Source: Kiritimatiellaceae bacterium
GTDB lineage: Bacteria > Verrucomicrobiota > Kiritimatiellia > Kiritimatiellales > Tichowtungiaceae
Reading direction: 5' to 3'
Assembly (NCBI GenBank): GCA_013141415.1
Contig: JABFQY010000002.1
Coordinates: 124,001-188,000 of the forward strand
DNA: 64,000 bases
Both the position numbers and the translations under genes were made by a program. This document shows, piece after piece, positions 1 to 64,000 of this stretch. The notes below the pieces were generated by a model. It was not told where the DNA came from. It did no database searches and worked only from the letters and a program-made list of their open reading frames with translations. Position 1 is the stretch's first letter; each line of letters opens with the position of its first letter.

Positions 1-477
1 CCGAAAACCCATGCGTCGTTTCTAAAAACCGCAGGACTGATGGCTGGCGCGGTTTTCTGTTACGCGCTCTGCGACGTCTGTCTGCAAAAATGGGCGGGCG
101 GCTGGGGCGCCCTGCGCTTCACCGGACTGATGTTTATGATGGCCTCCCTGCTGATGTTCACGCTGATTCCGCGCTTCGGAACACCCTACCGCGACCTATC
201 GCGCCCCGCACGGCGGCACCTAAAAACCGGCATGATGATCGCTTCACTGCCAGGTATCTGTATGGGGCTGGCGGTCGGCCGCTACGGTCACGCGCCGGAA
301 GTGAACGTCATGTACAGCTCACATGCTCTCTGGAGTGTTCTGTTGGTCTGGGCGTTCGGGCGGCATATCGGCAACCTCGAACACACCGCCGGACGCGGCG
401 TCATGCTCCGCCGCCTGGCCGGTGCGCTGATTCTGCTCACCGCCATCGTCCTGATTATTTCCGGACGCGCTCCTTAG
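1..477 (+). CDS. EamA/DMT-family permease, C-terminal part (5' end outside window)
   Basis: The reading frame is open from base 1, so the gene enters from the left edge and only about the last 158 codons are present. The protein is a run of hydrophobic segments separated by short basic loops; the last part (SSHALWSVLLVWAFG, a short charged loop, then LAGALILLTAIVLIISG) resembles the final two helices of EamA-type drug/metabolite transporters, where the penultimate helix is followed by a short loop and a terminal helix. Those proteins are ten-helix inner-membrane permeases; the substrate cannot be read here. The stop lies 26 bp before trmO on the same strand, so the two may be co-transcribed. 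Family assignment is moderate, presence of a membrane protein is firm. Confidence 0.7.
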   Translation, partial: PKTHASFLKTAGLMAGAVFCYALCDVCLQKWAGGWGALRFTGLMFMMASLLMFTLIPRFGTPYRDLSRPARRHLKTGMMIASLPGICMGLAVGRYGHAPEVNVMYSSHALWSVLLVWAFGRHIGNLEHTAGRGVMLRRLAGALILLTAIVLIISGRAP

Positions 478-503
478 GCAAATATTGGATTGGAAAAGTC
501 GCC

Positions 504-1172
504 ATGAATATCGAACCGGTCGGAATCATTCGCTCCTGCTTTAAGGAAAAGTTCGGCATCCCGCGCCAGCCGGGACTGATCAAAAGCGCGACCGCCACGC
601 TCGAACTGCTCCCGCCGTACAACGTCGCCGAAGCACTGCGCGGCATTGAGAAGTTTTCCCATCTTTGGATCGTGTTCGCCTTTCATGAAAGCATCTGCGA
701 AACGTTTCAGCCGACGGTTCGTCCGCCGCGCCTCGGCGGCAATACCCGCCTGGGGGTTTTCGCCACACGCTCGCCGTTCCGTCCCAACCCGATCGGTCTT
801 TCCGTCGTCGAACTCAAAGCCGTGCGCGGCACAACACTGGAACTCATAGGCGGCGACTTTCTCGACGGAACTCCGGTTCTGGACATTAAGCCGTACATTC
901 CGTACGCCGACAGCATTCCCGGCGCGCGCGGCGGCTTCGCCGACGACGCGCCGGAACCGGTCAACACGGTTGCTTTAACTCCGGAAGCGCAGACGGTTTT
1001 CCAGACCTTGGAAAAAAATCAGCAGCAGCTCATCACCGACGTCCTCAGCTACAACCCGCGCCCCGCCTATCAGGACGATGACCCGGCGCGGATTTTCGGA
1101 ACCCGGCTATTCGACTTCGATGTGAAGTGGAAACACGCCGGCAAGTCCGTAACCATCATTTCTATAATTTAA
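504..1172 (+). CDS. trmO: tRNA (N6-threonylcarbamoyladenosine(37)-N6)-methyltransferase TrmO
   Basis: A 222-residue protein of the TrmO (TsaA/YaeB, UPF0066) family, which uses S-adenosylmethionine to methylate t6A37 of threonine tRNAs. It begins MNIEPVGIIRS, as family members do, and carries the family block RPPRLGGNTRLGVFATR followed by SPFRPNPIGLS at about residues 72-97, then the LDIKPYIPYAD block near residue 130 and the C-terminal R-P-A-Y-Q segment near residue 190. Length matches the bacterial family. The ATG at 504 was chosen over upstream in-frame codons because it starts exactly at the conserved N-terminus. It is followed by an A/T-rich gap holding the hipBA control region. Confidence 0.95.
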   Translation: MNIEPVGIIRSCFKEKFGIPRQPGLIKSATATLELLPPYNVAEALRGIEKFSHLWIVFAFHESICETFQPTVRPPRLGGNTRLGVFATRSPFRPNPIGLSVVELKAVRGTTLELIGGDFLDGTPVLDIKPYIPYADSIPGARGGFADDAPEPVNTVALTPEAQTVFQTLEKNQQQLITDVLSYNPRPAYQDDDPARIFGTRLFDFDVKWKHAGKSVTIISII

Positions 1173-1195
1173 TTTGTATGTTACGGAGAAACTTA

Positions 1196-1265
1196 TTGCT
1201 CAATTATGGCTTTTTTTGACTTTATGAGCAATTTTATGCTCTCTGCGTTTATTGTTTAATGAGCA
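1196..1265 (+). promoter_or_regulatory. Probable HipB operator cluster (TGAGCA/TGCTCA half-sites)
   Basis: The A/T-rich gap before hipB contains four copies of the half-site TGAGCA or its complement: TTGCTCA at 1196-1202, TGAGCAA at 1225-1231, TGCTC at 1237-1241 and TGAGCA at 1260-1265. Sites two and three form a perfect 5-bp dyad (GAGCA, 6-bp spacer, TGCTC). HipB-type antitoxins are known to bind several dyads upstream of hipBA and repress it. The sequence differs from the E. coli HipB site, so the assignment rests on position and symmetry. Confidence 0.5.
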
Positions 1266-1317
1266 TTTAATTTAACTTTTATCTTGCCTGACGCCTGAAA
1301 ATGACGATAATTCCACC

Positions 1318-1668
1318 ATGATGAATATGGAAACAGCCAGCAACGAGGCGATCCGTCAGGAGATCGGAAAGCGCCTGCAAAGCGAGCGCCTCAACCGGAA
1401 TATCACGCAGGCGGCACTGGCCGAAAAGGCCGGTATCGCCCGCCGCACACTGGTCGGAGCCGAGCGCGGCGAAAGCTTCACTATCGACACCCTGATCTCC
1501 ATCCTCCGGGAACTGGGATGCCTGTCGCAACTCGACCTGTTTCTTCCCGAACCGGAAATCAGTCCGGTACAACTCTCGAAGCTCAACGGGAAGAAGCGCA
1601 AAAAAGCTTCCGGCAAGTTCACCTATCCGCAACCCCGCACGACACCGTGGGTCTGGAATGAAGAATGA
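1318..1668 (+). CDS. hipB: HipB-like XRE-family antitoxin
   Basis: A 116-residue helix-turn-helix protein of the XRE/Cro class. Residues about 12-75 form the DNA-binding domain (IGKRLQSERLNRNITQAAL, then AGIARRTLVGAERG, then TLISILRELG), matching the fold in which helices 2 and 3 contact DNA. The C-terminal tail is basic and proline-rich. Its stop overlaps the hipA start by 4 bp (ATGA), the usual translational coupling of antitoxin to toxin. It probably neutralises HipA and represses the operon through the dyads just upstream. ATG codons at 1318, 1321 and 1327 are all possible; the first was taken. Confidence 0.88.
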   Translation: MMNMETASNEAIRQEIGKRLQSERLNRNITQAALAEKAGIARRTLVGAERGESFTIDTLISILRELGCLSQLDLFLPEPEISPVQLSKLNGKKRKKASGKFTYPQPRTTPWVWNEE

Positions 1669-2984
1669 ATCCGTCCGTCACAGCTGATGTGCTCCTGTGG
1701 GGTAACGTCATCGGATCGGCCTCGTGGGATGCTGACCGGCAGCTGGCGCTGTTTGAGTATGCGCCGGACTTCCTCGACAGCGGCATTGCACTCGCGCCGC
1801 TCACCATGCCGCTGCGCAAGCAGGTCTATTCCTTTCCCGAACTGGCGCGCGAGTCGTTCCACGGACTGCCCGGTATGCTGGCCGACGCCCTGCCCGACCG
1901 GTTCGGTAACCTGCTGATCGATGAATGGCTCGTCCGCACCGGACGCTCTCCCGCCGACTTCACGCCGGTCGAGCGACTCTGCTACCTCGGACAGCGCGGC
2001 ATGGGCGCGCTGGAATTCCGCCCCGCCCTCCGCGACCGGCAAAGCGGCTCGGTTCCGGTCAACGTGGCGGCGCTGGTCGATCTGGCCAACACCGCACTGG
2101 CGCAGAAAGAAATGCTCGCCACAAAAATCGGCCCGGAAAACGAAGAAGAACTCGACGGCATGCGCGATATTTTGCGGGTCGGCACCTCGGCAGGCGGCGC
2201 GCGCGCCAAAGCCGTTATCGCGTGGAACGAGAAAACCGGCGAAGTCCGCTCCGGACAGGTCAAAGCGCCGCCCGGCTTCGGCTACTGGCTGATCAAATTC
2301 GACGGCATCGGCGGCAACCGCGATAAAGAACTCAACGATCCGCAGGGCTTCGGCAAAATTGAATACGCCTATCACCGCATGGCGCTGGCCGCCGAAATCG
2401 AAATGAGCGAATGCCGCCTCTTTCAGGAAAACGGGCGCAGTCATTTTATGACCCGCCGCTTCGACCGCACGAATGACGGAAAAAAGATTTTCATGCAGTC
2501 GCTCTGCGGCATCGCCCACATGGATTTCAATCAGGCGGGAGCCTACGGCTACGAACAGGCGCTGGATGTCGCGCAGCGTCTCGGACTTGGTGCTGGCGCA
2601 CTTGAACAACTCTTCCGGCGAATGGTCTTCAACGTCATGGCCCGCAATCAGGACGACCATACAAAAAATATCGCCTTCCTGATGAACAAGCGGGGTGAAT
2701 GGCGGCTCGCTCCGGCCTACGACGTCATTTACTGCTACAACCCCGACGGCGCGTGGACGCGCCGTCACCAGATGAGCGTCAACGGCAAACACGACAACTT
2801 TGAAAAAGCCGACTTTGAAGCCGTCGCCAAACGCTTCAGCATCCTCCGCAAAAACGGGGTAAATCAGATACTTGAAGAAACCGCCGCCGCCCTTGCCCGC
2901 TGGCCGCAGTTCGCCACGGAAGCCGGCGTCCCCGAACAAACCGCACAGCAGATTGCCAGCCATCACCGCCAGATATATAGGTAA
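1665..2984 (+). CDS. hipA: HipA-family serine/threonine kinase toxin
   Basis: A 439-residue HipA-type kinase, full length for the single-chain E. coli form. HipA enzymes phosphorylate aminoacyl-tRNA synthetases or related targets and induce dormancy. The N-terminal subdomain (YSFPELARESFHGLPGMLAD, DRFGNLLIDEWL) is present; the glycine-rich segment TSAGGARAKAVI lies near residues 172-184; the catalytic region reads N-V-M-A-R-N-Q-D-D-H-T-K-N from residue 323, followed by the metal-binding segment LAPAYDVIY. All catalytic residues expected of an active kinase appear intact, so this is likely a live toxin. It follows hipB with a 4-bp overlap. The downstream gap is short and A/T-rich and probably carries the promoter of the next gene. 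Confidence 0.93.
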   Translation: MNPSVTADVLLWGNVIGSASWDADRQLALFEYAPDFLDSGIALAPLTMPLRKQVYSFPELARESFHGLPGMLADALPDRFGNLLIDEWLVRTGRSPADFTPVERLCYLGQRGMGALEFRPALRDRQSGSVPVNVAALVDLANTALAQKEMLATKIGPENEEELDGMRDILRVGTSAGGARAKAVIAWNEKTGEVRSGQVKAPPGFGYWLIKFDGIGGNRDKELNDPQGFGKIEYAYHRMALAAEIEMSECRLFQENGRSHFMTRRFDRTNDGKKIFMQSLCGIAHMDFNQAGAYGYEQALDVAQRLGLGAGALEQLFRRMVFNVMARNQDDHTKNIAFLMNKRGEWRLAPAYDVIYCYNPDGAWTRRHQMSVNGKHDNFEKADFEAVAKRFSILRKNGVNQILEETAAALARWPQFATEAGVPEQTAQQIASHHRQIYR

Positions 2985-3041
2985 ATTATTTAAATTATAA
3001 AAATATTGTAATTAGCCTAATTTCGCTATATACGTCTCTCT

Positions 3042-4235
3042 ATGAATCCGATCACTAATCCATTTGCACCGGGTGCAGGGACTCCTCCTCCAGAACTAGC
3101 CGGACGCGACGAACTCCTAAAAACCATTCATATTGCCATCGAACGAACTCGCCTTGGGTTTCCAACCAAGAGCGTTCTGCTGGTCGGATTGCGCGGCGTT
3201 GGCAAAACGGTGTTGCTGGATAGAATGCGTGATGATGCAGAAACATCCGGAATTCAGACCTTACGAATCGAAGCTCCGGAAAACCGCTCTTTGCCCGCCT
3301 TGCTGGCCCCGCAACTCCGTCAATGCCTCCTTCGTCTTTCCCGAAACGAAAAAGCAAAAGAGTTGGCGCAACGGGCACTCCGCGGACTTGCCGGTTTTGC
3401 CAAAGCCCTGAAGGTTAAATACGAAGACATTGAAGTGGGTTTTGATTTTGATCCCGAACCGGGGCTGGCCGATAACGGCGATTTGGAACACGACCTCCAG
3501 GCCTTATTGGAAGTAGTTGGCGCTGCAGCAAAAAGTGCCGGTACCGCGCTCGTCATGTTTGTTGACGAGCTCCAATATGTTCAGGAAACAGAACTTGAAG
3601 CACTAATTATGGCACTTCACAGGGTTTCACAACGTCAGTTGCCAGTTATGCTGGTCGGAGCAGGGTTGCCGCAGTTGCGTGGTCGTATGGGAAGAGCAAA
3701 GTCCTACGCTGAGCGTTTATTCGATTTCCCGGAAATTGGCCCTCTTAATCCGGACGCCGCGAAACAGGCCATCCTTAAACCTGCCGCAGATCAGAATGTG
3801 CTTGTCGAAAAAGATGCGCTGGAGCGGATTGTACAGGAAACCGAAGGATACCCCTATTTCATTCAGGAGTGGGGGAAACATGCCTGGGATGCCGCCGAAA
3901 AATCCCCCATCACTCTTCTGGACGTAACGCTGGTTTCAAAAGAAGCCATTGCCGCTCTTGATGAAAGTTTCTTTCGCGTCCGTTTTGATCGTCTGACGCC
4001 AGCAGAAAAACGTTATCTGCGAGCCATGGCCGAACTCGGAGCCGGGCCGCACCGCTCCGGCGATATCGCGGATATTCTTAACCGCAAGGTAAGCGCCCTC
4101 GGACCGACTCGCGGCCAGTTGATTAACAAAGGAATGATTTGGAGTCCGAATCACGGAGATACCGCTTTCACGGTTCCGCTATTCGATGGTTTCATGCATC
4201 GCGTCATGCCGGGCGACGACTGGAAGAAAGACTGA
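3042..4235 (+). CDS. AAA-type ATPase with C-terminal winged helix (Orc1/Cdc6-like)
   Basis: A 397-residue ATPase. Walker A is GLRGVGKT at residues 49-56 and Walker B is LVMFVDELQ near residues 169-177; an arginine-containing sensor region follows. The C-terminal part (LTPAEKRYLRAMAELG, then VSALGPTRGQLINKGMIW) reads as a winged helix, the arrangement of Orc1/Cdc6-like and archaeal-type ATPases. Such stand-alone ATPases are common in accessory regions; the substrate is unknown. A possible -10 box TATATA lies at 3027-3032, only 10 bp before the ATG, which would give a very short leader. The C-terminus may be frameshifted: immediately after the stop, the +1 frame (4234-4302) encodes DLVNLDENDNELIKVMQRAL, a plausible natural tail. 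The gene is more A/T-rich than its neighbours. Confidence 0.8.
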   Translation: MNPITNPFAPGAGTPPPELAGRDELLKTIHIAIERTRLGFPTKSVLLVGLRGVGKTVLLDRMRDDAETSGIQTLRIEAPENRSLPALLAPQLRQCLLRLSRNEKAKELAQRALRGLAGFAKALKVKYEDIEVGFDFDPEPGLADNGDLEHDLQALLEVVGAAAKSAGTALVMFVDELQYVQETELEALIMALHRVSQRQLPVMLVGAGLPQLRGRMGRAKSYAERLFDFPEIGPLNPDAAKQAILKPAADQNVLVEKDALERIVQETEGYPYFIQEWGKHAWDAAEKSPITLLDVTLVSKEAIAALDESFFRVRFDRLTPAEKRYLRAMAELGAGPHRSGDIADILNRKVSALGPTRGQLINKGMIWSPNHGDTAFTVPLFDGFMHRVMPGDDWKKD

Positions 4236-4333
4236 TCTCGTCAACCTCGACGAAAACGACAACGAACTCATCAAAGTTATGCAGCGCGCCTTGGTGCCGT
4301 GACGCAGGAAAGTCCGAGGGTCGAAAAACATCC

Positions 4334-4348
4334 TTCCAATCCTTGGAA
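4334..4348. repeat. TTCCAA-N3-TTGGAA palindrome, copy 1
   Basis: Perfect 6-bp arms around TCC, in the gap after the AAA ATPase gene. One of ten intergenic copies in this window. Confidence 0.85.
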
Positions 4349-4423
4349 AGTTCAGTGACGTTCTGTAGGCTCGGCGCCAATTTAACAGGCGTATGAATTA
4401 GAAGACCGGGAAGGAACTCTGAA

Positions 4424-4855
4424 ATGAAATGTCCAAAATGTAATGGTTCTATGGGAAGCGCAAAATACGCTGATACGACCGTTGATCGTTGCGCCGACTG
4501 CGGAGGAATCTGGTGTGATGTTTTCGAGGCGGAAGATTTGGCAGAAGCTAAGGGCGGCACTTCGGTTGACGCCGGCAGCAAAATCAAGGGCCTGCAGATG
4601 AATAAAGTTCACGACATCAAATGTCCCCGCTGCGGAAAACCGATGCAAACTGCTTCCGACCGTGAAGATCCTCTCCTCAAATTTGAAGTCTGCACCGCCT
4701 GCCACGGTTACTTCCTTGATGCAGGTGAACTCCGTGACATGGCTCACGTCACATCAGCTGAAAAGGCAACCGAGAACCTCTTCTTCAAAGCCAAACAGTT
4801 CCTGATCGCCTTTATATCCATGCACACCGCAGCGAACCCGCAGAAGAAGAAATAA
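4424..4855 (+). CDS. TFIIB-type zinc-ribbon protein
   Basis: A 143-residue soluble protein with two zinc ribbons. The first is C-P-K-C near residues 3-6 paired with C-A-D-C at residues 25-28; the second is C-P-R-C near residues 68-71 paired with C-T-A-C at 88-91. Both carry the G-x-W/Y-x-D-x-x-E-L signature ([26 protein letters not shown]) of the zf-TFIIB (PF13453-like) family, whose function is unknown. The C-terminal 40 residues hold a weakly hydrophobic segment and a basic tail. A good ribosome site (GGAAGGA) precedes the ATG, and a strong hairpin terminator follows, so this is a self-contained unit. Confidence 0.85.
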
Positions 4856-4876
4856 CCGGCTGCGCCTGCGTCATCA

Positions 4877-4924
4877 CATCCGGAGCGTTTCCAGTTCTTG
4901 GAAGCACTCCGGATGTTCTTTTTG
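4877..4924 (+). terminator. Rho-independent terminator after the zinc-ribbon gene
   Basis: CATCCGGAG (4877-4885) pairs perfectly with CTCCGGATG (4907-4915). The loop contains a second stem, TTCCA/TGGAA, which is itself a copy of the dispersed 15-bp palindrome. The hairpin is followed by TTCTTTTTG. Long stem plus T-tract supports a strong terminator. Confidence 0.85.
4889..4903. repeat. TTCCAA-N3-TTGGAA palindrome, copy 2 (inside terminator loop)
   Basis: TTCCAG-TTC-TTGGAA, one inner mismatch, nested in the terminator hairpin. Confidence 0.7.
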
Positions 4925-4941
4925 TAGATCAGAAAATCTGC

Positions 4942-4956
4942 TTCCAAGGCTTGGAA
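4942..4956. repeat. TTCCAA-N3-TTGGAA palindrome, copy 3
   Basis: Perfect arms around GGC, 27 bp after the terminator hairpin and upstream of leuS. Confidence 0.85.
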
Positions 4957-4994
4957 AATCCGCCGGAATCCGTAGTCTGTTGCGGTTTACAAAC

Positions 4995-5061
4995 GCCGTG
5001 TGAGGGCACACGGCCTACAGTTTTTCGAATCCGCTTCTGTAGGCCCGGTCCCCGACCGGGC
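4995..5061. repeat. TGTAG-hairpin element, paired units
   Basis: Left unit: hairpin GCCGTGT/ACACGGC (4995-5014) running into CTACAG (5015-5020). Right unit: CTGTAG (5037-5042) running into hairpin GCCCGGTC/GACCGGGC (5043-5061). The two units face away from a 16-bp spacer, forming a composite like a BIME of REP repeats. It lies in the leuS leader, ending 15 bp before the start codon, so the right hairpin could affect leuS translation. Confidence 0.75.
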
Positions 5062-5076
5062 GGAGAGGAAATAATA

Positions 5077-7602
5077 ATGAACGAGAAATACCCTTTTTCT
5101 GAAATTGAACCGAAGTGGCAGGCGCACTGGAACGAGCACGGCCTGTTCAAAACCGATCTGTCAAAGACGGCGCAGAAGTATTACTGCCTGATGATGTTCC
5201 CCTATCCGTCCGGCAAACTGCACGTCGGCCACGGCCGTAACTACATCATCGGCGACGCCGTCGTCCGCTATAAAAAGATGCGCGGCTTCAATGTGCTCTC
5301 GCCGATGGGCTGGGACGCGTTCGGCCTGCCCGCCGAAAACGCCGCAATCAAAACCGGTACGCCGCCGCGCGAAAGCACGCTCAAGAATATCGTTGTGATG
5401 AAGGAACAGCTCGCCGCCTGGGGCTGCTGCTACGACTGGGATAAGGAAGTCACCTCCTGCGAGCCGGAATATTACAAATGGACGCAGTGGCTGTTCATCC
5501 AGATGTTCAACCGCGGGCTGGCCTATAAGAAGAAAAGCAACGTCAACTGGTGCCCGAGCTGCGCGACGGTGCTGGCCAACGAACAGGTCGTCGACGGCCT
5601 CTGCGACCGGTGCGATTCGACCGTGGTGCAGAAGGCGCTCGAACAGTGGTTTTTCAAAATCACCGACTACGCCCAGCGCCTGCTCGACGATCTCGACACG
5701 CTCGAAGGCTGGCCGGAGCGCGTAAAGACGATGCAGCGCAACTGGATCGGCCGCTCCGAAGGATCGGAAATTGATTTCGCGCTCGTTCCGCGCGCCGACG
5801 GCAAAGCCGACTGCTCGAACAAAGTTTCCTGCTTCACCACCCGCGTGGACACCATTTACGGCTGCACCTATATGGTGCTTGCGCCGGAATACGTGAATCT
5901 CAAGGAGATGATCGCCGGTCTGCCGCAGGAGCAGGAAGTGCTGAAGTTTGTCGCCGACAGCGCGAAGCTGACCAACCTCGACCGCGAATCCGACGTGCTC
6001 GAAAAGAAAGGCGTCTTTACCGGGCGCTATGTTGTTAATCCGTTCACCGGCGAGAAAGTTCCGCTGTGGGTCGGCGACTATGTGCTGATGTACGGCACCG
6101 GCGCGGTGATGGCCGTTCCGGCGCACGATACCCGCGACTGGGCTTTCGCCAAAAAATACAACCTGCCGATCAAGCTCTCGATTCAAAATCCGGAAGGCTC
6201 GCTTGTTCTCGCCGACATGGACGACGCCTACACCGAAGACGGCGTCTGCTGCGACTCCGGCGAATTCACCGGCCTACCGAACCGCGAGGCGATCAGCGCG
6301 ATGATCAAGCACGCCGAAGAAAAAGGCTTCGGCAAAGGCACGATCAATTTCCGCCTGCGCGACTGGCTGATTTCCCGCCAGCGCTACTGGGGCGCGCCGA
6401 TTCCGATCGTCTATTGCGACCGCTGCGGCATGGTTCCCGTCAACGACGATGAACTGCCGGTTCTTCTGCCGACCGACGTCGAGTTCAAGCCGACCGGCGA
6501 GTCGCCGCTCAAAGGCTCGGATGCGTTCATGAATTGTTCCTGCCCGAAGTGCGGCGAACCGGCGCGGCGCGAGTCCGACACGATGGACACGTTCGTCGAT
6601 TCAAGCTGGTACTTCCTGCGCTACCTCAATGCCCGCGACAGTTCTCAAGCGATTGACAGCAAGGCCTGCAACCAGTGGCTGCCGGTTGACCAGTATATCG
6701 GCGGCATCGAGCACGCCATTCTGCACCTGCTCTACGCCCGCTTCTTCACCAAGGTCATTCACGACCTCGGCCTGATCGGCTTCGACGAACCGTTCGCCAA
6801 ACTTTTCACGCAGGGAATGATCTGCAAAAAGAGCGACATCGACGGCAAGCTCTACAAGATGAGTAAATCCAAAGGCAACGTCGTCAGCCCGAACGAGCTG
6901 ATCGAAAACTACGGCGCCGACACCGTGCGCCTCTATACGCTCTTCATCGGCCCGCCGGAAAAAGAAGCCGAGTGGAACGACAGCGCCGTCGAAGGCTCTT
7001 ACCGTTTCCTCGCCCGCATCTGGCGCCGCGTCTGGCAGAACAAAGAGATGCTTTGTACCGCAGGCATCCCTGCCTGCAACATTAACGCAATGGACAAGCC
7101 GGAACGCGATCTCTACCGCAAGCTGAACGAGTCGGTGAAGAAAATCACCAGCGACCTCGACGGCGCGTTCCATTTCCATACGGCTATTTCCACCATCATG
7201 GAACTGATGAACGCTATCGATGAAATCAAAGTCGATGCCGCCAGTTCCGATCAGGCCAAAGCGGTTTTCCGTGACGCCATCGAAAAAGTGATCGTCCTGA
7301 TTTCGCCCTTCGCGCCGCATATCTCCGAAGAGCTGTGGAAAGAACTTGGTCATACCGGCGGAATTCTTGCGGCTAAATGGCCGGAAGTGGTCGAAGCCGC
7401 GCTGCACCGCGACGAAATTCAGATGGCCTTGCAGGTTAACGGTAAAGTCCGCGGACAAATCACCGTGCCGTCCACCGCGACCAAAGAAGAGATCGAAAAA
7501 CTCGCCGTCACCGACGAAGCCGTCATCCGCTGGTCCGAAGGCAAAACGATCAAAAAAGTCATCGTCGTCCCCGGCCGTCTGGTGAACATTGCCGTGGGTT
7601 AA
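5077..7602 (+). CDS. leuS: Leucyl-tRNA synthetase
   Basis: An 841-residue class I aminoacyl-tRNA synthetase that charges tRNA-Leu with leucine. It shows the HIGH motif as KLHVGHGRN near residue 47, the editing (CP1) domain including [16 protein letters not shown] near residue 345, the W-x-S-R-Q-R-Y-W-G block near residue 435, and the KMSKS loop as [12 protein letters not shown] near residue 596; length is normal for bacterial LeuRS. The ATG at 5077 follows GGAGAGGAA and was chosen over an in-frame codon 126 bp upstream that would translate the repeat element. Two oddities: a hairpin repeat is inserted in frame near residue 661, adding [12 protein letters not shown], and the last 275 bp are duplicated at 8280-8556. 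Confidence 0.97.
7060..7077. repeat. TGTA-hairpin unit inserted in frame within leuS
   Basis: GCAGGCA/TGCCTGC around TCCC (perfect 7-bp stem) preceded by TTGTACC. Same design as the intergenic TGTAG-hairpin units, but inside leuS between the catalytic core and the anticodon-binding helices. Confidence 0.65.
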
Positions 7603-7688
7603 CAAACCTCATTATTAAATTTTCATATTAAATCAAAACTGTGAGGATAGGCTGTTAGATGAGCCTGAATGTAGAGGTAAGGAAATAC

Positions 7689-8267
7689 ATGATGAAAATA
7701 TTCGTCTGTTTATTATTTCTATCAGGAATGTTACTAGTATCAGGATGTTTTTCAACCCGCCCCCTTTCTCCGACGGAAAAGTCATCAATCAAAACCATCT
7801 ACATGGAGTCGAATTATTCTGGCTTTATTGAGTTCTTCGGCCCGACGGGTTCCCCTACACAAATCTACGGAACCCCCTTTCTTGATCCGCTTCTGAGCAA
7901 AATCAAAAGTTATCTGACCGATAAAAAATACCGCGTGACGGACAATCCACACGGGGCGGACACCCGACTGGTGATCCAGCCGCACAAAGGGTTTGTTGAC
8001 GGACGACCTGCAGAAGGTATCGGTTTCTTCGTGAAAAACAACGATACATATGCCTTCGCATGGCTTTCCATCCTCCTGATCGACAGCAAGACCGGAGAAG
8101 TTAAAGCTTTTGCCGAAAAGCTAAGCGTTGTGCAAATCACCGACCTTCAATATCAGGTATCAGCATGGTCTAAAGCTTCCTCAGAAGAAGTTGATCTTAT
8201 GATGCGCGAACTTATCCGAGCCGGCTTTTCCGCGTTTTACGTTTCAGCAAACAGAACCCATCTATAA
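7689..8267 (+). CDS. Small predicted lipoprotein of unknown function
   Basis: A 192-residue protein starting MMKIFVCLLFLSGMLLVSGC: a short basic N-terminus, a hydrophobic stretch and the lipobox L-V-S-G-C, so the mature protein should be lipid-anchored at cysteine 20. The mature part is a mixed alpha/beta domain without a motif I recognise. ATG 7689 is preferred over an in-frame codon at 7659 because GGTAAGGAAA lies 5-15 bp upstream and the signal peptide begins there. The gene is visibly more A/T-rich than leuS and sits exactly between the two copies of the leuS 3' end, which suggests it was brought in by the event that made the duplication. Confidence 0.8.
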   Translation: MMKIFVCLLFLSGMLLVSGCFSTRPLSPTEKSSIKTIYMESNYSGFIEFFGPTGSPTQIYGTPFLDPLLSKIKSYLTDKKYRVTDNPHGADTRLVIQPHKGFVDGRPAEGIGFFVKNNDTYAFAWLSILLIDSKTGEVKAFAEKLSVVQITDLQYQVSAWSKASSEEVDLMMRELIRAGFSAFYVSANRTHL

Positions 8268-8279
8268 ACAAAGTATAAG

Positions 8280-8556
8280 CGAAGAGCTCTGGAAAGAACT
8301 TGGTCATACCGGCGGAATTCTTGCGGCTAAATGGCCGGAAGTGGTCGAAGCCGCGCTGCACCGCGACGAGATTCGGATGGCCTTGCAGGTCAACGGTAAA
8401 GTCCGCGGACAAATCACCGTGCCGTCCACCGCGACCAAAGAAGAGATCGAAAAACTCGCCGTCGCCGACGAAGCGGTCATCCGCTGGTCCGAAGGTAAAG
8501 CGATCAAAAAGGTAATCGTCGTCCCCGGTCGACTGGTGAACATTGCAGTCTCATAA
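8280..8556 (+). pseudogene. Second copy of the leuS 3' end (last ~91 codons)
   Basis: This stretch aligns without gaps to 7326-7602. Over 7327-7592 I count 12 substitutions, of which 9 are synonymous and 3 change the residue (Q to R, T to A, T to A). The frame remains open and ends ...VNIAVS with its own stop. There is no start codon or leuS body in front of it, so it cannot make a synthetase. The synonymous bias means the copy derives from a functional leuS allele of a related strain, or was under selection until recently, rather than being an old decaying duplicate. Confidence 0.9.
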
Positions 8557-8883
8557 CGTAACTAACGTAACGGAGTCAGTAACGGGGTCAGCCAATGAAT
8601 TTTAGAATCGGCTGATTTCTGCGTGTTAAGAAAATCTATTGAGTCAGCAGATTCCGGCTGAAGCCGGGACTACATACCTATGCGGGCGCATGGAGTTCCA
8701 CTTTGCATACAGCACGGGAGGCATGTAGTTCCGCCTTCAGGCGGTGAAGTGGTTGCTATTTTTAAAACCACTCTAAACAAACCGTCTGCGGGGCTGGCGG
8801 ACGATTTTGTCACGATAAACTTGTTCTAAATTATCAGATTTTAGTAGTGACAAGACGGGGTGTCAGGAGCAGTTTATCCGCAC
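8557..8883. other. Gap before fic: short repeats, no gene seen
   Basis: Begins with a tandem TAACGTAAC pair and two GTCAGTAAC/GGGGTCAG words (8561-8600), then the paired hairpin element at 8654-8744, then A/T-rich sequence. No convincing ORF or RNA structure other than these. Confidence 0.6.
8654..8744. repeat. TGTAG-hairpin element, paired units
   Basis: Left unit: hairpin CCGGC/GCCGG (8654-8667) followed by ACTACAT (8669-8675). Right unit: ATGTAGT (8723-8729) followed by hairpin CCGCC/GGCGG (8731-8744). Same outward arrangement as 4995-5061 with different stem sequences. Confidence 0.75.
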
Positions 8884-9852
8884 ATGAAGGGCTCATCATC
8901 CATCTTAACTCCGTTTGAAGCGCAGATCCGTAATCTGCGCGAACAGGGCGTTCCGCTTCGTAAAATCGCGGAATTGCTGAACCACGAGCATGGGCTGACC
9001 GTCACGTACAACGCCGTGTTTTCATTCCTGAAGACGCGGGAAAAGACCGAAAAGCACCCTTCCCTGTTTTATGAAAATCTTCCCGCCGATATCCGAGAGT
9101 CGCTGATCAAACAATTCACCGCTCTCTGGACGTTTGATTCGACCGGGATCGAAGGCAATACGCTGACGCTGGGTGAGACCGTAAAAGTACTGGAGCTGGG
9201 GCTGACAATCAGCGGAAAGCCGCTGAAGGATCACGAAGAGGTTTACGGTCACGCCAAGGCGGTCGAGCTGATTTATGATCTGATCCAGAAAGAAAAAATC
9301 TCTGCTGACGATCTGTTCAATCTGCACCGTTGCGTGATGCAGAAGAGCCCGATCGATTCTCTGCGTCCGGTCGGCGATTGGAAGCGCGATTACAACGGAA
9401 CGACCGGCGTGCGCGACGGCAAACCGGTTTATATGGAATATGCCCGGCCGGATGACACGCCGAAACTGATGGCGCGCTGGATTAAAGAGTTCAACCGGAA
9501 GCTCCGCTCGGCGACGTCGGCACCCAAAGCGGTCAATGTCTATGCGTGGACACATCTGAGCTTCGTGCGCATTCATCCGTTCTTTGACGGAAACGGACGT
9601 ATCGCCCGGTTGATCGCCAATCTGCCGCTACTGAAACGCGGCTATCCGCCCCTGCTGATTGCTCTGGCGCGCCGCGCCGAATACATCGACCTGCTGTGGA
9701 ATTATGAAAACGCGGTCGGTGTTATCAAAACGGATGATCCGTTGCTTCCTTTAAGTCCGGCCCTTGCATCATTTAAAATTCTGCTTCGGGAAGAATGGCG
9801 CGAATCGCTCCGCTTAGTTGAAGAAGCCCGAAAACAGGCCGCTTTGCGCTAA
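8884..9852 (+). CDS. Fic-family protein (AMPylator-type), N-terminally inhibited class
   Basis: A 322-residue Fic protein. The active-site motif HPFFDGNGR starts near residue 231 with the catalytic histidine, and the inhibitory motif S-T-G-I-E-G-N lies near residues 85-91, placing it in the class where the inhibitory helix is in the same chain. Such enzymes transfer AMP (or another nucleotide moiety) from a nucleotide to a hydroxyl on target proteins. An N-terminal segment (LREQGVPLRKIAELLN) looks like a small helix-turn-helix. A GTG at 8860 is in frame and also possible; GGAG at 8866-8869 fits neither start perfectly. The gene converges on the next, the stop codons overlapping by 4 bp. Confidence 0.9.
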   Translation: MKGSSSILTPFEAQIRNLREQGVPLRKIAELLNHEHGLTVTYNAVFSFLKTREKTEKHPSLFYENLPADIRESLIKQFTALWTFDSTGIEGNTLTLGETVKVLELGLTISGKPLKDHEEVYGHAKAVELIYDLIQKEKISADDLFNLHRCVMQKSPIDSLRPVGDWKRDYNGTTGVRDGKPVYMEYARPDDTPKLMARWIKEFNRKLRSATSAPKAVNVYAWTHLSFVRIHPFFDGNGRIARLIANLPLLKRGYPPLLIALARRAEYIDLLWNYENAVGVIKTDDPLLPLSPALASFKILLREEWRESLRLVEEARKQAALR

Positions 9853-10688
9853 AACCGGCGTCCGCCGTGCGCGTTGCCGTGCATTCTCTGCTGTTTGGGA
9901 AGCGGCGGGGCTTCGAGATAGAGGCTGTACCATTCTTCGCCCAGTCCGGCGTTCGAGAACTGTTTGTCTTTGTTATTGGCGAGCAGTTCCCAGTTGCTGG
10001 CGAGGGTCTTGTCGGAAGTGATATCTTTTGCTTTAACCAAAAGCATGCGCGCTTTTTCGGACTCGCCCTGCTGCATATAAATCCAGGACATCACTGCGTA
10101 AAGCAGGGTTCCGCGATTGCCGCGCATCCATTTCACATGACTCTTGAACGTTCTCTCGAGTTTCTCCAGTTCGCCGTGCTCATACTGACGGGCTATTTTC
10201 ATGGCGATTGTCATGGGCTCCATAAACATCGGGCCGGTGAATAGTCCCGCCGTCGCCAAAAGTTTATCCACCGCTTCGAAGTCTTTCAGCTGATAGAGGA
10301 ACTGCATGCGCATGGTGGCAATCTGCCGACCCATCATCAGGCTCCATTTTTTGAAGGGCTCAAAACGATCCACAAAAACCAGCGCTTCCGAGATCAGCGC
10401 CTTTTGATCGCCTTCCAGCTGGCGCTGGATTTGTTTGATGTTCCCGCCGGGCCGGCTTTGGAACATCTGAATCTTCCGGTTCATCTGTTTCTGGCCGTTC
10501 ACGAGCTTTTCTTGAAGCTCCTTTTGAACTGCCGTCATTTTTTTCCGGACAATGAATCCGATTAAGAACAGGGGAAGCAGGAATCCGGCGAGTCCTCCGA
10601 AAATCTCCCCGCCCAAACCGACATGGTAAACCCTCGCGGCAATAACTGCGGCGGCAGAAACAATCACTGAAATCAGCAATGCGATCAT
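9849..10688 (-). CDS. Membrane-anchored protein of unknown function
   Basis: A 279-residue protein with two N-terminal transmembrane helices (about residues 2-20 and 29-48) separated by a short loop, followed by a basic, helical cytoplasmic part that looks like a coiled coil (about 50-95) and then helix pairs reminiscent of TPR units (LLYAVMSWIYMQQGESEKARMLL). I do not recognise a named family. Its layout, membrane anchor plus TPR-like tail, is shared in outline with the three membrane-TPR genes at 58-64 kb. It ends by overlapping the fic stop codon by 4 bp in convergent orientation. Confidence 0.75.
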   Translation of the reverse strand: MIALLISVIVSAAAVIAARVYHVGLGGEIFGGLAGFLLPLFLIGFIVRKKMTAVQKELQEKLVNGQKQMNRKIQMFQSRPGGNIKQIQRQLEGDQKALISEALVFVDRFEPFKKWSLMMGRQIATMRMQFLYQLKDFEAVDKLLATAGLFTGPMFMEPMTIAMKIARQYEHGELEKLERTFKSHVKWMRGNRGTLLYAVMSWIYMQQGESEKARMLLVKAKDITSDKTLASNWELLANNKDKQFSNAGLGEEWYSLYLEAPPLPKQQRMHGNAHGGRRF

Positions 10689-10836
10689 GGTTTTAGTCCC
10701 TTCTGTAGAATTTAAAGGGCGGCATCGTACAACAGGCGGCAGGAGATGTCACCCTCGAGACGCCCAGACTTTCCTGAAAATAATGAAAGCAAATTCGCGC
10801 TTCCATTCGATACGGGTCTGTTTGAGTATCGCCGCC

Positions 10837-11799
10837 ATGAATACGCAAAAAATCGCCGGATCGCAGATCAACGCCTCACGCATCATTTACGGATGTATGA
10901 CCTCCGCACTCCCTTGGGGGCCGGAACGGGATGCGGAAAAGGAAAAACAAGGACTCGCCGCCTTCGAACAAGCCGTCGAATGCGGCATCAACCTTTTCGA
11001 CCACGCCGACATCTACTGCTCCGGCAAAGGGGAAATTCTTTTCGGCGAATTCCTTAAAGCCAATCCGGGGCTGCGGGAAAAAATTTATGTGCAGACAAAG
11101 TGCGGGATCCGCCTTCCAAACAGTCCGGTTCAAGGCGCGCCCCACCGGCTGGACAATTCCGGAAAACATATTCTGTCGTCCGTGGATGCCAGCCTCAAAC
11201 GCCTTGGCCTTGATTATCTCGATATTCTGCTTCTGCACCGCCCGGACGCTTTGGTCGAGCCGGAAGAGGTCGCGGCCGCCTTCAACAAACTCTATGCATC
11301 CGGCAAGGTTCAGGCTTTCGGTGTCAGCAACCATACCGCCGGACAGATTGCCCTGCTGCGCCGCTTCGTCGAACAGCCGCTGGTCGCGAATCAGGTGCGC
11401 ATTAATCTGATGCACTCCCATATGTTTGATGAGCCGCAGAATTACGATCAGGGCGGCGGGGCCGGCGGATTTCTCGGCACGCTCGAATACTGCCGTCTGC
11501 ACGACATCACCTTGCAGGCCTACAGTCCGCTGATGCACGGACGGCTGAGTCAAAACGATCTCAACGAACGGGAATCCGCATGCCTGAAGGCTCTGCAAAC
11601 GATGTCCGCCGAAAAAGGCGTATCGACCGACACGCTTCTTATGGCCTGGCTTCTGCGCCACCCGGCAAAGATTCAGCCGATCGTCGGTTCCTGTAATATC
11701 GGACGCATCGTCGCCTGCTGTCGGGCCGACGAAGTCGAACTGACGCGTGAAGAGTGGTATTCCCTGTGGGTCGCCGCCCGCGGTACAAAACTGCCGTAG
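10837..11799 (+). CDS. Aldo/keto reductase
   Basis: A 320-residue NADPH-dependent oxidoreductase of the aldo/keto reductase superfamily, closest in style to the YdhF group. The catalytic tetrad can be placed by motif: D55 and Y60 in FDHADIY, K88 in QTKCGI and H134 in LLLHRPD. The barrel continues with SSVDASLKRLGLDYLDI, QAFGVSNHT and QAYSPLMHGRL; the cofactor-binding C-terminus ends near IVGSCNIGRI. ATG 10837 starts at the usual N-terminus (MNTQKIAGSQINASRIIYGC); in-frame codons further upstream (10687, 10782) are less likely. No clear ribosome site is visible. The substrate is not predictable. Confidence 0.92.
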   Translation: MNTQKIAGSQINASRIIYGCMTSALPWGPERDAEKEKQGLAAFEQAVECGINLFDHADIYCSGKGEILFGEFLKANPGLREKIYVQTKCGIRLPNSPVQGAPHRLDNSGKHILSSVDASLKRLGLDYLDILLLHRPDALVEPEEVAAAFNKLYASGKVQAFGVSNHTAGQIALLRRFVEQPLVANQVRINLMHSHMFDEPQNYDQGGGAGGFLGTLEYCRLHDITLQAYSPLMHGRLSQNDLNERESACLKALQTMSAEKGVSTDTLLMAWLLRHPAKIQPIVGSCNIGRIVACCRADEVELTREEWYSLWVAARGTKLP

Positions 11800-11926
11800 T
11801 CTCTGGCCGGTCTAACCCTTTCCGCGGTTCCGCGTGGAAAAATTCGGGGCAGATAGCATTCGGCTCTTCTGGGCGTTCCTGCTATACACGGCCCTCGTTT
11901 TTAATTTTACCCCGGATTAAACCGTC

Positions 11927-13525
11927 ATGATCACAACCTCAAAAATCACGATGCGCTTCGGCAAGACAGCGCTTTTCGAAGACGTTTCGGTGAAGTTTGT
12001 TCCCGGCAACCGCTACGGGCTGATCGGGGCCAACGGTTCGGGAAAATCCACATTCATGAAGATTCTGACCGGTCAGCTGGAGCCGAGCGAAGGAACGGTC
12101 ACGATCGGCCCCGGCTGTACGCTCGGCTATCTCCGGCAGGATCATTCCGCGTTCGATGAGTTCACGATCCTCGACACCGTCTGCATGGGGAATCCCAAGC
12201 TGTGGGCACTGCATTGCGAACGCGAACTGCTCTACTCAAAAGATGATCTGACCGACGAAGAGCACGATCGTTGCAGCCACATCGAGCACGACTTCGGCGA
12301 AGCCGGCGGCTATACGATGGAATCCGAAGCCGCCACGCTGCTGGTCGGACTGGGCTTTACCGAGGATCTGTTCGGACAACCCATGACCGTTCTGCAAGGC
12401 GGTTTCAAACTGCGCGTTCTGCTGGCGCAGGTTCTTTTCGGCAAGCCGGATCTGCTGCTGCTCGACGAGCCGACCAACCATCTGGACATGGAGTCGATTG
12501 AGTGGCTGGTTGAGCTGCTTGAAAATTATAACGGGATGGTGATTACGATTTCGCACGACCGTTTCTTCCTTAACCAGGTTTGTACGCACATCGCCGATTT
12601 GGATTTCCATGAGATCCGTCTGTTCCCTGGAAATTATGACGACTTCACCATCGCCAGCCTGGACGCACGCGAGCAGCAGGAAAAGCAGAACCAGAAGATC
12701 GAGCGGCAGGCAAATGATCTGAAAGCGTTTATTTCCCGGTTCAGCTCCAACGCCTCGAAAGCCAAGCAGGCGACCTCGCGCAAGAAGACTCTCGAAAAAC
12801 TGGAAGTTGTAAAAATCAAGGCCAGCAGCCGGGTATCGCCGTTCATCCGCTTTCAACCGAAAAAACGGCTGGGCGACAAAGTGCTTGAGGCCGTGTCGGT
12901 TTCCAAGTCGTATGATCAGCCGCTGTTCAGCAGTTTTTCCTGCACGATCGGGCCGGAAGAGCGCGTGGCCATTGTCGGTAAAAACGGAATCGGCAAAACG
13001 ACACTGCTCAACATTCTGTGCAATCAGCTGCAAAGCGATACCGGCAAGATTATTTTCGGCGAAACCGTTCAGGTCAGCCTCTTCCCGCAGGATGCCGCGA
13101 CCCTTTTGGACTCTGAAACTCCCGCGCTGGAGTGGCTGGGTCGCTTTTCCGCCGCTGGAACATCCGAAGTGGAGCTGCGTTCCTTTATGGGTAAAATGCT
13201 GTTCAAGGGTCAGGACGTCCTGAAAAAAACCGGCGTGCTCAGCGGCGGCGAAAAGGCCCGGCTGATCTTGGCAAAAATGATGCTGGAAGGCGGCAATGTG
13301 CTGGCGCTGGACGAGCCCACCAACCATCTGGATCTGGAATCCATCGAGGCGCTGAACTACAGCCTCTCGCTCTTCCCCAATACACTGATCTTTGTTTCGC
13401 ATGACCACCGCTTCATTGCGACGCTGGCCACGCGGATACTCGAAGTCACCCAAGACGGCATCACCGACTACCGCGGCACGCTGGACGAATTCGAAGCGTG
13501 GAAAAAAGCTCAGAAGGCGAAGTGA
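11927..13525 (+). CDS. ybiT: ABC-F family ATPase, YbiT type
   Basis: A 532-residue protein with two ABC ATPase domains and no membrane segment, the hallmark of ABC-F translation factors that act at the ribosomal E site. Domain 1 has Walker A GANGSGKST near residue 37 and Walker B LLLLDEPTNHLD near residue 183; the signature region reads VLQGGFKLRVLLAQ, where the usual LSGG is replaced as in YbiT. The linker (about 235-300) is charged and helical. Domain 2 has GKNGIGKTT near residue 353, LSGGEKAR near residue 440 and LALDEPTNHLD near 461. Function in translation is inferred from family. Confidence 0.94.
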   Translation: MITTSKITMRFGKTALFEDVSVKFVPGNRYGLIGANGSGKSTFMKILTGQLEPSEGTVTIGPGCTLGYLRQDHSAFDEFTILDTVCMGNPKLWALHCERELLYSKDDLTDEEHDRCSHIEHDFGEAGGYTMESEAATLLVGLGFTEDLFGQPMTVLQGGFKLRVLLAQVLFGKPDLLLLDEPTNHLDMESIEWLVELLENYNGMVITISHDRFFLNQVCTHIADLDFHEIRLFPGNYDDFTIASLDAREQQEKQNQKIERQANDLKAFISRFSSNASKAKQATSRKKTLEKLEVVKIKASSRVSPFIRFQPKKRLGDKVLEAVSVSKSYDQPLFSSFSCTIGPEERVAIVGKNGIGKTTLLNILCNQLQSDTGKIIFGETVQVSLFPQDAATLLDSETPALEWLGRFSAAGTSEVELRSFMGKMLFKGQDVLKKTGVLSGGEKARLILAKMMLEGGNVLALDEPTNHLDLESIEALNYSLSLFPNTLIFVSHDHRFIATLATRILEVTQDGITDYRGTLDEFEAWKKAQKAK

Positions 13526-13552
13526 GGATTCTGGCAAAAATAAGCGGGACAT

Positions 13553-13634
13553 TTAACACAAAGTCACCAAGAAACCGAAGGTCACAAAGCACAATTATTC
13601 CAGTAACTTTGAGTCCTTTGAGCCTTTGTGGTGA
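13553..13634. repeat. Imperfect palindromic repeat rich in CACAAAG/CTTTGTG words
   Basis: TTAACACAAAGTCACCAAG and GTCACAAAGC on the left are answered by CTTTGAGTCCTTTG and CCTTTGTGGTGAA on the right. This 'ACACAAAG' style is a common dispersed repeat in environmental bacteria; it may act as a bidirectional structure between ybiT and the next gene. Confidence 0.55.
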
Positions 13635-13740
13635 ATATTCTATCGTGTTCACGTTATAAATTCGCTGGCGACATCCCTCTGGTTAGAAATCGACTGCATA
13701 AAATTGTCAGATTATCGGACTGACCCCGTCACTTATTAGA

Positions 13741-14688
13741 TTATCGAACCCCGGCCTTAAATTCGGCCTGTGAGCAGAGAAGATCAAAGTGGCGCACGAA
13801 GCTACCATACAGACTAGTATGGCCTTCCTGCTCAGGCGCATCAATACGGTACATCGGGGTATGGTGTCCGTGAGCGTCTTCTTCATATGTGCTCATAAAA
13901 AGACAGTTGTCGAAGATTAGCAGGCGAAAAACGGGATCACAGGTCAACAAGCCAAGCTTTAGCGCTCCGGAATTTGTGTTAACTCGAGAATCCGAGGTAA
14001 CTATACTCGAAAATGCGGTTATAGTTTTATTAATGTCTCTAATAAAATTTACTTTAGTATAAGCTGGATCGCAGTGCCTCAACTGAACAAGGCGCTTGTC
14101 TATGATCGGATTATCCTCGATTGGATTGAGGATTAAAAAAGTTGCGGCCAGCCCCGGTCGATCCGCAAGTTCTTCATATATGAGTGCATTAGGCCCCTTC
14201 CCAAAGCACTCATACCCAGCCATAGAAAGCATTCTAATAGTTCGTGTGTTTTTCAACTGATCTCGAATCGCCTTGGCATACGGCTGTTGCTCAACAGGTC
14301 GATCATTATGAGCGGGAAATATTTGAGTAATCCCAGATTTACTTCCGAGTAGATCCAGAAGCAGTCTTGTTTGCTTATCGAGTTCGATTTTTTTTCTACG
14401 AACTTCATCGAGTCCCAAAGTCGTGTATATGTCTGATTGGACTGCTGAAAAACATAGTTTTACAAAAAGCGCAGATACAGCAAAACAGGCGACGCCTTTC
14501 CACAAAAACACCAATTCGCTAATATCGGACAACTTAAACGAGACTGAAGCCGGAAGCCCGAAGGTCAAATTTGGATGCTCTGCCCTAAAAAATTGTATCG
14601 CGTCGCCGAATCCACGACATAGGGCGTAAGCCTCCAAAGTTAACAGAAGAACCAGTAGGCGCTTTTTTGTGAACTTAAAAAAGCTCAT
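13741..14688 (-). CDS. Membrane protein with a possible PLD-like cytoplasmic domain
   Basis: A 315-residue protein. Two hydrophobic helices (about residues 9-26 and 56-80) are followed by a soluble region of some 220 residues. That region (KNTRTIRMLSMAGYE, ATFLILNP, LLIFDNCLFMSTYEE, SLYGSFVRHFDLL) has the strand order of phospholipase-D-like domains, but no HxK catalytic motif is visible, so any such domain would be non-catalytic. The ATG at 14688 is 5 bp after the stop of a 58-codon gene on the same strand; the two look co-transcribed. The gene is A/T-richer than surrounding housekeeping genes. A two-helix anchor plus sensor-like domain is typical of accessory effector proteins, but function is unknown. 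Confidence 0.7.
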   Translation of the reverse strand: MSFFKFTKKRLLVLLLTLEAYALCRGFGDAIQFFRAEHPNLTFGLPASVSFKLSDISELVFLWKGVACFAVSALFVKLCFSAVQSDIYTTLGLDEVRRKKIELDKQTRLLLDLLGSKSGITQIFPAHNDRPVEQQPYAKAIRDQLKNTRTIRMLSMAGYECFGKGPNALIYEELADRPGLAATFLILNPIEDNPIIDKRLVQLRHCDPAYTKVNFIRDINKTITAFSSIVTSDSRVNTNSGALKLGLLTCDPVFRLLIFDNCLFMSTYEEDAHGHHTPMYRIDAPEQEGHTSLYGSFVRHFDLLCSQAEFKAGVR

Positions 14689-14693
14689 TTAGC

Positions 14694-14870
14694 CTACACA
14701 GTGCGGTTGTATTCTTTGGACAGCTCAACAATATTGATTGCCCTTGTCGGGTTCTTAGATTCGTCAGAATTAATCCCACGCTTAGATGCGCTTCTGTTTC
14801 TTGGTGCTGGCACAGTGAAACAGGCGATTGCAAAAATAAGTACGCTTAACACAGGTACTATAATATTCAT
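14694..14870 (-). CDS. 58-residue secreted or membrane-anchored small protein
   Basis: Too short for usual ORF thresholds. It starts MNIIVPVLSVLIFAIACFTV, a clear hydrophobic signal segment with a cysteine at residue 17 that could be a non-standard lipobox, and continues with a basic, polar tail ending VELSKEYNRTV. An AAGG box lies about 10 bp before the ATG on the minus strand. The stop is 5 bp before the start of the 315-residue gene, so the pair forms an operon. A longer plus-strand ORF over the same bases (14701-15075) starts at GTG, lacks a ribosome site and was judged a shadow. Confidence 0.6.
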   Translation of the reverse strand: MNIIVPVLSVLIFAIACFTVPAPRNRSASKRGINSDESKNPTRAINIVELSKEYNRTV

Positions 14871-15232
14871 ACAGACAGCCTTATTTATCCTAAACTTCTC
14901 TTCGTTCTATTTCTATGGTCAAAAGAGGTTACAAACATACCTCCAAACCCCGACACCTCTACGTGCCTCTGTTTACCAATGCGAACATTCTATGGAAACA
15001 CTATGGGAAAAGGAAGGGAAAGGAACAGAAAAGGGCGGTTTTTTTAAAATGACATTTTTTGGCAAAAACCATTAAAAATAAGGGGATTTTATCTTATTTT
15101 ATTTTTTATATAACCAACCACTTCATTTTTTTGTCAAAAATTGACTCGAGTTGCCTCCAAAACCTTCAATGAAAACGAGAGCAAAAAAGTGTCAGAAAAA
15201 AGTCCTATCTTTTACCCCCCCTTTTTTTTTGT
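14871..15232. other. A/T-rich gap between divergent-ended units; no gene seen
   Basis: Contains homopolymer tracts, two similar TTTTTTG(G/T)CAAAAA palindromes (around 15054 and 15126) and a C7T9 tract just beyond the helicase stop. The dyad GAGGT...ACCTC near 14925-14943 is upstream of the small-protein gene. No hairpin terminator for the helicase gene is obvious. Confidence 0.5.
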
Positions 15233-16480
15233 TTATCTGGTGCCGGATTTTTGAGCGGCGGCGGCGCGGGCTCTGTCTTTTTTGTTCGGACGGTTTCCTT
15301 TGACCGGCGGTAATCCCTTTTTCTTTACGGGCGCGGCACCGGTGAGTTCGAAGCCGGGAATCTGTTCGCGGTCGAGCTGTAGCTTCGTTCGCTTTTCGAT
15401 GACCGCGAAAAAGGCCCGATCGCTGTGGTCAACAAAGCTGACAGCGACCCCGTTGGAACCCGCGCGGCCGGTCCGGCCGATGCGGTGAATGTAACCTACC
15501 GGTGAGCGCGGCAGGTCATAGTTGACGACGGTTGAGAGATTCTGAATGTCGATGCCCCGCGCGGCAATGTCGGTGGAAATCAGAACCCGAATGTTCCGGT
15601 TTTTAAACTGGCTCAACACGAAGGTTCGTTCGTCTTGGCTCAGGTCTCCGTGGAACTCATCGGCCAGAATTCCGTCGCGCTTCAGCTTGGCGGCGAGGTT
15701 GCGGGCGGCGCGTTTGCTACTCACAAAAACGAGCACATGCTCCCACTTTTCCGTTTTGAGGAGGTGGCGCAGAAGCGGGCCGCGGTTGACTTGATTCACT
15801 TCAATCACGCGCTGCTTGATGTTCGCCACCGTCGGAATATCGCCGATGACGTTGATGTAACTCGGATTGTTCATCACCTGTTCGGTAAGCGTCATCACTT
15901 TTTTCGGATAGGTTGCGGAAAACAGCAGGCTCTGGCGTGTCGCCGGAAGTGCTTGAATGAGCAGGTCGAGCTCTTCGGAAAATCCGAGATCTAACAGCCG
16001 GTCGGCTTCGTCGATCACGAGAAAGCGCAGTTCATCGAAGCAAATTTCATCTTCGCGAATCAGTTCCAGCAGACGCCCGGGCGTGGCGACCACTACGTCC
16101 ACGCCGCGCCGCAGATGACGCAGCTGAAATTGAATGTCTTCTCCGCCGATGATCGCCGTCACGCCGATTTTAGAAGGCATGTACTGCTCAAAAAGTTCGA
16201 AGGCCGCCGCGACCTGCTGGGCCAGCTCGCGGGTAGGTGTCAGCACAAGCGCCCGGACGGCACCCGGTTGCTTTTTCGTTTCCATCTCGTTCAGCAACTG
16301 GAGAATCGGCAAGGCGAACGCCGCGGTTTTTCCGGTACCGGTCTGGGCCTGCGCAATCAGGTCGCTTCCTTCCAAGATAAGCGGAATGGTTTGTTCCTGA
16401 ATCGGCGTCGGCGTTTTGTAGTGAACAGCTTCCGCTACGCGCTGCATCGCCGTTGTAAGCCCGAGTTCAGAGAATGGCAT
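15233..16480 (-). CDS. rhlE: DEAD-box RNA helicase, RhlE type
   Basis: A 415-residue ATP-dependent RNA helicase. It carries the Q motif (FSELGLTTAM, TPTPIQEQTIP), motif I AQTGTGKT near residues 45-52, Ia PTRELAQQ, motif II VIDEADRLLD (DEAD), motif III SAT, and the helicase C-domain motifs RAARNLAAKL, STDIAARGIDI and HRIGRTGRAG. The C-terminal 45 residues form a short basic tail rich in K, R and A, as in RhlE enzymes that act in ribosome assembly and RNA turnover. It is divergent from the SurA-like gene; the 179-bp gap between them should hold both promoters. Confidence 0.95.
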   Translation of the reverse strand: MPFSELGLTTAMQRVAEAVHYKTPTPIQEQTIPLILEGSDLIAQAQTGTGKTAAFALPILQLLNEMETKKQPGAVRALVLTPTRELAQQVAAAFELFEQYMPSKIGVTAIIGGEDIQFQLRHLRRGVDVVVATPGRLLELIREDEICFDELRFLVIDEADRLLDLGFSEELDLLIQALPATRQSLLFSATYPKKVMTLTEQVMNNPSYINVIGDIPTVANIKQRVIEVNQVNRGPLLRHLLKTEKWEHVLVFVSSKRAARNLAAKLKRDGILADEFHGDLSQDERTFVLSQFKNRNIRVLISTDIAARGIDIQNLSTVVNYDLPRSPVGYIHRIGRTGRAGSNGVAVSFVDHSDRAFFAVIEKRTKLQLDREQIPGFELTGAAPVKKKGLPPVKGNRPNKKDRARAAAAQKSGTR

Positions 16481-16659
16481 TGTTTATAAATCCTTGTTTT
16501 GACCGGGCCCGTTTTTGACGCGCCGCAATCTAGCCTTTGCGCGTCAAAACACAACACCAAACGCCCCCTGTCAAACCCCGTGTGCATCCCGGTAAAAGGC
16601 GGAACCCGACGGGAAAAGCCGTTGCACTGAGAAGTCCCTTTGAGCATAATGCCGCTCCT

Positions 16660-17640
16660 ATGAAAAAAATCCTTCTTCTTCTCGTTCTGGCGGCTCCGGC
16701 GCTTTTCGCACAAACCAATCCGGCTCCGGCGGCGGTCTCCACCAACGGCCCGCTGATTACCGCGATTGACGGCTACGCCGCCCGCGTGGACAGCACGATC
16801 ATCACCTATGGCGAAGTGCGCGAAAGCGCCGCGCCTTATGTTCAGCAGCTCATGCGCCAGTATAAAGGAAAAGAGCTGGCGGAACGGTTGCAGGCTGTTT
16901 ATCTCGATGCTCGTGAAGCGCTGGTCGAGGAAGCGCTGTTCAAGGCCGAAACCAAGAGACGCGAACTGTCTCTTCCCGATAAGGTGATTGACGATGAAGT
17001 CAGCAAACTTATCCGCGAGCGGTTTAACAACGACCGCGCTCAGCTTACCCGCGCTCTGGCATCCCGCCGCATGACCTACGACGAATGGAAACAGGACGTC
17101 CGCGACCAGATCACCCTGCGCGTTTTCTACAATCAGGAAGTCACCCGCCGCGCCAATGTTCCGGCAGAAGCCGTCCGCGCCGAATACGAGCGCAACAAAG
17201 CACAGTACTTCATTTCCTTTAAGGTTAAATACCGCTTCATTCTCATCAGCAAAGGTAAAACCGACGAAGACCGAGAGGTGAAACGGAAACAGGCGGAAGA
17301 TACTCTGCAGAAACTGCATGATGGTGCCGCGTTCGACACGGTCGCCCAAGAAGTTTCTGAAGGCGATCTGGCCGCTAGTCCGTGGCGCGAGCCCGCTGAT
17401 GTGCGCGCCGAACTGCGTCCCGCCCTACTGAAAACGCCAGCAGGCCAAATCAGCGATCTCATCGAAACCCCCGGCGAATTTTATATCGTCAAAGTCGATG
17501 AGCGGCGCGAAGAAGGCTACGTGCCCTTTGAAGACGCTCAGAAAGACATCGAGAAAAAACTCCTCGAAGCGGAAAGAGACCGGTTGCACGCTGCGTTGGT
17601 CAAGGCCGTTTCTGCCAACCATTTTATTGAGCGGTACTGA
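16660..17640 (+). CDS. surA: SurA-like periplasmic chaperone / peptidyl-prolyl isomerase
   Basis: A 326-residue exported protein. The N-terminus MKKILLLLVLAAPALFAQ is a signal peptide with an A-L-F-A cleavage site. Residues about 35-180 match the SurA N-terminal chaperone domain (IDGYAARVDSTIITYGEVRE) and residues about 190-300 a parvulin domain (VKYRFILISKGK, GAAFDTVAQEVSEGD, LIETPGEFYIVKVDERRE). The parvulin is shorter than the E. coli pair of domains. SurA assists outer-membrane protein folding. Gene order surA-pdxA-rsmA is the same as in E. coli, which supports the call. ATG 16660 was chosen because the signal peptide starts there. Confidence 0.9.
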   Translation: MKKILLLLVLAAPALFAQTNPAPAAVSTNGPLITAIDGYAARVDSTIITYGEVRESAAPYVQQLMRQYKGKELAERLQAVYLDAREALVEEALFKAETKRRELSLPDKVIDDEVSKLIRERFNNDRAQLTRALASRRMTYDEWKQDVRDQITLRVFYNQEVTRRANVPAEAVRAEYERNKAQYFISFKVKYRFILISKGKTDEDREVKRKQAEDTLQKLHDGAAFDTVAQEVSEGDLAASPWREPADVRAELRPALLKTPAGQISDLIETPGEFYIVKVDERREEGYVPFEDAQKDIEKKLLEAERDRLHAALVKAVSANHFIERY

Positions 17641-17648
17641 GAACGCCC

Positions 17649-18557
17649 ATGAGCATCCGTATCGGTATAACCTGCGGTGACGTCAACGGCATCGGGCCGG
17701 AAGTCGCTCTCAAAGCCGTCTCTTCCAAGCACTGGATCAGAGATGTTGAGTTTTTTCTGATCGGCCCTTCCGGCAAAGGCAAATGGAACATTCCGTTCGA
17801 CGGAAAACTGACGCCCGGTAAAATCACCGCCGATGCATCGCGAACCGCTGTCGTCGCGATTGAACGCGCCGTGCGCGGCTGTCTCGACGGCGAACTCGAC
17901 GCGATGGTCACGGCACCGATTTGTAAAGAGGGGCTTAAACTCGCCGGAGTAAATTATCCCGGCCACACCGAAATGATTGCCGCGCTTACCGGAACGAAAC
18001 GCTACGGCATGATGCTGATGGGCAAAGGCCTGCGCGTGATGCTCGCCACGCGCCACCTGCCGCTGCGCGCCGTCGCGGACGCGCTCACCAAAGAAAATAT
18101 TTTTGAAGCCATTGAGCTGACCGGCGAAGCGCTGAAGTGGTTCGGAATTAAAGACGGACGCATCGGCGTCTGCGGACTCAACCCTCACGCCGGTGATGGC
18201 AGCACGCTCGGCGACGAAGAATCCGCCGTCATTGCGCCCGCCATTGAAGCGGCCCGCGCCAAGGGCTTCAACGCCGTCGGCCCCATTCCGGCCGACGTGA
18301 TTTTTTTCCAGGCGTTGAATCATCAGTTCGATGCGGTCGTGGCGATGTATCATGACCAAGGTCTCGGCCCGCTCAAGATGCACGCGTTCGACTGCGGAGT
18401 GAATCTGACGGTCGGACTGCCGATCATCCGCACTTCACCCGACCACGGCACGGCGTTTAACATCGCCGGAAAAGGGATCGCCAAACCCGACAGCATGATC
18501 GCCGCCATCGAAACGGCCATTGAACTAGCCAAAGGTTCTAATCCGTGGAAAAAATAA
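17649..18557 (+). CDS. pdxA: 4-hydroxythreonine-4-phosphate dehydrogenase
   Basis: A 302-residue enzyme of pyridoxal 5'-phosphate synthesis that oxidises and decarboxylates 4-phosphohydroxy-L-threonine using NAD. It begins IRIGITCGDVNGIGPEVALK, the family N-terminus, and has the metal-binding histidines in PGHTEMIAALTG (near residue 104), CGLNPHAGDG (near residue 180) and VVAMYHDQGLGPLKM (near residue 236). The C-terminal PDHGTAFNIAGKGIA block is intact. It starts 8 bp after the SurA-like gene and overlaps rsmA by 13 bp. Slightly short relative to the E. coli enzyme but complete. Confidence 0.96.
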   Translation: MSIRIGITCGDVNGIGPEVALKAVSSKHWIRDVEFFLIGPSGKGKWNIPFDGKLTPGKITADASRTAVVAIERAVRGCLDGELDAMVTAPICKEGLKLAGVNYPGHTEMIAALTGTKRYGMMLMGKGLRVMLATRHLPLRAVADALTKENIFEAIELTGEALKWFGIKDGRIGVCGLNPHAGDGSTLGDEESAVIAPAIEAARAKGFNAVGPIPADVIFFQALNHQFDAVVAMYHDQGLGPLKMHAFDCGVNLTVGLPIIRTSPDHGTAFNIAGKGIAKPDSMIAAIETAIELAKGSNPWKK

Positions 18558-19390
18558 ATCCTTCAGGCAAGCTAACCAGCCCGTCGGTGATCCGGGCTTT
18601 GCTTGATTCGCTCGAACACCGCCCGAATAAAGGACTCGGTCAGAATTACCTGATTGATTCCAATATCCTCGGCATTATCGTCGCGGCAGCGGAAATTTCT
18701 CCGGCGGATCAGCTGCTCGAAATCGGCCCCGGCCTCGGCGCGCTGACGCAGGCGCTGCTGACCACCGGAGCAAAACTCACCGCGATAGAAAAAGACCGGA
18801 CGATGGTTGCGCATCTGCAGGAATACTTCCCGGCGCTTCCGCTGATTGAGCAGGATGTGCTCGACGTGAATCTAAACGAACTGTTCGCAGGCGGTATTAA
18901 TAAAATCGTCGCCAATCTGCCTTATTCCGTCGGGAGCCGATTCATCGTCGATGCCCTGGAAGCCGCACCGCTGCCGGAAAAAATGGTTTTCATGATACAG
19001 AAAGAAGTGGCCGACCGCCTGACTGCACAGCCAGGCGGAAAAGAATTCGGGCCGCTGGCGATCTGGAGCCAGCTGAATTACGACGTGAAGAACATCAAGA
19101 ACGTCAGCCCGACCTGCTTTATGCCCGCGCCGAAAGTGTGGTCGGCGGTAGTTCGTTTTGAAAAGCGCACTGCGCCGCTGGCCGATGTACCGGATTACGC
19201 GCGATTCAAAAAACTGATCAAGCTGGCCTTCACACAGCGCCGCAAACAGATCGGTTCCAATCTGCGGAAAAACGCGCCGGAATTTTTTGAAAGGCTGGAA
19301 CCGTGCGGAATCGATCCGGCGACACGGCCGGAGCAAATTACCATAAAACAATGGGCTGCACTGGCCCGAAAAGAGGAGTCGTCTATATGA
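18545..19390 (+). CDS. rsmA: 16S rRNA (adenine(1518/1519)-N6)-dimethyltransferase
   Basis: A 281-residue KsgA/Dim1 methyltransferase that dimethylates two adenines in helix 45 of 16S rRNA late in small-subunit assembly. It has KGLGQNYLIDSNIL near residue 29, the SAM-binding motif LEIGPGLGALT near residue 59, the acidic EKD near residue 82 and the catalytic NLPYSVGSRF near residue 124; the C-terminal FTQRRKQIGSNL block is present. The start is GTG at 18545, inside pdxA, preceded by AAAGG at a 9-bp spacing. The stop overlaps the next gene by 4 bp (ATGA), so surA, pdxA, rsmA and the glycosidase gene appear translationally linked. Confidence 0.96.
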   Translation: MEKINPSGKLTSPSVIRALLDSLEHRPNKGLGQNYLIDSNILGIIVAAAEISPADQLLEIGPGLGALTQALLTTGAKLTAIEKDRTMVAHLQEYFPALPLIEQDVLDVNLNELFAGGINKIVANLPYSVGSRFIVDALEAAPLPEKMVFMIQKEVADRLTAQPGGKEFGPLAIWSQLNYDVKNIKNVSPTCFMPAPKVWSAVVRFEKRTAPLADVPDYARFKKLIKLAFTQRRKQIGSNLRKNAPEFFERLEPCGIDPATRPEQITIKQWAALARKEESSI

Positions 19391-21345
19391 AAAAAGCTGC
19401 TTTTACCGAAGTCCCGCTGGCGGAAATCCGCCCGGGCGGATGGATTCAACGCTGGCTGGAAATTCAAAAGCACGGATTAACAGGTCACCTTGAGGTGGCG
19501 GGGTTTCCGTTCGCCAGTAAATTGTGGGCCTGTAAACATATTGCTTTCCAGTACGGAGAACCGTGGTGGCCTTATGAACAGACCGCTTACTGGATCGACG
19601 GATTCACCCGCTGCGGCTATCTGCTGGATGATCCCGAGCTGATGAAAAAGACCCGGGAGCAGGTTGATTACGTTCTCAAACACGCTGACCCGGACGGGTA
19701 TCTCGGACCGAAGGGTTGCAAAAAGCCTATGCCGGCCGGCCGGTGGTCTCATTCGATTTTTTTCCGCGCCATGATCGCGCATTTCTACGCCACCGGGGAC
19801 CAGCGGATTATTCCGGCGTTAAAAAAACACTATCTGTGCAGCGCATACGACTATGCAGGCGGAAGAGATGTCTGCAACGTTGAGATCATGTGCTGGCTGT
19901 ACGGACAGACCGGTGAAAGCAAACTGCTGGCCATGGCGGAGGAGGCTTATCAGGAATATGACCGTACCGCCAAGGGCCCCGAGCGCGATCTGCGGGCGTC
20001 GGAATTGAAAAAGGATACGCCGGCGACGATCCATGGCGTCACCTTTATTGAAACGGTGAAGCAAGGCTCCATTCTTTATATGTACACTGGCAACCGGCGG
20101 TATCTGCAGCCATCCGTGAACGGATTCCGGAAGCTGGACAGGCATCATATGCTGATCGACGGCGTGCCAAGTTCCCACGAAGAGCTGCACGGAAAAAGTC
20201 CGAAAGATGTGCATGAAACCTGCGATATTGCTGACTATGCGTGGAGCGCCGGATATCTCCTGATGGCAACAGGCCACACCGATTTCGCCGATAAAATTGA
20301 ACGGGCATGTTTTAACGCCGCGCCCGGAGCTGTAACACCGGACTTCAAGGCTTTGCAGTATTTCAGCGGCCCGAATCAGGTGGTGCTGAATAAAAATTCC
20401 AGCCACTCGCTTTCTTCCGCCGGAGGACAGTGGATGTGCTACCGCCCCAAGCCCGGAACAGAATGCTGTACCGGACAGATCAACCGGGTGATGCCCTGCT
20501 ATGTGTCCAGAATGTGGATGCAGAAAGACGGAAATCCTGCCGCCGTGCTCTACGGGCCGGGAAGCTATTCCTTCAAGTCCGGACGACAGGACATAACGAT
20601 CACGCAGGAAACCAACTATCCCTTCGGCGAAGAGATTGATTTCCTGTTCCGCATGAACCGCCCGGCAAAATTCACCTTCTGGCTACGGATTCCCGGCTGG
20701 TGCCGCAACGCAAAAATTCTGATCAACGGGAAACCGCTGAAGCGCAAGCTCACAGCAGGAACGATGACCGGCATCACCAGACTGTTCGCCCACACCGACC
20801 GGATCACTCTGGTGCTTCCGATGGAGCTGAACCGGATCGACTGGATCGGCGGCGGAGTTGCCATCGAGCGGGGCCCGCTACTTTACTCGCTCAAAATTGA
20901 AGAAGATCGGCGGATTGACTCGGATGATCCGAACCAGACCAAAGAGTTCCCCGCTTACGTCATGTTTCCAAAGAGTTCGTGGAACTATGCGCTCAGCCTG
21001 GATAAGAAACCTCTGTCCGAACAGATTGAAGTGCAGCTTCATGCCATGACCAGCGAGCCGTGGACGAATCCACCGGTCAGCCTGCGCGTGCCGGCCAAAA
21101 AAATCAAAGGCTGGACGCTGTCTCGCCCAGAATCCATTCCGGCGACAGAACGGGCTTTGCTGGATCCTGTTAATAATATTTGGGGGCCGAAACGGGCGAT
21201 GCAAAAAGGCGACTACCTGATGACGCCGGATTTACCCGACGAGAAAACCGTGAAGGCCGGTCTGAGCAAAAAAGAGGAACTCATCACACTGGTTCCATAC
21301 GGTTGCACCCAGCTGCGGCTCACCTTGTTTCCGTCTGACCGTTAA
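19387..21345 (+). CDS. DUF1680 glycoside hydrolase (beta-L-arabinofuranosidase-like, GH127/GH146)
   Basis: A 652-residue protein of the DUF1680 family, an (alpha/alpha)6 barrel with beta-sandwich domains. The metal/thiol catalytic centre of characterised members uses one glutamate and several cysteines; here the corresponding segments read VHETCDIADYAW (about residue 278) and GTECCTGQINRVM (about residue 357). The front of the barrel is typical (WWPYEQTAYWIDGFTRCGYL, HADPDGYLGP). No signal peptide is seen, so the enzyme should act inside the cell on imported oligosaccharides. It is fused translationally to the rsmA operon by an ATGA overlap, an unexpected place for a glycosidase. Convergent with galM, stops overlapping by 4 bp. 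Confidence 0.88.
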   Translation: MKKAAFTEVPLAEIRPGGWIQRWLEIQKHGLTGHLEVAGFPFASKLWACKHIAFQYGEPWWPYEQTAYWIDGFTRCGYLLDDPELMKKTREQVDYVLKHADPDGYLGPKGCKKPMPAGRWSHSIFFRAMIAHFYATGDQRIIPALKKHYLCSAYDYAGGRDVCNVEIMCWLYGQTGESKLLAMAEEAYQEYDRTAKGPERDLRASELKKDTPATIHGVTFIETVKQGSILYMYTGNRRYLQPSVNGFRKLDRHHMLIDGVPSSHEELHGKSPKDVHETCDIADYAWSAGYLLMATGHTDFADKIERACFNAAPGAVTPDFKALQYFSGPNQVVLNKNSSHSLSSAGGQWMCYRPKPGTECCTGQINRVMPCYVSRMWMQKDGNPAAVLYGPGSYSFKSGRQDITITQETNYPFGEEIDFLFRMNRPAKFTFWLRIPGWCRNAKILINGKPLKRKLTAGTMTGITRLFAHTDRITLVLPMELNRIDWIGGGVAIERGPLLYSLKIEEDRRIDSDDPNQTKEFPAYVMFPKSSWNYALSLDKKPLSEQIEVQLHAMTSEPWTNPPVSLRVPAKKIKGWTLSRPESIPATERALLDPVNNIWGPKRAMQKGDYLMTPDLPDEKTVKAGLSKKEELITLVPYGCTQLRLTLFPSDR

Positions 21346-22412
21346 CCCCGGCGGACGGAAAATTTATAAACCGTCTGAGAGGCGAAGAGTTCGCCGGGAT
21401 GCAGGATCGTATTCGGAAACTGCGGACGGTTGGGTGAGTCGGGATAGTGCTGAGTTTCGAGACAGAATCCGCCGCGCCGGACATATGCACATCCGCCTTT
21501 CCCCTGGTCTTTTCCTTTAAGAAAATTGCCAGCATAAAACTGCACGCCCGGCTCGGTGGTGTAAACTTCCATCACACGGCCGCTCGCCGGATCTTCCGCG
21601 CGGGCTGCAAAACTCAGTTCGCCTTCCGATTGTTTATTAAGACAAAAGTTGTGGTCGTAGCCGGGGCTTTTTGCGATTTGAAGCTGTTCGTAGTCGGCGT
21701 CGATCCGCTGTCCGATGGCAGCCGGTGTTCGGAAGTCGAACGGCGTATCTTTCACCGGACGAATCTCGCCCAGCGGATTGCCCGTTGCGTCTGTCGGAAG
21801 AAATGTGTCGGCGTTGATGGTTAAAATCTGCGCCCCGTGACATCCGGCATCGTGTCCGGCCAGATTGAAATAGCTGTGATTGGTGAAGTTAACCGGCGTG
21901 GCCCGATCCGTTACGGCCGTGTAGTCCAGCTTCAGTTCATTTTCTTCCGTGAGGGTGAATGTGACCGTCGCGTCCAGATTGCCGGGATAGTTTTCTTCGC
22001 CGTCCGGGCTGCGATAACTCATCCGTACCGCATTTTTTTCCGCCAGCGGTTCCGCCCGCCAGATTCGTTTGTCGAAACCGCGATCGCCGCCGTGCAGAGC
22101 GTGAATTCCATCGCCGTTGCGGGCCAGCTGGAATTCTTTGCCTCCGAGTTTAAACCGTCCGTGAGCAATCCGGTTGGCAAAACGTCCGACTGTGCATCCA
22201 AAGAATGGTGTTCCGGAACCGTATTCCGCCGCCGTGTCAAATCCCAGCACGATGTCCGCCATCTGCCCGCTTTTATCCGGAGTCTCAATCGAAAGAATCG
22301 TCGCGCCGTGATTCATGATGCGAACCTGAACCCCGTTCGTATTCGTCAGCGTGAATAGTTCGACGTCTTCGCCGTACGGGTTTTTTCCGAAAGTCTCTTT
22401 TTTTAGCGACAT
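21342..22412 (-). CDS. galM: Aldose 1-epimerase (mutarotase)
   Basis: A 356-residue GalM that interconverts the alpha and beta anomers of galactose and other aldoses, feeding galactokinase. Substrate and catalytic residues are visible in VGRFANRIAHGRF, DGIHALHGGDRGFDK (first histidine), NFTNHSYFNLAGHD (catalytic histidine) and the C-terminal TEPGVQFYAGNFL with its catalytic glutamate near the CLETQHYPDSPNRPQFP block. ATG 22412 was chosen because AGGAAAAATC precedes it; an in-frame codon 57 bp further upstream adds a non-conserved leader. Divergent from galK with about 160 bp between starts, so both likely share a control region for galactose use. Confidence 0.95.
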   Translation of the reverse strand: MSLKKETFGKNPYGEDVELFTLTNTNGVQVRIMNHGATILSIETPDKSGQMADIVLGFDTAAEYGSGTPFFGCTVGRFANRIAHGRFKLGGKEFQLARNGDGIHALHGGDRGFDKRIWRAEPLAEKNAVRMSYRSPDGEENYPGNLDATVTFTLTEENELKLDYTAVTDRATPVNFTNHSYFNLAGHDAGCHGAQILTINADTFLPTDATGNPLGEIRPVKDTPFDFRTPAAIGQRIDADYEQLQIAKSPGYDHNFCLNKQSEGELSFAARAEDPASGRVMEVYTTEPGVQFYAGNFLKGKDQGKGGCAYVRRGGFCLETQHYPDSPNRPQFPNTILHPGELFASQTVYKFSVRRG

Positions 22413-22573
22413 GATTTTTCCTGTGTTGCGGTTCTGAGCAAGGCGGACATGTTTATGGAACCAGCACAAAAAGTAAATCGTATCTTCATTTCAGGCAATT
22501 TTTCGCCAGTTCTCTCTTCACAATGCGCAATGCGCCCTGTACTTTTTCCCGACTCAAAAGGAGCCCGGCCAGA

Positions 22574-23746
22574 ATGAATAAAGAATCCGCTGTTAAAAAA
22601 ACTGTTGCCGAACACATTAAAAATTTCGGCGAGAAGCCGGAATGTATTGCCTGGGCGCCGGGCCGCATCGAGGTGGTTGGAAACCATACAGACTATAATG
22701 CCGGCACCGTGCTTTCAGCCGCCATCGATAAAGGTCATTGTTTCTGTATCTCGCGTTCAACCCGTCCGGGTATTCACCTTTTCGCCGCCGACGCCGGGCA
22801 GCGTGCCAGCTTTACCACCGCCGACAACAGCAAAGTTCCGAATATCGGAAGCGGAAATTATGTTAAAGGCGTTTTCTATTTTATTCAGGAATTTTTGGGG
22901 CAACCCATCGACGGCCTCGACTGCACTTCTTTCGGTGCCGTTCCGCTCGGTGCCGGACTCTCCAGCTCGGCGGCACTGGAGGTCTCCGCCGCCTTCGCCG
23001 TGCTGAAGATTCTCAATGTTACCGTGGATAAAAAAGAAATCGCCCGGCTGTGCCAAAAGGCGGAACACCAGTTTGCAGGAACCAAATGCGGACTGCTCGA
23101 CCAGTTTTCCAGCATCTTCGGACGCGATCACGGCCTGATTCATTCGGATTTCCGGACGCTGGAGGTTTCCCCGGTTCCGCTGCCGGACGATATTGAATTT
23201 CTGGTCGTCAACCCGCACGTCAAACACAGTCTCGCCGACTCGCCCTATAATGAACGGCGCGAACGTTGCGAACAGGCTGCAGCACAACTGGCAAAACTCC
23301 TTCCTCATCCGGTCTCCGCACTGCGGGACGTTTCGCCGGAAGAGTTTGAAGCGCTTCGATCAAAAATCGATCCCGCCGCCGCAAAACGCGCCGCGCATGT
23401 CGTCGGCGAAATTGACCGCGTAGAAAAAGGCCGCGCCCTGCTTCGCAACGGAGATGTTGCGGCGTTCGGAAACCTTTTGTTCGATTCGCACCGGAGTTCC
23501 ATCGAAAACTTTGAAAATTCCTGCCCCGAACTCGACGTGGTTGTGGAAGCCGCCCGTTCGGCCGGAGCCTTTGGCGCGAGATTGTCCGGCGGCGGATTCG
23601 GCGGCAGCGCGATTGTGATGGTGCGCGCCAATCAGGCAAAAGAGATCTCCGCGAAGATTTCAGAGTTCTGCAGAGCAAGGGGTCTGATGCCGGAAATTCT
23701 CGCTGTTATTCCGTCCGCTGGTGCCCAGCTTATCGGCGAGGCCTAA
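22574..23746 (+). CDS. galK: Galactokinase
   Basis: A 390-residue GHMP kinase that phosphorylates galactose at C1 in the Leloir pathway. The galactokinase signature reads GRIEVVGNHTDYNAG near residue 30 (many members have GRvnliGeHtDYn), the ATP-binding GHMP motif is PLGAGLSSSAALEVSAAF near residue 133, and the C-terminal GHMP motif is RLSGGGFGGSAIVMV near residue 336. The ATG at 22574 follows AAGGAG at a suitable distance. Adjacent galM and the upstream DUF1680 glycosidase make a small galactose/arabinose-side-chain utilisation group. The last 4 bp overlap the stop of the convergent glycosyltransferase gene. Confidence 0.95.
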   Translation: MNKESAVKKTVAEHIKNFGEKPECIAWAPGRIEVVGNHTDYNAGTVLSAAIDKGHCFCISRSTRPGIHLFAADAGQRASFTTADNSKVPNIGSGNYVKGVFYFIQEFLGQPIDGLDCTSFGAVPLGAGLSSSAALEVSAAFAVLKILNVTVDKKEIARLCQKAEHQFAGTKCGLLDQFSSIFGRDHGLIHSDFRTLEVSPVPLPDDIEFLVVNPHVKHSLADSPYNERRERCEQAAAQLAKLLPHPVSALRDVSPEEFEALRSKIDPAAAKRAAHVVGEIDRVEKGRALLRNGDVAAFGNLLFDSHRSSIENFENSCPELDVVVEAARSAGAFGARLSGGGFGGSAIVMVRANQAKEISAKISEFCRARGLMPEILAVIPSAGAQLIGEA

Positions 23747-24513
23747 CGCGGCTGACAGCATTTAAACCGTCCCGAGCCGGCCTGCACACGACAGACCGGT
23801 GCGCGGCGAAACCGCGCGCGAAAATAAAGCTTCCAGACCATCACGAGCGCTTCGAAAATAATGTTTTTCGACATTTTCGAGGCGCCGGAGCGGCGCTCTT
23901 CAAACACGATCGGCACTTCAACAATCCGGCAACCGATGCGCCAGGCCATATGAGTCATCTCGACCTGAAACGAATAGCCGCTGGATTCAATTTGATCGAG
24001 CGGAATGGCTTCCAGTACGCAACGACGGAAACATTTGAAGCCGCCGGTCGGATCGGTGAACGGCATGCCGGTAACCAGTTTGACGTACACCCCGGCACCG
24101 CGACTCAGGAAAAGCCGGCGCAACGGCCAGTTGATGACGCGAATGCCGTTCAGATAACGCGAGCCAAGAACCAGTCCTGCGTCTTTAGCGGCGGCGCGCA
24201 GCTTCGGAACATCGGCGGGGTTATGGGAAAAGTCGGCGTCCATCTCGCAAATGAACTCGTACCGGCGTTCCAGCGCCCACTTGAAGCCGGCGATATAGGC
24301 GCGTCCCAGTCCGTTTTTCTCCGCACGATGCATCACTTTCACGCGGGAATCCGCAGCGGCCATCTCGTCCACAATGGCTCCGGTGCCGTCCGGTGAGTTG
24401 TCGTCGACAAAAAGAATATTCACATCCGGAGAACTTGCGAACACAGCGTCGGCGATGGCGCGGACATTTTCGCACTCGTTATACGTCGGTATGATGATCA
24501 GCGTGTCATTCAT
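23743..24513 (-). CDS. Polyprenol-phosphate mannosyltransferase-type GT2 glycosyltransferase
   Basis: A 256-residue GT-A glycosyltransferase of the Dpm1/Ppm1 type, which loads a sugar from its nucleotide form onto a polyprenyl phosphate carrier at the inner membrane face. It begins with LIIIPTYNECENV, then ILFVDDNSPDGTG, the D-x-D motif CEMDADFSHNP near residue 90, and the acceptor-site region DPTGGFKCFRR and EVPIVFEERRSGASKMS. There are no C-terminal membrane helices, as in the short class of these enzymes. The start at 24513 is right because the upstream in-frame extension only translates the antisense of the tRNA-Pro gene. Confidence 0.93.
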   Translation of the reverse strand: MNDTLIIIPTYNECENVRAIADAVFASSPDVNILFVDDNSPDGTGAIVDEMAAADSRVKVMHRAEKNGLGRAYIAGFKWALERRYEFICEMDADFSHNPADVPKLRAAAKDAGLVLGSRYLNGIRVINWPLRRLFLSRGAGVYVKLVTGMPFTDPTGGFKCFRRCVLEAIPLDQIESSGYSFQVEMTHMAWRIGCRIVEVPIVFEERRSGASKMSKNIIFEALVMVWKLYFRARFRRAPVCRVQAGSGRFKCCQPR

Positions 24514-24618
24514 AATGCCGCGGAGCCTACTTGAAAAGAGGCGCCTAACGCAAGTCGAAGCCGGTTTAATATTGCGTTTACCGGAAGCTTCGCCGATATT
24601 GTCGCGCTTTCGTAAACG

Positions 24619-24695
24619 CGGGGAGTAGCTCAGTCTGGTAGAGCGCTTGGTTTGGGACCAAGAAGTCGCAGGTTCGAATCCTGTTTCCCCGACCA
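24619..24695 (+). tRNA. tRNA-Pro (TGG)
   Basis: Cloverleaf read directly: acceptor CGGGGAG pairs with TTCCCCG, anticodon stem CTTGG/CCAAG with loop TTTGGGA giving anticodon TGG, T arm GCAGG-TTCGAAT-CCTGT, discriminator A, and encoded CCA at 24693-24695. No intron or variable-arm oddity. Confidence 0.97.
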
Positions 24696-24766
24696 CTTCG
24701 GCGCCGCTTTCAGGCCGCATGAAAAAAGCTTCCCGCATACCGGAAACGCGCTATTGTTCCTTCCTG

Positions 24767-25054
24767 ATGATATTTCCTGTCATAGCATTTATGACGCTCG
24801 GCGGCGGCGAGCTGATTGTGGTTATGCTGGCGCTGTTACTCCTCTTCGGCCCCAAAGATGCGCCGCGCATCCTGCGCGGCATCCAACGTGTTCTGAATAA
24901 GTTGCAACGCGCGACAGCCGACCTCCGTTACAAGCTGATGTACGAAGATCTGCATTCAACCCCGCCCGAAAATTCCAAAGATACCGCAACAAGCGCCGAC
25001 GAAGTCCCGGCATCCCCGCCAGAGGATGTGTCCAATCATGAAAAACCTGTTTAA
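24767..25054 (+). CDS. tatA: TatA/TatB-family twin-arginine translocase subunit
   Basis: A 95-residue protein with an N-terminal membrane helix (MIFPVIAFMTLGGGELIVVM, continuing ALLLLFG) followed by the FGP hinge and an amphipathic helix (KDAPRILRGIQRVLNKLQRA), the TatA/B plan, and a polar acidic tail. It may serve as TatB-like partner since a second, shorter TatA follows tatC. The start is uncertain: ATG 24719 and ATG 24791 are also in frame; 24767 places the helix at the very N-terminus as in relatives. Its 3' end overlaps tatC by 17 bp. Confidence 0.85.
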   Translation: MIFPVIAFMTLGGGELIVVMLALLLLFGPKDAPRILRGIQRVLNKLQRATADLRYKLMYEDLHSTPPENSKDTATSADEVPASPPEDVSNHEKPV

Positions 25055-25838
25055 AAAACTAACGCCGCAGTTTGGTTACCGCGATAAAGAGCTGTCTTTT
25101 CTGGAGCATCTGGAAGAGTTCCGTACCATGCTGATTCGCTGTCTGCTGACACTGGCTGTTGCAACCGCAGCGTGCATCCCTCTGGCAAAGCCCCTGCTCA
25201 ACTGGTTGCAGGCGCCGCTATTGCAGGTGGCGGAGAAAAACCACTATACCTTCGAATTAATCACCACGTCACCCATTGAAGGATTTCTGCAGGTGATGAA
25301 AATTGTTTTCGCCTCCGGCGTTCTACTGAGTCTGCCTTTCATCATCTATTTCGCTGCCCGCTTTATCTTTCCGGGACTCAAGGCAAGAGAGCAGAAATTT
25401 CTGGTGTACGGGGGTCTGGCGGGTGCCGTCCTCTTCGCCGGCGGCGTGACGCTCTGCTATACCGTCACTCTGCCGATCGCCATCAAGATCATGTTCTATT
25501 TCAACAATTATCTGGGCGCGACCGCTAACTGGAAAATTGACACCTATCTCAGTTTTGTCATGCAGTTGCTGGTCAGCTTCGGGCTGATTTTTGAACTGCC
25601 GCTGATTCTGCTTCTTCTGGGACATTTGGGCGTTATTTCCACCGCTCAGATGCGCAAATATCGCCGGCACGTGGTTATCGGCATTTTGATCATTGCCATG
25701 GCGCTGACCCCCGGGCCGGATGTAATCTCTCAATTACAAATGGCCATCCCGCTCTACATATTGTATGAACTGTGCGTCTTGATTCTGCTCCTCCGTGACC
25801 GGAAGAGCCGTAAAGAAAAGGAAGGAAGCGGAAAATGA
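25038..25838 (+). CDS. tatC: Sec-independent protein translocase TatC
   Basis: A 266-residue inner-membrane protein with six predicted helices, the receptor for twin-arginine signal peptides. The N-terminal cytoplasmic motif [18 protein letters not shown] (conserved HLEELR-type segment) is near residue 21, followed by helix 1; the FxxPFxxYQ-like segment appears as [17 protein letters not shown] near residue 94, and the P3 loop glutamate lies in [17 protein letters not shown]-terminal [20 protein letters not shown] is typical. ATG 25038 is preceded by AGAGGA. It overlaps both neighbouring tatA-type genes, so all three Tat components are made from one transcript. Confidence 0.96.
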
Positions 25839-26035
25839 ATATCGGTGCCCCTGAAATTCTGTTGATCGTTTTTGTCGTCCTGCTTCTGTTCGGCAGCAAA
25901 AAGCTGCCGGAACTGGCCCGTGCGCTTGGCAAAAGCCTGAATGAGTTCAAACGCGGCCAGACAGAGAGCGCGCCTGAAAAGAAAATTGAAAAACAGGCGG
26001 AGCCCGCTGAGCCGGATGAAAAGAAAACGCCCTGA
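25835..26035 (+). CDS. tatA: TatA-family translocase subunit (second copy)
   Basis: A 66-residue Tat[21 protein letters not shown] membrane helix, hinge SKKLPE, amphipathic helix [15 protein letters not shown], acidic tail ending EKKTP. TatA oligomers form the translocation site for folded proteins. It starts inside the tatC stop (ATGA overlap). The longer homologue upstream of tatC suggests division of labour between a TatB-like and a TatA-like subunit. The stop is 4 bp from the stop of the convergent NifA-like gene, leaving no room for a separate terminator. Confidence 0.93.
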
Positions 26036-26038
26036 TGA

Positions 26039-27595
26039 TTATTTGTAGTCGTCCGGATTAACGCCGAGCTTTTGGATCCGGTAGTTGATGATGCGTTGTG
26101 TGGTGTTCAGATAGCGCGCCGACGCCGCTGCATTCCCGCGATGTTTTTTCAGGGCATCAATAAGAATTTCTTTTTCGTAGCTTTCAATCATGGTTTTTAG
26201 ATCGGCTCCGTCTTTCGGAAAAATCGAGGTGTGTGTTTCGTCGCTGGTTTGAAGCGACGGCGGCAGATTGTAACCGTGAATCACTTCATCGGAGGCCGTC
26301 AGCACGGCGCGTTCAACGCAGTTTTCAAGTTCACGGACATTGCCCGGCCAGTGATACGCCATCATCATATTGATCGCTGAGGTCGAAATGCGCTTGATAT
26401 TCTTGCCGTACATTTCGCCGTATTTCTGGAGGAAATGGTCAGCCAGCAGCATGATGTCGCTACGGCGCTCGCGCAGCGGCGGCAGGATGATCGGAAAAAC
26501 ATTAAGACGATAATAAAGGTCTTCGCGGAAGTTTCCTTCGGTAATTTCTTTTTCGAGGTTCCGGCTGGTGGCCGCCAGCACCCGCACATTAACCGAAACA
26601 CTCTCGGAGCTACCGACGCGTTCAAAGGTTCTTTCCTGCAGAACCCGCAGCAGTCTTACTTGAACGGCCGGCGAGATGTCACCGATTTCATCGAGAAAAA
26701 TGGTGCCTCCGTTCGCCAGTTCGAACCGGCCTTTACGTTGCTGAGTCGCCCCGGTGAAAGCACCCTTTTCGTGGCCGAACAATTCGCTTTCAATCAGATT
26801 TTCCGGCAAGGCCGCACAGTTGACGCTGATAAACGCATTATTGCGCCGCTCACTGCCATAATGGATGGCGCGGGCAACCAGTTCCTTACCGGTTCCGCTT
26901 TCGCCGCGAATGAGAACCGTTGCCGTACTGCTTGCCACCTGAACGATCTGTTCATAAACAGAACGCATGGAGCTGCAATTGCCGATGATATTGTGCATCC
27001 GGTACCGGTCACCTAGTTGTCGGCGCAATCTCTCGTTTTCCGAAAGAAGGCCTTCGCGCTCTTCTAGTTCTTCACGGATACTGGCAACGGCTTCGGCCAG
27101 AATGTTGGCCACCAGCTCCAAAAAACGTTGGTAGCGGCGAAGCGCCTCGATATCCGTCGTGATGGAAAGATCGATACTCATCGTACCGATCACGGCTTTC
27201 CGGTAAATAACCGGGACACAGATAAAGGCCGTCGGGTTGCCCGCGCGCGATTTGGTGAGATTCAGGAAGCGGGGATCTTTACTGATGTCGGGAATGAGCG
27301 CCGACTGCCCGGTTTGTGCCACGCGCCCGGTTACTCCTTCGCCGAGTTTATACTGCCCGCGCTTTTTCTCTTCGGCGGTCAGTCCGCGCGAAGCTTCGAT
27401 CACAAATATTTCAGTGTCGGGCTTGCGCAGCGTGAAGGTTCCGCGCGACACGCTGAGCTCGGTTTCCATGATATCGAGAACCTCGATCAACAGTTCAGAA
27501 ACGGTGTGCGGATGGGTCGCGGCCGCTTGCGATATCTGATAAAGGATCGCCAGCTCCTTGTCACTCTGCCCCGCGAAGTCGGATAGTGTCGGCAT
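26039..27595 (-). CDS. NifA-like sigma-54-dependent activator (GAF-AAA+-Fis)
   Basis: A 518-residue enhancer-binding protein. Residues about 15-175 are a GAF domain ([30 protein letters not shown]); about 205-440 the AAA+ domain with Walker A GESGTGKE, the sigma-54-contacting [13 protein letters not shown], Walker [12 protein letters not shown] and the R-finger region; the last 45 residues a Fis-type helix-turn-helix ([19 protein letters not shown]). NifA-type proteins activate nitrogen-related promoters with RpoN. It is divergent from gltB and sits beside gltBD, gdhA and nrpR, so control of nitrogen assimilation is a reasonable inference. I see no convincing -24/-12 promoter in the shared gap, so its targets may be elsewhere. 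Confidence 0.92.
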
Positions 27596-27629
27596 AATTG
27601 CTCCCGAATTTGTATTACTTGATTACTTT

Positions 27630-27663
27630 ATAAACAATAATGTAGTCTATTGCTACTGTTTAT
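27630..27663. promoter_or_regulatory. Imperfect dyad upstream of the NifA-like gene
   Basis: ATAAACA (27630-27636) mirrors TGTTTAT (27657-27663), and inside it GTAG (27642-27645) mirrors CTAC (27653-27656). The two half-dyads have different spacing. Position suits an operator or autoregulatory site; function is a guess. Confidence 0.35.
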
Positions 27664-27758
27664 TTATGATTTTACTCCGAGACGCGCTCCGCTCATTTTC
27701 CAGAGAGATCGCCTCTCAGGAAAATTCTCCGCGCTTTATTGTCGGCGAATCAAACAGA

Positions 27759-27776
27759 CGGTACAAAAATGTACCG
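27759..27776. promoter_or_regulatory. Perfect dyad CGGTACA-N4-TGTACCG upstream of gltB
   Basis: Seven-base arms with an AAAA spacer, about 65 bp upstream of the predicted gltB promoter. Arm and spacer size resemble the dyad near nrpR (9-bp arms, 4-bp spacer) but the sequence differs. Likely a binding site for a dimeric regulator of gltB or of the divergent NifA-like gene. Confidence 0.55.
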
Positions 27777-27823
27777 GACTGGATGCCGACGACACAAGTG
27801 TACTGTTTTGCTTTTTTGTCGAG

Positions 27824-27851
27824 TTGACTATTAGCCCAAAACGCGTACGAT
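27824..27851 (+). promoter_or_regulatory. Sigma-70-type promoter for gltB
   Basis: TTGACT (27824-27829) and TACGAT (27846-27851) separated by 16 bp, 30 bp before the gltB start. Five and four of six bases match the consensus boxes. Confidence 0.5.
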
Positions 27852-27881
27852 TCGTCAGCTTGAGTTAGCGAGGTTTTCGAA

Positions 27882-30800
27882 ATGAATATGAGAGAAGAAA
27901 TTCAAAAAAGTTTTCCGCAACCACAGGGTCTATACCACCCCGAAAACGAGCACGATGCGTGCGGCGTCGGGTTCATCTGCAACCTGCACGGGAAAAAATC
28001 GCATGACATTATTCATCATGCGCTCGAAATTCTGGTCCGCCTCACCCATCGCGGTGCCTGCGGGTGCGACCCGCTGACCGGCGACGGAGCCGGCATTCTT
28101 CTGCAGATCCCCCACGCTTTCTATAAGAAGGAATGCGAGAAACTCGGCATCAACCTCCCCGCCGAACAGGAATACGGCACCGGGCTGGTTTTTCTCCCGC
28201 AGGACGAAGCCCAGCGCGCAGCCTGTATCGAAATCCTTGAACAGGCCATCGCAGAAGAAGGCCAGAAACTGCTTGGCTGGCGTACCGTTCCGACCTGCAA
28301 CCGGCTGATCGGCGAAACGGCCCGCGCTTCCGAGCCTCATATCATGCAGGTATTCATCGGCCGCGGCAAAGGAGTCAGCGATCCACGCACCTTCGACCGC
28401 ATGCTCTACATCATTCGCAAGGTCGCCGAAAACCGGATTTTTCACTCCGATCTTACGAATAAAGCCGACTTTTACATCCCAACGCTAACCTGCCGTATTA
28501 TCATCTATAAGGGACTGCTCCTGCCCGAGCAGATGGAATTTTACTATCCCGACCTGCTGGACGACGATTTCACCAGCGCACTTGCCCTCGTACACCAGCG
28601 CTACAGCACCAATACCTTCCCGGCCTGGAAACTCGCTCAGCCGTTCCATGTGCTTTGCCATAACGGCGAAATCAACACCCTGCGCGGAAACTTCAACTGG
28701 ATGAATGCCCGGCAAGGGCTCTTAAAATCGCGGCTCTTCGGCGAAAACATTGATCGTCTTTTCCCGATTATTCAGCCGGGACTTTCCGACTCCGCATCGC
28801 TCGACCAGACCGTCGAACTGCTCTATCACGGCGGACGGTCTCTGCCGCACATTATGAGCATGCTCATTCCCGAAGCCTGGCAGAACCACAAGACCATGAG
28901 CGCCGAGAAAAAAGCGTTCTACGAATATCACTCCTGCCTGATGGAGCCGTGGGACGGCCCCGCCTCGATTCCCTTCACCGACGGCACCTGCCTCGGAGCC
29001 ATTCTCGACCGCAACGGCCTGCGCCCGTCGCGCTACATCGTCACCAAAGACGGCTACGTCATCATGGGCTCCGAAACCGGTATCGTAGATATTGATCCAG
29101 CCAATGTGGAACGAAAAGGCCGTCTCGAACCGGGCCGTATGTTCCTCGTCGATATGGAAAAGGGCCGCATCGTGCCCGACGAAGAAATTAAACACGAAAT
29201 CGCCTCCGGCCAGCCGTATGAAAAATGGCTCAGCGAAAATCTCATTGCTCTCTCCAGCCTGCCGCCGGAAGAAGCGACCGGATGCGACCCGGAGACTCTA
29301 TTGCAGCGCGAACGCATGTTCGGCTACACCATGGAAGACCTGAACCTGATTCTGGCACCGATGGCCAAAGAAGCGGAGGAAGTATCCGGCTCGATGGGCA
29401 TTGACACGCCTCTGGCGGTCCTCGCCGAAAAACCGCAGATCCTTTACAACTACTTCAAGCAGCTCTTCGCGCAGGTCACCAACCCGCCGCTCGATGCCAT
29501 CCGCGAAAAATGCGTCACCTCGCTCATCACCAACATCGGCGCCGAACAGGATCTCTTTGCAGAAACGCCAAAACATTGCAGTCAGCTCAAGATCGAACAC
29601 CCGATTATCACCAACGACGAACTTGCGCGCATCCGCAAACTCAAACACGACAATCTTAAATCGATCACCCTGCCAATGCTCTACAAGGTTGCAGAAGGCG
29701 GCGAAGGCTTGCGTGCCGCGCTCGAAAAACTTTGTACCGACGCCTCTGCGGCCATTGAAAACGGCTACACCCTGCTGATTCTTTCCGACCGGCAGGCCGA
29801 TCAGGAAAACGCACCGATTCCCGCTCTGCTCGCAACCGCCGCCGTGCACCACCACCTCATCCGTAAACTTCAGCGCACCCGTTGCGGGCTGATTGTTGAA
29901 TCCGGCGAGCCGCGCGAAGTACACCACTTTGCCCTGCTAATTGGTTACGGTGCCGGCGCGGTCAATCCCTACATGGTCGGCCAGATTCTGGACGACATGA
30001 TCAAACAGGGGCAGCTCACCGGCATTGATTGGAAAACCGCCGCAAAAAATTTCGTCAAAGCCATCGACAAGGGTCTGCTTAAAGTGATGTCGAAGATGGG
30101 CATCTCCACGCTGCACAGCTATCGCGGCGCACAAATCTTTGAAGCGGTCGGTCTGAACAGCGAAGTCATTGACAGCTGTTTTACCGGCACCGCCTCGCGC
30201 ATCGCCGGTATCGGCCTCGACGGCATTGCCCGCGAAATCAGCGCGCGCCACCAATCCGCATTTCCTGAACGTCCGGCGGATAAAACCCTGCCGCTCGATA
30301 TCGGCGGAGCCTACAAGTGGCGGCGCAACGGCGAAGATCACCTACTCAATCCGCTGGCCATTGCCAAACTGCAGGAAGCCGTTCGCACCGACAACGCCGA
30401 CCGGTTCAAGGAATTCTCCGACCTGATCAACCACGACAACCGGGCCGTTTACACGCTGCGCGGCCTTTTTGAATTCAAAAAAGACCGTCCGGCGATTCCG
30501 CTCAGCGAAGTCGAACCGTGGACTGCCATCGTCAAACGTTTTAAAACCGGCGCAATGTCCTACGGCTCCATCAGTCAGGAAGCGCACGAAACGCTCGCCA
30601 TTGCCATGAACCGCATCGGCGGCAAGAGCAACTGCGGCGAAGGCGGCGAAGATGAAGACCGCTTCCTCCCCGACGAAAACGGCGACCTGCGCCGCTCGGC
30701 CATTAAACAGGTGGCCTCCGGACGCTTTGGCGTCACCAGCAACTATCTGACGAACGCCGACGAAATCCAGATCAAGATGGCGCAAGGCGCCAAGCCCGGC

Positions 30801-32423
30801 GAAGGCGGACAGCTGCCCGGTCATAAAGTCAAACCGTGGATCGCCAAAACACGCTATTCCACGCCGTACGTGACGCTGATCTCGCCGCCACCGCACCACG
30901 ATATTTATTCCATTGAAGACCTCGCTCAGCTCATCTACGACCTGAAGAGCGCCAACCCGTCGGCCAAAGTCACGGTAAAGCTGGTTTCCGAAGTCGGCGT
31001 CGGCACCGTTGCCGCCGGCGTGGCCAAAGGTAAAGCCGATCTCGTTCTGATCTCCGGCTATGACGGCGGAACCGGCGCTTCGCCGCAGTCCTCCATTAAG
31101 CATGCCGGCCTGCCGTGGGAACTTGGGTTGGCTGAAGCGCAACAGACGCTAATCCTGAATAAACTGCGCAGTCGCATCCGCGTTGAATGCGACGGCAAAC
31201 TACTGACCGGCCGCGACGTCGCCGTCGCCGCCCTGCTCGGCGCCGAAGAATTCGGTTTCTCGACCGGCCCGCTGATGACGCTCGGCTGTATCATGATGCG
31301 CGTCTGCCACATGAATACCTGCCCCGTCGGCGTCGCGACACAGGATCCCGAACTGCGTAAAAAATTCTGCGGCAAACCGGAATATGTCATCAACTTCTTC
31401 CGCTTCGTCGCCGAAGAGCTTCGCCAGATCATGGCCGACCTCGGATTCCGCACGATGGACGAAATGGTCGGACACCGCGAACGGCTCGACGTCCGTGAGG
31501 CCGTTGAAAACTGGAAAACCAAAGGGCTCGATTTCTCGAAGATCCTTTACCAGCCGCCGGTGGACGAAAACACTCCGTTGCGTTGCACCGAAAAACAAAG
31601 CGACGATCTGGCCGGCGCGCTCGACCACGACCTGATTCGTCAGGCGAAGCCGGCATTGGAACGCGGCGAACGCGTCGTCATTCATACGCAGATCCGCAAC
31701 ATCCACCGCACCGTCGGCGCCATGCTCAGCCACGAAATTTCCAAACGCTACGGCGAGCGCGGCCTGCCCGACGACCGGATCACCATCCATGCGACCGGCT
31801 CGGCCGGACAAAGCTTCGGCGGATTCAGCGCAAAAGGCATTACCTTCCGCGTCACCGGCGATGCCAATGACTATTTTGGTAAAGGCCTGTCCGGCGCGAA
31901 ACTCATCATCCGCCCGCCGGAAGACGCCACGTTCATCGCGGAGGAAAACATCCTGATCGGCAACGTCGCCTTCTACGGCGCCACGCGCGGCGAAGCCTAC
32001 ATTCGCGGCCGTGCCGGCGAACGCTTCTGTGTTCGCAACAGCGGAGCTCATACCGTTGTCGAAGGCATCGGCGATCACGGCTGTGAATATATGACCGGCG
32101 GAAGCGTGGTCGTGCTCGGCCCGACCGGCCGCAACTTCGCGGCAGGGATGAGCGGCGGTATCGCCTACGTCCTCGACGAAGCGGGCGACTTCATTGAAAA
32201 CCGCTGTAATCCGGAGATGGTAGATTTTGACCCGCTCACCAACGACGATATTGCCACCCTGTGCGAACGGCTCGAAAAACATTTGGAATATACCGGAAGC
32301 GCTGTGGCGCGGAGACTTCTCCATAACTGGCAGAACTCCGTGAAGAAATTCATCAAAGTCATTCCGGTCGACTACAAACGCGCGCTGCAGCGCATCGCCG
32401 ATGAAAAACGGACAGGAGAGTAA
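27882..32423 (+). CDS. gltB: Glutamate synthase (GOGAT), large subunit
   Basis: A 1513-residue enzyme that, with GltD, makes two glutamates from glutamine and 2-oxoglutarate. Domain order is complete: an N-terminal Ntn amidotransferase whose catalytic cysteine is residue 27 ([12 protein letters not shown]), implying removal of a 26-residue propeptide; a central domain; the FMN-binding synthase domain ([28 protein letters not shown]); the [3Fe-4S] cysteines C-x5-C-x4-C in [12 protein letters not shown] from about residue 1136; and the C-terminal beta-helix (GxGxG) domain. The usual partner gltD follows, but a four-helix-bundle gene and repeats separate them. A sigma-70-like promoter and a perfect dyad lie upstream. 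Confidence 0.97.
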
Positions 32424-32427
32424 GGGG

Positions 32428-32551
32428 AAGGCTTTAGGCTATAGTCCTTAGACTTTGGGAAGAAAGAGAAAAGACCACAGGCTATATTTGGAATTTAACA
32501 ATACAGGAACTGCGGCAGACCTAAGGCCTAAAGCCCAAAGTCTAAAGCCTT
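32428..32551. repeat. Inverted TAAAGCC-type repeat, left flank of IVP gene
   Basis: AAGGCTTTAG and AGACTTTGGG (32428-32459) are mirrored by CCCAAAGTCT and CTAAAGCCTT (32534-32551) with about 75 bp between. Related arrays occur at 32914-32947, 34449-34462 and 39376-39408. Confidence 0.75.
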
Positions 32552-32558
32552 CTAAACC

Positions 32559-32915
32559 ATGAGAGACCATCGGAAGTTGAAAGCGTTTGAATTGGCTGAT
32601 GCACTCGCCCTGTCGGTGTATCGGTTGACGCAAAACTTTCCCAAGGAAGAAACCTTTGGCCTGACTTCACAGATTCGGCGAGCAGGAATTTCGGTTCCAT
32701 CCAACATTGTAGAAGGCTGTGCGCGGAACACAGAGAAAGATTATATCCACTTCCTTGATACGGCCTATGGTTCAGCGAAAGAAGTTGAATATCAGGCATC
32801 CATTGCTCGAAGACTCGGATATTTGAGTGAAACAAAATTAGAAGAAGCTGCGGCTGAAACCGCACGAGTGTTAAACGCTTTGATAAATGCATTACGGAAT
32901 AATGGAGGCGATTAG
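32559..32915 (+). CDS. Four-helix-bundle protein (23S rRNA IVP / S23-like)
   Basis: A 118-residue all-helical protein of the S23/IVP family: D-H-R-K-L-K-A-F-E-L-A at the N-terminus, then SQIRRAGISVPSNIVEGCAR and KDYIHFLDTAYGSAKEVEYQ, the most conserved blocks of the family. Members were first found as ORFs within intervening sequences of 23S rRNA genes and occur widely in intergenic regions; biochemical function is unknown. Here the gene splits gltB from gltD and is bracketed by TAAAGCC-type repeats that start within 10 bp of both its ends, which makes it look like a small mobile or domesticated insert. Confidence 0.92.
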   Translation: MRDHRKLKAFELADALALSVYRLTQNFPKEETFGLTSQIRRAGISVPSNIVEGCARNTEKDYIHFLDTAYGSAKEVEYQASIARRLGYLSETKLEEAAAETARVLNALINALRNNGGD

Positions 32916-32947
32916 ACCTAAAGCCTAAGGCCTAAAGTCTAAAGCCT
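32914..32947. repeat. TAAAGCC/TAAGGCC array, right flank of IVP gene
   Basis: Five near-identical 7- to 8-bp words (CTAAAGCC, CTAAGGC, CTAAAGTC, CTAAAGCC) immediately after the IVP stop codon and 20 bp before gltD. Confidence 0.75.
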
Positions 32948-32966
32948 CTCTCCGAAGGAGAGACCC

Positions 32967-34433
32967 ATGGGTAAACCAACTGGATTTAAAGAATTCGAAC
33001 GCAAGACACCAGCCGAACGGCCGATTGTTGAGCGCATCAAGGACTACAACGAAGTTTACCGTCCGTTCCCCGAAGACAAGCTTCGGGAACAGGCCGCGCG
33101 CTGCATGAACTGCGGCGTCCCCTTCTGCCATATCGGTTGTCCTCTCGGAAATATTATTCCTGAATTCAACGACCTGACCTACAAAGGCCACTGGAAAAAA
33201 GCGTGGGAAATGCTTTCCGCCACCAACAACTTTCCGGAATTCACCGGACGCATCTGCCCCGCCCCGTGTGAAGAAGCCTGCGTGCTCGGTATCAATGAAC
33301 CGCCGGTCACCATCGAGAATATCGAAAAAGAAATTATCGAACACGCCTTCAGCGAAGAGTGGGTGGTTCCCGTTGTGCCGGAAACGCGCACCGGTAAAAC
33401 CGTCGCCGTCGTCGGCTCTGGGCCGTCCGGCCTCGCCGTCGCACAGCAGCTCAACCGCGCCGGACACACCGTCACCGTATTCGAACGCGCCGACCGCGTC
33501 GGCGGCTTGCTCCGCTACGGCATTCCCGATTTCAAACTCGAAAAATGGGTTATCGACCGCCGCGTGAACATCATGCAGGCCGAAGGCATCGTTTTCAAAA
33601 CCAGCGCCGCCGTTGGCACCGACATTTCCGCCGATGAACTGAAACAGTTTGATGCTGTGGTGCTCGCCATCGGTTCCACCGTCGGACGCGATATGCCGGT
33701 ACTGGGCCGCGACCTCAAAGGCATTCACTTCGCCATGGATTTCCTGCCGTTGCAAAATAAAACCTGCGCCGGTGATTTCGCCGAGCCGCAGATTTCTGCT
33801 AAAGGCAAAAACGTCGTCGTCATCGGCGGCGGCGATACCGGTTCCGACTGCGTCGGCACCTCCATCCGCCACGGCGCGCGCAGTGTCGTCAATTTTGAAC
33901 TTTTTCCTGAACCGCCGGGAGCCCGTCCGGCCCACCAGCCGTGGCCCTACTGGCCGATGAAACTGCGCACCAGTTCCTCGCACCGCGAAGCGGGCGAAGA
34001 TCCCCGCCGCTACTGCATGCTCACCAAAGAATTCAACGGACAGAACGGACACGTCACCAGCGTGCGCACCGTCAATATCGAATTCACCCGCGAGCGGCAG
34101 ACCGGAAAATCCAACATGGAAGAAATCGCTGGCTCGCAAAAAGACTGGCAGGCCGACCTCGTCCTGCTGGCCCTCGGATTTGTTGGTCCCGAACGCGACA
34201 ACGCCGTCAAAGCGCTGGGCGTTGCGCTCGATAAAGCGGGCAACATCCAGACCGGCAAAAACTATCAGACTTCCGTTCCGAATGTCTTCGCCGCTGGCGA
34301 CTGCCGCCGCGGACAATCACTCATTGTCTGGGCGATTTCCGAAGGCCGCGAAACCGCGCGCTGCGTCGATGAATTCCTGATGGGCGAAACCAGCCTGCCG
34401 TCCCGCGGTCCCGCTGAACTTCCGCGCCGGTAG
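32967..34433 (+). CDS. gltD: Glutamate synthase, small (beta) subunit
   Basis: A 488-residue flavoprotein that passes electrons from NAD(P)H to GltB. N-terminal cysteine sets ([20 protein letters not shown] near residue 47 and CPAPCEEAC near residue 97) bind [4Fe-4S] clusters; the FAD dinucleotide fold is [17 protein letters not shown] near residue 149; the NAD(P) fold is [20 protein letters not shown] near residue 287; the C-terminal FAD segment is [18 protein letters not shown]. The ribosome site GAAGGAGAG lies within a small CTCTCC/GGAGAG hairpin just before ATG 32967, which could modulate expression relative to gltB now that the two are separated. Confidence 0.97.
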
Positions 34434-34473
34434 GCGCAGGGGAGAAGGCGTTAGGCCTTAGGTGACCCGGAGC

Positions 34474-34488
34474 TTCCAAGGACTGGAA
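34474..34488. repeat. TTCCAA-N3-TTGGAA palindrome, copy 4
   Basis: TTCCAA-GGA-CTGGAA, one mismatch, after gltD. Confidence 0.75.
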
Positions 34489-34524
34489 AGATTCCTCGCA
34501 AAGGCGCAAAGCCCGCAGAGTTTT

Positions 34525-34539
34525 TTCCAATGATTGGAC
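34525..34539. repeat. TTCCAA-N3-TTGGAA palindrome, copy 5
   Basis: TTCCAA-TGA-TTGGAC, one terminal mismatch, preceded by a T-run. Confidence 0.75.
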
Positions 34540-34623
34540 TCTGAGCACAGCGAGAGGGGCTTCGCAACCGCGAAACAACGACCACCGGGGTGGCATGCAA
34601 CAAAACCATGGAGGCGGGTTCTT

Positions 34624-35529
34624 TTATTGAGACAGAGCTTCAATTGCAGTTGCTAATTGCCGTAGCTCTTTTCTGATTTCCATAAATTGGGCGTGGCCAA
34701 ACCCATCTTTGTACTGAGTTGAGTTTTCGAGGTATATTCGACCATCTTCTTCTTTGAGAGTAGCTTCTTGATGGGCAAGCTCGTTTCGTAGTTTTTGCAT
34801 TTTGTTGAGGACGTCCAGAAGTCCGTTCGGGAGGCCTTTTAAAACCTCCATGCTATCGAGGCGGTCTCGCACACAGCCGTACTCCATTGCCAATGGATCT
34901 TCTACTGCCGCAATAAAGTTTTCATGAGACATTTCGTCCGCTTGCTTTTTGCAGGCCTCGGCTCTTTTATTGAATCGTTTTGTTGTGCGTTGAACCTGAG
35001 TATCTTTTTGACTGTGATCCAAAGCCCTAAATTTGCGAACAAGCAACAGGCGCAATTTTTTGTCTAACTTGCTCATCTCGTCCAGAACAACCCCGCGCAT
35101 ATTGTTGAGATCACAGATCCGTTTGAGTTGATCTTCGATGATGTCGGAACCATCCCGATGTAAATCGGTTCGGGTGACGATGTAAACCCCGTCAACTCGC
35201 AAGTCGAAGAGTGCTTTACGCATATCTTCAGCCGGCTTGGAGCTGTAAAAAATCATGTCCGTATATATTAGTCGTCGAAGAGAATGAGCTATTTCGGCAC
35301 CGTTTGTTTGGTCTTTCCCTAAATCATAATCAAAAATGATCAGGTCGTATGGGTTGTAGATTTCCAGACGACCTTCGAGTGCTTGTAGGTCGTCGTTGCT
35401 AATAGTTAATCTAGAATCCAAATCCAAGTTGAAGCCGAGTTCGCCAAGTTTTCGCCTTATAGCTTCAACATGAAATTCTACCTCACTCGGTTGATCCTCA
35501 ATCCACAATATTTTGTAATCAATCTTCAT
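34624..35529 (-). CDS. Response regulator with HEPN-like C-terminal motif
   Basis: A 301-residue protein. Residues 1-125 form a receiver domain: acidic pair E11/D12 in LWIEDQ, phospho-acceptor D67 in IIFDYDLG, hydroxyl residues S96/S97 in FYSSKP; the usual switch lysine is not obvious (the segment reads GVYIVTRTD). The output half is helical with no DNA-binding motif. It contains K-L-R-N-E-L-A-H (R248 to H253), matching the R-N-x-x-x-H signature of HEPN ribonucleases. The start overlaps the stop of the GHKL-kinase gene by 4 bp (ATGA), so this is its cognate partner and the last gene of a three-gene operon headed by a DNA methyltransferase. Receiver call is firm; HEPN-type RNase activity is inference. 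Confidence 0.82.
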   Translation of the reverse strand: MKIDYKILWIEDQPSEVEFHVEAIRRKLGELGFNLDLDSRLTISNDDLQALEGRLEIYNPYDLIIFDYDLGKDQTNGAEIAHSLRRLIYTDMIFYSSKPAEDMRKALFDLRVDGVYIVTRTDLHRDGSDIIEDQLKRICDLNNMRGVVLDEMSKLDKKLRLLLVRKFRALDHSQKDTQVQRTTKRFNKRAEACKKQADEMSHENFIAAVEDPLAMEYGCVRDRLDSMEVLKGLPNGLLDVLNKMQKLRNELAHQEATLKEEDGRIYLENSTQYKDGFGHAQFMEIRKELRQLATAIEALSQ

Positions 35530-37880
35530 TTTCCGATCCTGACTATAAAGTGAGTGCCTCGTTTTGGTTGTTCCTTTGACAGGGATATCTCCCCTCCGAT
35601 AGATTCGAATGTCTGTTTACATAGGTATAGGCCCAGACCAGAGCCATCCGTTCGAGAGAAGCCTTTTTCAAAAATACGGGAGGGGTCGCTAATCGATCGG
35701 TCGAGACCCCGTCCATTATCTATGATGTCGATCTGAAGGAAGCCATCTTTTATGGAGATGCCAAACTCAACGCGCGCTGCCTTTGCTTTTTTCGCATTAT
35801 CGATGAGATTTTCTATTGCCATACCGAGCTCAATGGGCTTGAACCTTTTCTCAAACGATTTTTCTGTGCAATCAAAAGAAACCATAATTTTTGATGCATA
35901 TATCTGGGATATATTTTTCAAAAATTCACAGATAAACGCAGCAAGGTCGGTGGTGAGGTATGTGCTGTCCATTCGGAAATTTCCGTGTGTCGCAAACCGC
36001 GAGGCCATTATAATTTTTTCATTAATTTCACGTAAATTTTCAAGCGACTGTTTAATGTTTGGAGGCAGTCTGGGATCGGCTTTATCTTCACTCGGGAGAA
36101 TTTCCTCAAGCTGTACTTTTGCATTGGCCGCATAGATTACGATTTGATGAAGAAAGCCTTCTAGAACTTCCTTATCCCGAGAGCCGCTCCCAAGAAGGAA
36201 GAGGGAACGTTTTTTTTCTTCCTCAAGCTCTACTTGTGCGGCATTGGTTTCTGCTCGAGCTTGTTCTGCTCGAAGGGCTTCTTCTTGGGCTCGTCGTTCG
36301 GCGGCTTTACGAGCTACGGCCTCTTCTTCCGCGATTTTTAACGCTCTGGCTTCGGCCTCTTTGACCTTTTTGAACTCTGCTTCGGCGCGTTGCACATCTT
36401 TTAGAAGCTGATTATCCCCCTGTTTGGCGGCGATGTTATTGAGCCGCGACAGCGTGGCTTCAAGGTCAGTCACCTTGTCACTCAGGATTCCTACTAGATT
36501 TCGGTTGTAATCCAAAACCTTAATAGAACCTGATAATGACAGAGCTTCTACCAATTCGATGATGCGATCACGATTGGTATCCAGCGATATCCTCTCTATG
36601 GTGGAATACTCTTTGTCTAGCTTATCCCTCCATGAAACGCCAACCACATAGGCCTCGAGTTTTTTTATGCAAAGTAGTACGCACTCGTTTAGTTGCTCGC
36701 TTGCAGGCGTGTGAATAAGGCCCTTGTCCCGGCTGGAAGATTCTCTAAACGCAGTTTCATTGCCGTAGACAGATACAAAACCTAGAAGCTCTCTGGTTCC
36801 AAGGTATCGGTTGTATCCCTGCGCCTTTCGTCGATCTAGCCCCCAATAGTCATCACCTTCTTCACCAACGGGATAAACAAGGAATCCGTTTCGGATCAGG
36901 AAGACGGATCCGTACTGTACAGAGGGTATTCCCATACGTCTTCCGAAAGTCATTTTTGCTGAAGTATTCAGATAGGATATCTGACATCTGAATCCTGCCG
37001 TCCGAAGCTCGGATAAGCTTTTTGAGACATCTTCACGAGTCCGATAGATCACCGAACCACGATCCGTAAGGGTGATATCTAGATTCCCTTTGGTATCTAT
37101 CGAGGCATCAAGGGCGGTGGTTTTGTCTTTTAAAACATCAAAAATGTCGTTGGTAATACCTCCGTTGACAACTTCTGCAAAGCGCTCTCCTTTGAGGGCT
37201 TCTTCGCTCTCCTTTTCATCAGAAGAAACTTCTCTATCGCAAAACAGATGAATCTTGCCTTGGTCTTCTAGATTCTCGAAAGGGGGAATCAACTTCGAGA
37301 GCGAGCGATGCAGGCGGAGAAGCTTATTTCTATCCCATGAGCCGGCTTCACGCAAATCCGAGATCTCAAGGATGACACCGTGCTTTAACTTTCGCGGACC
37401 ATTTGGGAATTCAAAATGAGGAAGTTGATTATAAGTTACAGCGACATCCCGGAATTCTTGTTTGGCGTCTTTTTCGAAGGCACCCCAATTGACCTTTAAG
37501 TTGTGAACATAGGTTTCGCTGGATATTTTCGACTGAATTCGGAGGTGTCCCCCTAGTCTATCGCATGAGAATCGGCCCACCCCCTTGTTGCCCGCAAAGA
37601 TTTTCCTTTGCGACCGCTCAACCCCTTCTTTTTTTGCGGAGTATGCAACAAAAAGCCATTTGTCCCTTAAATCGGCCTCATCCATTCCATTTCCGTCATC
37701 AGCGATGATGATTTTTTGGTTCTTAGGATCGTTCAGAAGAAAGGATACCTCAATGTTTTTGGCTTCAGCATCGAACGAGTTTTTGACCAGCTCAAAGATG
37801 GCAACGAAATCATCTGTGATGAGGTCTTTCCCGATAATACTTTTGAGCGCAGAACTGATTCGAAATTTAACCGTACTCAT
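35526..37880 (-). CDS. Double-GHKL ATPase: MORC/Hsp90-like module fused to histidine-kinase module
   Basis: A 784-residue soluble protein. The N-terminal GHKL ATPase has N-box E30/N34 in FELVKNSFDAEA, G1 DDGNGM near residues 61-66 and G2 GNKGVGR at 97-103, the style of MORC/paraMORC and Hsp90-like ATPases rather than kinases. Residues about 465-560 are a long charged coiled coil (repeated A-E-E-E-A-x-R-K-A-A). After it comes GFLHQIVIYA with H578, a possible phospho-accepting histidine, and a C-terminal HATPase with N-box ENLIDNAKKA (about 690), G1 DNGRG (721-725) and G2 GSGLGL (746-751). No membrane helix, so the signal is cytoplasmic. It overlaps the methyltransferase and receiver genes by 4 bp each. 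Confidence 0.85.
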   Translation of the reverse strand: MSTVKFRISSALKSIIGKDLITDDFVAIFELVKNSFDAEAKNIEVSFLLNDPKNQKIIIADDGNGMDEADLRDKWLFVAYSAKKEGVERSQRKIFAGNKGVGRFSCDRLGGHLRIQSKISSETYVHNLKVNWGAFEKDAKQEFRDVAVTYNQLPHFEFPNGPRKLKHGVILEISDLREAGSWDRNKLLRLHRSLSKLIPPFENLEDQGKIHLFCDREVSSDEKESEEALKGERFAEVVNGGITNDIFDVLKDKTTALDASIDTKGNLDITLTDRGSVIYRTREDVSKSLSELRTAGFRCQISYLNTSAKMTFGRRMGIPSVQYGSVFLIRNGFLVYPVGEEGDDYWGLDRRKAQGYNRYLGTRELLGFVSVYGNETAFRESSSRDKGLIHTPASEQLNECVLLCIKKLEAYVVGVSWRDKLDKEYSTIERISLDTNRDRIIELVEALSLSGSIKVLDYNRNLVGILSDKVTDLEATLSRLNNIAAKQGDNQLLKDVQRAEAEFKKVKEAEARALKIAEEEAVARKAAERRAQEEALRAEQARAETNAAQVELEEEKKRSLFLLGSGSRDKEVLEGFLHQIVIYAANAKVQLEEILPSEDKADPRLPPNIKQSLENLREINEKIIMASRFATHGNFRMDSTYLTTDLAAFICEFLKNISQIYASKIMVSFDCTEKSFEKRFKPIELGMAIENLIDNAKKAKAARVEFGISIKDGFLQIDIIDNGRGLDRSISDPSRIFEKGFSRTDGSGLGLYLCKQTFESIGGEISLSKEQPKRGTHFIVRIGK

Positions 37881-39070
37881 ATCAACGCCTCCCCAAGCAC
37901 CCGCCCCGCGAGTTCTGCAAACAGTGGCGGGATGGCATTCCCAATTTGCGAGTAGCGGGGAACTTCGATTTTTCGTCGTGAGCCGCCGGTTGTGTATTTA
38001 CCCTTGAATTCGTACCAGTCGGGAAATGATTGGATGCGCGCATATTCACGGACGGTCAAAATTCTAGGTTCGCAGTAATGGACGTAATCGTCGGGCAGAG
38101 TAGTCAGTGTGGGCGTTGGCTCAGAGGCTCGTAGTAATTTTGTACTGCTTTTTCTCGTGTTGAATTGTTTCTGAACATCTCTGGAGGTTAATTGGTTTTC
38201 AATGATTGCGGCAAATTTATCCTGCACAGCTGGGGAATGTTTGGCGAATCGGTGGCTGTCGGGAGTTTTTCCTGCGCCCGTTCTCATTAATTTTTGGTAC
38301 GGCGAAAATGCGCGCGATGCGTATTTCCCAGCCATAAATCCAGGCGTGTCGGGTGAATCAAATTCTCCGTGACCTCGCTCAATGTCGGATATGGCCTGCT
38401 TTAATGAGGGTGTGGCAGAAAGCTCTTTTTTACCCAAGAAGTCTGATGCCGCCGCTTTTATGTTTTTAAAAAATTTGTCGGCTGTGCCGTTTCGAGTACC
38501 GACAATAATGAACCGTTTGCGCTGCTGAGGAACCCCGAACTCAGAAAAGTCGAGCACGTGCGGCACAGCATCTTCGTACCCAAGAGCATGCAGTTTTTTT
38601 AGCACGGTTTGTGAAACGGGGGTTCCTCGTGTATCGCCAGTTTTAAATCCGACACTAAATCCTTTTACGTTTTCAAAGAGAATCGCCCGGGGCTGTACGA
38701 GTTCAATGAATTCCAGATAGGAGTGTACCAAATTGTTGCGGTGGTCTTTTTCAGCCCTGCGGCCAGCCAGCGAGAACCCCTGACATGGCGGTCCGCCAGC
38801 AACAAGATCCACCTTTCCCCGAAGAGCGATAAGGTTGGCTCGGTGGGTTATTAGCAACGACTTAATATCATGGTTTTGTTTGCGGAGCCATTCCGGCCAA
38901 GAGAAGTGTTGGTGGCTGTCTATGAGGTTGTGCTTCAGCGTTTTAAAGGCGTCCGCATTTTTCTCCACGGCAAAAAGACCATGCCATCGCTCGGAGTTAT
39001 AGAGACCCAGAGAAAGTCCGCCGCAACCAGCAAACAGATCAATATACGTTAGCTTTTTCTGGATTTTCAT
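37877..39070 (-). CDS. DNA (cytosine-5)-methyltransferase
   Basis: A 397-residue C5-cytosine methyltransferase with all catalytic motifs in order: motif I DLFAGCGGLSLGL (residues 11-23), motif IV GGPPCQGFS with nucleophile C96, motif VI ENV (133-135), motif VIII QQRKRFIIVG, and motifs IX/X including REYARIQSFPDWY and QIGNAIPP. The target-recognition region between VIII and IX is about 100 residues and its specificity cannot be read. No restriction endonuclease or vsr gene is adjacent. Its stop overlaps the double-GHKL gene by 4 bp, so it is the first gene of the MTase-GHKL-receiver operon. Base composition is clearly more A/T-rich than gltD or the PEP-binding gene beside it. Confidence 0.95.
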   Translation of the reverse strand: MKIQKKLTYIDLFAGCGGLSLGLYNSERWHGLFAVEKNADAFKTLKHNLIDSHQHFSWPEWLRKQNHDIKSLLITHRANLIALRGKVDLVAGGPPCQGFSLAGRRAEKDHRNNLVHSYLEFIELVQPRAILFENVKGFSVGFKTGDTRGTPVSQTVLKKLHALGYEDAVPHVLDFSEFGVPQQRKRFIIVGTRNGTADKFFKNIKAAASDFLGKKELSATPSLKQAISDIERGHGEFDSPDTPGFMAGKYASRAFSPYQKLMRTGAGKTPDSHRFAKHSPAVQDKFAAIIENQLTSRDVQKQFNTRKSSTKLLRASEPTPTLTTLPDDYVHYCEPRILTVREYARIQSFPDWYEFKGKYTTGGSRRKIEVPRYSQIGNAIPPLFAELAGRVLGEALI

Positions 39071-39232
39071 GAGTTTTACTATCGGGCAAGAAGGTACAAA
39101 CTATTTGGTTGTTTGCAAAGCCTATCCTTTTAACGGCTAAGTGTCCAGGCGCTTTAAATGAAAGATGGCTCGTTGAGCAACGCGTCAATTTTGCGAAGAA
39201 AAAAGGAAAAATGGTTTCATACTCCAGCAATC

Positions 39233-39247
39233 TCCCAAAAATTGGAA
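39233..39247. repeat. TTCCAA-N3-TTGGAA palindrome, copy 6
   Basis: TCCCAA-AAA-TTGGAA, one mismatch. Confidence 0.65.
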
Positions 39248-39280
39248 CCGGCCTTCGCCAAAGGCTTCGGCGGTCAAGAA

Positions 39281-39304
39281 CGCGGTGAGGACACCGCGTC
39301 TACA
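39281..39304. repeat. TGTAG-hairpin element, single unit
   Basis: Hairpin CGCGGTG/CACCGCG (39281-39298, loop AGGA) followed by TCTACA (39299-39304), in the orientation of the left half of the paired elements. Confidence 0.7.
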
Positions 39305-39305
39305 T

Positions 39306-39320
39306 TTCCAAGGCTTGGAA
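39306..39320. repeat. TTCCAA-N3-TTGGAA palindrome, copy 7
   Basis: Perfect arms around GGC, directly after a hairpin unit; same core as copy 3. Confidence 0.85.
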
Positions 39321-39357
39321 CTTTTCGTGGATTTTTGTGTTTTTCGTGGCGATTAAT

Positions 39358-39372
39358 TTCCAAGGTTTGGAA
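39358..39372. repeat. TTCCAA-N3-TTGGAA palindrome, copy 8
   Basis: Perfect arms around GGT, directly before the TAAAGCC-like array. Confidence 0.85.
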
Positions 39373-39375
39373 CCC

Positions 39376-39408
39376 CAAAGCCTATGGCCTATAGCCCAAA
39401 GCCTTTCT
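39376..39408. repeat. TAAAGCC-type array, fourth locus
   Basis: AAAGCCTATGGCCTATAG followed by CCCAAAGCCTTTC; resembles the complement of the array at 32428-32459. Confidence 0.65.
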
Positions 39409-39416
39409 CCCCCTCC

Positions 39417-42014
39417 TCACTTAAGGTAGCAGACGACTTTTTGATCTACCGCGCTAGCCCAGAGGTTGATGCTGCTGCCGCCGGGCAGATCTTTCGTTTC
39501 GATGACGTGCACGGCGTCGGCCCATTTCGTGGCGGAAGGAACGAGATCGAGCAGCCGATTGCGTCCCTTCAGGAAAAATTCTTCGTTGAGGAAGTTGTTG
39601 CCCTGTTTCGGGAAGAGCGCCAGATAGAGCATGTTGTTTTCGACCAGCTCGTTGAGAAAGTGCGTGCCGAGTGATACGTCGGGCACGAGGTGTTCGTGCA
39701 TGGCGACGATTTCGCACAGGACATTCACGCGGTTGATGTCGTTGAAGCTGACGGGAACTCCAAGCTCCGGACTGCTGGTGCCCCATCGTCCGGGGCCGAG
39801 CAGCATGACGGTGCTGTCCGGTGTCGCGGTGCGATTGATTTCGCCGATCAACCGGGAGACGGCGTAACGCTCCTGCAGAGGAAGTTTTCCGTAGATTGAG
39901 GGAACCACATAGATCAGACGATCCACCGGAATCAAACGGCTCTGCCCGACAACCGCGCCGCGCGCTTCGATGATGCGGCTGGCTTCCGGCACTTTAATTT
40001 CCGGCAGTTTCACCGCGCCGACACCCTGCACCTGAAGCGGGCGGCACTGGACGAGGTTGATGCGGTAGTTTTTTTCGTCCACAAAGTTCATGGTGAATTC
40101 GATGTCCACCGGATAATCGTAGGCTTCGTGCAAAATATTAAGGATGTCGCGCATGTCGTGCACAAACGGTGTCTCCTTGAGCAGTTTGTCGAAGGTGAGC
40201 ATCCGGCGCTCGACCCGCCGTCCGTCAGGCAGAGTAACAACGTCAGCGGCGGCGAACATATCCAGCGGCAGATCTTCCGGCGGCGTTTTGATGAGATCGC
40301 TGAACAATTCGGAGGCGGGCTGGTTCGATTCGAGGTCGAGGCAATCGACGCGGCGCTGTGTGTATTGCAGTGTCGCTTCAAAATTTCCTTCCGGGCGTTT
40401 GTCCGGCGCGTTCAGCGCGACGATGCGGGTATGGTCGTCGTCGGAGCGATCCACGGCGCGCGTGCCGAGTCCGAAGACCAGCCGCATGACGCCAGCCTCC
40501 GGATCAATGTCAGGGCTCCATGCGTAAGGATTGAAAGAAAAGGCGACGCCAGCCGCCTGCGGATAAAAGTAGTGTCCGTACGAAGCGCCGGAAACGCGCA
40601 TGACCAGCAGCGCCATCTGCTCGTCTTTATCGAGCGCGCCGCGGTGAGCGCGGTAGTTGAGCGCCCTCTCGCTCATGGAGCTGGCGTAAATGGTTTTCAC
40701 AGCGGCGAGCAGATCCTGCAGGCGGCGTTCGCGCGGCCCCTGATTGGCGCAGAAGACGCTGTCGTATTTTCCGGCGTAGGAGTTGCCGTAGTTGTCTTCG
40801 AGCAGTGAGGACGAGCGGACGATGAACGGCGACGGCCCGAAGTAGTCGAGCATTTCATCGAACTGCTGAAGAATGTAGTCGGGAAAGTCGCCGCGAATAA
40901 TCATGTGGCGGGCTTCTTCCGCTCCTTCAAGGAAGCGCTCCGGATCGCTCTGGTTCTGGCGCACTTTCCAGATGCCGTTACGCACAAGGAAGGTATAGAA
41001 CGCGTCAGAGCCGATATAAAACGAATCGTGCTCTTCCAGCAGTTCGACGTAGCGCGGATCGGTGCGCTTGAGAATGGCGCGGGCCAGAAGCATCCCGACG
41101 GTTTTACCGCCGATCAGCCCCGTGCCGATCATGCGTTTGCGTACATCGAGAATATCTTCGAGCGTCAGATTGCGCGCAATCAGCCGCTGCATTCCTTCGT
41201 CGCGTGAAATAATCATCCGCGAGAGCTGTTCGTAGAGAATTTTCCCGCGCTCGGGAATGTCGGGGCGGTACGTTCCAGATTTAATCATCTCACGGGCGCG
41301 GACAAATGCTGTCTCCCAGAAATCGCCGCTGCTGTCAGCGCTCAGTCCCGACCAGCGGGCCGAGGTGAGAATCTCGGAAATCACATTACTGGAGCTGACG
41401 GCATGAAACGTGTCGTCCTCTTTGCGCCATTCGTGAAGCATATTGATCGTCGGCGAGTGGCGGTGCTGCGTCTTCATCGGTCGCAGATAGAGCCGGCCTT
41501 TATGGGAATAGACATCCAGAAACAGCTGGGTCGTGCGGCTGATCGGGCCGATGGCGTGCTGCGTGTGATAGTTGCGGAACAGCGCGAAGTAGGTGACGGT
41601 TTCAAGGTCGAAAAGATACGGACAGGTCAGCATGAAAAAATTGCCGAGCATCTGATCGGAATACCAGTCGACCGCCAGACACGACAGGCAGTCAAAAACA
41701 TAGAACCCGCCTTTGCCGACGCGGCGGATCACTTCATGAATGCGGGCGATAAACGCTTCAAAGCCGATCTGCGGGTCGAGTTCGTGCACTTCGGTCGCCA
41801 TGAACGACGGCAGTAGCGGTTCGTGGCGGGCGAAACGGAAATAGATCAGCACCCGGCCGTTATCCTGCGCCGCCTGAGCGAACGGCAGCACGAACGCCTG
41901 ATACTCGGCAATGTCGTCCACCTGCCAGACGATATTATCGCCAGCCAGCACACCGCGAATCGTGTGGTCGAGATCCGGAATCCCTGTGCTCAGTGTTGTG
42001 CTGAAAGGTTTCAT
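39417..42014 (-). CDS. PEP/pyruvate-binding domain protein with N-terminal RecA-like domain
   Basis: An 865-residue protein. Residues about 1-230 resemble a RecA/KaiC-like fold with a degenerate nucleotide loop (TGIPDLDHTIRGVLAGDN, then VFDCLSCLAVDWYSDQM). Residues about 285-690 match the PEP-synthase/PPDK ATP-grasp nucleotide-binding domain: GLIGGKTVGMLLARAIL, PFIVRSSSLLEDNYGNSYAG, YASSMSERALNYR and the EFTMNFVDEKNYRINLVQCRP segment. The phosphohistidine swivel domain and the PEP-binding barrel of true PEP synthase are absent, so it is not a complete PEP synthase. The C-terminal 180 residues (LLGPGRWGTSSPELGVPV) are unfamiliar. Probably a phosphotransferase or regulator; role unknown. Sits upstream-to-downstream with gdhA on the same strand. 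Confidence 0.85.
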   Translation of the reverse strand: MKPFSTTLSTGIPDLDHTIRGVLAGDNIVWQVDDIAEYQAFVLPFAQAAQDNGRVLIYFRFARHEPLLPSFMATEVHELDPQIGFEAFIARIHEVIRRVGKGGFYVFDCLSCLAVDWYSDQMLGNFFMLTCPYLFDLETVTYFALFRNYHTQHAIGPISRTTQLFLDVYSHKGRLYLRPMKTQHRHSPTINMLHEWRKEDDTFHAVSSSNVISEILTSARWSGLSADSSGDFWETAFVRAREMIKSGTYRPDIPERGKILYEQLSRMIISRDEGMQRLIARNLTLEDILDVRKRMIGTGLIGGKTVGMLLARAILKRTDPRYVELLEEHDSFYIGSDAFYTFLVRNGIWKVRQNQSDPERFLEGAEEARHMIIRGDFPDYILQQFDEMLDYFGPSPFIVRSSSLLEDNYGNSYAGKYDSVFCANQGPRERRLQDLLAAVKTIYASSMSERALNYRAHRGALDKDEQMALLVMRVSGASYGHYFYPQAAGVAFSFNPYAWSPDIDPEAGVMRLVFGLGTRAVDRSDDDHTRIVALNAPDKRPEGNFEATLQYTQRRVDCLDLESNQPASELFSDLIKTPPEDLPLDMFAAADVVTLPDGRRVERRMLTFDKLLKETPFVHDMRDILNILHEAYDYPVDIEFTMNFVDEKNYRINLVQCRPLQVQGVGAVKLPEIKVPEASRIIEARGAVVGQSRLIPVDRLIYVVPSIYGKLPLQERYAVSRLIGEINRTATPDSTVMLLGPGRWGTSSPELGVPVSFNDINRVNVLCEIVAMHEHLVPDVSLGTHFLNELVENNMLYLALFPKQGNNFLNEEFFLKGRNRLLDLVPSATKWADAVHVIETKDLPGGSSINLWASAVDQKVVCYLK

Positions 42015-42051
42015 GAAGGTCTCCTGCTGACGCTCGCCGTTCTCTCATTTT

Positions 42052-42066
42052 TTCCAACCATTGGAA
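42052..42066. repeat. TTCCAA-N3-TTGGAA palindrome, copy 9
   Basis: Perfect arms around CCA, flanked by a T-run and an A-run, between gdhA terminator and the PEP-binding gene start. Confidence 0.85.
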
Positions 42067-42104
42067 AACCCAATATTCGAACGCCCCATCATTCCAAACA
42101 AAAA

Positions 42105-42120
42105 GGGGGCCGAAGCCCCC
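42105..42120 (-). terminator. Hairpin terminator after gdhA
   Basis: GGGGGC-CGAA-GCCCCC with A-run before and T-run after, so it can terminate on both strands; it lies 29 bp past the gdhA stop on the minus strand. Confidence 0.9.
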
Positions 42121-42148
42121 TTTCTGTTTTTGTATCGCAGGGCTTCGT

Positions 42149-43516
<1,368 letters not shown>

Positions 43517-43524
43517 TTAATCTC

Positions 43525-43548
43525 TATACGGCATTATCGCGTCGTATA
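43525..43548. promoter_or_regulatory. Probable NrpR operator 1, over the gdhA -10 region
   Basis: TATACG (43525-43530) mirrors CGTATA (43543-43548). The left half, TATACGGCATTAT, matches operator 2 (TATGCGGCATTAT) at 12 of 13 bases. On the minus strand the centre contains GATAAT (43533-43538), five of six -10 bases, 38 bp from the gdhA start. Confidence 0.65.
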
Positions 43549-43632
43549 AATCCTGTAAGAACGTCCCCATTTCATCTAAAAACCCTCTCCGGTCAACGGT
43601 TATTTTTAAAGCCAAAGTTGCATTTAAAAATC

Positions 43633-43654
43633 TATGCGGCATTATTGCCGTATA
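43633..43654. promoter_or_regulatory. Probable NrpR operator 2
   Basis: TATGCGGCA (43633-43641), 4-bp spacer, TGCCGTATA (43646-43654): nine-base arms with one mismatch. Lies between the two divergent genes, 118 bp before nrpR, fitting autoregulation. Confidence 0.65.
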
Positions 43655-43718
43655 AATTAAAAGTTGCGCCGCCAAAGCCCCGCAATTCGATGAAACGGCT
43701 CACGGCGCAATGTCAGGT

Positions 43719-43726
43719 TATACGGC
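43719..43726. promoter_or_regulatory. Possible NrpR half-site
   Basis: TATACGGC without a mirrored half, 46 bp before the nrpR start. A related TTTACGGC lies at about 43509-43516 on the gdhA side. Confidence 0.35.
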
Positions 43727-43771
43727 GGATTTTAGAACGCATTTTTTTTGGCCGAACGGAGGTAAAAACGG

Positions 43772-44785
43772 ATGAATGTCCGGAACGACAAAGCTCGCGC
43801 AGCCGTTTTGCGGGCACTCAGCGAACTCGACGGACCGGCCGGCGCGGCGCGAATTGCCGAGCGGCTGCCCGGCATGGGCGTCCGGCTCCAGCCGCGCACC
43901 ATCCGGTTATATCTGACCGAACTCGACCGCGACGGACTGACCGCGCTGAACAGCCGCCGGAAAGGCCGCGTCATCACCGAACTGGGCCGCGCCGAACTGG
44001 AACGCTCCGACGTTGTTGCCAAAGTCGGTTTCGTCCGCGGACGGATTGATACGCTCGGCTACCGGATGACCTTTCGCGGTGAAACAAACGAAGGAACGGT
44101 TATCGCCAACTTCGCGCTGGTTCCGTCGCGCGACCTGTCACAGGTTTTCGCCGAAATCAAACCGGTTTACGCCCGCCGACTTGGGCTGGGTGATCGGCTC
44201 TGCCTGATTCGCGCTAACGAAATGCTCGCCGGACACGCTGTTCCCGGCGGCTATGCCGCACTCGGAACTGTCTGCAGCGTCACCGTCAACGGCGTTCTGA
44301 TGTCGGAAGGCATTCCGGTCACTTCGCGTTACGGCGGACTGATTGAAATGCGGCAGGGACGACCGGTACGGTTCGTCGAACTGATGGACTACTCCGCCAC
44401 CACCGTTGATCCGCTCGAAACATTCATTCGCGCCGGTATGACAGATGTGCGTGAAAGTGCGCGCAGCGGCCACGGCATCATCACGGCCAGCTTTCGCGAA
44501 ATTCCGTCGGTCGCGCTCGACGATGCGCGCCGCGTCTTCGACCGGCTTCAGCGTGCCGGCATGGGCGGCATCCTGATGGTCGGCCGCCCCGGTCAGCCGC
44601 TGCTGGATATTCCGGTCGCTGAAGGCCGTACCGGCTTTATTGTGGTTGGCGGGCTGAATCCGGTGGCGGCGCTGGTCGAAGCAGGCATTTCCTGCGAACT
44701 GAAATCGCTCTCCGGCCTCGAAGAATTCAGCCGCTTCAGCGCCTTCGACGAAACCTTCCGCCGCTACATGGATGCGCTGCGGTAG
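43772..44785 (+). CDS. nrpR: NrpR-type nitrogen repressor (winged helix + DUF128)
   Basis: A 337-residue protein. Residues about 5-75 form a winged helix (RAAVLRALSELDGPAGAARI, RTIRLYLTELDRDGL, RVITELGRAEL). Residues about 80-330 match one NrpR regulatory (DUF128) domain: VRGRIDTLGYRMTF, VIANFALVPSRDL, GYAALGTVCSVTVNGVLM, GLIEMRQGRPVRF and FIVVGGLNPVAALVEAGI. In methanogens NrpR represses nitrogen genes and releases DNA on binding 2-oxoglutarate; bacterial members are little studied. A strong GGAGG lies 9 bp before the ATG. It is divergent from gdhA and within 12 kb of gltBD, so nitrogen control is well supported by context. Confidence 0.92.
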   Translation: MNVRNDKARAAVLRALSELDGPAGAARIAERLPGMGVRLQPRTIRLYLTELDRDGLTALNSRRKGRVITELGRAELERSDVVAKVGFVRGRIDTLGYRMTFRGETNEGTVIANFALVPSRDLSQVFAEIKPVYARRLGLGDRLCLIRANEMLAGHAVPGGYAALGTVCSVTVNGVLMSEGIPVTSRYGGLIEMRQGRPVRFVELMDYSATTVDPLETFIRAGMTDVRESARSGHGIITASFREIPSVALDDARRVFDRLQRAGMGGILMVGRPGQPLLDIPVAEGRTGFIVVGGLNPVAALVEAGISCELKSLSGLEEFSRFSAFDETFRRYMDALR

Positions 44786-44802
44786 AACACAGGCAGCGTC
44801 TC

Positions 44803-44871
44803 AATGTAGACGCGACGCCCTCGTCGCGTTTTTAAAGAAAGAGAATGCGACGAGGGCGTCGCATCTACATT
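44803..44871. repeat. TGTAG-hairpin element, paired units facing inward
   Basis: AATGTAGA (44803-44810) followed by hairpin GCGACG/CGTCGC, then an 18-bp spacer, hairpin GCGACG/CGTCGC and TCTACATT (44864-44871). The two halves are near-perfect mirror images over about 24 bp, so the whole region can also form one long hairpin; it may terminate nrpR transcription. Confidence 0.8.
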
Positions 44872-44934
44872 TCAATAAAACCCAAAAGCGTTTTGCTCTT
44901 TCCGCCCGCCACTGCTAAAAACTTCCTGCGAGAT

Positions 44935-45807
44935 ATGAAAGAGATTTTCCTCACTGCTTTGATCGACAGCGCCGGAATGATTCCGTTCCTGCTGTTCATT
45001 TATTTTGTCGTGGAATGGTTTGAGCGGAAGTTCGGCGGGAGCATCGAACACCGATTAAAGAAATCCGCCAAGGCCGGCCCGGCGCTGGGCGCGCTGTTCG
45101 GTTGCGTTCCGCAGTGCGGATTTTCCGTCGTGGCCGCGTCGTTCTATTCGCGCCGCCTGATCACCACCGGTACGCTGCTGGCCGTTATTCTATCCACTTC
45201 CGACGAAGCGATTCCAGTAATGCTGGCGCAACCGGGCCGATGTGGAATCGTTATCACCCTGCTGATCACCAAGCTGATTATCGGCATAACTGCCGGATTT
45301 CTGATCGACTTTTTTATGCGCCGCCGCAAGTCAGTCGAAGCCGCTTCCGCCATTCAGGCCAACGAACATCACGAGCTGGGCTGCTGCAACCACCAGCTTT
45401 CCGGTAAGCCCAACCCGTGGCAACTGCTAAAACATCCGTTGATTCACACGGCGAAAATTTTCCTATTCATCTTTGCCGTGACGCTCGGCATTAACGGCCT
45501 GATCGCTCTGGTCGGCGAAGAAAATCTCGGCCGCGTTCTGCTGCGCCATTCCCTGTTCCAGCCGTTTCTCGCCGCGCTGGTCGGACTGATTCCTAACTGC
45601 GCCGCTTCAGTAGCCATCGCCGAAATGTTTTTGAAAGGCGGCATCAGCTTTGGTTCCGCCGTCGCCGGACTGTGCTGCAGCGGTGGGCTCGGACTGCTGG
45701 TACTGGTACGGGAAAACCGCGATTTTAAAGATACGCTCCGGGTTATCGCGCTGCTGGTCTTCATTAGCACCGTTGCGGGGCTCGCCATTCAGCTTCTTTT
45801 CCCGTAA
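44935..45807 (+). CDS. Putative heavy-metal/arsenic exporter (ArsP_2-like permease)
   Basis: A 290-residue integral membrane protein with about eight to ten helices. Two inverted copies of a helix-loop signature, GALFGCVPQCGFSVVAASFY near residue 55 and LVGLIPNCAASVAIAEMF near residue 222, match the putative 10-TM metal exporter family (ArsP_2 / putative manganese transporter). A cytoplasmic loop between them is rich in histidine and cysteine (EHHELGCCNHQ), suggesting metal binding. ATG 44935 was chosen because the upstream in-frame extension translates the repeat element. Substrate is unproven. Confidence 0.85.
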   Translation: MKEIFLTALIDSAGMIPFLLFIYFVVEWFERKFGGSIEHRLKKSAKAGPALGALFGCVPQCGFSVVAASFYSRRLITTGTLLAVILSTSDEAIPVMLAQPGRCGIVITLLITKLIIGITAGFLIDFFMRRRKSVEAASAIQANEHHELGCCNHQLSGKPNPWQLLKHPLIHTAKIFLFIFAVTLGINGLIALVGEENLGRVLLRHSLFQPFLAALVGLIPNCAASVAIAEMFLKGGISFGSAVAGLCCSGGLGLLVLVRENRDFKDTLRVIALLVFISTVAGLAIQLLFP

Positions 45808-45835
45808 GCACCGCCAAGGCCGTCCCCCGATTCAT

Positions 45836-47488
45836 TTATTCAGCGGACGGCTTCTGTAAATCCTTGAGGTTGCCCTCGCGCAGAAGAGCTTCCTGCCAGC
45901 TGGAAACCAGCCGCTGTGTGCGCCCGCGAGAAAGACTGTCCGTTAGTTCTTCGCGAACGGCTGGCAGACCAACATCTGCATCCGTCGATTTGCGGGAAGT
46001 CACACAGGCCAGCAGTACGCCGCCTTCGACCGGAGCCGGATTGCAAAGTTTGCCCTGCGGCACATTAATACAAAGGCTGGCAAGAACATCGCCGTATTTG
46101 TCTTTCAACTCAGTCGACATATCAAATTCGGGCGTGGTCTGCACCTTGAGACCGAACGGCGCGATGGCCGTTTTGAAGTTTGCGCCTGTGCTCATTGCCT
46201 TCACCACGGCCTGATCAATTTCTACGGCGCGTTCGGCCAGCGCTCTGGCAATCGCCTGTTCGCGCGCCTCTTTGGTCACTTCGGCCGCAACCGCATCAAA
46301 GGTCGGAATGAAAGCCGGATAGCGCTGTTCCAGCGAAAGAACATAAACGGTGTCTTTGCCGATGACGGCATCGCTGAAAGACGTGTAGGCATCGTTATCC
46401 AAACTGAAAGCCGCCTGCCGGAAAGGCGCCGTTTCGTCGATACCCTTGAGGTCATCCTGCGCGCCGAAGGCTGGCAGTGCTTTGATTTTCAGGCCGGCAG
46501 ACGCGGCGGCTCCGGCGAAGTTCGGCTTCCCGCCTTCGGTTTTTGGAGCCACCGCTTCGACAAACTCTGTTGCTTTCTCAGCGGCCAATTTACGAGCCGC
46601 CGCCTGATGAAGCTGTTTGGTAATTTCGCCTTCCACCTTTTCGAATGGTTTGTACTCTACCGTTGCCATGCTGTTGCTGGTCTCAACGCGGTATTGCTCA
46701 ATGTTCTTATTGTAAACCTGCAGAGCGGCACCATCCGGAACAACCGCTTTTGCCAGATAGCCGCTCACCGGAAACTCAACATAGGACACGCGCACTTTGG
46801 CCTGCATGCGGAACGCGGCGGGGTTTTTGTCGAAAAGAGCCTGGGCCTCTTCCTTGGAAACGGTGACCTTCTTTTCGACCTGAGCGCGCGGTACAACGAT
46901 ATAGTCGAGCACGAAGCGGTCGGTGTAGAGATGGTAGGCCTTCTTCAGTTCGTAAGGAGAAATCAGCGCCGCCTGCGCCGGGCGGGCCATCAGTTTATAA
47001 ATGACGATCTGTTCGCGGAAAAGCTCTTCCGCCTGACGGGGCACAAGACCAAGCTGCTGCAAAATCGCTCTGTAGATATTGCCGTCAAATGTGCCGTTCT
47101 GTGCGCGGAAAAGCGGCATCGCCTGCATCTGCTGCACAACTTCCTTATCGGTCACAAGAATGTTCTCGGCCTGCGCTTTGCGCAGAACCGCCACGCGCTG
47201 CCAGGCTTCTTTATGGAGGGCCGCGTTCATCTCTTCTGTCATGGGAATCATTTTCCCCGAGGAGAGAATGTACCAGATATACGAGTTGTGATAGGCGCGG
47301 CGGTATTCTTCCATGGACACCTTTTTGCCGGACAGCTCGCCCGCCGTGACGTCCCTTTGCTGCCGGTTTGACGAACGCATCGTGGGCGTGAAAAATCCAA
47401 CGAAAGACACGATGATGACACCGAGAATGAAGTACCAGAGCACTTTGGACTGAATCAGTTTGTGAAAGCGTGTGATCAACATTGCCAT
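45836..47488 (-). CDS. PpiD-like membrane-anchored peptidyl-prolyl isomerase/chaperone
   Basis: A 550-residue protein with one N-terminal helix (about residues 15-35, VLWYFILGVIIVSFVGFF) and a large periplasmic part. Residues about 45-190 match the SurA/PpiD N-terminal chaperone domain (MEEYRRAYHNSYIW, QRVAVLRKAQAENILVTDKEV); a parvulin-like segment follows but is weakly conserved, so isomerase activity is doubtful. PpiD-type proteins assist proteins emerging from the Sec channel. This is the second SurA-fold protein in the window. Convergent with the metal exporter, 28 bp between stops. Confidence 0.88.
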   Translation of the reverse strand: MAMLITRFHKLIQSKVLWYFILGVIIVSFVGFFTPTMRSSNRQQRDVTAGELSGKKVSMEEYRRAYHNSYIWYILSSGKMIPMTEEMNAALHKEAWQRVAVLRKAQAENILVTDKEVVQQMQAMPLFRAQNGTFDGNIYRAILQQLGLVPRQAEELFREQIVIYKLMARPAQAALISPYELKKAYHLYTDRFVLDYIVVPRAQVEKKVTVSKEEAQALFDKNPAAFRMQAKVRVSYVEFPVSGYLAKAVVPDGAALQVYNKNIEQYRVETSNSMATVEYKPFEKVEGEITKQLHQAAARKLAAEKATEFVEAVAPKTEGGKPNFAGAAASAGLKIKALPAFGAQDDLKGIDETAPFRQAAFSLDNDAYTSFSDAVIGKDTVYVLSLEQRYPAFIPTFDAVAAEVTKEAREQAIARALAERAVEIDQAVVKAMSTGANFKTAIAPFGLKVQTTPEFDMSTELKDKYGDVLASLCINVPQGKLCNPAPVEGGVLLACVTSRKSTDADVGLPAVREELTDSLSRGRTQRLVSSWQEALLREGNLKDLQKPSAE

Positions 47489-47571
47489 AACAGACCCCTT
47501 GGTTTTGCGATAAAAAACAGGGGCACAGCATAGCCATGCCCTCCCCCATGGTCAACGGGAAAGCCGCCCGC

Positions 47572-48822
47572 TCAAGCTTTCCGCAGCCGGGCTGTAAACA
47601 TGCCGTCGCCGGGGCCTTCCCACGGCCATATCTGAAGTGTGCCGTTCGTCGGTGCGCCGGTCAGCGGATTAGCAAACGGATCCAGCACAAACTCAGGATG
47701 TTCCGCCATGAACCGCTCCAGCACGCCGGTTGTTTCTTCGCGGGTGAACGTGCAGACGGCGTAAACCAGCACGCCGCCGGACTTCACGCACTGCGCCGCG
47801 TTGTTGAGCATCTTCACCTGCAAATTGCGTTTCTGCGCCGGATCGCGCGGATCGCTCCGCCAGCGGGCATCCGGATTACGGCTCCATGTCCCCCAACCGG
47901 AACAGGGCGCGTCCACCAGCACACCGTCGAACTCTTTGGTAAACGGACGGTCTTTGGCCAGATCGTGAAGCTGGGTGCGGACGATGGCAATGCCGCCGGC
48001 CCGGGCCCGCTTTTTACACTCGTGCAGCGCCTCGGTTCGCAAATCGGTCGCCAGAATTTTTCCGTCGTTCCCGATCAAGTCGGCCATTTGTACGGTTTTG
48101 CCGCCCGCACCGGCGCAGGCGTCCCACCAGTCGGAACCGGCGGCGGGCGCGGCAATCAGCGCCACGGCCTGCGAAGCGACATCCTGCACTTCATACTGTC
48201 CGCCGTGACCCAGCTTGCCGAGCGACGTGCCCGCATCAACTGAAATTATGCCGGGAACCACGGCGTGCTCCTTGAAAGGAATATTCGCTTCGGCAAGCGT
48301 CTGCTTGAACGCTTCATCGCGCAGCCGCAGCCAGGTCGGCGGACGCTGCTGGAGCGTTTCGTAAAAGCCGTCTTCGCAACCTGCCGGAAGATCCACCGAC
48401 TTTCCAAACTCCGGAAAAATGAGATCGGCTTTATCCAGCGCCTGAACTTTCGGAAACCACGCGGCCAATGCGGCGCGCTTTTCTTCCAGCGGTTTCCCGC
48501 CGAGCGGAAACCAGCCCGTCTTTGCGGCGGCTTGCAGCGCGACGTGCAAATCGGTCCGGTCGAGAAGCCAGCTGAGTGCGGCGGCCTCCAGCGGTTTCAG
48601 ATTGAGCGGGCGGGTCCAGCCGAGCCAGCGGAAATAGGAAAAGAAGCATTCGGAGAGAAAACGACGGTCGCGCGAGCCGAGTTCGTGGCGGTTTTTGAAG
48701 AACCGGAGCAGAACGCGGTCGGCCGGATGCCGGTGTTCAAGGACGTGCGGCGTGAGCGTTTCGAGGATTTCGGCGGCCAGCCGGGTTTGCTGGTTGATAA
48801 TTTTTTCGTTTAAATTTTTCAC
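47572..48822 (-). CDS. RsmB/NOP2-family RNA (cytosine-5) methyltransferase
   Basis: A 416-residue RNA methyltransferase. The N-terminal NusB-like helices (about 10-80) precede the Rossmann domain: DACAGAGGKTVQMADLIG binds SAM (near residue 236), LVDAPCSGWGTWSRNPD carries the product-release cysteine, and LVYAVCTFTREE carries the catalytic cysteine. The order and spacing match RsmB, which methylates C967 of 16S rRNA, but other family members cannot be excluded. The start is GTG at 48822 with GGGGAA upstream; a TTG 60 bp earlier is in frame but unlikely. Divergent from the NDK-like gene with 108 bp between starts. Confidence 0.93.
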   Translation of the reverse strand: MKNLNEKIINQQTRLAAEILETLTPHVLEHRHPADRVLLRFFKNRHELGSRDRRFLSECFFSYFRWLGWTRPLNLKPLEAAALSWLLDRTDLHVALQAAAKTGWFPLGGKPLEEKRAALAAWFPKVQALDKADLIFPEFGKSVDLPAGCEDGFYETLQQRPPTWLRLRDEAFKQTLAEANIPFKEHAVVPGIISVDAGTSLGKLGHGGQYEVQDVASQAVALIAAPAAGSDWWDACAGAGGKTVQMADLIGNDGKILATDLRTEALHECKKRARAGGIAIVRTQLHDLAKDRPFTKEFDGVLVDAPCSGWGTWSRNPDARWRSDPRDPAQKRNLQVKMLNNAAQCVKSGGVLVYAVCTFTREETTGVLERFMAEHPEFVLDPFANPLTGAPTNGTLQIWPWEGPGDGMFTARLRKA

Positions 48823-48930
48823 GGGGTTCCCCAAAGATTTTTGTTTTTTTGTTTTAGAAGTTGGACATAATCCGTGCCCCAACCAGCGGAATGGAAGAGT
48901 GCAGGTAAAAGCGGACGAAAGGCAACTGTT

Positions 48931-50091
48931 ATGGCAAAAGAACTAGGATTTGTGATGATCACCCCCCACTCCTTGCGCAAATCGCGCACCGGAGGAATCA
49001 TCGGCCGGTTCAGCCGGATCGAGGGTCTCGAGTTTGTCGCCTCGCGCATGTTCGGCCCGAGTCAGGATCTGGTTAATCACTACGCCGAGCTGCTGCGCAA
49101 AAATCCGGACATCACGCCGGACAAGCGCGACATTCTCGCTGACTACGTTTTGCGCGCCTTCGGCCCCGAAACCGACACCGGCCGACCGCACCGCGTCATG
49201 ATGCTGCTGTTCGAAGGCGAAGACGCCATCAAAAAAATCTATGCCGCCGCCGGCGGTTTTGACGACACGCAGGAATCGTCCGACACCGTGCGCGGAACGT
49301 ACGGCGATTGTATCCGCGATTCCGCCGGTAAAGTGATTTATTTTGAGCCATCCGTGCTGGTGGCTCCCAGTCTGGCTTCGGCCAAACAAACCCTTTCGCT
49401 CTGGCTGAAATATGCCGAACGCGACGGCGGACTGGTCAAAAACGCCCTCAGCCTGCCGGATGCCGACGTGCAGAAAACGCTCGTCATCATCAAGCCGGAT
49501 AACTTCCGCTTCCCCAGCTCACGCCCCGGCAACATCATCGACCTGTTCTCGCGCTCCGGTCTGCGCATTGTCGGCGCACAGGTTCACCGGATGAGCATGG
49601 CCGAAGCCAAGGAATTTTACGGCCCGGTTCAGCCGGTTCTGCGCGAAAAACTCTGCGGACGCACCACCGATAAGGCCTGCGCCGCTCTCGAAAAAGAATT
49701 CGGATTCGCAATGCCCGCTGAAGTCAAAGAGGCGCTCTGCAAAACCCTCGGCCCGTACTACGGGGATTATACATTTTATGAGATCATGCAGTTTATGACC
49801 GGCCTGTGGTGCCCCGATGTTCCGGCTTCAGAAATGACCACCGATGGCAAAGTGCGCTGCCTTGCGCTGATCTATGCCGGCAAAGACGCCGTGAACAAAA
49901 TCCGCAACATTCTCGGCCCGACCGATCCGAGCAAAGCTCAGCCCGGTTCCGTACGCAAAGAATACGGCAGCGATATCATGGTCAACGCCGCACACGCCTC
50001 TGACTCCGCTGAAAACGCCCAGCGCGAAATCGGCATCATTAAACCCGAGCGGAATCAGCTCAAAACTTGGTTCGACAAATATTATGCATGA
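48931..50091 (+). CDS. Duplicated-domain nucleoside diphosphate kinase
   Basis: A 386-residue protein made of two NDK-fold domains. Domain 1 (about 1-165; FVMITPHSLRKSRTGGIIGR ... DTVRGTYGD) lacks the N-x-x-H-x-S-D signature, its place being taken by SVLVAPSLASAKQ, so it is probably inactive. Domain 2 (about 185-386; LVIIKPDNFRFPSSRPGNII ... GSVRKEYG) retains NAAHASDS with catalytic H355 and the E-I near the end. NDK enzymes equilibrate nucleoside triphosphates through a phosphohistidine. Single-domain NDKs are about 140 residues, so this is a fusion. AAAGG lies 8 bp before the ATG. The aminotransferase gene follows after a repeat element. Confidence 0.9.
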   Translation: MAKELGFVMITPHSLRKSRTGGIIGRFSRIEGLEFVASRMFGPSQDLVNHYAELLRKNPDITPDKRDILADYVLRAFGPETDTGRPHRVMMLLFEGEDAIKKIYAAAGGFDDTQESSDTVRGTYGDCIRDSAGKVIYFEPSVLVAPSLASAKQTLSLWLKYAERDGGLVKNALSLPDADVQKTLVIIKPDNFRFPSSRPGNIIDLFSRSGLRIVGAQVHRMSMAEAKEFYGPVQPVLREKLCGRTTDKACAALEKEFGFAMPAEVKEALCKTLGPYYGDYTFYEIMQFMTGLWCPDVPASEMTTDGKVRCLALIYAGKDAVNKIRNILGPTDPSKAQPGSVRKEYGSDIMVNAAHASDSAENAQREIGIIKPERNQLKTWFDKYYA

Positions 50092-50115
50092 TGCGTGAGT
50101 GGATTTTTTATTAAA

Positions 50116-50165
50116 GTAGGACAGGCTTCCAGCCTGTCTGGACAGCCAAGATGGCCGTCCTACAT
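50116..50165. repeat. TGTAG-hairpin element, paired units facing inward
   Basis: GTAGG (50116-50120), hairpin ACAGGC/GCCTGT (50121-50137), a second smaller hairpin, and CCTAC (50159-50163). Ends 4 bp before the aminotransferase ribosome site. Confidence 0.75.
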
Positions 50166-50178
50166 TATGGAGAATATT

Positions 50179-51357
50179 ATGTGGAAAAATGTGACCCCCG
50201 CCCCTGAAGATGCCATCCTCGGACTGACCGAGGCGTTCAAAAAAGATACGCGCTTCGCCAAGATCAACCTCGGCGTCGGCGTTTACAAAGACGAAGAAGG
50301 TCATACTCCGATTCTGGAGTCGGTCAAAGCCGCCGAAAAACTGATCTTCGAAAAAGAAAACACCAAGTCGTACATGCCGATCGCCGGAGAAAAATCCTAC
50401 GGCGACGAAGTCCAGAAGATGATCTTCGGTGCGCTGTGCAACCGCTCCGCCACCGTTCACACGCCCGGCGGAACCGGAGCTCTGCGCGTCGCCGCCGATC
50501 TGCTGGCCAAGTTCAGCAGCAAAACCATCTGGGTCAGCAATCCGACCTGGGCCAATCACAACAACATCTTCGAAGCCGCCGGTCTGACCGTCAAAACCTA
50601 TCCCTATTACAACGCGACCACCAAAGACCTCGACGCTGACGGCTTCTTCACCGCGCTCGAAAAAATTCCGGCGGGCGACTGCGTTCTCCTGCATGCCTGT
50701 TGCCATAATCCGAGCGGTGTCGATATTTCTGCCGAACAGTGGAAACAGGTTGCAAAAATCGCGCAGAAAAACGGCTGGTCTGCGCTGGTGGACTTCGCCT
50801 ATCAGGGCTTCGGCGAAAGCATCGAAGCCGACCGCGTCGGCGTCGAAGCACTGCTGGCCAGCGGTATTGATTTTTTCATCGCCAGCTCCTTCTCCAAAAA
50901 CTTCGGCCTCTACCGCGACCGTACCGGCGCGCTGACCGCCGTCGCCGCCACGCCGGCCGACGCCGAAACCGCCATGAGCCACATGATGGCCACGGCCCGC
51001 GTGCTTTATTCCAATCCGCCCGCGCACGGCGGCATGATCGTCACCACGATTCTGAAGGACAAGGAACTTTCCAAACTCTGGAGAAACGAACTCGACGCCA
51101 TGCGCGACCGGATCGCTCAGGCTCGCGCGGCGCTCGCCGACGGACTCACCGAACGCGGCGTACCGATGGACTGCTCGTTCATGACGAAGCAGAAAGGGAT
51201 GTTCTCCTTCAGCGGACTGAACAAAGATCAGGTCAAATTCCTGCGCGAAGAAAAAGCCGTTTACATCGTCGGCTCCGGCCGCATCAACGTCGCCGGACTC
51301 ACGCCCGGTAACATGGGATTCGTCTGCGACGTCGTCGCCGAAGCGATGAAGCGCTGA
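50179..51357 (+). CDS. aspC: Aspartate/aromatic aminotransferase (class I PLP)
   Basis: A 392-residue fold-type I aminotransferase that exchanges amino groups between glutamate and aspartate (or aromatic amino acids). Family blocks: VYKDEEGHTPILESVKAAE, GGTGALRVAADL, SNPTWANHNNIFEAAGL, LLHACCHNPSGVD, VDFAYQGFG and the PLP lysine K240 in SSFSKNFGLYRDR. The C-terminal INVAGLT segment carries substrate-binding residues. ATG 50179 follows GGAG at 6 bp; an upstream ATG at 50167 is in frame. The last 49 bp of the gene recur at 53117-53165 downstream of the protease gene. Aspartate versus tyrosine specificity cannot be settled by reading. Confidence 0.93.
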   Translation: MWKNVTPAPEDAILGLTEAFKKDTRFAKINLGVGVYKDEEGHTPILESVKAAEKLIFEKENTKSYMPIAGEKSYGDEVQKMIFGALCNRSATVHTPGGTGALRVAADLLAKFSSKTIWVSNPTWANHNNIFEAAGLTVKTYPYYNATTKDLDADGFFTALEKIPAGDCVLLHACCHNPSGVDISAEQWKQVAKIAQKNGWSALVDFAYQGFGESIEADRVGVEALLASGIDFFIASSFSKNFGLYRDRTGALTAVAATPADAETAMSHMMATARVLYSNPPAHGGMIVTTILKDKELSKLWRNELDAMRDRIAQARAALADGLTERGVPMDCSFMTKQKGMFSFSGLNKDQVKFLREEKAVYIVGSGRINVAGLTPGNMGFVCDVVAEAMKR

Positions 51358-51407
51358 ACCCGGACAAGCCGACTTTTCAGATGCGGAGAATGCGGCTAGA
51401 TTTTGAA

Positions 51408-52955
51408 CTATCTACGTTCATTGATGCCACGCGGTTTGTCTTGTTTTACCATCTTCATAACGCGCGACCACTCGTCGCGCGGAACATCTCGCATCTCACC
51501 ATTAATCAATTTCTGATATCGAACGGGGTTGCCCATATCATATTCCGTAATCCCGGTCAGCCGCCCCTCCGCATCCCAAGATTTCCATTCACCATGCCAA
51601 TAGCCGTCTTTCCAACGCCCTTCTTTGCTCCTGTTTGTCGTAAACATATGCCACGCGGTCTGTGATCCGTGAAACAAGCCATCGTCGTTGATTTGTGTTT
51701 CAGAGAACTTCTGCCCGCGTATTGATACTATCTGAATGCGCGTTGTATCACCGGTTGGCAAGGTGCGTGAAATAACTTCTGTTTTACGCTCCTTCATAAT
51801 AGAAGCCGCCTGAAATATGGGCCCCGAGCTAATGCCCAACAAAATGAAAAATCCATAACACAAGAGGAGCCCTACTGAAGAACCCGTTGAGCACCGTTTA
51901 TTCCGAACTCTTTGCCAAATTTCAGTAACATATCGAGCAATGAGCTTCGGATCCGCCCGCCCGGCGGGAAGTTTTGCCTGAAGCAAGGTGACCAGCATTG
52001 GCAGGCATTGTGATGGAACCGTATAGGAATCGGTGTGATCACATTCACTCAACTGGTTTCTGACCGCACGTGCAACACCTGCTGAAATGTAGGTATTGCG
52101 CAGAGACAAGAGCGATATAAAAGCAAACACCCCAAGGAGCGCAGTTTTCGATTCCACTGCCACCCAGCCGAGAATAAGCGCCGTAATAATTTTAAACCCG
52201 ATTTCGAGTTTCGGATGCCGTGAAAAAAGCACGGCATCAAAGAAGCGTCCTCCATCAAGCGGGTGAAACGGAAGCAGATTGAAGGTGTTCAAGAATAGAA
52301 ATGTTCGCGCGGCATCAGCAAGAAACGGTTGTCCGGTTCTTAAATAAGCAATCCCGACAGCGATACCGATGATAATCCCAGGGACAGGCCCAAGAAGCGA
52401 AATAACAGCTTTTCGCAAATCGCTAGGGGCGGTTTCCGTGCCGGAAACGGCAGCCCCAAACAGAGGAATGAAGAACATCTTGATGTCTTTGTATCGCAAA
52501 AGCTTCATGCCGATGAAGTGGCCGCATTCGTGCACAAAAATAACACCAACAAGCAGTGCAACTCCGGCGATCGAAGCGCTGAAAAGCCCGAAGCTCATGA
52601 ACAAGATCAGGGACACGACCAGCGCCCCTAGATTCTGCCATAGAGTTTTTTGCGTCCCTGCAATCGCATCCAGTTCTACTGAAATATGCGCAAGAAGATC
52701 CTCTGTATTTGTGTTCTGTCCCGTTTCTGCGCCCCCCTCATCAAGCTCTTCTGACAATGGGGCAAGCTCGAATCCGTCATCTCCTATTATTTGAGCTGCT
52801 GCATCAAAATAGTCCGGGGTTACAAACAACGTGGTGCAAATGCCGCTCATTTCCGTCGTAACCCGACAAGGTATGCCCTCTATCTCAAGTTTGAGTGCAA
52901 CGTCTCTCGCCTCGTCCTGCGACGAAAAGCTCCTAATTGCGATGTCTTCTTTCAT
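51408..52955 (-). CDS. Site-2-protease-family (M50) membrane metalloprotease with added domains
   Basis: A 515-residue membrane protein. Residues 5-60 resemble a DUF2007-like domain (IRSFSSQDEARDVALKLEIE). The M50 core has the zinc site H142-E-C-G-H146 inside a membrane helix and the third ligand D234 in PFHPLDGGR, plus several further helices. The last 120 residues (FHGSQTAWHMF, EGRWKDGYWHGEWKSWDAEG) look like MORN-type repeats. Such proteases cut substrates within the membrane. ATG 52955 has AAGGA 6 bp upstream. The gene is A/T-richer than aspC and sits between duplicated pieces of neighbouring gene ends, so it may be an acquired cargo gene. Confidence 0.85.
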   Translation of the reverse strand: MKEDIAIRSFSSQDEARDVALKLEIEGIPCRVTTEMSGICTTLFVTPDYFDAAAQIIGDDGFELAPLSEELDEGGAETGQNTNTEDLLAHISVELDAIAGTQKTLWQNLGALVVSLILFMSFGLFSASIAGVALLVGVIFVHECGHFIGMKLLRYKDIKMFFIPLFGAAVSGTETAPSDLRKAVISLLGPVPGIIIGIAVGIAYLRTGQPFLADAARTFLFLNTFNLLPFHPLDGGRFFDAVLFSRHPKLEIGFKIITALILGWVAVESKTALLGVFAFISLLSLRNTYISAGVARAVRNQLSECDHTDSYTVPSQCLPMLVTLLQAKLPAGRADPKLIARYVTEIWQRVRNKRCSTGSSVGLLLCYGFFILLGISSGPIFQAASIMKERKTEVISRTLPTGDTTRIQIVSIRGQKFSETQINDDGLFHGSQTAWHMFTTNRSKEGRWKDGYWHGEWKSWDAEGRLTGITEYDMGNPVRYQKLINGEMRDVPRDEWSRVMKMVKQDKPRGINERR

Positions 52956-52994
52956 TTTATCCTTCGAACTAGATTGCATGCGATCCCCAGCCAG

Positions 52995-53123
52995 CGCGAG
53001 CGATGCTATCAAAGGAAAAGGTTGGGCGGCAGAAGATTTTCGGGGTTTAGGCGGGAATCCAACTCACAAACAAATCCCGAAGAGCCGGAACTTGGATGTC
53101 AGCAAATGGTCCAGCACCGGCAA
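52995..53123. repeat. Repeat R copy 1: 3' end of the HEAT/nuclease gene plus downstream flank
   Basis: About 128 bp roughly 90% identical to 53905-54031, including the last ~19 codons of the HEAT-nuclease gene in the same frame (minus strand, ending KFRLFGICL where copy 2 ends KFRLFGVSL). Runs without a gap into the aspC fragment at CCGGCAA. Confidence 0.85.
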
Positions 53124-53165
53124 CATGGGCTTCGTCTGCGACGTCGTCGCCGAAGCGATGAAGCG
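53117..53165 (+). pseudogene. Copy of the aspC 3' end (last 16 codons)
   Basis: Matches 51305-51353 with two substitutions, both synonymous in glycine codons. The fragment encodes NMGFVCDVVAEAMKR and stops. The junction with repeat R is at the shared CCGG(C/T)AA, a microhomology typical of tandem-duplication breakpoints. Confidence 0.88.
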
Positions 53166-53210
53166 GTAACATAGAGCAAATAACGTTTAAATCGTCGTAT
53201 CACTTTGTGG

Positions 53211-53295
53211 TTGTAGGACGCGCTTACCGTATTCGGGAGCGTGTGATGATAAAGACACAGGCTCCTCGGACGTACCGAGGAAGCCTGTCCTACAA
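53211..53295. repeat. TGTAG-hairpin element, paired units facing inward
   Basis: TTGTAGGAC (53211-53219) mirrors GTCCTACAA (53287-53295). The right unit has a clear hairpin AGGCTCCTCGG/CCGAGGAAGCCT. Confidence 0.75.
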
Positions 53296-53341
53296 GAAAG
53301 AAGATAATGCGGCATTTAAATCGGCACATGCTCTAGTCAGC

Positions 53342-53860
53342 TTAGCGGCAAACTGCGTTCAGCTGTTGCAGTTCCTTTTTAACTTCGCTTTTCGGATAGA
53401 TTGATCGGCAACCTGATTCTCGAAGGGCAAGGTGGCGTCGATATGCCGTGCGAGCTTGCTTTTTGTTGTCACAGGCTTGGTAGCAGCGCGCCACCCTGTA
53501 ATGGCAGTCCGCAACCAAGCCTCTTGCCCAGACTATTCCTTCACCACAATCTCCATCGGCAAGACGATCAACACCTCGCCTGATAAGCCGACGGTAGATG
53601 TCGAGCGCCTCTTGCGGTTGGTCAAGCATTTCCAGACATCCTGCATAATCCCAAAGAACGAGAGGACACTGCGGAGCAAGGGCAAGTGCTTTCCGAGTGT
53701 ACTGAAGCGCGCGTTTGTATTGCCGCTGTTCGTAATAAGTTAACCCGAGACGGGTAATCAACCAATGATTGTCCGGCTCCTGTTGCAGCGCATCCCGTAT
53801 CAAAACCCGCGCTTCAAACCAGCGTTCTTCCTCCAAGGCTCTTTCGATTAGTTTGCTCAT
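53342..53860 (-). CDS. TPR-repeat protein
   Basis: A 172-residue soluble protein made of about four tetratricopeptide repeats (DNHWLITRLGLTYYEQRQYK, ALQYTRKALALAPQCPLVLW, EALDIYRRLIRRG, CYQACDNKKQARTAYRRHLA), a scaffold for protein contacts. Enriched in cysteine compared with its neighbours. There is no signal peptide. It lies between the second aspC-end copy and repeat R copy 2, in the same relative position as the protease gene in the first unit, so it too looks like a cargo gene. Partner unknown. Confidence 0.82.
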   Translation of the reverse strand: MSKLIERALEEERWFEARVLIRDALQQEPDNHWLITRLGLTYYEQRQYKRALQYTRKALALAPQCPLVLWDYAGCLEMLDQPQEALDIYRRLIRRGVDRLADGDCGEGIVWARGLVADCHYRVARCYQACDNKKQARTAYRRHLALRESGCRSIYPKSEVKKELQQLNAVCR

Positions 53861-53904
53861 AACATTCTCGATACTTTTTATTAACAGCCATCAGCTCCAC
53901 CCGA

Positions 53905-54031
53905 CGCGAGCGATGCTATCAAAGGGAAAGGTTGAGCGGCAGAAGATTTTCGGGGTTTCGGGGAATCCAACTCACAAACTGACCCCAAAGAGCCGGAACT
54001 TGGATGTCAGCAAATGGTCCAGCACCGGCAA
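53905..54031. repeat. Repeat R copy 2 (native 3' end of the HEAT/nuclease gene)
   Basis: Spans the last codons, stop and about 67 bp of downstream flank of the HEAT-nuclease gene. See copy 1 at 52995-53123. Confidence 0.85.
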
Positions 54032-54865
54032 ATCTTTCGGATAGACGGAGACGAGTCGCTTGCCTTCCTGCTGATAGAGTGTCTGTTTTTTGTACATGCT
54101 CATTTTGTACTGCGGCGTATCCAGCCCCCAGTATTCGATATAAAGATCCACCTCGGGCAGATAAAAGTCAGGCCGGATCTGAAATTCGCCGATGATGCGG
54201 TACTTTGCGTCGTAGCGGTAGGCCAGCCCGTGCGCCGTCAACCATTCGGCGATACGCCGCTCACCTTCCGACTGCACCAGTGTGCCGTCCCGCGCTTCGA
54301 TGGTTTTGTTGATCTCGACCTGCGTTTCAAAATTGCGCCGTTCCAGAAACACCTCGTCAAAACAGCGGTCGCAGAACACGCGCTGAAAAACTTCGTTGGC
54401 CCGCGCGTATTCTTCAGCGGAAACCGTGACGTTGCATCGTTTACACCGGTGCTTTACTCCGGCTCCGGCATCCTGTGCGGCCAGCTCAATTGCATCGGCA
54501 GCAGTCTTGGCGGCGGCCCGCACATAGTTGGGGTTGCCTGGATTACGGGCGGCGTCGCGCAGGTCCGGCACATGCGTCTGAGCGGCGGCCCCGAATTTTT
54601 TGAGTGCGCGGATGGCGTATTGCTGTGTCTGAGGATGTCGCCCATGCAGCGCTAACGGGGCCAGCGCTGCCACAGCCATCCCGACATCGGCACCGAAATC
54701 CGCCAGCTTGCCGATGGCAGAAGCCGCTAAACGCTGCACCTCGTTCGAAGGAAGGCGCGACAGTTCGATCAGTTCCGGTAATGCCGCCGGGTTGCCGCTG
54801 CGCCCGAGGTGCAAAGCCCTTTGTACGGCGGCTTGGTGTTCAGATGGCAGCATCGGGCTTTTCAT
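53972..54865 (-). CDS. HEAT-repeat, zinc-ribbon and PD-(D/E)XK-like nuclease-domain protein
   Basis: A 297-residue protein. Residues about 8-140 form HEAT-type helical repeats (ELIELSRLPSNEVQRLAASA, QQYAIRALKKFGAAAQTHVP). Residues about 150-190 contain a zinc ribbon, C-K-R-C paired with C-D-R-C. The C-terminal ~110 residues end with EFQIRPDFYLPEVDLYIEYW and KKQTLYQQEGKRLVSVYPKDL, the pattern of restriction-endonuclease-like proteins (D, then E-Y-W, then a lysine further on). A DNA-repair or processing role is possible but unproven. ATG 54865 has AGAGG upstream. The 3' end lies within repeat R copy 2. Confidence 0.78.
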   Translation of the reverse strand: MKSPMLPSEHQAAVQRALHLGRSGNPAALPELIELSRLPSNEVQRLAASAIGKLADFGADVGMAVAALAPLALHGRHPQTQQYAIRALKKFGAAAQTHVPDLRDAARNPGNPNYVRAAAKTAADAIELAAQDAGAGVKHRCKRCNVTVSAEEYARANEVFQRVFCDRCFDEVFLERRNFETQVEINKTIEARDGTLVQSEGERRIAEWLTAHGLAYRYDAKYRIIGEFQIRPDFYLPEVDLYIEYWGLDTPQYKMSMYKKQTLYQQEGKRLVSVYPKDLPVLDHLLTSKFRLFGVSL

Positions 54866-54884
54866 GGGAACCTCTTTTGTAGGC

Positions 54885-54935
54885 GACTCGCTATCGCTTG
54901 TCACAAAAATTCCCATTGGCAAGCGGTAGCGAGTC
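54885..54935. repeat. TGTAG-associated inverted repeat
   Basis: GACTCGCTATCGCTTG (54885-54900) mirrors CAAGCGGTAGCGAGTC (54920-54935), 15 of 16 bases, preceded by TTTGTAGGC. Lies upstream of the HEAT-nuclease gene. Confidence 0.75.
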
Positions 54936-54955
54936 ATATGTTTCGGAAAAGAATT

Positions 54956-54969
54956 TTCCAGAGTTGGAA
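54956..54969. repeat. TTCCAA-N3-TTGGAA palindrome, copy 10 (one base shorter)
   Basis: TTCCA-GAGT-TGGAA, flanked by T- and A-runs, just past the MBL gene stop. Confidence 0.6.
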
Positions 54970-54974
54970 AAAAT

Positions 54975-56381
54975 TCAATCCAAAACAATTTCCTGCTGAT
55001 ACTCTGGCACGATGCAGTTCCAGCCGGTTTTTTCGGTGAGGAATTTTTTGAAGGCGTTGGCGGCTTCCGGTTCGCCGTGGGTGATGAATACGCGGCGCGG
55101 CGCTTTTCTGAGCATGGTGATCCAGCGCAACAATTCGTCGCGGTCGGCGTGGGCGGAGAAGCCGGATATTTTTTCGACCCTCGCTCGCATCGGTTGCATT
55201 TCGCCGAAGATGCGGACTTCGGCGGGCTGATCTTGAATAACGCGGCCCAAGGTTCCGACGGCCTGGTAGCCGACGAACAGGATCGTGCTTTCGGCGCGGC
55301 TGATATTGTTTTTGAGATGGTGCTTGATGCGACCTCCGGTACACATGCCGGACCCGGCGATGATAATGGACGTGCCTTTATTGTTGTTGATGGCTTTGGA
55401 CTGCTCCACGGTATTCGCCATCGTCAGCCTAGGCAGGTCGCACGGATGAATCCCTTTGCGGAGAAGCTCGCGGGTTTCTTCGTCGAACAGTTCGGGGTGT
55501 CTCTTAAAAATTTCCGTAACGCGAATCGCCATCGGACTATCCACGAAAGTGAGCAGATGCGGGATGCGGTTTTCGCGCTGTAGCGCGTTGAGGTGATAGA
55601 GCAGTTCCTGCGTACGCTCAACGGCAAAACTTGGAATGACAATGTTGCCGCCCGCCTTGACCGTTTCGTTGATGATGCGCGCCAGTTCGCCGGGAATATC
55701 TTTCACTGCGCCATGCGTCCGGTCGCCGTAGGTTGATTCGACCAGAACGTAGTCAGCCGCATCGAACGGATCGGGATCGTTGATGATCGGCATATTCCAG
55801 CGTCCGACGTCGCCGGAAAAAAGAATGGTGCGCGTTTCGCCGCCTTGCGCCACGCTCAAGCGGATGCTGGCGGAGCCAAAGATGTGGCCGGCCTCGCGGA
55901 ATGATGCGGTCATGCCGGTCGCAACCGGAACCGGCGTAATGTAATCAACCGGCGTCAGCAGCGGAACGGTTCTCTCAACGTCGGCGACGGTGTAGAGCGG
56001 TTCATAAGGAAACGGACTGGTCTTGTCCTGTTTTTCGTGGCGTTCCTTTTTATGCTTCACATCTTCTTCCTGCAGGAAGGCAGAATCTTTCATGATGATC
56101 TGCGCGATGTCCGCCGTGGCGGGCGTGCAGAAAATTTTTCCGCGAAAACCTTCCTTCACCAGTTTCGGCAGACGTCCGCAGTGGTCGAGATGGGCATGCG
56201 TCAGCAAAACCGCATCAATCGTTGCGGGCGGAACCGGAAAGGCGTCCCAGTTGCGCTGCTTCAGATCGCGTTCCTGATAGAGCCCGCAGTCCACCAGAAT
56301 GCGCGCGCCGTTCGCCTCTGCCAGATAGCAGGAGCCGGTGACATTTTGCGCCGCGCCGAAAAAGTTGAGTTTGATCTTCAT
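54975..56381 (-). CDS. Metallo-beta-lactamase/beta-CASP ribonuclease-like protein
   Basis: A 468-residue protein of the RNA-processing MBL branch (CPSF73/YSH1-like). Zinc ligands: THAHLDH (motif 2) near residue 59, REAGHIFGSAS (motif 3) near residue 165, FSGDVGR (motif 4) near residue 190. Beta-CASP motifs follow: a conserved aspartate/glutamate in VLVESTYGDRTH, then IIIAGSGMCTGGRIKHHL, and the terminal histidines in SGFSAHADRDEL and FITHGEPEAA. These proteins cut or trim RNA. ATG 56381 follows GGGGGAT and starts at the conserved MKIKLNFFGAAQNVTGSCYL; a longer frame upstream is ignored. Confidence 0.93.
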   Translation of the reverse strand: MKIKLNFFGAAQNVTGSCYLAEANGARILVDCGLYQERDLKQRNWDAFPVPPATIDAVLLTHAHLDHCGRLPKLVKEGFRGKIFCTPATADIAQIIMKDSAFLQEEDVKHKKERHEKQDKTSPFPYEPLYTVADVERTVPLLTPVDYITPVPVATGMTASFREAGHIFGSASIRLSVAQGGETRTILFSGDVGRWNMPIINDPDPFDAADYVLVESTYGDRTHGAVKDIPGELARIINETVKAGGNIVIPSFAVERTQELLYHLNALQRENRIPHLLTFVDSPMAIRVTEIFKRHPELFDEETRELLRKGIHPCDLPRLTMANTVEQSKAINNNKGTSIIIAGSGMCTGGRIKHHLKNNISRAESTILFVGYQAVGTLGRVIQDQPAEVRIFGEMQPMRARVEKISGFSAHADRDELLRWITMLRKAPRRVFITHGEPEAANAFKKFLTEKTGWNCIVPEYQQEIVLD

Positions 56382-56490
56382 GCAGGCAATCCCCCGTTTC
56401 TTGCGGGTGAGTGTAGCGGCTTTTTCCTGAACGGACAAATAAACCCTTGTGTGCGGCCGTGTTTTTGTATTCTCTTATCCGGCTTTTGAC

Positions 56491-56572
56491 GGGCATGTGG
56501 TGAAATTGGTATACACGCAAGATTTAGGATCTTGTGCCTTACGGCGTGCGGGTTCGAGTCCCGCCTTGCCCA
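56491..56572 (+). tRNA. tRNA-Leu (TAG)
   Basis: Acceptor GGGCATG/CTTGCCC with one T-T mismatch, D arm TGGTGAAATTGGTA typical of leucine tRNAs, anticodon stem CAAGA/TCTTG with loop TTTAGGA giving TAG, long variable arm, T arm GCGGG-TTCGAGT-CCCGC. CCA is not encoded. Confidence 0.93.
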
Positions 56573-56601
56573 TTCGACCGTAAACCGGAAAGGGACTTTG
56601 C

Positions 56602-56895
56602 ATGTTGCCGCAACACGGAGGAGTGCCGAATTTTAATCTGCGTATTTCCGGGCCGTTTCTGCTCGTGCTGGCGCTGATTCTAATTACCGGCTCCATGCTG
56701 ACGCTTTCCTTTTATCTCAATGCCGATCCGGGCGACCTGACCGCGCAGACCAGAGTCCGGCTTTCGCTGGCGATCACGTTGCTGCTTTCAGTTTTCGTTC
56801 TTCTGGCCGGAACGGGCCGCTGGTGGCATCCGCACCTATGGAAAAACCGCCGCCGGAAACACCACTCTCATCATCGAAAGCACCGTTCGCACTGA
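56602..56895 (+). CDS. Small two-helix membrane protein
   Basis: A 97-residue protein with two membrane helices (about residues 17-39, FLLVLALILITGSMLTLSF, and 52-72, LSLAITLLLSVFVLLAG) and a histidine- and arginine-rich C-terminus (KNRRRKHHSHHRKHRSH) that could bind metal or nucleic acid. GGAAAGGGA precedes the ATG. It stands alone between two tRNA genes. No family recognised. Confidence 0.7.
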   Translation: MLPQHGGVPNFNLRISGPFLLVLALILITGSMLTLSFYLNADPGDLTAQTRVRLSLAITLLLSVFVLLAGTGRWWHPHLWKNRRRKHHSHHRKHRSH

Positions 56896-56957
56896 CCGCC
56901 AAGCTTTTTTATTGCGTTAGCCGAAACCGCACAGTACCTTTTGCGCCTTCTTTTGAC

Positions 56958-57033
<76 letters not shown>

Positions 57034-57111
57034 CTTTGCATCCCAATGCGTGGAAATATCCGCTTGCCCCCCACAGAGTGAACCGTTATGTTCTGCACCT
57101 TCATTCTCCGG

Positions 57112-57198
57112 GCTCGGGTGGTGAAATTGGTAGACACGCCAGCTTGAGGTGCTGGTGGCCGTAAGGCTTTCGGGGTTCGAGTCCCCGCTCGAGCACCA
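57112..57198 (+). tRNA. tRNA-Leu (GAG)
   Basis: Acceptor GCTCGGG/CTCGAGC, leucine-type D arm, anticodon stem CCAGC/GCTGG with loop TTGAGGT giving GAG, long variable arm, T arm CGGGG-TTCGAGT-CCCCG, CCA encoded. Confidence 0.96.
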
Positions 57199-57310
57199 TT
57201 TTTTCCGGTGAAATTTCAGTATCCGGAAAAAATGCGGAAATTTTTTACATTGCCCGGGAAAAGGGTGTATAAACCGTTCCATTGTTTGAGAGCTTCCCCG
57301 GAGAACGGTT

Positions 57311-58393
57311 ATGAGCAGCACATTCGGTACACTTTTCAGAACCACCACATTCGGCGAATCGCACGGCAAAGCGGTTGGTGCAATTGTGGACGGCTGTCCG
57401 TCTAACCTGCCGCTGACAGAAGCGGATATTCAGCCGCAACTCGACCGCCGCCGGCCCGGGCAAAGTGCACTGACCACGCCGCGCGACGAAGCCGATCGGG
57501 TGACGATTCTTTCCGGCACGGAAAACGGCGTAACGCTCGGCACGCCGATCGCTCTTTCGGTAAACAACCGCGACCAGCGCCCCGGCGACTACGGCAATCT
57601 GTCCGCCGTGCCGCGGCCATCCCACGCGGATTATACCTATCTAATGAAGTACGGCGTGAAAGCCTCCAGCGGCGGCGGCCGGTCAAGCGCACGCGAAACG
57701 GTCGGCCGCGTGGCGGCCGGAGCGATTGCGGAAAAGTGGCTGAAGACCCGCTTCGGCAATGTTTCGATCGTTGCCTATGTCAGCTCGGTCGGAAAGATCG
57801 CCGCGCCCGGAATTGACGTAGAGCGTCTTACCCGCGATCTGGTTGATACCAATCTGGTGCGTTGTCCGGACGCCGAAACAGCCCAACGAATGATTGCCGC
57901 CATTGAAAAAGCTCGCGACGAAAAAGATTCGCTGGGCGGCACACTAACCTGTATCTGCCGCGGCTTCCCCGCCGGACTGGGCGAGCCGGTGTTCGATAAA
58001 CTCGAAGCCAAACTGGCGCAAGCCATGCTTTCGATTCCGGCGGTCAAAGGATTTGAAATCGGTTCCGGATTTTCGGGCGCACTGATGCGCGGTTCGCAGC
58101 ACAATGACGCTTTCATCAAAAAGGGCGACCGGCTGGGAACGAAGACGAACTATAGCGGCGGCGTACAGGGCGGAATTTCGAACGGCGAGCCGGTGGTGTT
58201 CCGGATTGCCATCAAGCCGGTGGCGACCATCGGGCTGGCGCAGGATACGGCCGATTTGGCCGGACATCCGGTTACGCTGGAGGCCAAAGGGCGGCACGAT
58301 CCGTGTGTATTGCCGCGCGCGATTCCGATTGTGGAATCAATGACTGCGCTGGTGTTGGCCGACGCTGCATTACGGCAGGAATATCGCGTCTGA
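57311..58393 (+). CDS. aroC: Chorismate synthase
   Basis: A 360-residue enzyme that converts EPSP to chorismate, last step of the shikimate pathway, using reduced FMN. All three family signatures are present: G-E-S-H-G-K-A-V-G near residue 15, the [14 protein letters not shown] flavin region near residue 48, [20 protein letters not shown] near residue 117 and [17 protein letters not shown] near residue 276, with [17 protein letters not shown] at the C-terminus. Full length. The preceding 112 bp after tRNA-Leu hold its promoter region; no specific box stands out. Confidence 0.97.
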
Positions 58394-58470
58394 ATGTGTC
58401 TTGTTTTTTTGTGAGCCACAGCTACTCTGCCTTTCAGTTTAATGTCTTTTAACGAGTTGCTTTTGCGTTC

Positions 58471-59580
58471 ATGAAGAAAATTGACACAGATATCCGGGAC
58501 ATCTACCGCGCGAAGGATCTTTCTTCAGAAGCGGGTGCGATGCCGGAGCACAAGGTCGCCGAACTCATTGAGCGCTCGCTGCGGCGGCAGCAGATTTTTA
58601 ATCTTTCCGTCGGCTTGCTAACCCTTGCGCTGGTCACCATTTTGGTCTTTGCCCTCGTTGAAGATTTTTTGTTGGGATCTGCCGCCGATGCTCCTGTAAG
58701 AAAAAAATCTCCCGGCGTACCTGCTTATACGCTCCCCGAAGACGAGCAATGGGTGCTGGAGTATCGGCAGGTTGCTGTTGAGGCGGACGGCAGTGCGCGG
58801 CCCGGGCCAAAGGAGGTTTCGACCAAATGGATAAAAAACGCGGCCTATCACGCCATTATGGGAGAACTGGCACTTCGTCAGGGAGAGCCGGAAACCGCAC
58901 AAAATCATTTCCAAGTCGCCCTTGAAACATTTCCCTCCATGACCGGGATTCGCGGCAATCTCGGAATCGCCTACTTAAAGCAGCAGTCTTTTGAAAAGGC
59001 CGCCGAACAACTGCAAAAGGCGCTGACAGAAGGTCCGTCCATCGCGGCGCTCAATAATCTGGGCGTCGCACGGCTGGGTCTGGGGGAATACGAACAGGCG
59101 GAATCGGTTTTACGGCAGGCGCTTCAACAGCAGCCGGCCTTGTCTGGCTGTTATAAAAACCTTGCCTTGCTGTACCAGAAGTCCGGACGGACCAATGACG
59201 CGGTCGGCGCGTTTGAAAAATATCTTTCCCTCAATCCGCAGGATACACCGATACTTGAACACTATGTTTCCTACCTGACTGCGGCTGGCCGCCTTCGCGA
59301 TGCAATCGGGTTTCTTGAACGAATTGATGGAGCGGATTCCCTCGCCGTTCATCTTTTACTGGCGGAAACAGCCGCACGGGATGCCGATGCAAAACTCGCC
59401 GTTCAGGCCTTGCGGCACTCCGCGCAGTTTTTAAGCCCGCGCCAGACGATTGTTAAAATGCACGAACCCGCTTTTGAAAAAATCGCCAAGACGGAACCCT
59501 TTGAAACCTTGTTATATCAACTGGAGCTGGCAACGGTATCGCTTTCGACAAATTTGCCGGCGGCGGAAACAGCTCCGTAA
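58471..59580 (+). CDS. Membrane-anchored TPR protein, paralogue A
   Basis: A 369-residue protein with a 40-residue cytoplasmic N-terminus (MKKIDTDIRDIYRAKDL), one membrane helix (about 43-65, FNLSVGLLTLALVTILVFAL) and a long periplasmic part of roughly six TPR motifs (SMTGIRGNLGIAYLKQQSFE, SIAALNNLGVARLGLGEYE and others). It is paralogous to the gene at 59760: both share the RDIY N-terminus and the TKW(I/V)KNAAYH(A/I)IMG block. Likely a scaffold for an envelope complex; partners unknown. tRNA-His separates the two paralogues. Confidence 0.82.
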   Translation: MKKIDTDIRDIYRAKDLSSEAGAMPEHKVAELIERSLRRQQIFNLSVGLLTLALVTILVFALVEDFLLGSAADAPVRKKSPGVPAYTLPEDEQWVLEYRQVAVEADGSARPGPKEVSTKWIKNAAYHAIMGELALRQGEPETAQNHFQVALETFPSMTGIRGNLGIAYLKQQSFEKAAEQLQKALTEGPSIAALNNLGVARLGLGEYEQAESVLRQALQQQPALSGCYKNLALLYQKSGRTNDAVGAFEKYLSLNPQDTPILEHYVSYLTAAGRLRDAIGFLERIDGADSLAVHLLLAETAARDADAKLAVQALRHSAQFLSPRQTIVKMHEPAFEKIAKTEPFETLLYQLELATVSLSTNLPAAETAP

Positions 59581-59643
59581 AATAGGACAGATATATTTTG
59601 CTTTCCGATGACTTTTTATTACTCTAGCACGCTTTCGAATAAT

Positions 59644-59721
59644 GGTAGGTGTAGCTCAGTTGGTTAGAGCGTCAGATTGTGATTCTGAATGTCGCGGGTT
59701 CGAATCCCGTCACTTACCCCA
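59644..59721 (+). tRNA. tRNA-His (GTG)
   Basis: Acceptor GTAGGTG/CACTTAC with an encoded extra G at position -1 (59644) opposite the discriminator C, as required for histidine identity. Anticodon stem TCAGA/TCTGA, loop TTGTGAT giving GTG. CCA encoded. Confidence 0.96.
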
Positions 59722-59759
59722 TATTCCTGCCCGTGCGGGGGAAGCAGGAGGAGCCGTTC

Positions 59760-60863
59760 ATGCAGAAGAAAAAAGACGAAATCCGCGATATCTACCAAGG
59801 TGGCGAGCACGATCTCGAGAAGGATTTTACCCCGCAAATTGCGCGGGAACGGCTCGAAGAGCGGCATCGTGACCTGCGTCGCAGTCAGCTCGTCTCCCTG
59901 TTTTTCGGCTCGCTGGTTATCGTGCTGTCCGTGTCTCTGGTCGCCGTGGTCATTCGCAATTTTCTAAGCGAACGGAGTCCATCAAAAAAAAATCAAACCA
60001 AAGAATCCGTTTTCGTACCGCGTTATACCCTGCCAACAGAGGCCCTTTGGGTGATGGATTATCAGGCCGTCTCATCCCAGCTGGATAATGATGAAAAAAC
60101 CGGGCCGAAGCCGCTTTCAACCAAATGGGTGAAAAATGCCGCCTATCACATCATCATGGGGCAGCAGGCCCTGGCAATGAATGAACTGAAACAGGCTCTG
60201 GAGCACTTTCAGAAAGTGGTCGCCGCCTACCCGGATATCGAGGGCTTGCACGGATCCATGGGGCAGCTTTATCTCCAGAGTCAGGAATACGCGCTGGCCG
60301 CGCAGCATCTGGAAAAAGCTCTGAAGGAAGAAGAAACCTTTGATACGGTAAATAACCTGGGCACCGCGTACATCGGCACAGAAGAGTATGATAAAGCCGA
60401 GAAAAATCTGAAAAAGGCGCTGGGATTGAAGCCGGAAGCGGCCGGAACCCATAAGAACCTTGCTTCGCTGTACCGTAAAATGAAGCGCGACAATGAGGCG
60501 GTCTTTCATTTCGAAAAGTATATTGATCTGCAGCCGGGCGATCTGGACACCATGCAGACGTATGCTCTGTATCTGACGAAACTGGGCCGCTGGAAAGACG
60601 CTGCGGATTTCCTGACCAAACTGACACAAAACGTCACGGACGTCGCGCCGATCTATTTCCTGCTGGCACAGGTTCAGGTGCAGAACGGTCAGCCTGACAA
60701 AGCCATCGCGGCGCTGAAGCGGGGTGTTCAGCTGATCGACCCGCAACTGGCGCTGGCATGGATGAGCCGCGAAGAATTTAATGTGGTGCGCAGTTCGGGC
60801 GACTTCAAAACGCTGGTTGATCAGCTGGAAATCGCCAATGTATCGCTCGACAAGAAACGGTAA
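59760..60863 (+). CDS. Membrane-anchored TPR protein, paralogue B
   Basis: A 367-residue protein laid out like paralogue A: short cytoplasmic N-terminus with R-D-I-Y, a membrane helix (about 45-66, LVSLFFGSLVIVLSVSLVAV), then periplasmic TPR motifs (AYPDIEGLHGSMGQLYLQSQ, TFDTVNNLGTAYIGTEEYD, AAGTHKNLASLYRKMKRDN). AGGAGG lies 8 bp before ATG 59760; an in-frame extension upstream would run back into tRNA-His and is ignored. Convergent with comEC, 7 bp between stops. Confidence 0.85.
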   Translation: MQKKKDEIRDIYQGGEHDLEKDFTPQIARERLEERHRDLRRSQLVSLFFGSLVIVLSVSLVAVVIRNFLSERSPSKKNQTKESVFVPRYTLPTEALWVMDYQAVSSQLDNDEKTGPKPLSTKWVKNAAYHIIMGQQALAMNELKQALEHFQKVVAAYPDIEGLHGSMGQLYLQSQEYALAAQHLEKALKEEETFDTVNNLGTAYIGTEEYDKAEKNLKKALGLKPEAAGTHKNLASLYRKMKRDNEAVFHFEKYIDLQPGDLDTMQTYALYLTKLGRWKDAADFLTKLTQNVTDVAPIYFLLAQVQVQNGQPDKAIAALKRGVQLIDPQLALAWMSREEFNVVRSSGDFKTLVDQLEIANVSLDKKR

Positions 60864-60870
60864 CGCTTCA

Positions 60871-62751
60871 TCACCGGCGGAGTGAAACGCGCACCGTTCC
60901 TTCGCCCGCGAGCCACTCGGGCGCATCCGTTTTAATTTCTCGAGGATGAAAGATTTCTTGAATCTGCCGAACGGCCCCGGCATCTGCTTTTGCATCGCTC
61001 ACGACCAGAGCATACAGCCGGTTGATGCCCTCTTTCTGCAGAAGGCGGATTGTTCGCACCGTGCTGAACGGGCTGCCGTCTGTTACCAGCACCCACCCGC
61101 GTTCCGGCAGCCGAACCGCCACGGCCGAACTGCCCTCTCGCAGAATTTTCACATTGCGCTGCGGCTCGATGTGCTGTGCGCCCCACAGCACCACGGAACA
61201 CAGCACCAGACATAGCGCGCCCTTCCGCCAGCGAACCGGCCCGGTGAAAAACAAAACCAGTCCGGCATACCAAAGGCCGGTCGCCAGCGCAGACGGCGCG
61301 CGAACAGCCCGGCAGGCGCCGGGCAGCGCCGCAAGACGGTGGACGATCCATATCAACAGACTGATAAACAGCAAATTGGCCTGATTGAAAAGCGCGGCGG
61401 CGGCGGGCAAAAACAACACGCCGCCCAGCAACGCCAGACATCCGGCGAGCATGATCATGAAGGTCAGCGGAATAACCGCCAAATTGCCGATCAGCGCGAC
61501 CGGCGAAAGGGTGTTGAAAAAATAGGCGGTAATCGGCGCCGAGAACAGCCAGGCCGCCAGCGACGTAAGCATCAGCAGTCCGGTACTCCGCAACAGTGCG
61601 GCCGCCGGATGCGATCCGCCGAGTTGCTGAAGCGGAGCCTCCCAGCCCGCCAAACGGAATCCGTTGATTTGCCGCGCGGCCCAGCCGCCCACGATGATGA
61701 GGCCGCAAACCACGACGAAAGAAAGCAAAAAGCCCGGATCGCCGATGCTGGCCGGCCAACAGGCCAACAGCAAAACGGCGGCCAGCGCAATGGATGTCGG
61801 CGCATCGGGGCGCCGGCCGGCCAGCGGGGCGATAAAAAATACCGCCGCCATCGCCAGAGCGCGCAATGCACTCGATTGCAGTCCGGTGGTAAAAATATAA
61901 AGAAAAAGCACCGGAAGAAGTAACAACCCCCAGCGGGGACGGATCACACCGAAAATTTTGAGTCCGGCAATAAAGATGGCGGCCAGAATTACAACGTGCT
62001 GGCCGGAAATTGCAAAGATATGCAGCGTGCCAGTGCGGGTAAAGATCCGGTAAAGATCCGGAGGAATCGCCTGCCGGTAGCCGAGCAGCATGGCGTGCAG
62101 CAGTTGCGTCTGTTCGGGAAATTTTTCAACTCCCAGCTGAAGGAACGCGGCGGCACGGCGGCGGACTTCATAGCACCGCCCGGAAAATGTGTCCCCGGCT
62201 GCTTTGATTTTATAAATATCCGCCCCGGAAACACTGAGAAATCCGTCGGTGCCGCTGCGCGATCTTTCATAGCCGGTATATCGGCCTTTCAACCGCCATT
62301 GTTCACCGAAGCGTACCGGCGCGGTGCAGTTTTTCAGATAAACCCGCAACACGGCGTCTGCCGGAAGCCGCTCCTCTCCGCAACGCACAGTCTGTACGCG
62401 AAATAAAAAAGATGCCGTTTCGTCCGCGCCTGAAACAGACGGCTCATCTTCGATTGTTCCGGTCAGTTCCTGTTCGTTGAAATTCACCTCAACGACCGGC
62501 AGCACCGTGCGGGAAAAAGCCGGCATTTCTTCGATCGCGTTGTGCGTGGCGGCCAGCAGTCCGCAGACGATATAAATCAACCAGGTCGTCCGGCGGCGCA
62601 ACACCGTCCAGCAGGCGTAGGCCAGCAGAAAGGCGGCCCAGGTGAGCAGGAACATCGGAGAGCCGCCAACACAGCGCTGAATGTAAAGACCCGCCGCCAC
62701 GAACAGGGCGACTCCAACCAGCGGACGGCGCACCTGTTGAGCCAAGATCAT
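60871..62751 (-). CDS. comEC: ComEC/Rec2-family DNA-uptake channel with degenerate C-terminal domain
   Basis: A 626-residue membrane protein. It has the DUF4131-like N-terminal region, the competence domain (LLHAMLLGYRQAIP, LHIFAISGQHVVILA, TTGLQSSALRALAMAAVFFI, DPGFLLSFVVVCGLII) and many membrane helices. In natural transformation this protein carries single-stranded DNA across the inner membrane. The C-terminal metallo-beta-lactamase domain is reduced to about 90 residues: where active members have SHPHADH-type zinc ligands, this one reads VVSDAKADAGAV, so nuclease activity should be lost. Downstream of, and likely co-transcribed with, the TPR gene that enters from the right edge (10-bp gap). 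Confidence 0.9.
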   Translation of the reverse strand: MILAQQVRRPLVGVALFVAAGLYIQRCVGGSPMFLLTWAAFLLAYACWTVLRRRTTWLIYIVCGLLAATHNAIEEMPAFSRTVLPVVEVNFNEQELTGTIEDEPSVSGADETASFLFRVQTVRCGEERLPADAVLRVYLKNCTAPVRFGEQWRLKGRYTGYERSRSGTDGFLSVSGADIYKIKAAGDTFSGRCYEVRRRAAAFLQLGVEKFPEQTQLLHAMLLGYRQAIPPDLYRIFTRTGTLHIFAISGQHVVILAAIFIAGLKIFGVIRPRWGLLLLPVLFLYIFTTGLQSSALRALAMAAVFFIAPLAGRRPDAPTSIALAAVLLLACWPASIGDPGFLLSFVVVCGLIIVGGWAARQINGFRLAGWEAPLQQLGGSHPAAALLRSTGLLMLTSLAAWLFSAPITAYFFNTLSPVALIGNLAVIPLTFMIMLAGCLALLGGVLFLPAAAALFNQANLLFISLLIWIVHRLAALPGACRAVRAPSALATGLWYAGLVLFFTGPVRWRKGALCLVLCSVVLWGAQHIEPQRNVKILREGSSAVAVRLPERGWVLVTDGSPFSTVRTIRLLQKEGINRLYALVVSDAKADAGAVRQIQEIFHPREIKTDAPEWLAGEGTVRVSLRR

Positions 62752-62761
62752 GGCACGCTTA

Positions 62762-64000
62762 TTACTTGCGTCCTTTTAAATCAGGTTGTTTTGGAAGATC
62801 CATGCCGGCAGGCATCTGTGAGCTGGATTTTTCAGCTTCGCGTTTGTTAATTGCTTCAATGGCTTTACGGGTTTCAACACCGACAAGGCGGTCGGCAAAC
62901 GACCGGAACTCTGCGCTTTCACGAATCGGATCGTAAACGGCATCCTTCAGCCAGGGCGAAATTTCAGTTCCGCCAAAAAGACTGGCCGCCTGCCCCATAA
63001 AAACAACCGCTTTCCCGGCCTGATTCTGCTGAGCGTAGCAATGGGCCAGAGCCTGATAATAGTCCGGCTTCGGATCAAGTCGCACCAGCTCGACATAATA
63101 CGGAACGGAATTCGAATAATCGCCGCGCGCAAAATGAATCGCGCCGCAGCTTCTCAGCGCCACTGTGTTTTTTGCATCGTTTTCCAGCATCCGCTCAAAC
63201 AGCGTCAGCGCGGTGTTCGTGTTGCCCAGCCCGATCTGCCCGGCCGCGGCAATCGAAAGCACGGTTAAATTATTCGGCTGCTCTTGCAGCATCCGCTCGG
63301 CCAGCACCAATGCGGATGCGCGTTGTCCGCTCTTCTGCAAAGCTTGCAACAGATTCATCTGCAATTCCTGCTTCCAGCCCTCCTGATCCAGCAGGTGGAG
63401 GCATAGCGGCACCGCTTCTGTGTAAAGTCCGCGGCGCATATAAATGCCGACCAGCATCTCCTGCGCAGCCCGGTTGTCCGGCATAACTTGCAGGGCCAGA
63501 CCAAGCCGCTGCATCGCTTCCTCATCAATTCCGCGGCGGCTTAATGCTTCGGCTGAACGCAAGTGGCGTTCAGTTTCCTCCCATTGCCCTAACCGCTGTC
63601 CGATCAGTTCAGGGCTGACACCCAGTGCCTGTGCATTCGGAGTTCCGGCGGAAACAGCGTCCGCTGACCCTCCTTTCCCCATCTGAGTTGCCTTGGCCTC
63701 CCAACGTTTCTGTTCCTTCTCAGACGGTTCCGCCATGCGATTCAGAACCAGCTTCAGCACAAAGAATCCGCCAACCAGTAGCACGACAATCAAACCCGTC
63801 CGCAACAAAAGCATTGCGATGGCCCAGTTGCTGGCACGATTACTGGTCTCGCGGGTGCGGCTCGGACTGTGCCGTGATGTGCGGTTGGTTTGGCGCCCGG
63901 CAGAGCCGGACGCATACTCGTCCGGCGAGCCATCTGCGGTATACCGCGAGTAAAGACCGTGGTCGGCATTCGTCCCTGTAGTTTTTCGGGCGGCTTCAGC
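62762..64000 (-). CDS. Membrane-anchored TPR protein, paralogue C (5' end outside window)
   Basis: The frame stays open from the stop at 62762 to the right edge, so the gene continues beyond the window; at least 412 codons are present. The N-terminal part in view (about 60 residues rich in S, T, R and G) precedes a membrane helix (LLLRTGLIVVLLVGGFFVL) and a series of TPR motifs (NRAAQEMLVGIYMRRGLYTE, NLTVLSIAAAGQIGLGNTNT, KPDYYQALAHCYAQQNQAG). The plan is that of paralogues A and B, though similarity is low. An internal ATG at 63814 would start right at the membrane helix; the open frame upstream makes the longer form more likely. Confidence 0.8.
   Translation of the reverse strand, partial: AEAARKTTGTNADHGLYSRYTADGSPDEYASGSAGRQTNRTSRHSPSRTRETSNRASNWAIAMLLLRTGLIVVLLVGGFFVLKLVLNRMAEPSEKEQKRWEAKATQMGKGGSADAVSAGTPNAQALGVSPELIGQRLGQWEETERHLRSAEALSRRGIDEEAMQRLGLALQVMPDNRAAQEMLVGIYMRRGLYTEAVPLCLHLLDQEGWKQELQMNLLQALQKSGQRASALVLAERMLQEQPNNLTVLSIAAAGQIGLGNTNTALTLFERMLENDAKNTVALRSCGAIHFARGDYSNSVPYYVELVRLDPKPDYYQALAHCYAQQNQAGKAVVFMGQAASLFGGTEISPWLKDAVYDPIRESAEFRSFADRLVGVETRKAIEAINKREAEKSSSQMPAGMDLPKQPDLKGRK

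Follow-up and report, generated by a model that had tools for sequence, protein, structure and literature searches.

Among the systems described so far, the closest to the locus examined here are the elements reported by Bellieny-Rabelo et al. (2021; PMC8011034), which combine a C5-cytosine methylase, a kinase with the domain succession HATPase_c_3...HATPase_c, and a receiver (HEF_HK/Response_reg_2), and which were described without an effector, a function, or an exchange of cassettes. The MORC and paraMORC proteins (Iyer et al., 2008; PMC2292703) likewise have an N-terminal GHKL ATPase beside DNA methylases, in restriction-modification operons, and the Shedu protein VcSduA likewise contains a GHKL-ATPase half, there accompanied by a nuclease, both active-site residue sets being needed for defence (PMC12137116). 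The HEPN superfamily, to which RNases of defence and toxin systems belong, has an active site of the form Rx4-6H, with a polar residue after the R, at a helix end, and Abi2 is counted as one of its families (PMC3710099). Finally, the figure legend of a 2026 paper in Science names HATPase and REC among predicted systems containing domains for which a defensive role still awaits validation; our literature search for a two-component methylase defence system, beyond whose reach lay preprints and subscription journals, returned only that legend and PMC8011034, and an overlapping description may exist.

The locus considered here is a three-gene operon in the genome of a Kiritimatiellaceae bacterium, located within a window—by which term we mean the whole stretch of DNA analysed—of 64,000 nucleotides, and encodes a C5-cytosine DNA methyltransferase (MTase), a double-GHKL kinase, and a response regulator in which a receiver precedes a predicted HEPN domain (Table 1). 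With the elements of PMC8011034 the operon has in common the gene order of C5 methylase, kinase with HATPase_c_3 plus HATPase_c, and receiver; but HEF_HK (PF19191) matched none of 60 kinases of the window family, and Response_reg_2 (PF19192) matched 4 of the 60 receivers weakly, with a best E of 0.0023. Because a scan of 289 genomes of the window's phylum found no PF19192, the controls included, the search was moved to an order in which that family exists, and the seven true loci examined there, all from one enterobacterial order, had kinases of about 990 aa and receivers of 542–634 aa, as compared to 784 and 301 aa in the window. Since PF19191 and PF19192 do not cover the window family, the latter is a second family that runs parallel to them and is of their kind, furnished in addition with an effector, a joint, and an exchange. 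The initial annotation had singled out the pairing of a cytosine methyltransferase with a two-component system as unusual; the pairing proved to be conserved, while its general kind, given PMC8011034, is not new.

The remaining comparisons are partial. Relative to the MORC and paraMORC proteins, the unit has in addition a receiver, a word absent from the paper (PMC2292703), and a complete histidine-kinase core; and relative to the HEPN RNases (PMC3710099), with which the window protein shares the R-polar-x3-H at a helix end, the predicted HEPN domain is fused behind a phospho-receiver. VcSduA, unlike the window unit, is a single protein with a PD-(D/E)xK nuclease and with neither a methylase nor a phosphorelay. 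Type II restriction-modification shares the C5 methyltransferase, whereas a cognate endonuclease occurs here only in the HpaII variant described below. Detocs, a two-component anti-phage system, pairs a kinase with a receiver-linked toxic effector, as does the window unit, but is not known to include a methylase or a MORC-like ATPase, and its effector cleaves ATP.

The Operon and Its Products

Adjacent genes overlap by 4 bp, at 37877–37880 between the MTase and the kinase and at 35526–35529 between the kinase and the receiver. The operon is thus confirmed as initially annotated, with the same gene order and overlaps and with coordinates of the open reading frames that agree. The MTase carries the motif GGPPCQGF with C96, and C96, ENV, and further motif residues are invariant among its relatives. 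In the kinase a MORC/MutL-like N-terminal ATPase is succeeded by a middle domain, a coiled coil, and the kinase core. The window's receiver protein obtained sub-threshold Pfam matches only (Response_reg_2 at 13.8 bits, the cut-off being 27); the receiver fold is confirmed by the structure model, which superimposes on the ComE receiver with a Z of 15.8 and an rmsd of 2.2 over 127 residues. A cognate DNA endonuclease was found neither in the operon with Pfam nor by eye among the flanking open reading frames of the window, and a promoter and terminator scan yielded signals at chance level only.

Table 1. Features of the operon in the window, together with variant loci (locus coordinates) cited in the text
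Feature	Coordinates	Strand	Basis
C5-cytosine DNA methyltransferase (MTase), 397 aa	37877..39070	minus	PF00145 DNA_methylase, E 4.7e-53 (Pfam)
Double-GHKL kinase, 784 aa	35526..37880	minus	Pfam HATPase_c_3 + HATPase_c
Receiver-HEPN (predicted) response regulator, 301 aa	34624..35529	minus	Structure model (pLDDT 89.8), receiver fold, HEPN motif
Kinase N-terminal HATPase_c_3, residues 26-141	37458..37805	minus	Pfam; E30, N34, D61, G63, G65 invariant
Coiled-coil joint, kinase residues 541-571	36168..36260	minus	Identity drop in different-effector pairs; output cassette exchanged there
H578, candidate phospho-histidine (coding-strand CAT)	36147..36149	minus	Invariant in 60/60 kinases
Kinase C-terminal HATPase_c, residues 682-782	35535..35837	minus	Pfam; N695, G748, G750 invariant
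D67, phospho-acceptor aspartate (coding-strand GAT)	35329..35331	minus	Invariant in 60/60 receiver proteins
Predicted HEPN RNase domain, residues 139-301	34627..35115	minus	Separate model; Pfam HEPN matches in relatives
HEPN active-site motif R248-N249-E-L-A-H253	34771..34788	minus	R and H invariant in 60/60, N in 57/60
Inserted A/T-rich segment with the operon	34463..39371		Alignment edges in sister genome L142; GC profile
HpaII-variant loci	L057:4646-9603; L058:2792-6532; L063:4655-9612; L097:4645-9656		
Plasmid relatives	L006:5646-10780 and L009:5622-10791 (MBL-fold gene downstream); L007:5550-10517 (HNH downstream)		

The operon lies in an insert of about 4.9 kb beside gltD, and the GC content, of 0.52–0.59 on both flanks, is 0.43–0.49 across 35–39 kb. 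Among 14 genomes of the family, the kinase was found in its own genome only and was absent from the 13 others. In the sister genome L142 the alignment with the window ends at 34462 and resumes at 39372, and in the sister genome L143 it ends at 34437 and resumes at 39374, with other DNA in between; this makes the insertion site next to gltD a variable one. The GC dip and the alignment gap bear out the earlier description of an A/T-richer operon inserted beside gltD, and the mobile, defence-like setting proposed for that operon is likewise supported. The operon is probably a recent arrival, moved horizontally; direct repeats were sought at the island ends, and none was convincing. The stretch from gltD to the gene for an 865-aa protein differs in L142 (2208–4783), which carries an ATPase-like gene of 383 aa there, and in L143 (1228–4176). 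Between gltB and gltD the window contains a 118-aa gene (32559–32915), four-helix-bundle-like by eye, which is kept in the sister genomes.

Distribution of the Unit

Three genomes of the same phylum but from other families have these genes too, identically ordered and overlapping; in the locus L017 the receiver gene runs past the contig end. When species genomes were scanned once with the kinase alignment, 80 loci emerged, which belong to proteobacteria, Bacteroidota, Firmicutes, other bacteria, and several archaeal assemblies; with one duplicate discarded and the three same-phylum loci included, the set comprised 82, in which the gene calls are our own and many of the relatives are metagenome bins. 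A C5 MTase was present in 79 of these loci and adjacent in 77 (within the fetched locus), the placement being adjacent upstream on the same strand in 64, adjacent and convergent downstream in 12, and otherwise in 3. One of the three loci without an MTase is just 3.9 kb long; the other two, L039 and L071, have enough flank. The receiver gene comes after the kinase, mostly overlapping with it or a few bases apart.

The three genes, for which a search as a conserved neighbourhood had been proposed in the initial annotation, do co-occur, and since 79 of the 82 independent loci have a C5 MTase, the arrangement is not one of chance. For the notion that the genes are accidental neighbours belonging to unrelated pathways we found no supporting point, and that notion is refuted by the near-constant MTase, by the overlap of the genes throughout, and by the covariation along the chain described below; the three genes almost certainly constitute one functional unit.

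On viral contigs, the search with the kinase alignment returned 16 loci, and about a dozen viral contigs have the unit; a search of viral contigs with a single kinase sequence gave no match, nor did a tblastn of plasmids with the receiver protein. In the viral contigs L151 and L154 the unit is found beside phage-lysis-like genes, and in L160 and L161 distant relatives adjoin tail tape-measure-like and late-control-like genes, all of these genes being named by eye. The distant phage-contig version (L160:6709–11450, L161:6703–11450, L162:6485–11427) consists of a C5 methylase, a kinase of 702–794 aa, and a second protein of 443–452 aa, which in L160 had no Pfam match. Two loci are interrupted: in the viral contig L156 (7989–11972) the kinase gene contains an opposite-strand open reading frame of 494 aa, and in L034 (9295–11440) a transposon with integrase-like open reading frames lies inside the receiver-HEPN gene, the HEPN part and its motif being located beyond the transposon.

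The Kinase, the Receiver, and the Predicted HEPN Output

The alignment of 60 kinases, whose pairwise identity averages 37%, contains 39 invariant columns, including E30, N34, D61, G63, and G65 of the N-terminal ATPase as well as H578 and N695, G748, and G750 of the kinase ATPase; both HATPase_c_3 and HATPase_c were detected in all 60. E30 occupies the position of the hydrolytic glutamate of MutL-type GHKL ATPases. The kinase profile aligns with structures of kinase DHp and CA domains at an E of about 1e-17, and HisKA matched one of the 60 kinases in Pfam. In the profile alignment with ZraS the register is lost at the histidine, H578 not lying opposite the known phospho-site of ZraS, for which reason H578 is a candidate by invariance and not by superposition. 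In L018 the G1 box of the kinase looks degenerate. Among the switch residues of the receiver, D67, an E or D at 11, and an S or T at 96 are present in 60 of 60 proteins, with a D or N at 12. A phosphotransfer from H578 to D67 is very likely, and the exchange of kinase core and receiver together, described below, lends it indirect support, being what cognate phosphotransfer pairs would require. The MORC-like ATPase half and the cytoplasmic two-component pair proposed at first reading are supported, with HATPase_c_3 and its invariant motif residues in 60 of 60 relatives and with the residue numbers H578 and D67 both correct and each invariant in 60 relatives.

The output domain was approached through 60 receiver proteins with lengths of 265 aa or more, picked on that criterion rather than by motif, whose mean identity is 24% and in which only six columns are invariant: D67, Y95, R145, G146, R248, and H253. 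N249 is present in 57 of the 60, and a D or E at 156 in 58, this conserved acidic position being consistent with the second one reported for HEPN. As the receiver dominated the structure search with the whole protein, the C-terminal domain was modelled separately (pLDDT 86), and in that model R110 lies inside the helix 99–114 with H115 immediately after (model numbering). When 24,736 Pfam models were compared with the 60 C-terminal domains, the top three—HEPN_RiboL-PSP (7 domains), HEPN_Swt1 (5), and Abi_2 (4)—were all HEPN. Structure comparison returned about 14 HEPN chains, with HepT-like toxins, HI0074, sacsin HEPN, and Csm6 among them, at a Z of 5–6.6, which is also the range of unrelated helical bundles, so that this comparison supports a HEPN assignment without proving it. 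Foldseek with the C-terminal model gave no significant match, the sequence profile of the domain gave no HEPN match in the PDB, and PADLOC assigned no name to the receiver proteins or to the caspase-like protein described below. Judging from the motif, its place at a helix end, and the Pfam matches, the C-terminal domain is very probably a HEPN RNase, in which form the RNase-type output suspected at the outset is supported. The papers that we searched contained no description of a REC-HEPN response regulator.

Further genes accompany the receiver in some loci. In L050 (10213–10887) and L091 (10460–11149) a calcineurin-like phosphoesterase gene, identified with Pfam in L050, overlaps the end of the receiver-HEPN gene and could encode a further effector or regulator; and in L043 (10210–10683) and L148 (11404–11859) the receiver is followed by a similar small gene of 151–157 aa, HAD-phosphatase-like by eye.

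Alternative Effectors and Partners

Twelve loci have a receiver protein of about 230 aa without the HEPN motif, and in 11 of these the next gene, overlapping or abutting, encodes a protein of about 220 aa in which G-H-G and C-x-S are invariant; the contig of the twelfth, L056, stops 97 aa into the next gene. The profile of the 220-aa protein matched in the PDB almost only caspase-1, in the His-Cys region and weakly (E 0.075–0.9), from which we predict a caspase/CHAT-like effector. Four loci contain an HpaII-type restriction endonuclease (PF09561; E 1e-141 and 1e-144 in the two loci checked) between the methylase and the kinase, the regulator being a bare receiver of 124–138 aa; this variant seems to be a restriction-modification system wired to a two-component pair. 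L097 has, in addition, a Vsr. On plasmids, distant double-GHKL relatives are found beside adenine or type I methyltransferases.

These substitutions bear on whether the unit might be an ordinary two-component system regulating restriction-modification or host genes, with a receiver C-terminal domain that would bind RNA or protein and cut nothing. A role in the control of restriction-modification was speculated on in PMC8011034, and the kinase and the receiver do look complete; but no output domain of a DNA-binding kind came to light, the HEPN active site is constant among proteins whose mean identity is 24%, and the output is elsewhere swapped for a caspase-like protein or a restriction enzyme, all of which makes ordinary regulation very improbable.

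Exchange of the Output Cassette

The loci L066, with HEPN, and L089, with the caspase-like protein, have methylases that are 93% identical and kinases that are 78–94% identical from residue 1 to about 500, as opposed to 22–39% in the kinase C-half and 28% in the receivers. In 34 different-effector pairs with sensing halves that are nearly identical, drawn from 22 loci, the identity equalled that of same-effector pairs in all 30-residue bins up to residue 541, and then fell from 0.56 to 0.26 in 541–571 and to 0.17 in 571–601, thus placing the breakpoint just before H578. We built trees of both halves (short searches, LG+G4) with effector labels fixed beforehand: on the N-half tree the caspase-like label takes nine changes, seven of them forced by well-supported branches, and a single caspase-like clade is rejected (p-AU 1.9e-52), whereas on the C-half tree the caspase-like loci constitute one clade with 98% support. 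Cassettes are exchanged also where the effector type stays the same, since L018 and each of L038, L046, and L077, which all have HEPN, share 23–24% identity in the kinase C-half and over 60% in the N-half. Mis-binned assemblies were considered as the source of these exchanges and rejected, L066, a Flavobacterium locus, and L067, which has the caspase-like protein, being named strains and not metagenome bins. The kinase-plus-killer half is swapped many times among relatives as a single cassette, which exchangeable output half, invisible to the initial annotation, is new here and constitutes our strongest evidence for the unit's working mode.

A change of killing enzyme, repeated on a constant sensor, is typical of abortive-infection systems. 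The alternative of a selfish addiction unit supposes that the MTase quiets the kinase and that, once the operon or the mark is lost, the residual kinase fires the HEPN toxin and kills the cells concerned, phage defence being secondary. Such a unit would suit the mobile and patchy distribution and the almost constant presence of the MTase, and restriction-modification units are known to act in that manner (PMC8011034, discussion); nevertheless, addiction alone does not explain the repeated exchange of the killing enzyme, and we consider it unlikely as the principal explanation, the two roles being mutually compatible.

When pairwise identities in 67 loci were compared by partial rank correlation, links appeared between the methylase and the kinase N-half (0.34), the N-half and the C-half (0.30), and the C-half and the receiver (0.50), with a permutation p of 0.001 each, while the remaining three, of −0.002 to 0.025, were not significant; pairwise data are non-independent, and the permutations correct for shared ancestry incompletely. 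The correlations are nevertheless in line with both trees and breakpoints, linkage of similarity being confined to neighbours in the chain of MTase, kinase N-half, kinase C-half, and response regulator. On these correlations depends in part whether the kinase might detect infection by some other sign, be it DNA ends, bases modified by the phage, a protein of the phage, or a nucleotide state, with the MTase protecting or tuning and the relay to HEPN unchanged. GHKL halves in other defence proteins, such as VcSduA, work without a methylase, and double-GHKL kinases pair with differing methylase types, which circumstances speak for that possibility; the C5 MTase in 79 of 82 loci and its covariation with the kinase N-half, however, argue for direct coupling, and we accordingly regard the sensing of another sign as improbable.

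Proposed Mechanism

The explanation that we favour, and to which we attach a moderate degree of confidence, is an abortive-infection phosphorelay gated by the state of the DNA, whose phosphotransfer, RNase activity, trigger, and phage protection we infer. The C5 MTase would mark the cell's own DNA, and jointly with the kinase's MORC-like GHKL half it would check DNA for the mark; when unmarked or foreign DNA is met, the coiled coil would allow the C-terminal kinase core to phosphorylate H578, from which the phosphate would pass to D67 of the receiver; and the phosphorylated receiver would then release the HEPN RNase fused to it (R248-N-x3-H253), which would cleave RNA and halt the infected cell. 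The order of the signal would thereby be that of the evolutionary chain, with methylase and MORC-like ATPase sensing, the coiled coil transmitting, phosphotransfer committing, and HEPN killing.

In favour of this phosphorelay we count the occurrence of the unit in 79 of 82 loci, the invariant H578, D67, R248, and H253, the HEPN assignment, the breakpoint and the exchange of effectors, the chain-only correlations, the replacement by caspase-like and HpaII proteins, the carriage on viral contigs, and the recent insertion at a variable site; and against it the HEPN Z of 5–6.6, the ZraS misregister, the G1 box of L018, and the loci L039 and L071 without a nearby MTase. A role of the unit against invaders is likely. 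That a missing methyl mark is the trigger we would give an even chance, on the basis of the near-universal methylase, its covariation with the N-half, and the pairing of double-GHKL kinases with other methylase types. Slightly better than even are the chances that the family represents an immune chassis of wide distribution, with a MORC-type sensor coupled to a methylase and connected by a His-Asp phosphorelay to killing outputs that replace one another—a HEPN RNase, a caspase-like protease, or a bare receiver accompanied by a restriction enzyme—the entire cassette of kinase core, receiver, and effector being traded at a fixed coiled-coil joint.

The guild of methylase, GHKL kinase, and response regulator, described in 2021 without a function, becomes a testable circuit, now with a predicted trigger, phospho-residues, a joint, and killing enzymes; if the reading is true, a two-component phosphorelay links the surveillance of DNA state to cell death. 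The natural chimeras, in marking the boundary between sensor and output, moreover offer a direct route to what the bacterial MORC-like ATPases sense.
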